DNA of 30,026 nt from the IMG/VR virus record IMGVR_UViG_3300042934_000458, positions 1 through 30,026 of that record; one strand, 5' to 3'. This stretch comes from a virus. Each line of letters starts with the position of its first letter. The stretch's first letter is position 1. A program made the position numbers and the translations under genes. Shown piece after piece: positions 1 through 30,026 of this stretch. A model generated the notes under the pieces. It did no database searches. It worked only from the letters and a program-made list of their open reading frames with translations, and was not told the DNA's origin.

Positions 1-42
1 GCCTGATTGTATGATCCGGCGCCTTTGCTTTAAGTGCTTCAC

Positions 43-127
43 GCGGACGTGGTGGAATTGGTAGACACACTGGATTTAGGTTCCAGCGGCGCAAGCTGTA
101 AGAGTTCGAGTCTCTTCGTCCGCACCA
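43..127 (+). tRNA. tRNA-Leu (anticodon UAG)
   Basis: The acceptor stem GCGGACG (43-49) pairs with CGTCCGC (117-123), followed by discriminator A and an encoded CCA (125-127). The anticodon stem CTGGA/TCCAG encloses the loop TTTAGGT, which gives anticodon UAG (reads CUA). The long variable arm and the TTCGAGT T-loop fit a class II leucine tRNA. The integrase gene ends only 10 bases downstream and points toward it, so this is the integration target, and the tRNA is intact after insertion. Confidence 0.97.
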
Positions 128-136
128 CCTTATAAA
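100..136. other. Putative attL junction at tRNA-Leu 3' end
   Basis: Tyrosine recombinases of temperate phages commonly integrate into the 3' end of a tRNA and restore it with phage-borne sequence. The integrase adjoining the tRNA places the crossover core somewhere in its T-arm and 3' end. The second copy (attR) is not in this window, so the exact core cannot be delimited. The position is inferred. Confidence 0.5.
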
Positions 137-1246
137 TCAAGGGCTTACGAGCTTAAGCAGTGATCCCCCTTGAGCCACTGGATTATCAGCGTGAACAGAA
201 CGTGAACTCGAGCGTTCACGGCCCTGGTCCAGCACCCTTACCGCATCCCTTACTCTGGCCGGCGCCAAGTGCGCATACCGCTCCGTCATCATGACGGTTG
301 AGTGGCCGAGTAGATCCCTGACTTCTGCCAGCGCAACGCCGGCACTGATCAAATGCGCAGCACACGTGTGCCGCAGATCGTGAATCTTGAAGTCTTCAAT
401 CCCCACCTTCTTGCAAGCCCTGGCAAACCCCGTTCGCATGCACAGCACACGCTCGCCGTTGCCCCTGGCGAAGACCCAGGGCGTAGACGGGCAGTGCTCA
501 GCCCGGAACGCCATCATCTGCTTGAGGGCATCGATCGCTCCCTCGTTCAGTGGGATGCTCCGGCGCTTCCCTGCTTTGGTATGCACGCCTTCCAGGTAGA
601 TCAGGCCATTGGCGAAGTCCACGCGCCGCCACTCGAGGCCTAGCATCTCCTCCTTACGGCAACCTGTGTTCACCGCCAGGCGAATGAACGACTCCAGCAG
701 CAGGCCAAACTTCTGCGCTCGAGCGGCGCGGCATAAACTCTCCACCTCGGCCCGCGTCAGCCAGCGCACCCTGCCTTCGGGTTCCTTCATCTTCCGGCCT
801 TTCACCGGATTCGGCAGACCCCACTCATATTCGACGTTGCACCAGTTGATCGCCGCCGACAGTGCCGCGAGTTCCCGGTTGATCGTCGCGGCCGATACGC
901 CGTCCGCCATCCGTCTGTCCATGTATGCGCGGATGTCCTTTCCAGCTAGGTCATTCATCGTGGCGCCTGTAAAATGTTCTCGCAGCGCCTTTACCCTATT
1001 GGTCGTTGTCTCGTAGCTGCGCTGATGCTGGCTGGCGTTGCGCAGGTACGGGAGCATTACTTCGTTGAAGGACCGGGGCGGATTCACGCCCCATTCCTTT
1101 TCTTTCCAGGCATCCGCCCGGGCCTGTTGCTCTAGTGCTTTCGCCGCCGCAAAGTCGGCAGTGCCAGAAGAGCGTCTAACTCGCTTTCCATCTGCTTGGG
1201 TGACAAAGATCCACCAATAGGGCGAATCGTCTCTTTTGTAGGGCAT
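137..1246 (-). CDS. int: Site-specific tyrosine integrase
   Basis: This 369-residue phage integrase catalyses recombination between attP and the tRNA-Leu attB, and excision with the help of an excisionase. An N-terminal arm-binding region (about 1-60) and a SAM-like core-binding domain (about 60-150) precede the catalytic domain. The catalytic residues visible are R197 (NTGCRKEE), H289 and R292 (HDLRH), H315 (LLGH) and nucleophile Y324 (ERYAHL), so it looks active. The ATG at 1246 has GGAGG seven bases upstream and lies inside the 3' part of the excisionase-like gene, so the two are probably translated from one leftward message. The gene runs toward the tRNA target, as expected at a prophage end. 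Identity is certain from the motif set; the subfamily is not resolved. Confidence 0.97.
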   Translation of the reverse strand: MPYKRDDSPYWWIFVTQADGKRVRRSSGTADFAAAKALEQQARADAWKEKEWGVNPPRSFNEVMLPYLRNASQHQRSYETTTNRVKALREHFTGATMNDLAGKDIRAYMDRRMADGVSAATINRELAALSAAINWCNVEYEWGLPNPVKGRKMKEPEGRVRWLTRAEVESLCRAARAQKFGLLLESFIRLAVNTGCRKEEMLGLEWRRVDFANGLIYLEGVHTKAGKRRSIPLNEGAIDALKQMMAFRAEHCPSTPWVFARGNGERVLCMRTGFARACKKVGIEDFKIHDLRHTCAAHLISAGVALAEVRDLLGHSTVMMTERYAHLAPARVRDAVRVLDQGRERSSSRSVHADNPVAQGGSLLKLVSP

Positions 1247-1452
1247 TCGGGTTCCTCCGACATGCCGCCCGCGGCGCGAATACTAGCAGTGGCGGCTTCA
1301 TCGATCATCTGTTGCAGTTTCTCGGCATGCACCCTGACTCCGCGCTTCATCCAGCGCACAGTCGGGATGCGACCCTCGGTGGCCATCCGGTAGGCGGTGG
1401 CCCGGCTGACACAGAGCAGGCCGGCAGCCTGCTCGACGGATATCAGGGACAT
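1132..1452 (-). CDS. Excisionase-like / AlpA-type HTH protein
   Basis: This 106-residue protein opens with a MerR/excisionase-type helix-turn-helix (about residues 3-50: VEQAAGLLCVSRATAYRMA followed by a basic wing). That fold is shared by phage Xis and AlpA-like DNA-binding proteins. By position, just upstream of int and co-directional, it is the best candidate for the directionality factor. The C-terminal half is polar and unrecognised. The gene overlaps the integrase start by 115 bases, so its tail and the integrase N-terminus are encoded in different frames of the same DNA. The start ATG at 1452 is preceded by GGAG. It could instead be a regulator of int only. The HTH call is firm, the Xis role inferred. 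Confidence 0.75.
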   Translation of the reverse strand: MSLISVEQAAGLLCVSRATAYRMATEGRIPTVRWMKRGVRVHAEKLQQMIDEAATASIRAAGGMSEEPECPTKETIRPIGGSLSPKQMESELDALLALPTLRRRKH

Positions 1453-1499
1453 GGGGACTCCAGGCCCGCGCTGGGCGGCGGGCGAAATTGGTGGGGGCG

Positions 1500-1691
1500 T
1501 TACAGTGCGTGTGCACCGGTGGCCAGCAGGCCATCACGGTCTTCGCGGAGGTTGTTGCGTTCGGTGGCCAGGGCCTGGATCTCCCGGTGCAGGTACTGGG
1601 CGATGGACTCGCCGCAGCGCAGGTCGCCGGGGATTGCGCGGCCTTTAAGCATGCCTTCCAGTTCAACCAGGGTGAGCTGTTCGATGTTCAC
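1500..1691 (-). CDS. Small phage protein, unknown function (63 aa)
   Basis: I do not recognise this 63-residue protein. It is acidic and helix-prone, with a Glu/Leu-rich first half and a heptad-like stretch (about residues 28-58) suggesting a short coiled coil. I chose the GTG start at 1691 because it overlaps the upstream gene's stop as GTGA and has GAGAGGT about seven bases upstream. Longer readings into the upstream gene give arginine-rich antisense-looking sequence. It is the last of three genes joined by 4-base overlaps, so it is probably translationally coupled and co-expressed in the leftward early operon. Confidence 0.6.
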   Translation of the reverse strand: MNIEQLTLVELEGMLKGRAIPGDLRCGESIAQYLHREIQALATERNNLREDRDGLLATGAHAL

Positions 1692-1981
1692 AGGTGATAC
1701 CTCTCGCCGATCCAGCGCCCAGGCGCCATCGCGGGCATGGGTTCGGGTTGTTGTTCGTGCGGGGATAGCTGGCGCTCGGTACCGGCCTGCAGCTGGCTGT
1801 CGGGGATGCAGCTGATGCCGCCGGAGTGCACGCCGTAGAACACGTAGCAGGTGACGCCACGTTCCTGGTCGTGCATGCGGTTGAGACCTATGTCGATGTT
1901 CCCGGATGTCTCCACAAGAGTGGTTGTGCTTGCGCTGGCGCCGGTGGCCAGCAGCAGGAGGCAGAGGACGACACGGGTCAT
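1688..1981 (-). CDS. Small secreted protein with signal peptide
   Basis: This 97-residue protein begins with a classic signal peptide: a positive start (MTR), a hydrophobic core (VVLCLLLLA) and an ASAS cleavage region near residue 18. The short mature domain contains two cysteines (VTCYVF and ISCIPD), which could form a disulfide in the periplasm. The tail is rich in Gln, Glu and Pro. No family is recognised. The start overlaps the upstream stop as ATGA, and its own stop overlaps the next GTG start, so the trio forms one translational unit. An exported prophage protein next to int suggests a lysogenic-conversion or envelope role, which is speculation. Confidence 0.65.
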   Translation of the reverse strand: MTRVVLCLLLLATGASASTTTLVETSGNIDIGLNRMHDQERGVTCYVFYGVHSGGISCIPDSQLQAGTERQLSPHEQQPEPMPAMAPGRWIGERYHL

Positions 1982-2472
1982 GGCTGCGCCTCAGCAGCTT
2001 CTGGCAACTCCTCGAACGAGTAGGTCTTGATGACCTGCTCCTGCACGCCAGCGACCTTGATGAACTTGGCCTCCTTGACCCACGGGTAGGCGCCTGGATC
2101 GCCATGCTTGCCGCCGCCGCTCATTTCGCAGAAGGCGAGGGCGCGCCCATCGGGCAGGATGAAGGCCTTCACGTCGACCTCGAAGTGCCGGCCCCAGCTG
2201 TAATGGCTCCACTCAGGGATGCCGATGGCGTCAACGGCGCCGTAGCGGACTTCGTTGATGGCGTCGTCATGCTCGTTTTCTTCGAAGATGGCCTCGATCA
2301 GATCACCTGACGCCGCGGCCAGGAAGCCCAGGTCTACATCGGCTTCCTGCCCACCATCGTCGGTGAAGGTGTATCCGTAGCCGAACTCCAGGCCCTTGCG
2401 CATGACTAGCAGCATGGCCAGCCGGCTGGCGCTGAGGGTATCGAGAGCTTCGTGGATGTTTGCTTCGAGCAC
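1978..2472 (-). CDS. Phage protein of unknown function (164 aa)
   Basis: I do not recognise this mostly acidic, soluble protein of 164 residues. It has a mixed alpha/beta character, a conserved-looking aromatic stretch (PEWSHYSWGRHFEVD) and no membrane segment. I prefer the GTG start at 2472 because AAGGAG lies five to six bases upstream; an ATG seven codons earlier has no comparable site. It is the first of three genes coupled by 4-base overlaps (ATGA, then GTGA). GC-rich codon use matches the phage backbone and contrasts with the AT-rich island that begins immediately upstream. Confidence 0.65.
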   Translation of the reverse strand: MLEANIHEALDTLSASRLAMLLVMRKGLEFGYGYTFTDDGGQEADVDLGFLAAASGDLIEAIFEENEHDDAINEVRYGAVDAIGIPEWSHYSWGRHFEVDVKAFILPDGRALAFCEMSGGGKHGDPGAYPWVKEAKFIKVAGVQEQVIKTYSFEELPEAAEAQP

Positions 2473-2623
2473 AGGAACTCCTTGCCGCCACATCGCGGCA
2501 GTGAATAGAGGGGGTTAGGGGGTACAGCTTGGGTGGTGTATAGATATAGAATTTATGTGCAGACTGACGGTGGTTGGTAAGCTAGTAGCATCTTGGGGCA
2601 TTAGAATCTTAGGGAGGCGGGTG

Positions 2624-3334
2624 ATGGAATGGTGGAATGCTGCTTTTGACCATCTTTGTAGGTTTGTCTATATAGTGTGGACTGAGTTTGGTTGGCCTCA
2701 CGCTGCTTTAATTATCGTATTTATTGTTGTAAAAGTGTTTTCTGTCGAGATAAAAATAATTTTAAAACGGATTAACAAGCTTGGTCCTTGGGCTGAGTTT
2801 CAGCCAATGACTGAAACTAAGCAGCCGACAGTATCTCCAAGCGAACAAGAAGCAGGTGAAGGTTTAGACGGCAAGGCTATGCCTCAGGGCTCGGGCTTGA
2901 CTTTAAATCTTCCAGCTATTCCTTTCCCTCAGTCCCTATCAGATATAAGGGCTTCAGTGATAAATGAAATTAGCTCTCTCGGCGAGCAAGATGTACGAAA
3001 TTATCTCATAGAGCACCTGTCATTCTGGCGTGTTACAGCTGATTTCGAATACATAAGTGGCGTTATATACGGAGGCCAGCTAGGATTTTTAAGACTTCTT
3101 GCGGAAAGGGGAGTGGCTGGCGCTTCAGTTATGGAGGCAAGAGGTCAGTGGGCAAGTTTTCAGCCAACTATAAAGCCAAATTTCGACGGCTGGTCAGCAG
3201 AGCAGTACCTGAATTTCTTAGTGTTAAAGGGACTGGTCCTGTTTGCTGGGGATATGTACTACATAACGCCGAAGGGACGAGAGCTGATATCTTGGATGTC
3301 AATGTATGGACGGCTCTTGGTTAGAGCGCTGTAG
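2624..3334 (+). CDS. Membrane-anchored protein with C-terminal winged-helix-like domain
   Basis: This 236-residue protein has a single strongly hydrophobic segment (about residues 23-45, HAALIIVFIVVKVF) followed by a basic stretch and a Ser/Pro/Gln-rich linker. The C-terminal soluble domain ends in a pattern typical of winged helices (YLNFLVLKGLVLF...YYITPKGRELI). The ATG at 2624 was chosen for its GGGAGG site at 2612-2617; upstream codons lack one. The gene is AT-rich, lies on the opposite strand to the flanking leftward operon and is monocistronic, the mark of a moron or cargo gene. No family name can be given. Membrane anchoring plus a wHTH-type sensor suggests an exclusion or defence role, but this is inference. 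Confidence 0.65.
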   Translation: MEWWNAAFDHLCRFVYIVWTEFGWPHAALIIVFIVVKVFSVEIKIILKRINKLGPWAEFQPMTETKQPTVSPSEQEAGEGLDGKAMPQGSGLTLNLPAIPFPQSLSDIRASVINEISSLGEQDVRNYLIEHLSFWRVTADFEYISGVIYGGQLGFLRLLAERGVAGASVMEARGQWASFQPTIKPNFDGWSAEQYLNFLVLKGLVLFAGDMYYITPKGRELISWMSMYGRLLVRAL

Positions 3335-3922
3335 AGTCTAAGGCCAGGCGGCTTCAGCCTATGGTGTCGTGGTTCGTCAAGGGGTATTGAGGCCGGCAAA
3401 GGCAGCCATGGGTGGTGTGTTAACACTGTTTCCGCATATGTGCAACTGCTCGTTCTAGGTGAGCAGTTTGCCATCTGCGCTGGGGTAGATCACGTAACCG
3501 GCGGAAAGCCTCGGGCCTGATACTGCTCGTTCGGTTGCAGCATGTCGACGATAATGTAGGGCGTGCGCTGGAGGTGCGCGGTGTCGATCCAGGCTCGTCG
3601 ACGGCCTGGCGGATGTTGGCGCCGAACTGGCGCTTAAGAAATGCGGTAGCGATTTTGTGATGTGCCCCGCCTGCGCTGATGATGTGCAGCGGATCAATGA
3701 CGTCTCTACCACCGATTTGAGCTTCGGGTTATTGCGGCATTGGCTAGTACTGTGATTTTCAACGCCTACCAGTCGGTATGGTGAGGTCTACAGATGCAAG
3801 GTAAGGGTTTTTATGCAAAAATGATGGCATAATGCTAGAAATTGCTGGTCGATAGTTGCTTAGGTTTGACTACCTTCTAGAGTTTGTTCGATTTTCAGAG
3901 TATTGGTAAAAAGGAATTGCTC
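3335..3922. other. Intergenic stretch between cargo genes
   Basis: No intact gene is evident in this 588-base gap. The central part (3490-3728) is the degenerate minus-strand remnant listed separately. The last 150 bases are AT-rich and likely contain the promoter of the ParA-HEPN unit: CATAAT near 3830 resembles a -10 box, but no convincing -35 accompanies it. Terminal inverted repeats or target-site duplications that would mark an insertion element were not seen. Confidence 0.5.
3490..3728 (-). pseudogene. Remnant of a GC-rich gene, frameshifted and truncated
   Basis: On the minus strand two adjoining frames read as convincing protein. The upstream frame gives GGRDVIDPLHIISAGGAH followed by HKIATAFLKRQFGANIRQAVDE. 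The continuation WIDTAHLQRTPYIIVDMLQP then lies one frame away and ends at a stop at 3490. Restoring a single missing base near 3593 (GAGCC for GAGGCC) joins them into one 80-residue reading. Upstream of 3731 a stop cuts the frame and no start is visible, so the gene is also truncated at its 5' end. Its GC-rich codons differ from the AT-rich genes on both sides. The family is not recognised. Confidence 0.5.
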
Positions 3923-4957
3923 ATGTCTTCATATGCATTTTGGAATAACAAGGGTGGCGTAGGTAAAAGCTTTTTGTGTTTTATCGCTGCATGTGAATAT
4001 GCGAACAGAAATCCTGAGACTGATGTTTATGTCATAGATTTATGTCCGCAAGCGAATGTTTCTGAGATGTTACTTGGTGGGCAAGATAAGGGTGGATTAG
4101 TACTGCGAGAGTGTTTGGCAAATCCGAAGTTCAGGAAAAGTGTTGGTGGATATCTGGAGGAGCGTCTCAACTCCCCTTTTCATAAAACTGAGGATGCAAC
4201 AAAGTTCTCAATTAATGTCAGTGAGCATAATAGTTCTGCTCCTACTAATTTATCATTGGTTTGCGGCGATAATTTAGTCGAGGTTCTTGGTGAAGCTATT
4301 CGCCAAACATCACAGCTCTCAGTGCCATTCGACTCTTGGAAGAAGGTCATCTCTTGGATTGCCGACTTGAAAGAGTCTTTGGCAGAAGCTTCTCCAAATG
4401 AGGCAGTATTTTTCTTTGACTGCAATCCTAGTTTTGCCGTGTATACACAGCTTGCGATCGCTGCTGCTGAATACCTAATTGTGCCTTTCACTGCGGATGA
4501 AAGCTCTAGGAGAGGGATGGAGAATATTATTGCTTTGCTGTATGGACAGGGCGATGATTACCTTGCTAACTTTGCACGTTTGAGCTTTTATAAGCGAGCC
4601 AAGGAAGAAGGTATAAGTCTTCCGAAGTTGCATACTTTCGTCTCGAATCGAATAATTTTATTTGATGGTAAAGCGAGTAAAGCATCTCAGGCTGCTAGTC
4701 ATGCCATTACTGCCACCGTTGAAGCTGTTAAGAAAAAGCACCGTTCTATATTTGCCAATCCGTCATTGGGCACTCGCGAAAGATTCGTCGAAATCCCCGA
4801 TTACCATACTGCCGCTATCGTTTCCGCTCTCACTGGGACACCTATGCATAGACTGAAGGCGGGCCCCAAGACAATTAATGGAGAAAGAATTCAAATCAAT
4901 GTCTCCCCCTTGTCCGGGTATAAGAGCGCATTAACTAAATTTGTGGACGCACTGTAA
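3923..4957 (+). CDS. ParA/MinD-like P-loop ATPase
   Basis: This 344-residue ATPase of the ParA/CobQ superfamily has the deviant Walker A motif KGGVGKS (residues 10-16), a switch-like VIDLCPQANVS (about 37-47) and a Walker B region VFFFDCNPS (D166) followed by the typical hydrophobic IVPFTADESSRRG. The DxDPQ motif of partition ATPases reads DLCPQ here, so the second Asp is replaced by Cys. The ATG at 3923 follows AAGGAA at 3911-3916 with six-base spacing. The gene is AT-rich and lies one base upstream of a HEPN gene on the same strand. No ParB-like partner or centromere-like repeats are nearby, so plasmid-style partition is unlikely. An ATPase that senses infection or localises the HEPN partner is plausible but inferred. 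Confidence 0.85.
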   Translation: MSSYAFWNNKGGVGKSFLCFIAACEYANRNPETDVYVIDLCPQANVSEMLLGGQDKGGLVLRECLANPKFRKSVGGYLEERLNSPFHKTEDATKFSINVSEHNSSAPTNLSLVCGDNLVEVLGEAIRQTSQLSVPFDSWKKVISWIADLKESLAEASPNEAVFFFDCNPSFAVYTQLAIAAAEYLIVPFTADESSRRGMENIIALLYGQGDDYLANFARLSFYKRAKEEGISLPKLHTFVSNRIILFDGKASKASQAASHAITATVEAVKKKHRSIFANPSLGTRERFVEIPDYHTAAIVSALTGTPMHRLKAGPKTINGERIQINVSPLSGYKSALTKFVDAL

Positions 4958-4958
4958 A

Positions 4959-5570
4959 ATGTCGTCAAGAGCTTTGATTGAGTATGGAAGCCAGAGATCT
5001 AAAGCAGACTATCTTATATCCCATGCCGGATCATTAAAGCTGAAATCGCAGGGAAGTGAAAAAGCTATTCTTCTGCATGCGGCTTTGGCAGCCCATGTGG
5101 CTGCTTGGGATTCTTACGTCAAAAGGTTGATGAAAGAGAAATATTCTGCAATCTTTCATTCTAACTCGGTTGACTATATGGCATTGCATGAGATATCTAA
5201 AAAAAGAACTGAAAAAGCCATTGAAAAGCTTAATACTCCAAATGCTGAGAATTGCCGAAATTTCATGATTGAGAGTTCGGGTTTTGACCCGTGGCCTAGT
5301 TGGATTAATGTGAGGTTTGGAAATTCAGTTTTAACAGCAAATTTAATGGTTAATGCAAGACTTAACGAGATCTTCAAGGTTCGCCATAGTTTTGCGCATG
5401 GTTTTACCATGCCAAACTTTCACTGGAATACAAATGCGATAGGTGGTGCTCATTTAGACTGTAGTTGTTTGCGGTCAGTCTCTGGGTTCTTTGGTCAGCT
5501 GGCAACTAAAACCGATGAAGGGTTTTCCACTCACATTTCTACCCACTTTGGACGTAATAAACCATGGTAG
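4959..5570 (+). CDS. HEPN-domain protein, putative ribonuclease effector
   Basis: This 203-residue all-helical-looking protein resembles the RiboL-PSP/MAE-type HEPN families. The hallmark motif R-x4-H is present as R142-HSFA-H147 followed by G, in the context FKVRHSFAHGF. HEPN proteins with this motif are typically metal-independent RNases and often toxins or abortive-infection effectors. An N-terminal helical region (AALAAHVAAWDSYVKRLM) is typical of HEPN dimer cores. The start ATG at 4959 is one base after the ATPase stop (TAAAATG) and has no strong ribosome site of its own, indicating translational coupling. The pairing suggests the ATPase controls this RNase. The superfamily is fairly sure from motif and layout; the exact family and target are unknown. 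Confidence 0.75.
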   Translation: MSSRALIEYGSQRSKADYLISHAGSLKLKSQGSEKAILLHAALAAHVAAWDSYVKRLMKEKYSAIFHSNSVDYMALHEISKKRTEKAIEKLNTPNAENCRNFMIESSGFDPWPSWINVRFGNSVLTANLMVNARLNEIFKVRHSFAHGFTMPNFHWNTNAIGGAHLDCSCLRSVSGFFGQLATKTDEGFSTHISTHFGRNKPW

Positions 5571-5645
5571 TTATGTGCATGAATAGAAGGTGAGGATGTT
5601 GCTCGCGCTGACTAAAACGGGTGCGGTTGGGGGCTCGTTTCATTT

Positions 5646-6171
5646 CTACTGGCGCCATTCGGGGGAGTCGATATTGTAGCCGTCGGCCAGCCTGGTCAGG
5701 TGCTGCTGGCTGATGCCAATCAACTTGGCGACTGCGTCGCGGCTGAGACCGGTGGGGGCGTAGATGCGAGTCCTTTTGACCAGGGCGTCCTGGGTCTTGG
5801 TCCTGGTCTGGGGCCTCAGCTCACGCTCGGCATGCAGCTTGGCGTCAACCTGGAAGCAGAACGAATGCTTTCGGGATAGCGTCAGCAGCTGCGCCCGACT
5901 GGCGTCCAGGTAGGCGCTAGCTTCGCTGACGGTCATGGTCTTGGCCGCCTGGATGGCCCGGGCGAGCAGCTGGGGGGCTGTGCTGCGCCTGCACCACCTG
6001 CTTGTCCTGCGGCTGCTGGTCTGGGTACCACCGGAAGTTAGGCCGCCGCGGTACCGAGGCAGCGCCCCCGCAGTCGTGGATCTTGCCGCCCTTGGTCAGG
6101 AACTGGGCCACGCTGGCCTCAAGGTCTGCGCGTGCCTGCTCGTGCCGTTCAGGGATGCTCTCGCCGATCAT
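5646..6171 (-). pseudogene. Phage HTH-like protein gene split by a frameshift in a C6 tract
   Basis: The reading from the ATG at 6171 (overlapping the upstream stop as ATGA) encodes MIGESIPERHEQARADLEAS onward to VVQAQHSP. It then loses sense exactly at a run of six C on the coding strand (plus-strand G tract 5972-5977). The adjacent frame resumes with QLLARAIQAAKTMTVSEASA and runs to the stop at 5646. Deleting one C joins both parts into a single 174-residue protein. The C-terminal part contains HTH-like stretches (SRDAVAKLIGISQQHLTRL). The internal ATG at 5936 could still give a 96-residue fragment. A true mutation, a sequencing error in the homopolymer or slippage could each explain it. 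Confidence 0.65.
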
Positions 6172-6437
6172 TGCCGCCCGACCAGCTTGCACCGGTCAGC
6201 TGCCTCCATCGCATTGACGAACACCATGGCGGTGTCGTAGTGGTAGGCCATGCCCATGACGGCGCCGGTATCGAGGTCGACCACTTCCCAGATCTTGCCG
6301 CGGCTCATGGCCTGGTAGCGGGGAGCGGTGACCTTGACGCGGGCCTGGGCTTCTTGGCGGGCGAGACTGGTGCGGGCCAGCAGCGCCTCGAGCTGTGGAA
6401 TGCCTTGAGCGAAGGCGCGACTCGTTGCTGTTTGCAT
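6168..6437 (-). CDS. Small phage protein of unknown function (89 aa)
   Basis: I do not recognise this 89-residue protein. An N-terminal helix rich in Ala, Gln and Arg is followed by a beta-rich part (KIWEVVDLDTGAVMGMAYHY) and a terminal helix. The GTG/ATG choice is clear: ATG at 6437 has GAGG eight bases upstream, and longer readings overlap the LuxR-type gene with antisense-looking sequence. Its stop overlaps the next start as ATGA, and it follows the LuxR-HTH gene after 14 bases, so it belongs to the leftward operon. Confidence 0.65.
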   Translation of the reverse strand: MQTATSRAFAQGIPQLEALLARTSLARQEAQARVKVTAPRYQAMSRGKIWEVVDLDTGAVMGMAYHYDTAMVFVNAMEAADRCKLVGRQ

Positions 6438-6451
6438 GATGTGATCCTCGG

Positions 6452-6835
6452 TCAGACGTGGAGCTCGAAGGCCTCGGCCTTGCGAACGATTCGAACTTGG
6501 GCGGTGCGGCGCTCTGGCACGCGGCGGTCGCGGCGCATGGGGTCGCCCACGTCGATGGCAGCGTGCAGCGCGATGAGGCTGGCCAGCGCGATACACAGGG
6601 GGCTGATGATCTGGCGGCTCATGGCCTTGGTGACGGCCTCGACGCGCCGGCTGACCTGCATCTTGAACAGGGCCAGCTTCACGCGATTGGCAGCGGTACC
6701 GGGTGTGGTGCCCATCTGGCGGGCGATCTCTTTCGTGGTGAGGCCCTGGGCGACCCACAGCAGAGCTTCAAGCTCACGGGGCGCCAGGGCATCGCCGAGC
6801 TGGCCAGTCCATGTACCGCAGGTGATCGTTTCCAT
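6452..6835 (-). CDS. LuxR-type HTH protein with C-terminal hydrophobic segment
   Basis: This 127-residue protein carries a LuxR/GerE-type DNA-binding domain at about residues 17-70 (APRELEALLWVAQGLTTKEI, then ARQMGTTPGTAANRVK), without any N-terminal sensor domain. Residues about 78-95 (ISPLCIALASLIALHAAI) form a hydrophobic segment that may anchor it in the membrane, an unusual arrangement for this domain. A basic tail follows. The start ATG at 6835 has only a weak upstream site (GAGACAG) and sits 15 bases after a long hairpin. It lies in the leftward early operon between a structured gap and small phage genes. It probably regulates phage or host transcription; targets are unknown. Confidence 0.8.
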   Translation of the reverse strand: METITCGTWTGQLGDALAPRELEALLWVAQGLTTKEIARQMGTTPGTAANRVKLALFKMQVSRRVEAVTKAMSRQIISPLCIALASLIALHAAIDVGDPMRRDRRVPERRTAQVRIVRKAEAFELHV

Positions 6836-6849
6836 AATCTGTCTCGGTG

Positions 6850-6931
6850 GACCGCATTGGTCAGGCGCCAGGGCGGGTGACCAAACCCACGCGCAGCCGG
6901 AGACGCGTGCTTGGCGCCTGCCAATGCGGTC
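6850..6931 (-). repeat. Long imperfect inverted repeat in the leader of the LuxR-HTH gene
   Basis: Arms at 6850-6870 and 6912-6931 are inverted copies differing by one inserted base, with a 41-base centre. A second perfect inner stem (CACGCG 6888-6893 with CGCGTG 6904-6909) sits within the loop. On the leftward RNA this gives a branched hairpin ending about 15 bases before the start codon at 6835. No T-run follows, so it is not an ordinary terminator. It may affect translation or RNA stability. Confidence 0.75.
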
Positions 6932-6985
6932 GAAAAGTTGAGGGGAGGGGGTGATGCAGGAGGCCGCGTTGCGTGGTGCAGAATC

Positions 6986-7134
6986 GGCCGCATCGGGGTG
7001 TGATCTGGCCGGCGCTTATCTCCGACTCAGGATGTCCGCCTGCCTTGGAGTTCAGTCCATGGCTCAAACACCCGGCTTGTTTGAAACGCGTCCGCGCATC
7101 AGCCTGCGCATTCAGATCACACTCCGATGCGGCC
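6986..7134. repeat. 22-base inverted repeat enclosing 105 bases
   Basis: The arm at 6986-7007 is the reverse complement of 7113-7134 except for one position. Read as plus-strand RNA that position is a G-U wobble, so all 22 pairs could form; on the minus-strand RNA it is an A-C mismatch. The enclosed part contains a smaller hairpin (CAAACA 7065-7070 with TGTTTG 7078-7083). The minus strand of the enclosed part carries four GGA triplets. No gene is visible in it. Confidence 0.7.
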
Positions 7135-7164
7135 TGCGATGGGGAGCAGGGCATCGGGCAGTTA

Positions 7165-7179
7165 ACGGCAGGCTGCCGT
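7165..7179 (-). terminator. Small perfect hairpin just past csrA
   Basis: ACGGCA and TGCCGT flank a three-base loop. On the minus strand the hairpin is followed by TAACT rather than a T-run, so it is at best a weak terminator or an RNA 3'-stabilising stem for the csrA message, whose stop lies 17 bases upstream of it. Confidence 0.35.
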
Positions 7180-7195
7180 GGCGCTGGTTGTTCGG

Positions 7196-7375
7196 TCAGG
7201 CGGCGGCTTCGGCCTCGGCCTTGATCCGCTCATGGATCTCTTGGCGGTGCACGGGCACGTCCTCTGGCGCTTCGACGCCCAGGCGGATCTGGTTGCCCTT
7301 GACGCTCAGCACCATCACGCAGATGTTGTCGTTGATCACGATGGTCTCGCCTGCCTTGCGGGTCAGTATCAGCAT
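7196..7375 (-). CDS. csrA: CsrA/RsmA-family RNA-binding regulator
   Basis: This 59-residue protein aligns along its whole length with CsrA/Rsm[21 protein letters not shown], then [19 protein letters not shown] and [10 protein letters not shown]. The family binds GGA-containing hairpins in mRNA leaders as a swapped dimer and blocks or stabilises translation. The RNA-contacting N-terminal LILTR strand and the VHR arginine are retained, so it should bind RNA. The ATG at 7375 follows AGGAG; an in-frame codon nine residues earlier falls inside the shared leader element. It is carried on the phage leftward early operon, where it could retune host post-transcriptional control or act on phage leaders. 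The family is certain; the targets are unknown. Confidence 0.95.
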
Positions 7376-7390
7376 GGTCCTACTCCTGGG

Positions 7391-7432
7391 TTGGTTTCCC
7401 ATGTAGCCCGCTGTTGCGGGCGAATAAGGTGC
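7391..7432 (-). promoter_or_regulatory. Leader element copy 3 (hairpin + GGGAAACCAA) before csrA
   Basis: On the minus strand a hairpin (GCCCGC AACA GCGGGC) is followed by GGGAAACCAA (7391-7400), then the AGGAG ribosome site and the csrA start. The same order is found before two other genes of this operon. The hairpin sequence differs between copies while GGGAAACCAA is identical. Confidence 0.6.
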
Positions 7433-7531
7433 CGGTCAGCCCCGGCTGCTCACCACTGCCCAGGTGACGGGCTTTGCGCTAGGCTGAGCGCTCTCACACA
7501 AACACAGCCAGCAAAGGAGGACAGTGCGCGT

Positions 7532-7762
7532 ATGCACACTTACAAACTGAAGTACCTGTCGAATGAAGGCGACTTGGCACAGCCGACTTTTGAATCAGAC
7601 AAAAGACTCGACGCTGGTGATGTGATCGAGCTGGAAAGCGGGTTTTGGCACTTCATCACGGACATTCGAAATTTGAAGACAGGTACTCAGCTAGTTCTTG
7701 CTGAATCCGGTCAGACTGCTCAAGAGGCAGAGTTGCTAGCAAGGCAGCGACTAGACGACTGA
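7532..7762 (+). CDS. Small protein of unknown function on the opposite strand (76 aa)
   Basis: I do not recognise this 76-residue acidic protein (MHTYKLKYLSNEGDLAQPTF onward). It is predicted mostly beta in its first two thirds (DVIELESGFWHFITDI) with a Gln/Glu/Ala-rich terminal helix. The ATG at 7532 follows AAAGGAGG at an 11-base distance. It points opposite to the surrounding leftward operon, and its last 107 bases overlap the end of the convergent 155-residue gene. Codon use and the strong ribosome site favour a real gene. It could be expressed in the lysogen as a moron. Confidence 0.65.
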   Translation: MHTYKLKYLSNEGDLAQPTFESDKRLDAGDVIELESGFWHFITDIRNLKTGTQLVLAESGQTAQEAELLARQRLDD

Positions 7763-8123
7763 GTACGACAGTTGCGTACTTCGCGCAGCTTTCTCGATCG
7801 ACCTCTGTGCTTGGGTGCATCAGTTTGAGCCGAGTGGCTAGACCGATGTCGCCCTGGTGTGAGATGGATACGAATGCCGCTTCGATCCTCTCCGACAATC
7901 CAGGTGGAGTGACGCAAGGGTATGAGTGCGCGCTGGGCTCGCTGTTGAGCCTGAAGACGTCTGCGTGAGTCTCGTGTAGCGCCTTGACCGCCTCACTGTG
8001 CGAAGTCGATACCAGTATCAAGCCCCGGTCGAAAAGCTCCTTCAGGTACCCAGGCTCTGCCTCGCCGATATGGACACATCGCTTAGACGCGGGGTCGATG
8101 GCCACCACTGCTTGATTGTTCAT
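7656..8123 (-). CDS. Phage protein of unknown function (155 aa)
   Basis: I do not recognise this 155-residue soluble protein. The N-terminal half alternates strands and helices (AVVAIDPASKRCVHIGEAEP, then ELFDRGLILVST), and the C-terminal third is helical and leucine-rich. The ATG at 8123 has GGAGAAGG just upstream and is preceded by the operon's repeated hairpin plus GGGAAACCAA leader. Its 3' end overlaps a plus-strand gene by 107 bases, an unusually long convergent overlap. It is one of the first genes transcribed from the leftward promoter. Confidence 0.65.
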   Translation of the reverse strand: MNNQAVVAIDPASKRCVHIGEAEPGYLKELFDRGLILVSTSHSEAVKALHETHADVFRLNSEPSAHSYPCVTPPGLSERIEAAFVSISHQGDIGLATRLKLMHPSTEVDRESCAKYATVVLSRLVAALLATLPLEQSDRIQQELAEYLSSNFECP

Positions 8124-8135
8124 GTCCTTCTCCGA

Positions 8136-8180
8136 TTGGTTTCCCGTCTGGCCCTGTCGCCAAGGCCAGCCAGTGAAATC
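8136..8180 (-). promoter_or_regulatory. Leader element copy 2 (hairpin + GGGAAACCAA)
   Basis: On the minus strand TTTCACTGG leads into a stem CTGGCC/GGCCAG (10-base loop), then GGGAAACCAA (8136-8145), GGAGAAGG and the start at 8123. The element follows the stop of the gene starting at 8358 directly, so it lies between two genes of the same operon. Confidence 0.6.
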
Positions 8181-8358
8181 AGGCGGCGCGTACCTTGCTG
8201 GCCCGCGCCTTCTTCTCTACGCCGCCCACGTCCACCACCAGGTACTCACCGCCGCCCCGGCCATGCCCCAGGTTCTGGGTGCCCACGTACTTGCCAGCGC
8301 TTTCGGCGCCGCGTGGGTTGGTGAAGATGACGTCTTGGCCTTTCTTGAATCCGCTCAT
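8179..8358 (-). CDS. Small basic SH3/KOW-like phage protein (59 aa)
   Basis: This 59-residue basic protein (MSGFKKGQDVIFTNPRGAES, then GKYVGTQNLGHGRGGGEYLV and a KKARASKVRAA tail) looks like a compact beta-barrel of SH3 or KOW type with a Gly-rich loop and basic tail. Such folds often bind nucleic acid or ribosomal partners, but no family can be assigned. The ATG at 8358 follows AAGGAG. It is the first clear gene after the leftward promoter, the place where lambda carries N. The sequence is not recognisably N-like. Confidence 0.65.
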   Translation of the reverse strand: MSGFKKGQDVIFTNPRGAESAGKYVGTQNLGHGRGGGEYLVVDVGGVEKKARASKVRAA

Positions 8359-8379
8359 GCGAGCTCCTTGTTGCTGTGG

Positions 8380-8423
8380 TTGGTTTCCCGGCTGGCCCGC
8401 GTGAGCAGGCCAATCGGTGAAAC
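8380..8423 (-). promoter_or_regulatory. Leader element copy 1 (hairpin + GGGAAACCAA)
   Basis: On the minus strand GGTTTCACCGATTGGCC, a loop and GGGCCAGCC precede GGGAAACCAA (8380-8389), then AAGGAG and the start at 8358. GGTTTC at the 5' end can also pair with GAAACC, closing a longer stem. The GGTTTC pairing partly differs in the other two copies. Confidence 0.6.
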
Positions 8424-8630
8424 CTATCCAAACCATGCCGCGCCGCGGCTATCCCCACCTGGCCGGGTCACACATTTCGTGGACGGTGTTCTTCCCGGCT
8501 GGCTGCATGGTCTGGCGTCCTCCCAATGAGGGGAGTCCGGCAGCTATCCAGAGGCTGCATGGTCGACGACTTAGCTTGTTCCAACCCGGGTGAGGGCCCG
8601 GGTGCGTCGAGGTGGTCACGTCTGGTTGTG

Positions 8631-8639
8631 TAAAGAGCG
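8631..8639 (-). promoter_or_regulatory. boxA-like antitermination motif (candidate nut site)
   Basis: The minus strand reads CGCTCTTTA, a close match to lambdoid and rRNA boxA, about 30 bases downstream of the predicted start of the leftward promoter. A stem ACCCGGG/CCCGGGT (minus strand, about 8575-8605) lies further downstream, but no classic short boxB with a GAAAA-type loop is visible. A short motif such as this can arise by chance; its position is what supports it. Confidence 0.45.
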
Positions 8640-8654
8640 AGGCGGCTAGCGCCT

Positions 8655-8668
8655 ATAACCTGTGTTAT
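8655..8668. promoter_or_regulatory. Operator OL1-like (ATAACCTGTGTTAT)
   Basis: This 14-bp near-palindrome matches the ATAAC-N4-GTTAT pattern found at four other sites in the immunity region. It covers the predicted transcription start of the leftward promoter, so bound repressor would block it. Confidence 0.8.
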
Positions 8669-8675
8669 GGAGCAA

Positions 8676-8703
8676 ATCATAATATATGTTTTCATCTTGT
8701 CAA
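8676..8703 (-). promoter_or_regulatory. Leftward early promoter (PL)
   Basis: On the minus strand a consensus -35 TTGACA (8698-8703) and a -10 TATGAT (8676-8681) are separated by 16 bases in an AT-rich setting. Operators lie immediately on each side. It would drive the leftward operon from the gene at 8358 through csrA toward xis and int. Confidence 0.85.
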
Positions 8704-8716
8704 TAACTCAGGTTAT
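8703..8716. promoter_or_regulatory. Operator OL2-like (ATAACTCAGGTTAT)
   Basis: This 14-bp near-palindrome of the same ATAAC-N4-GTTAT class abuts the -35 box of the leftward promoter. It sits 48 bases from the other left operator. Confidence 0.8.
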
Positions 8717-8726
8717 AAAATAGGCC

Positions 8727-8751
8727 AAAAAAAACCCGCTCAAGGCGGGTT
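8727..8751 (-). terminator. Rho-independent terminator after the repressor gene
   Basis: On the minus strand the stem AACCCGC/GCGGGTT is followed by a run of eight T. It lies 18 bases past the repressor stop and isolates repressor transcription from the leftward promoter region. Confidence 0.9.
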
Positions 8752-8769
8752 GTGCTGGAACGCGTGGCT

Positions 8770-9426
8770 TCAGAGCTTCATGAGTGCACGAACCACGACG
8801 CCCACGATCCGACAGTCGCCAGCGCACATTTCGGTAGGGTAGGCCGGGTTCAAAGGCTTCAGGAATCGCCGTCCGCCGTCTTCTACCAGCTTTTTGAAAG
8901 TCGCTTCGTTGCTATCGGCCAGCTTGGCGATAACAAGCTTGCCATGTTGTGCGTCAGCCTCAGTGTCCACAAGGATCAGAGTGCCCTCGACGATGCTTTG
9001 CCCAACAGGGGATGTCATCGAGTCTCCTTTGACCTCTAGCCAAAAGGCTGGGCCTTTGGCCTCGTACTCAGACATCTCATAACGGTCCGAAAAGCCTGGT
9101 GGAAAGGGCTCGACAGCTTCAGCCCAAGCCCCAGCAGCTACCCAGCTAATTACCGGGTAGCGATACGTCATCTCAGGGTTGTGCGCTGGGGCAACGTTGC
9201 TGACGCGGGCATGGCTTTCGGTTCCAGAGGCCAGCCACTCAGCTGTCACGCCGAGAGCCTTGGCGATCTCAAGCAGCTTTTTCGAGGACGAATTCCGGCC
9301 GCTCTCCAAATGCTGGATGGTCACCTGGCTTACCCCTGCCTTATCGGCGAGCTGCTGCTGGCTCAAACCTAGGGCTTGCCGCTTCGAATGGAGCCGGTCT
9401 TTCAACGCAAGGGTATGTGTATTCAT
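8770..9426 (-). CDS. cI: CI-like S24 prophage repressor
   Basis: This 218-residue repressor has an N-terminal XRE/HTH_3 domain (about residues 8-65: LGLSQQQLADKAGVSQVTIQ) and a C-terminal LexA/S24 peptidase domain. The self-cleavage site is A98-G99 (WVAAGAW), the nucleophile S136 (KGDSM) and the general base probably K178 (EATFKK). This predicts RecA-stimulated autocleavage and SOS induction. The ATG at 9426 was chosen because the extra 30 codons upstream run through the operators; it has almost no ribosome site, as in leaderless cI messages. It should bind the ATAAC-N4-GTTAT operators on both flanks and keep lysogeny. Confidence 0.95.
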   Translation of the reverse strand: MNTHTLALKDRLHSKRQALGLSQQQLADKAGVSQVTIQHLESGRNSSSKKLLEIAKALGVTAEWLASGTESHARVSNVAPAHNPEMTYRYPVISWVAAGAWAEAVEPFPPGFSDRYEMSEYEAKGPAFWLEVKGDSMTSPVGQSIVEGTLILVDTEADAQHGKLVIAKLADSNEATFKKLVEDGGRRFLKPLNPAYPTEMCAGDCRIVGVVVRALMKL

Positions 9427-9438
9427 AGGCGCAAGGGT

Positions 9439-9452
9439 AAAACACGCGTTAT
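9439..9452. promoter_or_regulatory. Operator OR3-like, nearest the repressor gene
   Basis: The minus strand reads ATAACGCGTGTTTT, matching the operator pattern with one weaker half-site. It lies 13 bases before the repressor start, where binding would limit repressor synthesis, by analogy with lambda OR3. A weak leftward promoter for the repressor (TTGAAT, 17 bases, TACCCT) overlaps it. Confidence 0.65.
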
Positions 9453-9462
9453 CGCCATTCAA

Positions 9463-9476
9463 ATAACATGTGTTTG
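9463..9476. promoter_or_regulatory. Operator OR2-like (ATAACATGTGTTTG)
   Basis: This is the middle of three operator-like sites between repressor and cro. One half-site is consensus (ATAAC) and the other altered (GTTTG). Centre-to-centre spacings of 24 and 22 bases to its neighbours put the sites roughly two helical turns apart, suiting cooperative binding. Confidence 0.65.
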
Positions 9477-9501
9477 CGTGCTCTATAACTTGGGTTATCA
9501 T
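9473..9501 (+). promoter_or_regulatory. Rightward early promoter (PR)
   Basis: The -35-like TTTGCG (9473-9478) and -10-like TATCAT (9496-9501) are 17 bases apart and precede the cro-like gene by about 30 bases. The best operator of the right cluster lies within the spacer, as expected for repression. Confidence 0.65.
9485..9498. promoter_or_regulatory. Operator OR1-like (ATAACTTGGGTTAT)
   Basis: This 14-bp site with both half-sites at consensus is embedded in the rightward promoter. It is the strongest-looking of the three right operators. Confidence 0.8.
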
Positions 9502-9530
9502 CCTAGCACGATCCATTGAGGCACGCAGAC

Positions 9531-9764
9531 ATGCCAGAAAAAGAGAGACCTATCGATGCGGTGGTTCGCTTGGCGGGAGGCCAAGCAGAGCTGGCGCGGC
9601 GATGCCAGACGAGTCAGCCGCGGATATGGCAGTGCGTTCACCGGAACCTGCGGGTGCCAGCGGACTTGGTCATTCCACTCGAGCGGGCTGTGCAAGGGCA
9701 GGTCACTCGACATCAGTTGAGACCCGACCTGTACCCGGCAGATGAGCCTGCCTCACCAGCCTGA
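9531..9764 (+). CDS. Cro / YdaS-like HTH regulator
   Basis: This 77-residue DNA-binding protein is transcribed divergently from the repressor. It contains a YdaS/Cro-type HTH (about residues 8-60: AVVRLAGGQAELARRCQTSQ, then PRIWQCVHRN) and the family-typical ending VTRHQLRPDLYP. It is expected to compete for the operators and shut down repressor synthesis when lytic growth begins. The ATG at 9531 has GAGG nine bases upstream; a TTG five codons earlier is less likely. It is the first gene of the rightward operon. The Cro role follows from position and family. Confidence 0.88.
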   Translation: MPEKERPIDAVVRLAGGQAELARRCQTSQPRIWQCVHRNLRVPADLVIPLERAVQGQVTRHQLRPDLYPADEPASPA

Positions 9765-9842
9765 TGAATTCTGGCCCATCGAGGCAGGAGTTAACAGATT
9801 CCCGATGTGACTGATGATCCATCCAGTACCTGAATCGCAGGC

Positions 9843-9874
9843 ACAAAAAAACCGCCTGGCAGGGCGGTTTCTTC
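9843..9874. terminator. Bidirectional hairpin terminator between cro and the antirepressor gene
   Basis: The stem AACCGCC/GGGCGGTT is flanked by seven A on the left and TTTCTTC on the right. It would terminate strongly on the minus strand and moderately on the plus strand. By position it resembles lambda tR1 and would limit rightward transcription unless antitermination acts. Confidence 0.8.
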
Positions 9875-9896
9875 AACAACGAGATCGAGGTCGATT

Positions 9897-10637
9897 ATGC
9901 ACACAGCACTCGATGCACGCAACACCCCCACCGGCAACACCCTCACAGCCCAGGCTCAACCCCAGCAGCTGATGTCGAGCCGCGAGGTTGCGGAACTCAC
10001 CGGCAAGAGCCACGACAACGTCTTGCGCGACGCCCGATCCCTGGCCAAAAGGGGTGTCCTCAAATCTGAGGAGACCCCCTACCTGCACCCGCAGAACGGC
10101 CAGAGCTACCCCGAATTCCTGCTCACCCAGCGTGATGCGCTGGTGCTGGTCTCCGGCTACAACGCCGAGCTGCGCGCCAAGATCATCGACCGCTGGCAAG
10201 AGCTGGAAGCCCGCGTGGTGGCCCAGGTCCAGATCCCGACCACCTTCGCCGAGGCCCTGCGCCTGGCTGCTGACAAGGCCGAGGAAAACCAGCGCCTGCA
10301 GGACGCCCTGGCCAAGCAGGCCCCCAAGGTCGCGGCCATCAACCGGCTGGCTGGCGCTGGCGGCGCGATCTGCATCACCGACGCGGCCAAGCAGCTGCAG
10401 CTGGCGCCGGCGAAGCTGTTCGCCTGGATGGAACAGAACCGCTGGATCTACCGGCGTGCGGGTTCGACGCGCTGGGTCGCCTTCCAGCCTCGCATCACTG
10501 CCGGCCTGCTCAAGCACAAGGTGACGGCGCTCAAGCCGGACCGGGAGACGGGTGAAGAGCGGGCGGCGTACAGCGTGCTGGTGACCACCAAGGGCCTGAC
10601 CTACTTGGCTGAGAAGGGTGTCGGGGGTTCGTTGTGA
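9897..10637 (+). CDS. Rha-type antirepressor with KilAC/ANT C-terminal domain
   Basis: This 246-residue phage regulator has two parts. The N-terminal pRha domain (about residues 25-105) reads SSREVAELTGKSHDNVLRDA, then YPEFLLTQRDALVLVSGY and IIDRWQELE. The C-terminal KilAC/ANT domain (about 125-240) includes AGAGGAICITDAAKQLQLAP and FAWMEQNRWIYRR. Proteins of this architecture act as antirepressors or DNA-binding modulators of phage development. The ATG at 9897 follows GAGG with six-base spacing. It sits after the cro-proximal terminator and directly before the replication genes, whose first start overlaps its stop. The domain call is strong; the repressor it antagonises is inferred to be the S24 protein. 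Confidence 0.9.
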   Translation: MHTALDARNTPTGNTLTAQAQPQQLMSSREVAELTGKSHDNVLRDARSLAKRGVLKSEETPYLHPQNGQSYPEFLLTQRDALVLVSGYNAELRAKIIDRWQELEARVVAQVQIPTTFAEALRLAADKAEENQRLQDALAKQAPKVAAINRLAGAGGAICITDAAKQLQLAPAKLFAWMEQNRWIYRRAGSTRWVAFQPRITAGLLKHKVTALKPDRETGEERAAYSVLVTTKGLTYLAEKGVGGSL

Positions 10638-11377
10638 GCGTACAAGCCATGACCTGGGCACTCCAGATCCCTTCCAGCGAGCTTCAAGGCTCTCCGGCGC
10701 GCCATGTGCTGCTGTGCCTGGCCAACTACGCCGGTACCGACGGGCGCGCTGCCTTTCCATCCGTGGCAACCCTGGCCGAAGACACTGGCCTGTCCGAGCG
10801 CACCGTGCGTTCCAAGCTGGACGAGCTCGAGGCCGCTGGCTGGATCAGCCGTGGCAACCAGGCAATTGCCGCCGCCTACATCGACCGACGTGATCGCCGC
10901 CCCGTGGTGTACGACCTGCAAATGGTACGGGGTGCATCTGTTGCACCTCGCCATGAACGGGGTGCAGCTGACGGCACGGGGTGCAGCTCACAGCAGAACG
11001 GGGTGCAGCTCACGACCGAACGGGGTGCAGGAGCTGCACCCAATCCGTCCCTAACCCAATCTACTCACTCACACCGCGCGACGTTCGAGCTGACGCTGGA
11101 CTGGGAGCCTGATCCTGAGCGACTGGCTCCGTATGCCAAACGGGCAGGGCTGACGCTCGAGCACTTCTCGTCGGAAGCGATTGCCGGGTTCGTGAGCTAC
11201 CACGAAGCCAAGGGGCTGGTGCAGACCGAGAAACAGTGGCTGGCCGCCCTGGTCAGCTGGATCCGCCGTGACCTGGCCAGCGCAGCCAAAACTGCCAAGG
11301 CCCCATCCGGTACCCGCCAGTCGGCCGGTCCCGACTTCGACGACGACACCTGGGCCATTGACCCGGAGGACGCATGA
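10634..11377 (+). CDS. Replication initiator: wHTH plus DnaT-like C-terminal domain
   Basis: This 247-residue protein has an N-terminal winged-helix domain (about residues 15-90: RAAFPSVATLAEDTGLSERT, then VRSKLDELEAAGWI) as in phage O-type initiators. A low-complexity linker (about 98-140) follows, then a DnaT-like C-terminal domain (about 150-225: FELTLDWEPDPERLAPYAKR to WLAALVSWIRRDL). It likely binds the origin and, with the next gene's helicase loader, recruits host DnaB. The linker DNA carries five direct repeats resembling iterons. The GTG at 10634 overlaps the previous stop (GTGA); ATG at 10649 is an alternative. Its stop overlaps the next ATG. Confidence 0.85.
   Translation: MSVQAMTWALQIPSSELQGSPARHVLLCLANYAGTDGRAAFPSVATLAEDTGLSERTVRSKLDELEAAGWISRGNQAIAAAYIDRRDRRPVVYDLQMVRGASVAPRHERGAADGTGCSSQQNGVQLTTERGAGAAPNPSLTQSTHSHRATFELTLDWEPDPERLAPYAKRAGLTLEHFSSEAIAGFVSYHEAKGLVQTEKQWLAALVSWIRRDLASAAKTAKAPSGTRQSAGPDFDDDTWAIDPEDA
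10927..11041 (+). repeat. Five iteron-like repeats, probable replication origin
   Basis: ACGGGGTGCA occurs exactly at 10927, 10957, 10976, 10998 and 11020. The three central copies extend to ACGGGGTGCAGCTSAC. Inverted half copies (TTGCACC at 10941, GCTGCACCC at 11033) close the outer repeats. Spacings of 30, 19, 22 and 22 bases put the copies in different reading frames, so the DNA rather than the protein is repeated. Position inside the initiator gene matches the lambda ori arrangement. Confidence 0.75.
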
Positions 11378-12153
11378 GCAAGCCAAGACCAACCCAGAGC
11401 GCCATGGCGCTGATCGGTAACGTGAACGACCGTGTCCAGCTCGTCGAGAAGATGGGGCACATACCGGCGCCAGCAGCCCCGGCCCAGCCCAAGCAGCTGG
11501 ACCCCGGCACCATCAGCGTCGTGAACAAGCTGTTCCGCGAGCTGCAGGCCATCTTCCCTGCCTGGAAACAGGCCTGGCCGGATGATCTGGCCCTAGGCGC
11601 GGCCAAGCGCAGCTGGATGAAGGCGTTCATGGACGCGCAGATTCACGACATGAACCAGATCGGCTACGGCCTCCAGCGCTGCCGAGCACTTGGCAGCCCA
11701 TTCGCACCCAGCGCCGGCGAGTTCATCGCCATGTGCCTGCCTACAGCCGAGTCGCTGGGCATCCCGAGCCACAACCTGGCATTCCGGGAAGCGCTGGTGA
11801 ACCTGCACCCGAGCCGGGCTGGCGCTCGCACCTGGTCCCATGAGGCTGTTCGCCACGCCGCCCTGCAATGCGAAATGTACAACCTGGCCGACCTGCTGCC
11901 GGAGAAGGCGCGCGCCGTGTTCGACCGGGCCTACGACATTACCATCCGAGCGCTGATCGAGGGCCGGCCGCTCGAAGCGGTGCTGACCGGGATCGGGCAC
12001 GACAGCCAGAAGACCGAGCTGCAGCTGGCCGAGGAACACGGTGAATGGCGACTCAACGAGATCATGCGCCAGCAGGCCATCCCATCCAGCGGTGCTGCGG
12101 CTCGTGCCCAGCTGCTGGCCAAGCTGAACATCAAGCGCGGAGCAGAGGCGTGA
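11374..12153 (+). CDS. Lambda P-like replication protein (helicase loader)
   Basis: This 259-residue protein resembles the lambda P family, which binds the host DnaB helicase and delivers it to the phage origin. The central block (SVVNKLFRELQAIFPAWKQA, then SWMKAFMDAQIHDMNQIGYG and LQRCRALGSPFAPSAGEFIA) is characteristic. The N-terminus is proline-rich, and the C-terminal helices (about 210-259) are of the kind that contacts the helicase in lambda P. The start overlaps the initiator stop as ATGA, and its own stop overlaps the next GTG, so the replication genes are tightly coupled. Family assignment is by pattern and context. Confidence 0.88.
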   Translation: MSKPRPTQSAMALIGNVNDRVQLVEKMGHIPAPAAPAQPKQLDPGTISVVNKLFRELQAIFPAWKQAWPDDLALGAAKRSWMKAFMDAQIHDMNQIGYGLQRCRALGSPFAPSAGEFIAMCLPTAESLGIPSHNLAFREALVNLHPSRAGARTWSHEAVRHAALQCEMYNLADLLPEKARAVFDRAYDITIRALIEGRPLEAVLTGIGHDSQKTELQLAEEHGEWRLNEIMRQQAIPSSGAAARAQLLAKLNIKRGAEA

Positions 12154-12446
12154 AACAGAGCAGACTGACCAGGGCGGCGCGCGGCCGCGAGTGCCAGGTG
12201 CGGATTCCAGGCGTATGCAACGGCAACCCCGAGACCACCGTGCTGGCGCATTACCGCATGGCCGGCACCTGTGGCGTGGGCAGCAAGCCGAACGACCTAC
12301 AGGGTGCCTGGGCGTGCAGTGCCTGCCATGATGCGTGCGACGGTCGCAGTCGGGCGATCGACCGGACCACCGCGCGCCAGTACCACGCCGAGGGCGTCAT
12401 GCGCACCCAGGCTATCCTGATCAGCGAAGGTGTAGTGGCAGCATGA
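12150..12446 (+). CDS. ybcO: YbcO-like (DUF1364) putative nuclease
   Basis: This 98-residue protein closely resembles E. coli YbcO of the DLP12 prophage along its length: AARGRECQVRIPGVCNGNPE, then VLAHYRMAGTCGVGSKPNDL and WACSACHDACDGR. Cysteines in ECQ, VCN and CSAC plus histidines in LAHYR and CHD suggest a metal-bound HNH-like nuclease fold, as proposed for the family. The GTG start at 12150 overlaps the upstream stop (GTGA), and its stop overlaps the RusA start (ATGA). Lying in a recombination cluster beside RusA, it probably processes DNA structures. The substrate is unknown. Confidence 0.9.
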   Translation: MKQSRLTRAARGRECQVRIPGVCNGNPETTVLAHYRMAGTCGVGSKPNDLQGAWACSACHDACDGRSRAIDRTTARQYHAEGVMRTQAILISEGVVAA

Positions 12447-12805
12447 GCGAACTGACCCTTCCATGGCCGCCAGCCGCATGCAGCCCGAACGCTCGGGTGC
12501 ATTGGGCGAGGAAGAGCAATGCCGCCAAAGCCTACCGTTACGCGTGCTTCCTGCTGGCCAAGCAGGCGGGCATGCAGGCACCCAAGGGTGATGCACTGCT
12601 GCTGATCGAGTTCGTGCCGCCCGATCGGCGCCGACGCGACGACGACAACCTGCTGGCGATGTTCAAGGCGGGCCGCGATGGCCTGGCCGACGCCCTAGGC
12701 ATCGATGACAACGTGTTTGCTACGCAGATCAGGGTCAGCAAGGAAGCGACCAAGGGTGGCGCCGTGCGTGTGCGCATCCAGGCGATCGAAGGCCCAGCAG
12801 GATGA
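12443..12805 (+). CDS. rusA: RusA-type Holliday junction resolvase
   Basis: This 120-residue protein has the usual RusA length. RusA is a homodimeric endonuclease that resolves Holliday junctions formed during phage recombination and replication. The acidic catalytic signature is intact: RRRDDDNLLAMFKAGRDGLA followed by DALGIDDNVF, covering the three metal-binding aspartates of the family. The N-terminal LPWPPAACSPNARVHW also matches. The start overlaps the YbcO-like stop by ATGA, and its stop overlaps the next start. Confidence 0.96.
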   Translation: MSELTLPWPPAACSPNARVHWARKSNAAKAYRYACFLLAKQAGMQAPKGDALLLIEFVPPDRRRRDDDNLLAMFKAGRDGLADALGIDDNVFATQIRVSKEATKGGAVRVRIQAIEGPAG

Positions 12806-13119
12806 AGAAGAGCCACGGGCCTGCCTTGCGCAAGGTGATGCTCGAGCTGGCGCCGTGCACCTGGTGCCGGGGCGAGGGGATCACCCGTGGCGTCTTCCAC
12901 GATCTGGCCTGTGACCAGTGCAACGCCTCCGGGTGGGTAGCCGCTGCCACAGGCGAGGCGGTACCGCTCGAGGAGCTGGTGACCCAACTAAACATGAAGC
13001 TGCGTGCCATGACCAGGCAGCTCGAGCAAGCGACCAAGCGTCAACCAGATGGTGCTGGCGCGGACTATCGAACGAACAACCGCCGCGGTGCCGGCGGAAC
13101 GAACTACACCGGGGATTGA
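12802..13119 (+). CDS. Small DnaJ-type zinc-finger phage protein
   Basis: This 105-residue protein contains two CxxC pairs (CTWCRGEG at about residue 19 and CDQCNASG at about 37). The spacing and Gly pattern resemble half of a DnaJ zinc finger, so one zinc ion is probably bound. A helical, Gln-rich segment (about 55-80) and a polar tail follow. Similar small zinc-binding proteins are common between recombination genes and Q in lambdoid phages; their function is not established. The start overlaps the rusA stop (ATGA). Confidence 0.75.
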   Translation: MKKSHGPALRKVMLELAPCTWCRGEGITRGVFHDLACDQCNASGWVAAATGEAVPLEELVTQLNMKLRAMTRQLEQATKRQPDGAGADYRTNNRRGAGGTNYTGD

Positions 13120-13125
13120 AGACCA

Positions 13126-13515
13126 ATGAAGAAAAGAACCTACACCGACAAGCCCTTGGGCGATACCGAGTACATGCTCGAGCAATGGGGGTGGTGGCGC
13201 ATGAGCGAGATGGGCGTTCCTCGGTACGTTTCACCGCTATACGCGCTAATGCGCGACAACGTTCCCAGTGTGGGAGGCATCCGCCAGCATGTGATTACGG
13301 ACGATCTGGCGCTTGTGGTAGACGGCGCAGTTGCCCGCTTGACGAAGCGCAACCAGCAGATGGGTGACTTCGTATGGGCATATTACGGCTCGAAGCATCC
13401 GGCGATTCGAGTTGGCAGGGAGGCCGGTATGTCGGAGCGCAAGGCGCGCGAGATCATCCGGACAGGTGTTGCATGGATCGATTGCGCGCTTGAAGAATTC
13501 AGGGAAGCTGCATAA
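13126..13515 (+). CDS. Q-type late antiterminator family protein
   Basis: This 129-residue protein resembles the short antitermination Q families of phages: an aromatic N-terminus (YMLEQWGWWRMSEMGVPRYV) and a C-terminal HTH-like part (HPAIRVGREAGMSERKAREI). Located last in the rightward early operon and before late genes, it would modify RNA polymerase at the late promoter to permit transcription of the structural genes. The start ATG at 13126 lacks a strong ribosome site but follows the previous stop by only six bases. The late promoter it would act on is not clearly visible. Confidence 0.75.
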   Translation: MKKRTYTDKPLGDTEYMLEQWGWWRMSEMGVPRYVSPLYALMRDNVPSVGGIRQHVITDDLALVVDGAVARLTKRNQQMGDFVWAYYGSKHPAIRVGREAGMSERKAREIIRTGVAWIDCALEEFREAA

Positions 13516-13580
13516 AAGTTCTATGCGGGCGGATAAACAGCTGTTTTCATAGCAGCGTGTCCAGCTTGACAGCGCGACAC

Positions 13581-13608
13581 AATAAAGCCCTGACCCTGCG
13601 GCCGGGGC
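13581..13608 (-). terminator. Possible terminator of the minus-strand moron
   Basis: On the minus strand GCCCC and GGGC (13587-13608) close an imperfect hairpin followed by TTTATT, 30 bases past the stop of the gene at 13638. The stem is short, so this is a moderate call. The surrounding gap (13516-13637) shows also a perfect AAACAGCTGTTT palindrome at 13535-13546 and no gene. Confidence 0.4.
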
Positions 13609-13637
13609 ATTAAGCATTTACTGCAAGCAGCGACTCC

Positions 13638-13976
13638 TCATTCCAGCAGTTTGGCAACCGCTGGAGCCCTGCATCTAGGGTCAAGACGCGCCAATACAGA
13701 GAGGCCTTTGGAGGTCAGGATGTGGCTCGCTCCGAATCTGTACTGACGGTCATGGACTAAATCGTGCTCTATAAGCCAGATAAGTACTCTCCTGAGCTCG
13801 GTGTCTAGTTCATTCCATTCGGCTGAAAAAACCCGCCCGCCACCCGCGTCGAAGCTCGGTTCTTCGTTACTGAGTCCTGTTTCCTTAGGATCTATGTAAT
13901 GAGGTGCAGGAAATGCTTCATATAAAGCAATCAGGATTCTCTGCGCAAGCTCGTCAAATCTTTTGATATCTGCCAT
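13638..13976 (-). CDS. Minus-strand moron with winged-helix-like C-terminus (112 aa)
   Basis: I do not recognise this 112-residue protein by family. It starts with a helical segment (FDELAQRILIALYEAFPAPH), followed by an acidic middle and a C-terminal pattern typical of winged helices (RRVLIWLIEHDLVHDRQYRF, then HILTSKGLSVLARL). The ATG at 13976 follows GGAGG at eight bases; the in-frame GTG at 13991 lies upstream of that site. It is transcribed against the flanking early and late operons, has its own probable terminator and separates Q from the next genes. That is the hallmark of a moron expressed in the lysogen. Its tail resembles in outline that of the cargo protein at 2624-3334. Confidence 0.7.
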   Translation of the reverse strand: MADIKRFDELAQRILIALYEAFPAPHYIDPKETGLSNEEPSFDAGGGRVFSAEWNELDTELRRVLIWLIEHDLVHDRQYRFGASHILTSKGLSVLARLDPRCRAPAVAKLLE

Positions 13977-14171
13977 ACGTGCGACCTCCACATTTCAAGA
14001 GAACTGAAGATAGCACAAGGCCAGTCTTTGGGGCGGCCTCTTGCGCAAACAATGAATGTAAAGGCGCTGGGCATTACCTGCTCTTCTGTGGATGGCTTCG
14101 TTGCTGGTTATGTCATCTCTATCTTCCAAGCATCGGCACTTGTCGGAGCTTTTTCGTTTCTGGAGTACTCA

Positions 14172-14543
14172 ATGGACCCGACTGACCTCGGCCCAGGCAC
14201 AGTCACCTGGCTGGGCGGCACGGGCACCGTACTACTGGGCGGCTTCCTATGGCTACGCAAGTGGCTTTCTAGGGACGCAACCGACAGAGCCATGGATACC
14301 GCCGACATCGGCGTGGTTCGGCGCCTTAATGAGCTGCTCGACATCGAGCGCGAGGCTCGCAAGCAGTCCGAAGCGCGTGCCGATCAGTTCGCCAAGGAGC
14401 GGAATGATCTGGCCGCCCTGGTTGGTCGCATGGAAGGCAAGATCGAAGCCCTCACCAGCCAGGTGGGTCAGCTCACCGAACGCGTGACACTTCAAAGCGA
14501 GGAGATCGCCCGCCTTCGCACCAAGCTCGGAGGTATGTCGTGA
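14172..14543 (+). CDS. Membrane-anchored coiled-coil protein (123 aa)
   Basis: This 123-residue protein has one N-terminal hydrophobic segment (about residues 10-27, VTWLGGTGTVLLGGFLWL) and a long charged coiled coil (about 45-118). I chose ATG 14172 because GGAG lies six bases upstream. An in-frame extension back to 14028 would add a second hydrophobic stretch and cannot be excluded. It is followed by a second membrane/coiled-coil gene overlapping its stop. Position between Q and the terminase could point to a lysis-related role (holin or spanin type), but there is no recognisable endolysin here. Function unknown. Confidence 0.7.
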   Translation: MDPTDLGPGTVTWLGGTGTVLLGGFLWLRKWLSRDATDRAMDTADIGVVRRLNELLDIEREARKQSEARADQFAKERNDLAALVGRMEGKIEALTSQVGQLTERVTLQSEEIARLRTKLGGMS

Positions 14544-14872
14544 TGGACAGATGCGCATGGGAATTCATGGCCCGCCGCTGGTGGCGCCGGGTTGAGGTGT
14601 GGGTCATTGCCCTGCTGCTAGTGGTCGGTGGCGGCTTCGGCGGGTACCAGCTGGCGCAATGGTCGCTGGCCAAGGCCTACCTGGAGCAGGTAGCTGAGGT
14701 GCGCAGAGCCTACGATGCCGCGACCGAGCAGCGCGACCTGCGCCTGGATGACCTGGCGCGCCAGACCGGTACCGCCATCGCCAAGGCCTCGAAGGCCGCA
14801 ACCACCGCCACTCAGGCCGCCGACAAGGCAGACGAAGCACTCAGCCGCGTACAGAGCGAGGATCGACCATGA
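14540..14872 (+). CDS. Membrane-anchored protein with Ala-rich coiled coil (110 aa)
   Basis: This 110-residue protein has a basic N-terminus (MARRWWRRVEVW), one transmembrane segment (about residues 20-42, WVIALLLVVGGGFGGYQLAQ) and an Ala/Lys-rich helical domain (about 48-105). This type II layout is compatible with an inner-membrane spanin, although no lipoprotein partner gene is nested in or next to it. It may be translated from GTG 14540 or ATG 14543; GGAGG at 14529-14533 serves both. It is coupled to the genes on both sides by overlaps (GTGA, ATGA). Confidence 0.7.
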   Translation: MMDRCAWEFMARRWWRRVEVWVIALLLVVGGGFGGYQLAQWSLAKAYLEQVAEVRRAYDAATEQRDLRLDDLARQTGTAIAKASKAATTATQAADKADEALSRVQSEDRP

Positions 14873-15063
14873 GCACCACGTCGTTGCAGAAGCACCTGGG
14901 CAGCCTGCTGGCTGACCTGCTGGCCGAGCAGCAGAAACAGACCGCGCTGCTTGAGCAGATCGCGACCGGCCAGCTGGCGCTGATCGAAGCGCTGGCCGAT
15001 GACGAGGGCGAAGACCCTGACGCACCGCCACGCACCTACCTGGACGGCACACCATGCCGCTGA
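14869..15063 (+). CDS. Small acidic helical phage protein (64 aa)
   Basis: I do not recognise this 64-residue protein. A leucine-heptad helix (LGSLLADLLAEQQKQTALLE) suggests a short coiled coil, and an acidic Asp/Glu/Pro-rich tail follows. The start overlaps the upstream stop as ATGA, and its end overlaps the HNH gene start by ten bases. It is part of the cluster leading into the packaging genes. Confidence 0.65.
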   Translation: MSTTSLQKHLGSLLADLLAEQQKQTALLEQIATGQLALIEALADDEGEDPDAPPRTYLDGTPCR

Positions 15064-15434
15064 GGCCGCAGCGTCCATGCCGCGCCCAGGGCTGCCGGGC
15101 GCTGCACCGCAACGCCAATGGCCACTGTGATGCCCATGCCGACCAGGTGAAGAGCTACGCCAGGGAGAAGCCCCGCGAGAGTTCGACATCCAGGGGCTAC
15201 GGCTACAAGTGGCAGCAGGCCCGCGCTGGGTGGCTGGCCAAGCATCCGCTGTGCGTGCAGTGCCAGGCGCGCGGCCTGGTCGTCGAGGCGACCGACGTCG
15301 ACCACATCGTCCCGCACAAGGGCGACATGACCGTGTTCTGGGACCGGTCGAAGTGGCAGAGCCTGTGTGCCTCCTGCCACTCGGCCAAGACGGCCCGAGA
15401 GGACGGTGGATTCGGCAATCGTCAAGGGGTTTGA
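15054..15434 (+). CDS. HNH endonuclease adjacent to terminase
   Basis: This 126-residue HNH endonuclease has the core VDHIVPHKGDMTVFWDRSKW followed by LCASCHSAKTAR, with zinc-binding CxxC pairs (CVQC and CASC) as in HK97 gp74-like enzymes. In cos phages such HNH proteins sit just before the small terminase and are needed with it for specific cleavage during DNA packaging. The start at 15054 overlaps the previous gene by ten bases. The next gene begins after a 178-base non-coding gap that is the likely cos site. Confidence 0.93.
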   Translation: MPLRPQRPCRAQGCRALHRNANGHCDAHADQVKSYAREKPRESSTSRGYGYKWQQARAGWLAKHPLCVQCQARGLVVEATDVDHIVPHKGDMTVFWDRSKWQSLCASCHSAKTAREDGGFGNRQGV

Positions 15435-15612
15435 TCGAAAAATGCACAGAAATGGTGCGAAATCGGTCGATTTTGGTCGAAAATGACCGAAATGAGAGGA
15501 ATTCTCATTTTTGGGGGTGGGGAGGGGTCAAAGTTCACGGATTTTCGTTTCTAGACCGCGCCCTCAGTCGTTTTTTTACACCCGCGAAATATAAAGTTTA
15601 GTGGAGGCGCCG
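15435..15612. other. Non-coding gap, putative cos region
   Basis: This gap holds no gene. It has a repeated GGTCGA/GACCGA pattern (15465-15490), a TGAGA/TCTCA inverted repeat around a GAATTC core (15493-15507), a G-rich run (15511-15528) and an AT-rich end before the small terminase. In HK97-type phages the cohesive-end site lies between HNH and terS, so packaging initiation here is likely. The exact nick positions cannot be read from the sequence. Confidence 0.5.
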
Positions 15613-16095
15613 ATGCCAGGGGTTGCCGGGCGCTCTGGCCGTCGCCCAAAACCCACGGCCAAGAAGGTGCTGGCGGGGAATCCCGGCAAGCGCAAGCTCA
15701 ACACCGACGAGCCTGACTTCTCTCTGGTGACCAACGTCGACCCGCCCGAGTGGCTGGGCGAGCACGCCACCAGGGTGTGGCAGATGATCGTGCCCGAGCT
15801 GCTCAGCGCGAAGGTGCTGGCGCTCACTGACCTGCACAACGTCGAAGCCTTCTGCACGGCGTATGGCAACTGGCGCAAGGCCCAGGAGTACGTGCAAGAC
15901 CACGGCCCTGTGGTCGCTGGCGCCACTGGCGGGCCGGTGAAGAACCCGGCACTGACCGCAGCCAACGAGGCCATGCGGCAGATGGTCACCTTCGGCTCGA
16001 TGCTGGGCCTGGACCCTGCCAGCCGGAGCCGGATCATCGGCGGCAACAAGCAGAAAACGACCAACCCCTTCGCCGGCCTCTTGAGTGACCCATGA
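15613..16095 (+). CDS. terS: Terminase small subunit, P27 family
   Basis: This 160-residue P27-type small terminase recognises the packaging site and regulates the large subunit. The basic N-terminus ([20 protein letters not shown]), the central helical block ([20 protein letters not shown]) and the C-terminal [15 protein letters not shown] are characteristic of the family. ATG 15613 was chosen because GGAGG lies six bases upstream. It is coupled to terL by ATGA. Confidence 0.93.
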
Positions 16096-17816
16096 CCAGG
16101 ACCAAGTACACCAACGTCGAGAAGGCGATGGTGTGGGCGAAGTCCGTCCTCAAGGGCAAGTTTCCGGCGTGCCGCTACATCCATCAGGCGATCGAGCGGC
16201 ACTTCGAAGACATCGCGGCCAGCAAGTCCAAGAGCTACCCCTACAAGTTCGACCCGGCCAAGGCCGAGAAGAAGCTGCGGCTGATGCAGCTGCTGCCGCA
16301 CACGAAAGGCGAGTGGGCCTTCAAGCGGCAGCTGATCACCCTGGAGCCGTGGCAGCTGTTCGGCCTGGCCTGCACCTTCGGGTGGGTGCGGAAGAAGGGC
16401 GGGTACCGGCGCTTCCGCGAGAGCTACTGGGAGGTGCCGCGCAAGAACGGCAAGTCGGTGATCGCCGCCGGCGTCGGCATCAGCATGTTCGTCGCCGACA
16501 ACGAGTTCGGCGCCGAGGTTTACTCCGGCGCGACCACTGAGAAACAGGCGTGGGAGGTGTTTCGCCCGGCCAGGCTGATGGTCAGTCGCTCGGCCATGCT
16601 GATCGAGGCGGCAGGTATCGAGGTGAACGCCTCGAACCTGAACATCCCGTCCAACGGCAGCCGCTTCGAGCCGCTGATCGGCAACCCTGGTGACGGTGCA
16701 TCGCCGTCCTGCGCGATCATCGACGAATTCCACGAACACGACAGCGCAGCCCAGTACGACACCATGCTCACCGGCATGGGCGCCCGCCGCCAGCCGCTGA
16801 TGTTCATCATCACCACGGCCGGCGCGAACATCGAGGGCCCGTGCTACGACAAGCGCCGCCAGGTCATCGAGATGCTGAACGGCACCGTCCCTGATGACGA
16901 GCTGTTCGGCTACATCTGGACCCTGGACGAGGGCGACGACTGGACCGACCCGAAGAACCTGGCCAAGGCCAACCCCTGCATGGGGGTGTCGGTGTTCCAG
17001 GAGTACCTGGAGAGCCAGCTGGCCAGGGCCATCAGGTCGGCCCGCTTCACCAACACTTTCAAGACCAAGCACCTGAATCTGTGGGTCAGCGCGAAGGCCG
17101 GCTTCTTCAACATGGAGAGCTGGAAGGCGTGCGAGGACACAAGCCTCACGCTCGAGCAGTTCGAGGGGCAGGAGTGGGTGGCCGGGTTCGACCTGGCGCG
17201 CAAGCTCGACATGAACTCACGCGCCCGGCTGTTCTGGCGGGAGATCGACGGAAAGATCCATTACTACAGCGTGGCGCCGGCCTTCTGGGTCCCAGAGGAC
17301 ACGGCCAACGACGTCGACAACAAACGCATGACCGAGCGCTTCCAGGCCTGGATCAACACCGGCCACCTGCACACCACGCCCGGCGCCGAAGTGGACTATC
17401 GCGAGATCCTCGAGGACACCAAAGAGGCCAACCACCTGGCGCCAATCAGGGAAAGCCCGATCGACCCCCATGGCGCCACAGGCCTCAGCCATGACCTGGA
17501 CGACGAAGGCTTCAACCCGATCACCATCACGCAGAACTACACCAACATGTCGGACGCCATGAAGGAGCTGGAGGCGGCCATCGAGGCCGGGCGCTTCCAC
17601 CACGATGGCAACCCCATCATGACCTGGTGCATCAGCAACGTGATCGGCAAGTTCCTGCCCGGCAACGACGACGTGGTGCGCCCGATCAAGCAGGGCGACG
17701 ACAACAAGATCGACGGCGCCGTGGCGCTGATCATGGCCATCGGCTCTGTGCTGCGTCTCGCCCAGGCGCCCAGTAACGACGGCTTCTTCGAAAATCCCAT
17801 CATGGTAGGAATCTAA
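16092..17816 (+). CDS. terL: Terminase large subunit
   Basis: This 574-residue packaging motor has an N-terminal ATPase with a Walker A-like VPRKNGKS (residues 115-122) and a Walker [11 protein letters not shown] (D211, E212). A motif III-like TTAG (about residues 240-245) follows, then a C-terminal nuclease-like domain with acidic residues ([11 protein letters not shown] and the [14 protein letters not shown] end typical of HK97-type TerL). It cuts concatemers and pumps DNA into proheads. The start overlaps terS; the stop overlaps the portal start (TAATG). Confidence 0.97.
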
Positions 17817-19216
17817 TGGCCCGCGAGAAAAAACCAGGTCGGGTCAAGTCCGCGCTGCTGGACTGGCTCGGCGTGCCGGTCGGTCTCGCCGACGGCTCAT
17901 TCTGGCAAGAGTGGTTCGGCACCTCTGCTAGCGGCAAGCATGTCAGCGTCGACAAGGCGCTGCAGCTCTCTACCGTATGGGCCTGCGTCAGGCTGCTGTC
18001 GGAGTCGGTTTCCACGCTGCCGCTGCGGTTCTACCGGCGGATGCCGGATGGATCGCGCGAGCAAGCCAAGGACCACCCGCTGTACCGGTTGCTTTGCCGG
18101 GTGCCCAATGCGGAGATGACCCCGCAACGCTTCATGCTGCTGGTTGTCGCCAGCCTGTGCCTTCGCGGGAACGCCTTCGTCGAGAAGAAGATGATCGGCC
18201 AGCGGGTGGTTGCCCTTGTGCCGTTGTTGCCCCAGCACATGACGGTGAAGCGCCAGGACAATGGCCGCTTGCAGTACAAGTACAGCGAGAAGGGCCAGGT
18301 TCGAGAGATCCCTGAAAAGAACCTGATGCACATCCGTGCGTTCGGCTTGGACGGGGTCAGTGGCATGCTTCCCGTCACCACCGGCCGAGAAATTTTCGGC
18401 TCGGCCATGGCGGCCGAAGAGGCCGCTGCAAAGGTCTTTGCCCAGGGCATGCAGGCGTCCGGCATCCTGAGCAGCGACACTGACCTCAAGCCCGCGCAGC
18501 GCGAGCAACTGCGCGCAAGCCTCACAGCGTTCATGGGTTCAACCAACGCCGGCAAGATCATGGTGGCCGAGGCTGGCTTGAAGTATCAGGGGATCACGAT
18601 GAACCCTGAGGCTGCACAGATGCTCGAGTCCCGATCGTTCAACGTCGAGGAAATTTGCCGCTGGTTCCGTGTCCCGCCCTTCATGGTGGGGCACATGGAC
18701 AAGCAGTCGAGCTGGGCATCGTCCGTTGAAGCGCAGAACCTGCACTTCTTGACCAACAGCCTTCGCCCGCTGCTGGTCAACATCGAGCAGGAAATTACCC
18801 GCTGCTTGATCGGCGACCTCGATGCCGACGAGTACTTCGCCGAGTTCGCTGTTGAAGGCCTGCTGCGCGCTGACAGCGCAGGGCGGGGCGCCTGGTACAA
18901 CACGGCGCTGCAGAACGGTTGGATGTGCCGCAATGAGGTCCGCCGGCTGGAGAACCTGCCTCCGATTCCAGGTGGCGACACCTACACGGTGCAGTCGGCC
19001 CTTGTGCCGTTGGACCAGCTTGGCAAGCCTGCAGCTGGGGCCTCACCGGCAGCATCGGCCTTCATGCTGCGACTCGTCTCCGCCCGCAACAGCGGCGACA
19101 CGGCGGCCATCAATCAGGCCGTCGAGCTGGCGTCTCAAGCGCTGGCGTCTGGTAACCCCGATGGGCCGCTCATGGCTCACGCGCTGATATCGATGCCGCT
19201 GCTCAAAGCGGCCTGA
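17816..19216 (+). CDS. Portal protein, HK97 family
   Basis: This 466-residue HK97-type portal forms the dodecameric DNA channel at the capsid vertex. Family features include the N-terminal SVDKALQLSTVWACVRLLSE, the central VNNLMH-like IPEKNLMHIRAFGLDGVSGM and the RWFRVPPFMVGH segment with the following SSWASSVEAQNLHF. It is about 40 residues longer than HK97 gp3, mostly in an Ala/Ser-rich C-terminal tail. The ATG shares one base with the terL stop. Confidence 0.97.
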   Translation: MAREKKPGRVKSALLDWLGVPVGLADGSFWQEWFGTSASGKHVSVDKALQLSTVWACVRLLSESVSTLPLRFYRRMPDGSREQAKDHPLYRLLCRVPNAEMTPQRFMLLVVASLCLRGNAFVEKKMIGQRVVALVPLLPQHMTVKRQDNGRLQYKYSEKGQVREIPEKNLMHIRAFGLDGVSGMLPVTTGREIFGSAMAAEEAAAKVFAQGMQASGILSSDTDLKPAQREQLRASLTAFMGSTNAGKIMVAEAGLKYQGITMNPEAAQMLESRSFNVEEICRWFRVPPFMVGHMDKQSSWASSVEAQNLHFLTNSLRPLLVNIEQEITRCLIGDLDADEYFAEFAVEGLLRADSAGRGAWYNTALQNGWMCRNEVRRLENLPPIPGGDTYTVQSALVPLDQLGKPAAGASPAASAFMLRLVSARNSGDTAAINQAVELASQALASGNPDGPLMAHALISMPLLKAA

Positions 19217-19230
19217 CCTGGAGCAACCCC

Positions 19231-20106
19231 ATGACTCTCAAGACACTTCCGGCGGCGCCGGCGGTGCGGCCGCACGCGCGTGTCGAATCCGATCTGTTGC
19301 CGAAGGCCATGGAACGCTGGAATCCAGCGATCAAGGCAGCGGCTGGCGATGACTCATCGACCATCACCATGTACGACCCGATCGGCATGGACTGGTGGAG
19401 CGGTGAGGGCGTCACGGCCAAGCGCGTGAGCGCCGCGCTGCGCAGCATCGGCGACAAGGATGTGACCGTGAAAATCAATAGCCCAGGCGGCGACGTTTTC
19501 GAAGGCCTGGCAATTTACAACCTGCTCCGCGAGCACAAGGGCAAGGTGACCATCCAGGTGCTGGGCTTGGCCGCCTCGGCCGCTTCGTTCATCGCCATGG
19601 CTGGCGACGAGATCCAGATCGCCCGGGCCGGCTTCATGATGATCCACAACGCCTGGACCATCGCTGCAGGTGACCGCAACGACTTCACCGAGGTCGCCGA
19701 CTTCCTCGACCAGATCGACGCCACCTTGGCCGACATTTACTCGGTCCGCACGGGTGATGCCGCAGCGCAGATGCGCGCCCTGATGGACGTCGAGACATGG
19801 ATGGGCGGCAGTACGGCTGTCGATTCTGGCTTCGCCGACAGCCTGCTGCCTTCCGATGCGGCACAGGAAGATCCGCAGGCCTCTGCACCGCAGCAGGTCG
19901 CGGCCCGACGCCTCGACACGATCCTGGCCAAGCAGGGCATGCCGCGCTCGGAGCGCCGCTCACTGATTCAAGAACTCAAAGGGGGCACGCCTGGCGCTAC
20001 CCCCTCCGGTACGCGCAACGCTGCCGACCACCAGGCCGATCTGGCCGACCACCTCGCCGACCTACAAGCCGCCATTTCGCGGTTCTCGGCAGCAGCCACC
20101 AACTGA
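19231..20106 (+). CDS. ClpP-like prohead protease (S14 family)
   Basis: This 291-residue prohead protease removes the capsid delta domain during maturation. The ClpP fold is clear: INSPGGDVFEGLAIYNLL, catalytic Ser 116 in GLAASAASF and His 139 in MMIHNAW. The acid is probably in the D-rich helix that follows. A C-terminal extension of about 80 residues (Gln/Ala/Arg-rich) may anchor it to the prohead. GGAG upstream of the ATG supports the start. It lies between portal and capsid, as in HK97-type modules. Confidence 0.96.
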   Translation: MTLKTLPAAPAVRPHARVESDLLPKAMERWNPAIKAAAGDDSSTITMYDPIGMDWWSGEGVTAKRVSAALRSIGDKDVTVKINSPGGDVFEGLAIYNLLREHKGKVTIQVLGLAASAASFIAMAGDEIQIARAGFMMIHNAWTIAAGDRNDFTEVADFLDQIDATLADIYSVRTGDAAAQMRALMDVETWMGGSTAVDSGFADSLLPSDAAQEDPQASAPQQVAARRLDTILAKQGMPRSERRSLIQELKGGTPGATPSGTRNAADHQADLADHLADLQAAISRFSAAATN

Positions 20107-20121
20107 CCGGAGAAAATCCCC

Positions 20122-21336
20122 ATGGCAGACAACACCGCTGACTTGCTCAAGCAGGTCTCTGCAGAACTGAAACAGGCCACCAGCGACTTCAGCAAGCAGG
20201 CCGAGAACGCCCTGGCTGAGGCCAAGAAGGCCGGCAGCCTGTCCGAAGAAACGAAGAACGCCGTCGATGAGATGGCCACCAAGTTCAACAGCCTGACCGA
20301 GGCCGAGAAGCAGCTGAAGGCGCAGTTGGGTGAGCTGGAGCAGGAGTTCGCTCGCCTGCCTTCGGCCAACTCCCCGCAGGCCCGTGAAAGCCTCGGCGGC
20401 GTAGTGATCAAGAGCGAGGCGCTCAAGCAGTTCGCGGCCAGTGTCGAGGGCAACAAGCGCGTGAGCATTCCCGTCAGCGCAGCGCTGCTCTCCACGGACA
20501 TCCCGGCCGGTATCGTCGAGCCTCAGCGTCTGCCCGGCATTGACACCGCGCCGAAGCAGCGACTGTTCATCCGCGACCTGATCGCCCCTGGCCGCACTAC
20601 CGCGCCGGCTATCTTCTGGGTGCAGCAGACCGGCTTCACTAACGCCGCTAAGGTGGTGGCTGAAGGCACGACCAAGCCTTACTCGAACATCGAGTTCGCC
20701 TCGAAGCTGACGGCGGTTTCGACTATTGCGCATATGTTCAAGGCGTCCAAGCAGATCCTGGACGACTTCGCGCAGTTGGGTTCGACCATCGACGTCGAGA
20801 TGCGCTACGGCCTCAAGTACGTTGAAGAACAGGAGATCCTGTTCGGTGACGGCACCGGCGTGCACCTGCACGGTATCGTCCCTCAGGCCTCGAAATATGT
20901 GCCGGCCTTCGAAGTCGAAAAGCGTTCGGGCATCGATGATCTGCGTCTGGCAATGCTGCAGGCTCAGCTGGCGCGCCTGCCAGCGTCTGGCCACGTCCTG
21001 CACTTCATGGACTGGGCAAAGATCGAGCTGACCAAAGATTCGCTGGGCCGCTATATCCTCGCCAACCCGCTGGGCCTGGCCGGCCCTGTGCTGTGGGGGC
21101 TGCCGGTGGTGGCCACCGAAGTCGCCGCGTTCATGGGCAAGTTCCTGACCGGCGCCTTCCAGACAGGTGCTCAGCTGTTCGATCGCGAAGACGCGAACGT
21201 GGTTATCTCGACCGAGAACGCCGACGACTTCGAGAAGAACCTGATCTCGATCCGTTGCGAGGAGCGTGCGGCCCTGGCAGTGAAGCGTCCGGAGGCTTTC
21301 ATCTTCGGTGAGTTCGCGGCCCCGGTCACCCCGTAA
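20122..21336 (+). CDS. Major capsid protein, HK97 fold
   Basis: This 404-residue HK97-family capsid subunit has an N-terminal coiled-coil delta domain (about residues 1-105, Lys/Glu/Ala-rich). That domain works as an internal scaffold and is presumably removed by the upstream protease. The shell domain includes the RDLIAPGRTTAPAIFWVQQT and VEMRYGLKYVEEQEILFGDG segments typical of the family and ends with the P-domain strand AALAVKRPEAFIFGEF. No separate scaffold gene is present, consistent with the delta-domain strategy. GGAG precedes the start. Confidence 0.97.
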   Translation: MADNTADLLKQVSAELKQATSDFSKQAENALAEAKKAGSLSEETKNAVDEMATKFNSLTEAEKQLKAQLGELEQEFARLPSANSPQARESLGGVVIKSEALKQFAASVEGNKRVSIPVSAALLSTDIPAGIVEPQRLPGIDTAPKQRLFIRDLIAPGRTTAPAIFWVQQTGFTNAAKVVAEGTTKPYSNIEFASKLTAVSTIAHMFKASKQILDDFAQLGSTIDVEMRYGLKYVEEQEILFGDGTGVHLHGIVPQASKYVPAFEVEKRSGIDDLRLAMLQAQLARLPASGHVLHFMDWAKIELTKDSLGRYILANPLGLAGPVLWGLPVVATEVAAFMGKFLTGAFQTGAQLFDREDANVVISTENADDFEKNLISIRCEERAALAVKRPEAFIFGEFAAPVTP

Positions 21337-21347
21337 CCCTGAGTAAA

Positions 21348-21366
21348 GGCCGCCCGAGCGGCGGCC
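21348..21366 (+). terminator. GC-rich hairpin after the capsid gene
   Basis: GGCCGCC (21348-21354) and GGCGGCC (21360-21366) flank a five-base loop 12 bases after the capsid stop. There is no T-run, so full termination is unlikely. A 3' stem protecting capsid mRNA or partial attenuation before the tail genes is more plausible. Confidence 0.45.
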
Positions 21367-21379
21367 CCTGGAGGCATTC

Positions 21380-21769
21380 ATGAAACTGAAAACCCTGAAA
21401 CCTCTGTACCTTGGCGGCCAAACACTGGTTGAGGGCACGCCTTTCGAGACCATCGAACAGCACGGGCGCCAGTTGATCCAGAAAGGCTATGCCGAACTGG
21501 ACGAATCCGACGACAAGGTTGTTGTGACCATCTCGCAGGAAGACGCGGCTGGCGCGGGGGTGCTGACTTCATCGAGTCTCAGCGCTCCAACTCTGCCACT
21601 CGCCGTTTCTGGTGTAGTCGGTCCTCTCAGCCTCAAGCAAGAGGGACACGGCAAATGGATTGTCGTCGGCGAAGACGAAAAACAGGTCGGTGACTTTGTG
21701 GGCAACAAGGCTGAAGCCCAGAAGGAACTGGATCGCATGGCGGCCCAGGTTAAGCCTGAGCAGGAGTAG
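21380..21769 (+). CDS. Small head-associated phage protein (129 aa)
   Basis: This 129-residue protein begins with a short beta domain (MKLKTLKPLYLGGQTLVEGT, then HGRQLIQKGYAEL) seen in many phage proteins placed just after the capsid gene. A Ser/Ala-rich linker and a second small domain (GKWIVVGEDEKQVGDFVGNK) follow. The second domain may be a substrate- or decoration-type module. Function is not established. GGAGG precedes the ATG. Its position, between capsid and connector, suggests a head-completion or decoration role. Confidence 0.7.
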   Translation: MKLKTLKPLYLGGQTLVEGTPFETIEQHGRQLIQKGYAELDESDDKVVVTISQEDAAGAGVLTSSSLSAPTLPLAVSGVVGPLSLKQEGHGKWIVVGEDEKQVGDFVGNKAEAQKELDRMAAQVKPEQE

Positions 21770-21772
21770 ACC

Positions 21773-22249
21773 ATGTCAGTGATCGCCATCGACATCGCCA
21801 TGCACCACCTGCACGCCGAGCCTGACGACCAGGTGCTGGTCCAGGCGCAGCTTGAAGCGGCGGAAGGGGCGGCCATGCAGTTCCTCAACCGGCGTTTCTA
21901 CGCAGACCAGGTCGCACTCGACCAGGCTCGGGCCGGTGTGCCGGCAGCGATGCGGGCAGCCAAGGAGGCGAACGCCGCTGCGGTGGCCATTGCCGAGGTC
22001 GAGCCTGAGCATACGCTGCGCGCCCGGCTGCTCGAGCACGCACGCCAGGCCCTGGCCGATGCCTACGACCAGGCCGACGCCATTGCCTACGGCATGGTGC
22101 TGAACGCCATGATCCAGGCCGCATGCCTGCTCAAGCTGGGGCACCTGTTCGCCAACCGTGAAGAGGTGGTCACCGGCACGATCGCCACCGAGCTGCCGCT
22201 GGCCTCCCAGCACCTGCTGATGCCGTACCGCATCCGGATGGGTGTGTGA
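21773..22249 (+). CDS. Head-tail connector protein, HK97 gp6-like
   Basis: This 158-residue all-helical connector binds beneath the portal and prepares the head for tail joining. The pattern of the gp6-like family is present: an N-terminal helix with acidic residues, the conserved FLNRRFYADQ and the C-terminal LPLASQHLLMPYRIRMG. An insert of Ala/Glu-rich helix (about residues 60-110) makes it longer than the HK97 protein. Its stop overlaps the next ATG (TGATG). Confidence 0.88.
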   Translation: MSVIAIDIAMHHLHAEPDDQVLVQAQLEAAEGAAMQFLNRRFYADQVALDQARAGVPAAMRAAKEANAAAVAIAEVEPEHTLRARLLEHARQALADAYDQADAIAYGMVLNAMIQAACLLKLGHLFANREEVVTGTIATELPLASQHLLMPYRIRMGV

Positions 22250-22590
22250 TGCAGGCCGGCAAGCTCCGGCACCGCATCGACATCCAGGAACAGCAGACCC
22301 ACCGCGACCCGGCCACTGGCGAGTTCGGCGACACCGAGTGGGTGACGCGCTGGGCGCGTTGTCCTGCCCAGGTGCAGCCGATGTCGACCCGCGACGTGGT
22401 GGCCGCCCGCGCGAACCAGTCGGAGGCAACCGCCCGCATGGTGATCCGGTACCGCCCCGGCGTGCTGTCGACCATGCGCGTCCTGTACCGGGACGAGGTG
22501 TACAGCATCGAAGGGCCTCCACTGGAGGATGCCGAGTCGGGCCAGGATTACCTGACCCTGTTGGTCTCCAAGGGGGTCAAGGATGGCTGA
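22249..22590 (+). CDS. Head-tail joining (stopper) protein
   Basis: This 113-residue head closure protein of the SPP1 gp16 / Phage_H_T_join type starts MQAGKLRHRIDIQEQQ and continues with WARCPAQVQPMSTRDVVAAR and VLYRDEVYSIEGPP, all family-typical. It plugs the connector and provides the tail docking surface. The ATG overlaps the upstream stop; an in-frame GTG directly before it is possible. It overlaps the next gene by eight bases. Confidence 0.92.
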   Translation: MQAGKLRHRIDIQEQQTHRDPATGEFGDTEWVTRWARCPAQVQPMSTRDVVAARANQSEATARMVIRYRPGVLSTMRVLYRDEVYSIEGPPLEDAESGQDYLTLLVSKGVKDG

Positions 22591-23068
22591 CGGCGTCGAC
22601 TTCAGCATCACCGGCATGGATGGCCTGCTGGGGAAGCTGGACTCGGTGAGCTACGACGTCAGGCGCAAGGGAGGTCGGGCAGCGCTGCGCAAGGCCGCCC
22701 AGATCGTCGTGCAGAAGGCCAAGGAGGGCGCCGAGCGCATCGACGACAAGGCCACCGGCCGCTCCATCGCCGACAACATCGTGCTGCGCTGGAACGGTCG
22801 GCTGTTCAAGCGCACCGGTGACCTGGGCTTCCGAATCGGCGTGCTGCACGGCGCCGTGCTCAGGGATGGCGGCGACCTCAGCCAGAACGCCCCCACGCCG
22901 CACTGGCGCCTGTTCGAGTTCGGTACCGAGAAGATGGCCGCTGCCCCGTTCATGCGCCCGGCCCTGGCCAACAGCATCAACGAGGTGACCAACACCTTCG
23001 TGACCGAGTACGAGAAGGCCATCGACCGCGCGATCAAGCGCGCCGCGAAGAAGGCAGCAATCCGATGA
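22583..23068 (+). CDS. HK97 gp10-like tail completion protein
   Basis: This 161-residue protein of the HK97 gp10 family is a neck/tail-completion factor needed for joining tails to heads. Features are the N-terminal DFSITGMDGLLGKLD, the helix RAALRKAAQIVVQKAKEGAE, the FEFGTEKMAAAPFMRPAL motif near the end and a basic C-terminus. It overlaps its neighbours by eight and four bases, indicating coupled translation. Confidence 0.93.
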   Translation: MADGVDFSITGMDGLLGKLDSVSYDVRRKGGRAALRKAAQIVVQKAKEGAERIDDKATGRSIADNIVLRWNGRLFKRTGDLGFRIGVLHGAVLRDGGDLSQNAPTPHWRLFEFGTEKMAAAPFMRPALANSINEVTNTFVTEYEKAIDRAIKRAAKKAAIR

Positions 23069-23433
23069 GCGCACCCATTTTCGAGACCTGCTCCCGCGAC
23101 CCCGTGGTGACCGAGCTGCTCGGTACCGGCGCCGACATGCGCCTGTACTCGTTCGGCGAGGCGCCGGACAAGGTGGCCAGGCCCTACGTGGTCTGGCAGG
23201 TCATCAACGGCAACCCGGAGAACTACCTGGCTGGCCGTCCGGACGCCGACGGCTTCACCCTGCAGGTGGACGTGTACGCCAGCACCGGTTCGAGCGCGCG
23301 CCAAGTGCGCACCGCGCTCCGGAACGCGATCGAGCTGCACGCCTACATCGCCCGATGGGGCCGCGAGGAACGCGACAGCACCACCAAAAATTACCGGGTC
23401 AGCTTCGACGTGGACTGGACAGTCCTGCGTTGA
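23065..23433 (+). CDS. Tail terminator / completion protein (DUF3168-like)
   Basis: This 122-residue protein of the gp17-like/DUF3168 class caps the tail tube and fixes tail length, as lambda gpU does. Visible features are RLYSFGEAPDKVARPYVVWQ, the central FTLQVDVYASTGSSARQVRT and the C-terminal beta strand YRVSFDVDWTVLR. The ATGA overlap with the upstream gene supports the start. Confidence 0.88.
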   Translation: MSAPIFETCSRDPVVTELLGTGADMRLYSFGEAPDKVARPYVVWQVINGNPENYLAGRPDADGFTLQVDVYASTGSSARQVRTALRNAIELHAYIARWGREERDSTTKNYRVSFDVDWTVLR

Positions 23434-23461
23434 GGCCCCCATTCAACCGAGGAGAAAGACA

Positions 23462-23623
23462 ATGACCGATACCCAGAAGATTGCTGCGCTGGAAAAGCAA
23501 GTGGCCAGCCTGACCGCCAACGTGGCGAGCCTGAATGACCGGCTCAGCGCCGAGGTGCGCCAGCGTGCATCGGATATTGCGGCCCTGACCCAGCGCATCA
23601 ACGTTCTGGAGGCGAAGCGCTAG
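23462..23623 (+). CDS. Short coiled-coil phage protein (53 aa)
   Basis: This short gene encodes MTDTQKIAALEKQVASLTAN and continues through SLNDRLSAEVRQRAS to INVLEAKR. Heptads of Leu/Val/Ala run through nearly the whole length, so it is a single parallel coiled coil. AGGAG precedes the ATG by seven bases, and a terminator-like hairpin follows. It is placed between tail terminator and tail tube genes. Its role is unknown. Confidence 0.7.
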   Translation: MTDTQKIAALEKQVASLTANVASLNDRLSAEVRQRASDIAALTQRINVLEAKR

Positions 23624-23649
23624 TCAGCTTCGCCGTCGCTGCACCCACC

Positions 23650-23676
23650 AAGCCCGCCGCGCGCGGGCTTTTCTTT
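23650..23676 (+). terminator. Hairpin terminator before the tail tube gene
   Basis: AAGCCCGC and GCGGGCTT form an eight-base stem with a five-base loop, followed by TTTTCTTT. This is a convincing intrinsic terminator in the middle of the structural operon, 19 bases before the tail tube start. It is likely read through by Q-modified polymerase, or used to tune expression. Confidence 0.75.
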
Positions 23677-23694
23677 GCCCGATAGGAGACCACC

Positions 23695-24192
23695 ATGTCG
23701 GTTTTGACCCAAGGCACCAACATCTTCGCGCTGGTGCCGCCAGCGTCCGGTACCGGTGCGTTCACCGTTCTCGAGATCGGCGGCGCCACGGCTTTTAACC
23801 CAGGCGGGGCGCCTGCCGACCAGATCGAAGACACCCCGCTCAGCGCTACGGAGCGCAGCTACAAGAAAGGCCTGCGCACCCCTGGCCAGGCTTCGCTCAC
23901 CTTGAACGCTGACCCGGCCAATGCCAGCCACGTTCGCCTGCACCAGCTATCCGAGGCCAGTGGCGACACGGCCATTCGTTGGGCCGTTGGCTGGGCAGAC
24001 GGCACCGGCGTGCCCACGGTGGCCACCGGCGGTACCGACTTCGATCTGCCGAAGACGCGCACCTGGTTCACCTTCACCGGCTACGTCTCGGACTTCCCGT
24101 TCGACTTCGCCGGTAACGCCGTGGTGAGCACCGCCGCAACGATCCAGCGCACGGGCGGTTCTGCCTGGGTCAAGAAGTCCGCTACCGCTTGA
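23695..24192 (+). CDS. Major tail tube protein
   Basis: This 165-residue tail tube subunit polymerises into the siphophage tail. Typical features are the N-terminal [10 protein letters not shown], the [20 protein letters not shown] loop, [20 protein letters not shown] and a C-terminal beta domain ending [13 protein letters not shown]. Position between the tail terminator and the frameshifted chaperone gene matches all lambda-like tails. AGGAG lies eight bases before the ATG. Confidence 0.92.
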
Positions 24193-24200
24193 GGCCATCC

Positions 24201-24668
24201 ATGAAGCTCAACATCACCACTCTGCAACAGGCCGGGTCGTTCACCGGGCGACCGGTTGAAAAGGAGATCAAGTGGGATCAGGGCGGCGATACCCTGACGG
24301 CTACAGTCTTCGTCCGACCCCTGGGCTATCAGTCGGCTGTAAGCGACGTCTTGGCCGCTACCGGCAGGCAGGACAGCATCGCCGGTCGTATCGCGGCAGC
24401 GATCTGCGATGAGGAAGGCAACCCTGTCTTCACTGTCATGGACATCACCCATGGTCCACTCGACCCTGCCGAGCAGGAGAAAGACCCCGAAAGCACCAAG
24501 CGCCTGGGGGCGCTGGACGGCAACCTGTCTGTGGCTCTGCTGACCGTCATCCATGAGGTGAATGCCCTGGGAAAGACGTCGAGCTCACCGACCTCGACGA
24601 GCTCTGGCACGAACTCGTCCTCTGCGGCGTCGGTGGCTCCACGATCGCGCAAGCTCAAGAAAACCTGA
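24201..24668 (+). CDS. Tail assembly chaperone, short form (gpG-like)
   Basis: This is the zero-frame product of 155 residues. It coats the tape measure protein with the longer frameshift form during tail assembly. The body (about residues 1-124) is a normal globular sequence. The last 30 residues are Ser/Thr/Lys-rich because the zero frame there is the non-selected frame over the T part. ATG 24201 has GAGG upstream. The slippery site lies at codons 123-125. Confidence 0.88.
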   Translation: MKLNITTLQQAGSFTGRPVEKEIKWDQGGDTLTATVFVRPLGYQSAVSDVLAATGRQDSIAGRIAAAICDEEGNPVFTVMDITHGPLDPAEQEKDPESTKRLGALDGNLSVALLTVIHEVNALGKTSSSPTSTSSGTNSSSAASVAPRSRKLKKT

Positions 24669-24889
24669 GCATTCGCGAGTTTCAAGCATGGGCCAAGTAC
24701 CGGGAGCGCCGCGGGTCTTTGAACGTAGGCATGCGCGTGGAGCGCGTCGGCGGCCTGCTGGCTTCGATAATGGCTAACCAGACGCGAAACCAGAAACTCC
24801 AGCCGACGCCCTTCACGCCGCAAGACTTCACCCCTCATGACCAGCCCCGGCCAATCAGCCTCGAGCAGGCTATGGAGGCCTGGCAGTAG
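24201..24889 (+). CDS. Tail assembly chaperone, frameshift fusion (gpGT-like)
   Basis: A -1 shift at 24569-24575 replaces the short C-terminus with a T domain (DVELTDLDELWHELVLCGVG, then QAWAKYRERRGSLNVGMRVE to EAWQ) ending with TAG at 24887-24889. The fusion is about 229 residues. The T domain has no start of its own and reads as normal protein in this frame only, so it must be made by frameshifting. In lambda GT recruits the tail tube protein to the tape measure complex. Confidence 0.88.
24569..24575 (+). other. Programmed -1 frameshift slippery site GGGAAAG
   Basis: The heptamer reads G-GGA-AAG in the zero frame and re-pairs as GGG-AAA after the shift. It is identical to the phage lambda G-T slippery sequence and sits at the point where the protein sense moves to the -1 frame. 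Confidence 0.9.
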
Positions 24890-24937
24890 TGCCAACGCCC
24901 ATTGCGCTCTCGCATCACCTTTCGCCTGGAGAATCAA

Positions 24938-27454
24938 ATGGCAAGCAGATCCCTTGGCACATTGACACTCGATGTCATCGCCCAAGTAGGGGGATTCGTT
25001 GCTGGCATGGACAAGGCCGAGCGAAGCTCTCAGAAGTGGCGCAAGGAGGTGGAGAAGAGTGCCAAGGCTGCCGGCCTTGCCATTGTCTCAGGTGTCGCGG
25101 CCGGCGTGACTGCGCTGGCCGCCTTCACCGTTTCAACTGTGCAGGCTGCCAACGAGATCACGCGCTTCTCGACCGTGGCTGGGACCAGCACCCGCGAGTT
25201 TCAACGCTATGCGGCCGGAGCCAAGGCCGTCGGGATCGAGAACGAGAAACTTGCTGACATCTTCAAGGATGTTAACGACAAGGTCGGCGACTTCTTGCTC
25301 AACGGTGGTGGCGAACTTCAGGACTTCTTCAAGACCATTGCACCGAAGGTTGGCGTCACGGCTGACCAGTTCCGCAACCTCTCTGGCCCCCAGGCCCTGC
25401 AGCTGTTCGCCACCAGCCTTCAGAAGGCCGGCCTCAGCCAGGCCGAGATGACCCAGCAAATGGAGGCGCTGGCGAATGACGCTACGCTGCTGCTGCCGCT
25501 TCTACGCGACAACGGCGCGGGCTTTGCTACCCTCGGGGATGCCGCTGAGAAGGCCGGCGCGATCATGGATGAAAAGACGATCGTCGCCACCCAGAACTTG
25601 GCTGCAGCTGGATGGCTGGCCGAGCAGTCGCTGGCCGGCATCAAGAACCAGATGGCTGCTGCGCTGATGCCAACGCTCAGCGATTACGCCGTGATCCTGT
25701 TCGACCTGAGCCAGGATACCGAGTCGATGTCGGTCCTATCCGATGGCTTGCGAGCGGTCCTGGATGTCACCGCCAAGACGGCGCTGATGGTCGCCTACGC
25801 TTTCGAGCTGACGGGACGATCCATCTCTGGCCTGGTGACGATCGTCGGCGGCGCCTTTGACGGCGTAGACCTGTCGAAACCTTCGGAGATGCTCGGCAAG
25901 ATCCGCGAAAACTCGTCGAAGCTGGCCGCTGGCGTTGGCAAAGACCTCGACAGCATGGACGCACGTTACAACAAGCTATGGGAGCGCATTGATCAGGCCG
26001 GGTCGTCTGGCCAGGCCAGTGGCAAGATCAAGGAGATCGCCTCGGCGCTGGCTCTCCTGAATCACCAGGCTGGCAGTGGCTCCTTCAAGGGGCCCACGGC
26101 CGAGGCCCTTGCGGCGGCGAAAGCAGCAGAAGCTGCGGCGAAAAAGTTGCAGACGCAGTTCGAAACGACGGAGGAGGGATACCGGCGCCAGATCGCGCTC
26201 ATCGACGCCTCCACCAGCAAGCAGAGCAAGGCAACCGAAGTCAGCAAGCTCGCCTTCGAACTCGAGTCGGGAAGGCTAAAGGGCATCACCGGCGAGCGCC
26301 GGAAAGTACTGGAAGGCCTGGCCGCCGAACTCGACGCCAAGATCAGGCTGCAAAAGCAGAACGAAGAAGACCTCAAGCTGGCAGCTTTCGCGGCCAACCT
26401 GAAGGACAGCAACATCGTTGTGCGCCAAGGTTTCGAGGTGGACGTTGCGGGCGCGGGCCAAGGTGAGAAAGTCCGCTCTCGCATGCGCGAAAGCCTTGCC
26501 GTGGAGCACGACTTTCTCAACCAGCGGCGAGAGCTCTACAAGCAGTACAAGACCGCTGAGGCGCTGGGTGATCCTGACGCCAAGTCCCGGTATGACAAGG
26601 AGAGCAGTTTGCTCAAGGAGGCGCTGGCCGAGCGCCTTGCAGACCAGCAAAAACATTACGTGCAGATTGACGCCGCCCAGGCTGATTGGTCGAGCGGCGC
26701 CAGCGATGCGCTTTACGACTACGTGAGCCAGGCGCAGGACGTGGCGGGCCAGACTCGATCGTTGTTCACCAACGCTTTCAGCGCCATGGAAGACGCAGTG
26801 GTCAACTTCTCCATGACAGGCAAGTTCTCCTTCGCTGAGTTCGCCAAGTCGGTCATATCCGACATGGCGCGCATCGCCGCTCGGCAAGCTGCCTCGAGGC
26901 TGCTGTCGAGTATTGCAACTAGCGTGGGCAGCGCCTGGGCGGGCGGGGTACCGGCTCCGACCACCGCATCCGTTGGCTCTGCGTCGACGACTTTCACGCC
27001 TCAACTCAATACTGCTGGCATGACCTACGGCAAACCTTTCTCGGACGGTGGGTACACCGGTCCCGGTGGCAAGTACGATCCAGCAGGCATCGTGCACGGC
27101 GGTGAGTTCGTTCTGCGCAAGGAGATCGTCGAGCAGCCTGGCATGCGCGCTTTCCTGGAAAGCCTCAACGCCAAAGGGTATGCAGATGGTGGGTACGTGG
27201 CTCCTGCTGGTGCCGCCTATTCAGGCGCGGCGATGCAGGCCATCGGCCAGAGCGGAAATGGTTCGTCGGTGGTCATCCACCAGGATATTTCGGTGGATGG
27301 GGCAGGCGGACAGGGCGGCGGTCCACCCGGCGACATGACAGCCATCAGGGAGGCATACGCCAAAGCGGCCCAGGACGGCGCGCGCCAAGAGATCACCAGG
27401 CAGCTTGCTCGGGGCGGCATGATCTGGACGGCAATCAACCGGCCCGTCCGCTGA
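24938..27454 (+). CDS. Tape measure protein (lambda gpH-like)
   Basis: This 838-residue tape measure protein sets tail length and is ejected with the DNA. It has an N-terminal conserved part (LTLDVIAQVGGFVAGMDKAE), a hydrophobic segment (about residues 45-70), long helical repeats rich in Ala/Gln/Lys, a lambda-type C-terminal domain (ALYDYVSQAQDVAGQTRSLF, then FSFAEFAKSVISDMARIAAR) and a Gly-rich end. ATG 24938 has GGAG six bases before it; the in-frame codons 12 residues upstream lack a site. The length is near lambda gpH (853), suggesting a tail near 130 nm. Confidence 0.96.
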   Translation: MASRSLGTLTLDVIAQVGGFVAGMDKAERSSQKWRKEVEKSAKAAGLAIVSGVAAGVTALAAFTVSTVQAANEITRFSTVAGTSTREFQRYAAGAKAVGIENEKLADIFKDVNDKVGDFLLNGGGELQDFFKTIAPKVGVTADQFRNLSGPQALQLFATSLQKAGLSQAEMTQQMEALANDATLLLPLLRDNGAGFATLGDAAEKAGAIMDEKTIVATQNLAAAGWLAEQSLAGIKNQMAAALMPTLSDYAVILFDLSQDTESMSVLSDGLRAVLDVTAKTALMVAYAFELTGRSISGLVTIVGGAFDGVDLSKPSEMLGKIRENSSKLAAGVGKDLDSMDARYNKLWERIDQAGSSGQASGKIKEIASALALLNHQAGSGSFKGPTAEALAAAKAAEAAAKKLQTQFETTEEGYRRQIALIDASTSKQSKATEVSKLAFELESGRLKGITGERRKVLEGLAAELDAKIRLQKQNEEDLKLAAFAANLKDSNIVVRQGFEVDVAGAGQGEKVRSRMRESLAVEHDFLNQRRELYKQYKTAEALGDPDAKSRYDKESSLLKEALAERLADQQKHYVQIDAAQADWSSGASDALYDYVSQAQDVAGQTRSLFTNAFSAMEDAVVNFSMTGKFSFAEFAKSVISDMARIAARQAASRLLSSIATSVGSAWAGGVPAPTTASVGSASTTFTPQLNTAGMTYGKPFSDGGYTGPGGKYDPAGIVHGGEFVLRKEIVEQPGMRAFLESLNAKGYADGGYVAPAGAAYSGAAMQAIGQSGNGSSVVIHQDISVDGAGGQGGGPPGDMTAIREAYAKAAQDGARQEITRQLARGGMIWTAINRPVR

Positions 27455-27472
27455 CACAACAGAGCACTCACC

Positions 27473-27811
27473 ATGGCAAAGACTTTCACCTGGACGCCGT
27501 ACATCGAGCCGACGGGCACAGGAACCTTCCGCGTGCGTAGCGCCCAGTTCGGCAACGGCTACCGGCAGGTGGCCGGAGACGGCATCAACAACGAGGTACA
27601 GAGCTGGCCGCTGACGTTCAGGGGGAAAGAGGCCTATGTGCTGGAGATCCTGACCTTCCTGCGAAGCCACAAGGGGTTCGCGCCTTTCACCTGGACTCCG
27701 CCCTTGGGCGCTGCAGCCTTGTTCACCTGCGCAAGCTATGCCGCAACGCCGCATGGCGCAGGCCTGTACACGCTGACCGCAACCTTCGACCAATACTTTG
27801 GAGCTGCCTGA
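27473..27811 (+). CDS. Minor tail protein, lambda gpM-like
   Basis: This 112-residue tail-tip protein of the lambda M family is needed to complete the initiator complex at the tail end. Typical features are FGNGYRQVAGDGINNEVQSW, ILTFLRSHKGFAPFTWTPPL and the terminal TLTATFDQYFG. Its stop shares a base with the next ATG (TGATG). Confidence 0.95.
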   Translation: MAKTFTWTPYIEPTGTGTFRVRSAQFGNGYRQVAGDGINNEVQSWPLTFRGKEAYVLEILTFLRSHKGFAPFTWTPPLGAAALFTCASYAATPHGAGLYTLTATFDQYFGAA

Positions 27812-28509
27812 TGACGCAGAGCATCTACGAGGCGATCCAGACCTTGGCGCCCGGCCAATACGTCGAGCTGTTCGAGCTGGACCTGACGGGGCTGAATGGC
27901 GACGTCTACTACTTCCACGGCTACACCCAGGTCGGGCCGATCTTCTGGCAAGGAAAGGAGTACTCGCCCTGGCCCATCAAGGTTGAAGGAATGGGCATGA
28001 CAGGGGAGGGTCAGCAGAACACCCCGACGCTGACGGTAGGCAATGTCACCGGGCTGATCACGGCCCTGTGCCGAATCTACGATGACTTGATCGATGCCAA
28101 GGTGGTTCGTCACCGCACTCTGGGACGCTTCCTTGACGCCGCGAACTTCCCTGGCGGCAACCCGGAGGCTGATCCTGACGAGCACTTCGCAGACGACGTG
28201 CTGGCGATCGACCAAAAGCAGGGTGCGGACGGTGAGATGGTGTCCTTCGTCCTCAAGTCTCCGCTGATCGCCTCAGATCGCAAACTGCCCGGTCGGCAGA
28301 TCGTCGCCAACTGCTGCCAGTGGCTGACCATCGGCGGATACCGGGGGCCCTACTGCGGCTACACCGGCTCGAACTACGCTACCGACAAGGACGTGCGGAC
28401 TAGCGACCCAGAACGCGACGTGTGCTCGGGAACGCTGACCGGCTGCAAGCTGCGGTTCGGCGAGAACAACCCCCTGCGCTATGGCAGCTTCCCCTCCGCC
28501 GGCAACTGA
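27811..28509 (+). CDS. Minor tail protein, lambda gpL-like, Fe-S cluster type
   Basis: This 232-residue tail-tip protein has four C-terminal cysteine positions, C168/C169, C182, C205 and C212. They match the spacing of the [4Fe-4S] ligands described for lambda gpL. The N-terminal part (YVELFELDLTGLNGDVYYFH, then ISFWQGKEY-like IFWQGKEYSPWPI) is family-typical. It assembles around the tape measure base with M, K and I homologues. Confidence 0.95.
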   Translation: MTQSIYEAIQTLAPGQYVELFELDLTGLNGDVYYFHGYTQVGPIFWQGKEYSPWPIKVEGMGMTGEGQQNTPTLTVGNVTGLITALCRIYDDLIDAKVVRHRTLGRFLDAANFPGGNPEADPDEHFADDVLAIDQKQGADGEMVSFVLKSPLIASDRKLPGRQIVANCCQWLTIGGYRGPYCGYTGSNYATDKDVRTSDPERDVCSGTLTGCKLRFGENNPLRYGSFPSAGN

Positions 28510-28518
28510 GGCTCACCC

Positions 28519-29289
28519 ATGAAAATTTCCGAGGCTGTTACCACGGCCATGTACGCGCACGCCCGCGAGAAGGCTCCCCAGGAGTGCTGCGGGCTGCTGC
28601 TCAGGCTGGGGCGCAAGCTCCAGTACCTGCCGCTGCACAACACGGCGCCGGATCCCGAGCAGGACTTTCGGATCAGCGCCCACGACTGGGCTGATGCGGA
28701 AGATCGCGGCACGGTTGCCGCGGTGGTGCACAGCCACCCTGGGCAGTCGGCGCAGCTCAGCACGCCCGATCGGGCAGCGATGGAGGCCACGGCCTTGCCC
28801 TGGGTGATCATCGAGGTTCGCGAGGGTGAGCCGGTAGGGCACCTGGTGCACGAGCCGACCGGATACCAGGCCCCGCTGGTGGGCCGGCCATTCCATCACG
28901 GTGTGCTCGACTGCTACACCCTAGTGCGCGACTACTACCAGCGCGAGCTGGGCATCGAGCTTCCCGACTACGAGCGCGAAGACGGCTGGTGGGACAGGGG
29001 CCAGGACCTCTACGCCGACAACTTCGAAGGCGCCGGCTTCTACCCCGTCGACCCGAGCGACCTACGCCAGGGCGACCTCATCGTCATGCAGGTGCGGTCC
29101 GAGAAGGCCAACCATGCTGGCGTCTACCTGGCCGACGGTGTCCTCAAGACAGAACCCGACCATCACCCGGTATCGGGCGCCATCCTCCACCACCTGTACG
29201 GCCGCGACTCGAAGCGAGACGTGTTCGGCGGCTTCTGGCTCGAGGCTGCCCGGTTCTACATGCGACACAAGGATTCCCCCTATGGCTGA
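28519..29289 (+). CDS. Tail tip protein, lambda gpK-like (JAMM + NlpC/P60)
   Basis: This 256-residue two-domain protein has an N-terminal JAMM/Mov34-type domain (E22 in QECCG, H71 and H73 in HSHP, D84 after an S81) and a C-terminal NlpC/P60 peptidase-like domain (C132 in LDCYTLVRDYY, H199 in NHAGVYLAD, H224/H225). In lambda gpK the protein joins the tail tip and is thought to act on peptidoglycan during entry. Both catalytic sets look intact. It overlaps the next gene by eight bases. Confidence 0.95.
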   Translation: MKISEAVTTAMYAHAREKAPQECCGLLLRLGRKLQYLPLHNTAPDPEQDFRISAHDWADAEDRGTVAAVVHSHPGQSAQLSTPDRAAMEATALPWVIIEVREGEPVGHLVHEPTGYQAPLVGRPFHHGVLDCYTLVRDYYQRELGIELPDYEREDGWWDRGQDLYADNFEGAGFYPVDPSDLRQGDLIVMQVRSEKANHAGVYLADGVLKTEPDHHPVSGAILHHLYGRDSKRDVFGGFWLEAARFYMRHKDSPYG

Positions 29290-29920
29290 ACGAGTACGCA
29301 CCATTCGGCTGCACGGTGAGCCTGGGCGGCTCTTCGGGCGCGTGCACCGCCTGGCGGTCCAGTCTTCGGCCGAGGCGGTCAGGGCGCTGTGCATCCTGTT
29401 CCCTGAGTTCCAGGCCTACCTGGCCAGGTCCAAGGATCGCGGCCTGGCGTTCGCGGTGTTCTACGGCAAGCGCAACATCGGCGAGGACGAGCTGGGCCAC
29501 CCGCCCGGGAATGCCGAAATCCGTTTCGCGCCGGTGGTACAGGGCAGCAAGAACAGTGGCGGCCTGCAGGTGGTGCTGGGCATTGCGCTGATGGCTGCAG
29601 CGACTATCGCCACCGGTGGTGTGGGCGGCCTGGCCATCGCCGGTGCGAGCGGTTGGGGCGGTGCGCTTGCTGCTGGGGGCTTCGCTGGCGCCACTGCCAT
29701 GTTTGGCCTGTCACTGGCCATCGGCGGCGTTGCCCAGATGATCACCGGCCAGCAGGCCAAGATCGACAGCAGTGAGTCGGTCGACAACCGGCCCAGCTAC
29801 AACTTCACCGGCATCAAGAACACCATCACCCAAGGCAATCCGGTACCGCTGTGCTACGGCGAGATGACGGCCGGCTCTGCTCAGCTCTCCCTCGGCATCC
29901 GCGCCGAAGACCAGCAATAG
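29282..29920 (+). CDS. Tail assembly protein, lambda gpI-like
   Basis: This 212-residue homologue of lambda gpI starts MAERVRTIRLHGEPGRLFGR and contains the Ala/Gly-rich hydrophobic hairpin (about residues 97-160, VLGIALMAAATIATGG and following) and the conserved NRPSYNFTGIKNTITQGNPV and PLCYGEM. It participates in tail-tip assembly with K and J and is absent from the finished lambda tail. It precedes the J homologue by nine bases. Confidence 0.94.
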   Translation: MAERVRTIRLHGEPGRLFGRVHRLAVQSSAEAVRALCILFPEFQAYLARSKDRGLAFAVFYGKRNIGEDELGHPPGNAEIRFAPVVQGSKNSGGLQVVLGIALMAAATIATGGVGGLAIAGASGWGGALAAGGFAGATAMFGLSLAIGGVAQMITGQQAKIDSSESVDNRPSYNFTGIKNTITQGNPVPLCYGEMTAGSAQLSLGIRAEDQQ

Positions 29921-29928
29921 AGGCTTCC

Positions 29929-30026
29929 ATGACTGACCTGTCCATCCTGGGCTCCAAAGGCGAGTCCAAACAGCACACGCCTGTCGAAAGCCCCGACAGC
30001 CTGATCAACATCAGCTATGCCAACAT
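29929..30026 (+). CDS. Start of central tail fibre / host specificity protein (gpJ-like), partial
   Basis: Only the first 32 codons are in the window: MTDLSILGSKGESKQHTPVE and SPDSLINISYAN. This opening (a Gly-Ser-Lys-Gly stretch, then PxExPDSLxS) is typical of lambda J-type tip attachment proteins, which recognise the receptor. The gene continues past the right edge. Confidence 0.88.
   Translation, partial: MTDLSILGSKGESKQHTPVESPDSLINISYAN

Follow-up and report, generated by a model that had tools for sequence, protein, structure and literature searches.

Does a repeated leader link the small genes of this phage operon, and is it a signal for expression or a joint for recombination? The first-pass annotation reported that csrA, a 155-aa gene and a 59-aa gene each carry a hairpin followed by an identical GGGAAACCAA just before the ribosome site, and it offered both readings, a common translational control signal or a recombination joint. 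We put a probability of about 0.6 on the repeated module being an undescribed cis-acting RNA leader of temperate Pseudomonas phages that is read by the host and doubles as a recombination joint.

Two complete copies and one half copy in the window

We found three exact copies of GGGAAACCAA in the window, by which we mean the whole 30,026-base stretch of DNA analyzed here; all are on the minus strand, and 0.03 copies are expected from dinucleotide shuffles. Allowing up to two mismatches gave 21 matches, which is the chance level, so the signal resides in the exact copies. Each of these has a GC-rich hairpin on its 5' side and a Shine-Dalgarno sequence (SD) with ATG on its 3' side, with leader fold z-scores against shuffles of -3.4 (csrA), -3.2 (155-aa gene) and -3.9 (59-aa gene). 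The annotated order of hairpin, GGGAAACCAA and ribosome site was thus correct, except that the repeat unit is larger than a hairpin and a 10-mer. In the 59-aa and 155-aa leaders, GGTTTC or GATTTC located 5' of the hairpin base-pairs with GAAACC in GGGAAACCAA to form one 18-bp stem with a bulged A, making GGGAAACCAA the 3' arm of the module.

The complete copy before the 59-aa gene (E1) lies at 8377..8424 on the minus strand and scores 66.9 bits (E 9e-16; fold z -3.9) with R1, the covariance model of the module that we used for genome scans. Its stem spans 8424-8382, its tail is AACCA and GGGAAACCAA is at 8389-8380; it is followed by an SD, AAGGAG, read directly at 8364..8369 (minus strand), and by the 59-aa gene at 8179..8358 (8358-8179, minus strand; PHROG 15496, unknown function). 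The TGA stop of this gene overlaps the 5' end of the second complete copy (E2; 8133..8180, minus strand; R1 66.0 bits, E 2e-15; fold z -3.2), which has a GNRA loop, GCGA, and GGGAAACCAA at 8145-8136. E2 precedes the 155-aa gene (7656..8123, read 8123-7656 on the minus strand), which is without a family match and has one IMG/VR relative at 89% identity.

The third copy (E3; 7388..7433, minus strand) scores only 12 bits with R1 (E 0.28). It retains the 3' arm and tail, GGGAAACCAACC, at 7400-7388 (GGGAAACCAA at 7400-7391), while the 5' arm is lost and a small hairpin unrelated to the module, GCCCGC-AACA-GCGGGC, stands at 7421-7406. E3 lies before csrA, a 59-aa gene at 7196..7375 (7375-7196, minus strand; PF02599, Pfam E 7e-25; PHROG 9500). 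Since csrA leaders in related phages contain the full module, we regard the copy in the window as a half copy, and the sharing proposed for three genes therefore holds in full for two. The degenerate fourth copy proposed near 8490 (8503-8488) has no R1 match and no stable fold (z +1.3); we rejected it as a module copy. It belongs to a separate conserved leader RNA at 8638-8436.

Elsewhere in the window, a tRNA gene at 43-124 (plus strand) borders the integrase gene (1246-137, minus strand) and is a likely attachment site. A 127-aa gene at 6835-6452 (minus strand) resembles phage sigma-factor/LuxR-type HTH proteins (PHROG 3282, Pfam GerE). Elsewhere the module accompanies its relatives; in the window a different large hairpin lies upstream of the gene.

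The module is a covarying RNA hairpin

Loci for comparison came from an IMG/VR scan with GGCCNGNCGGGAAACCAA and from protein searches in which CsrA and the 59-aa gene served as queries. Across these loci the motif reappears together with an unvarying partner on its 5' side, defining a module of about 48 nt that consists of GRUUUC, a bulged A, CYG, a 1x1 mismatch, a 9-bp variable stem, a 4-nt loop and GGGAAAYC-AACC, followed by the SD and AUG.

The module is an RNA structure. In a covariation seed of 24 different copies, selected with a pattern based on sequence alone, paired cells amount to 96.1% and nine pairs have two-sided changes; covariation is 0.404 compared with 0.138 for shuffled and at most 0.065 for slid alignments. 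The lower-stem variants GGUUUC..GAAACC and GAUUUC..GAAAUC interchange, and the upper stem varies in sequence yet remains paired. Among 116 distinct genome copies, in an alignment fitted to the model, 13 pairs have two-sided changes and covariation is 0.378 versus 0.155. Module hairpins contain 207 G-U cells versus 31 A-C cells, and the bulged A is retained in 95 of 96 hairpins; together, these two features indicate that it is the sense strand that folds, as RNA (or as sense single-stranded DNA). Helix length is fixed, with TTTCAC-27 nt-GGGAAA found in 207 of 232 copies. The UUUC/GAAA of the lower stem is invariant, the upper stem covaries freely, and the loops (n=96) are GCGA, GCAA, TCAC and others, with GGAG occurring once.

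The module precedes the starts of unrelated genes

The module is associated with gene starts and is independent of the gene that follows. An SD and ATG opening an ORF of at least 35 aa lie 6-24 nt downstream in 103 of 127 distinct copies, compared with 3.2% for random positions and 1/127 on the antisense strand; about a fifth of copies are without a convincing start nearby. The base of the stem stands about 15-22 nt upstream of the AUG. The proteins encoded downstream form about 69 unrelated clusters, of which csrA is the largest (23 distinct copies). The gene upstream often ends right at the module, with its stop codon at about -3 to +2 nt in 29/70 cases. The proposed common translational control signal is supported by covariation as a start-associated RNA structure; its translational effect is putative.

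Public records contain over-long ORFs that swallow the module, such as zjk6_30, TC7_039 and psageB2_041. Annotated ORFs cross it at loci L198 (19889-20581), L201 (17832-18716) and L203 (19980-20273), and the start codons of these three are probably wrong in the public annotation.

Two simple roles for the hairpin were rejected. The computed energy for opening the ribosome-binding site (RBS) is 6.72 kcal for the native leader, 7.41 kcal with a shuffled module and 6.87 kcal with the module deleted, so that the RBS is equally open with or without the module and neither SD sequestration nor a thermometer-like switch is retained. This predicted indifference of RBS accessibility to removal of the module in silico also counts against our own preferred reading. 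An intrinsic terminator was rejected because the tail, AACCR, is not a U-tract and a terminator scan finds none at the module.

Carriers are temperate phages of Pseudomonadaceae

The module does recur in related phages, and R1 delimits its range. Matches were obtained in 66 of 199 genomes sampled from the genus Pseudomonas, 27 of 198 from the family, 2 of 293 from the order (each of them part of the genus sample too) and 1 of 274 from the class, this one being the query genome itself. A scan of GTDB species gave 78 Pseudomonas-named entries among the 80 genome loci listed. The other two are named Pantoea and Streptomyces: the Pantoea contig can be aligned with Pseudomonas loci (about 82%), and the "Streptomyces" contig, with 55% GC and about 92% identity to phage contigs of this set, is probably contamination judging from its sequence. 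As both exceptions resemble Pseudomonas loci or phage contigs, we rejected a spread beyond Pseudomonadaceae; the module is restricted to phages and prophages of this family.

Genomes (5-7 Mb when whole) carry 1-7 copies, mostly clustered. Known carriers include phiPSA1, psageB2, psageK9, Medea1, Aurca01 and PseuP_224 as well as MD8, zjk6, phi297, LESphi3, TC7 and phi2. In the known-phage records examined, the module lies downstream of cI and shares its strand. Seven near-complete phages (245 kb) contain 1-3 copies apiece, each immediately beyond cI, and no module was found in their pR and late operons. In known phages, which are temperate and lambdoid, the home of the module is the leftward (pL) operon next to cI. 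A cellular repeat, such as a REP- or MITE-type palindrome, which would populate intergenic parts of the chromosome in many copies, was rejected given the 1-7 copies per genome and the confinement of all known-phage copies to one early operon.

What reads the module? The only protein shared by all 14 phages compared is a cI-like repressor (BLASTP 1e-5), and a dedicated phage-encoded reader was rejected on that basis. From this result and the restriction to Pseudomonadaceae we infer a host reader, whose effect on the downstream genes is likewise putative. One branch of this reading differs in its last step: the module would be the operator hairpin of a sequence-specific translational repressor, following the logic of the MS2 and PP7 coat-protein operators, with a host protein as the repressor. 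An invariant lower stem around a nearly universal bulged A would suit such a site, as would a stem base positioned for a bound protein to encounter the 30S subunit. However, the phages compared share no protein to act as repressor other than the cI-like one, and no Pseudomonas protein is known for such a site, and we consider this version possible but rather unlikely.

The module in the pL operon

In the window, a probable pL promoter (TTGACA-16-TATGAT, 11/12 consensus) is located at 8676..8703 on the minus strand, with an operator-like inverted repeat, I1, around it (8654-8717). A boxA-like GCTCTTTA, a match to the core, follows at 8631..8638 (minus strand), 214 nt upstream of E1. The same boxA core lies upstream of the first module in the sense orientation in 97 of 131 loci, against none antisense and 6.9% at random.

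This arrangement raises the possibility that the module is a component of nut- or put-type antitermination, in which boxA and hairpin would act together in the pL operon. The frequency of boxA agrees with such a role, and so does one phage group with the module about 12 nt directly after boxA. Yet the module repeats gene by gene behind a single boxA, keeps a constant distance to start codons and not to boxA, and was not found in the pR and late operons of the seven near-complete phages. In a nut site, boxA precedes a boxB hairpin to which an N protein binds; the module hairpin also recurs without boxA. Antitermination is in our view improbable. The nut-like order of boxA, about 12 nt and module is seen at loci L036, L046, L047, L050, L057, L060, L064, L068 and L074-L076.

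Between boxA and E1, the window holds a separate structured leader RNA, "type i" (8436..8638, minus strand), which contains 8503-8488; in a 13-sequence alignment, 9 of its 24 predicted pairs have two-sided changes. This RNA of about 190 nt, with covarying helices, occurs at 20 non-redundant loci and has no Rfam match. Unrelated leader RNAs occupy the same place in other phages, among them a "GCCTCTACCGGCGACCGGCGATC" class and an "ATTAGCG..GCCGGACCTCATGC" class, and several undescribed classes of pL leader RNA may exist. We also observed a minigene of two codons and a perfect SD (AGGAGG..ATGAAGTAG; ATGCAGTAA in MD8) that is conserved in pL leaders (L078, L091, L121, L123, L125, L018, L038, L049, L056, L162, L167 and L196) and recalls the bar minigenes of lambda.

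Genes are exchanged at the module

We compared the 60-nt flanks of all copies pairwise. Both sides are shared in 116 pairs and one side only in 301 (204 the gene side, 97 the upstream side), although many of these pairs are related and the counts do not represent independent events. The 60 nt upstream of E1, for example, are identical in L017, where csrA replaces the 59-aa gene. Gene order thus changes at the motif, and the proposal of a recombination joint is supported by pairs that share one flank and break at or inside the module.

Alignments break in 73% of exposures at module-bearing starts versus 58% at other starts, or 0.78 and 0.54, respectively, when calculated per start. The excess at the module is real but moderate, these genomes being mosaic throughout. 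In pairs with a shared gene and an unshared upstream side, the 3' arm and tail match closely (4% mismatch) and the 5' arm stands at the background level; in pairs with a shared upstream side, the hairpin travels with that side and the differences fall mainly in the tail. These patterns place the joint within the GGGAAAYC arm or immediately 3' of it.

Could the module be a joint and nothing else, that is, a boundary sequence kept as a landing site for homologous recombination between cassettes, with a hairpin that has no RNA role? The one-sided pairs, the exchange point in the 3' arm where the gene is shared and the identical flank upstream of 8377-8424 and of csrA in L017 all fit this explanation. 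A joint would have no need, however, of compensatory changes, a helix of set length, an unchanging bulged A, a bias to G-U over A-C or uniform spacing to the start codon, and the break frequency exceeds that at other gene starts only moderately. We therefore regard it as very doubtful that recombination accounts for the module without an RNA function.

CsrA is not a general partner

Although csrA is the largest downstream family and AAGGAGUAGGA adjoins the start in csrA leaders, control by a phage CsrA (or RsmA) acting on its own and neighboring genes through these leaders is highly improbable, and CsrA was rejected as a general partner, because csrA is present in only 9 of 80 module-bearing genome loci (about 8 kb each) and GGA in 1 of 96 hairpin loops.

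Downstream of csrA, the window has an inverted repeat at 7134-6986 (minus strand), with 22-nt arms GGCCGCATCGGAGTGTGATCTG and CAGATCACACCCCGATGCGGCC that are 105 nt apart and several GGA motifs inside. A second large inverted repeat, GACCGCATTGG..CCAATGCGGTC, lies at about 6932-6850 (minus strand); both are between csrA and the 127-aa gene. This region has a fold z of -4.3 and could be a candidate CsrA sponge RNA.

Comparison with known elements

Searches of Rfam 15 gave no match to the module in the window at the gathering threshold or in the 7100-8800 stretch at E up to 5, and searches of 12 further loci (E cutoff 0.5 or 0.1) gave none at the module. The genome papers of MD8 and PseuP_224 do not mention it, and we found no description in open-access literature searched for the motif letters or for boxA and leader RNA in Pseudomonas phages, which does not prove that it is unreported.

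The nearest analogue is the SAS/ESAS of cluster K mycobacteriophages (PMC3203893); the module is not a member, but is likewise a phage start-associated leader element. SAS and ESAS are short repeats in one orientation, immediately upstream of the start codons of unrelated non-structural genes in these temperate phages; SAS is a 13-bp GGGATAGGAGCCC that includes the SD, and the inverted repeats of ESAS were reported not to support mRNA pairing (PMC3203893). The module is similar in standing in one orientation a few nt before the starts of unrelated genes and in having its inverted-repeat part upstream of the SD. It differs from SAS in that its conserved block is GGGAAAYCAACC, with the SD outside and 3' of the block, and from ESAS in that its pairing covaries strongly; its hosts are Pseudomonadaceae, in contrast to both.

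Boundary sequences of mosaic phages, conserved short sequences at gene joints, have been described as recombination targets (model summarized in PMC3233612). The module, too, sits at gene joints at which phage homology begins or ends, but it is a covarying RNA hairpin positioned relative to the RBS. Integron attC sites have RYYYAAC/GTTRRRY core sites and an integron integrase; the arms of the module are instead GRTTTC/GAAAYC, and no recombinase family common to all carriers was found when the phages were compared by BLASTP.

In the lambda pL-nutL-RNase III hairpin-N leader and at the RNase III sites of T7, a hairpin stands directly upstream of the SD in an early operon. The position behind pL and boxA and the helix length of the module agree with these leaders, and by analogy RNase III cleavage is putative here; unlike them, the module places one hairpin sequence ahead of many genes and keeps its lower stem invariant. 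Binding hairpins for CsrA/RsmA, which display GGA (A(N)GGA) in the loop, are comparable in lying close to the SD of a leader, with csrA often downstream of the module, but loops of the module generally lack GGA and most of its carriers are without a nearby csrA.

A proposed portable leader for early genes

Returning to the host-read leader that doubles as a joint, we propose that the hairpin would fold on its own in the mRNA and leave the ribosome site open. An RNA-binding protein or RNase of the Pseudomonadaceae host would recognize the invariant lower stem and bulge, and would thereby set initiation, processing or decay for each gene separately. The order of pL, boxA, leader RNA, hairpin and SD resembles that of the lambda N leader. 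Our first guess is therefore a host RNase that would process the transcript, or a protection from it, as at the hairpins of the lambda N leader or the T7 early region; protein-operator control comes next. The lower stem is more conserved than RNase III would need, which counts against our reading.

The same 48 bp or so before many genes would at the same time provide a homology joint, through which units of leader and gene may be gained, lost and exchanged. The csrA leader of the window, with its 3' half only, looks like a product of such an exchange. More tentatively, with the odds in our estimate slightly short of even, the module may be a portable 5' leader that places unrelated early genes under one host-read signal and whose hairpin is also the exchange joint, an integron-like modularity that operates without a dedicated recombinase.

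One third of the sampled Pseudomonas species genomes carry the module, which stands ahead of dozens of gene families of unknown function. R1 consequently offers a search handle for the early-operon accessory genes of temperate Pseudomonas phages, and the module can correct start-codon calls in public phage annotations. As RNA leader and mosaicism joint are the same sequence, the targeting of phage mosaic boundaries can be tested directly. A host factor that reads the module, if found, would reveal a genus-wide layer of control over prophage genes.
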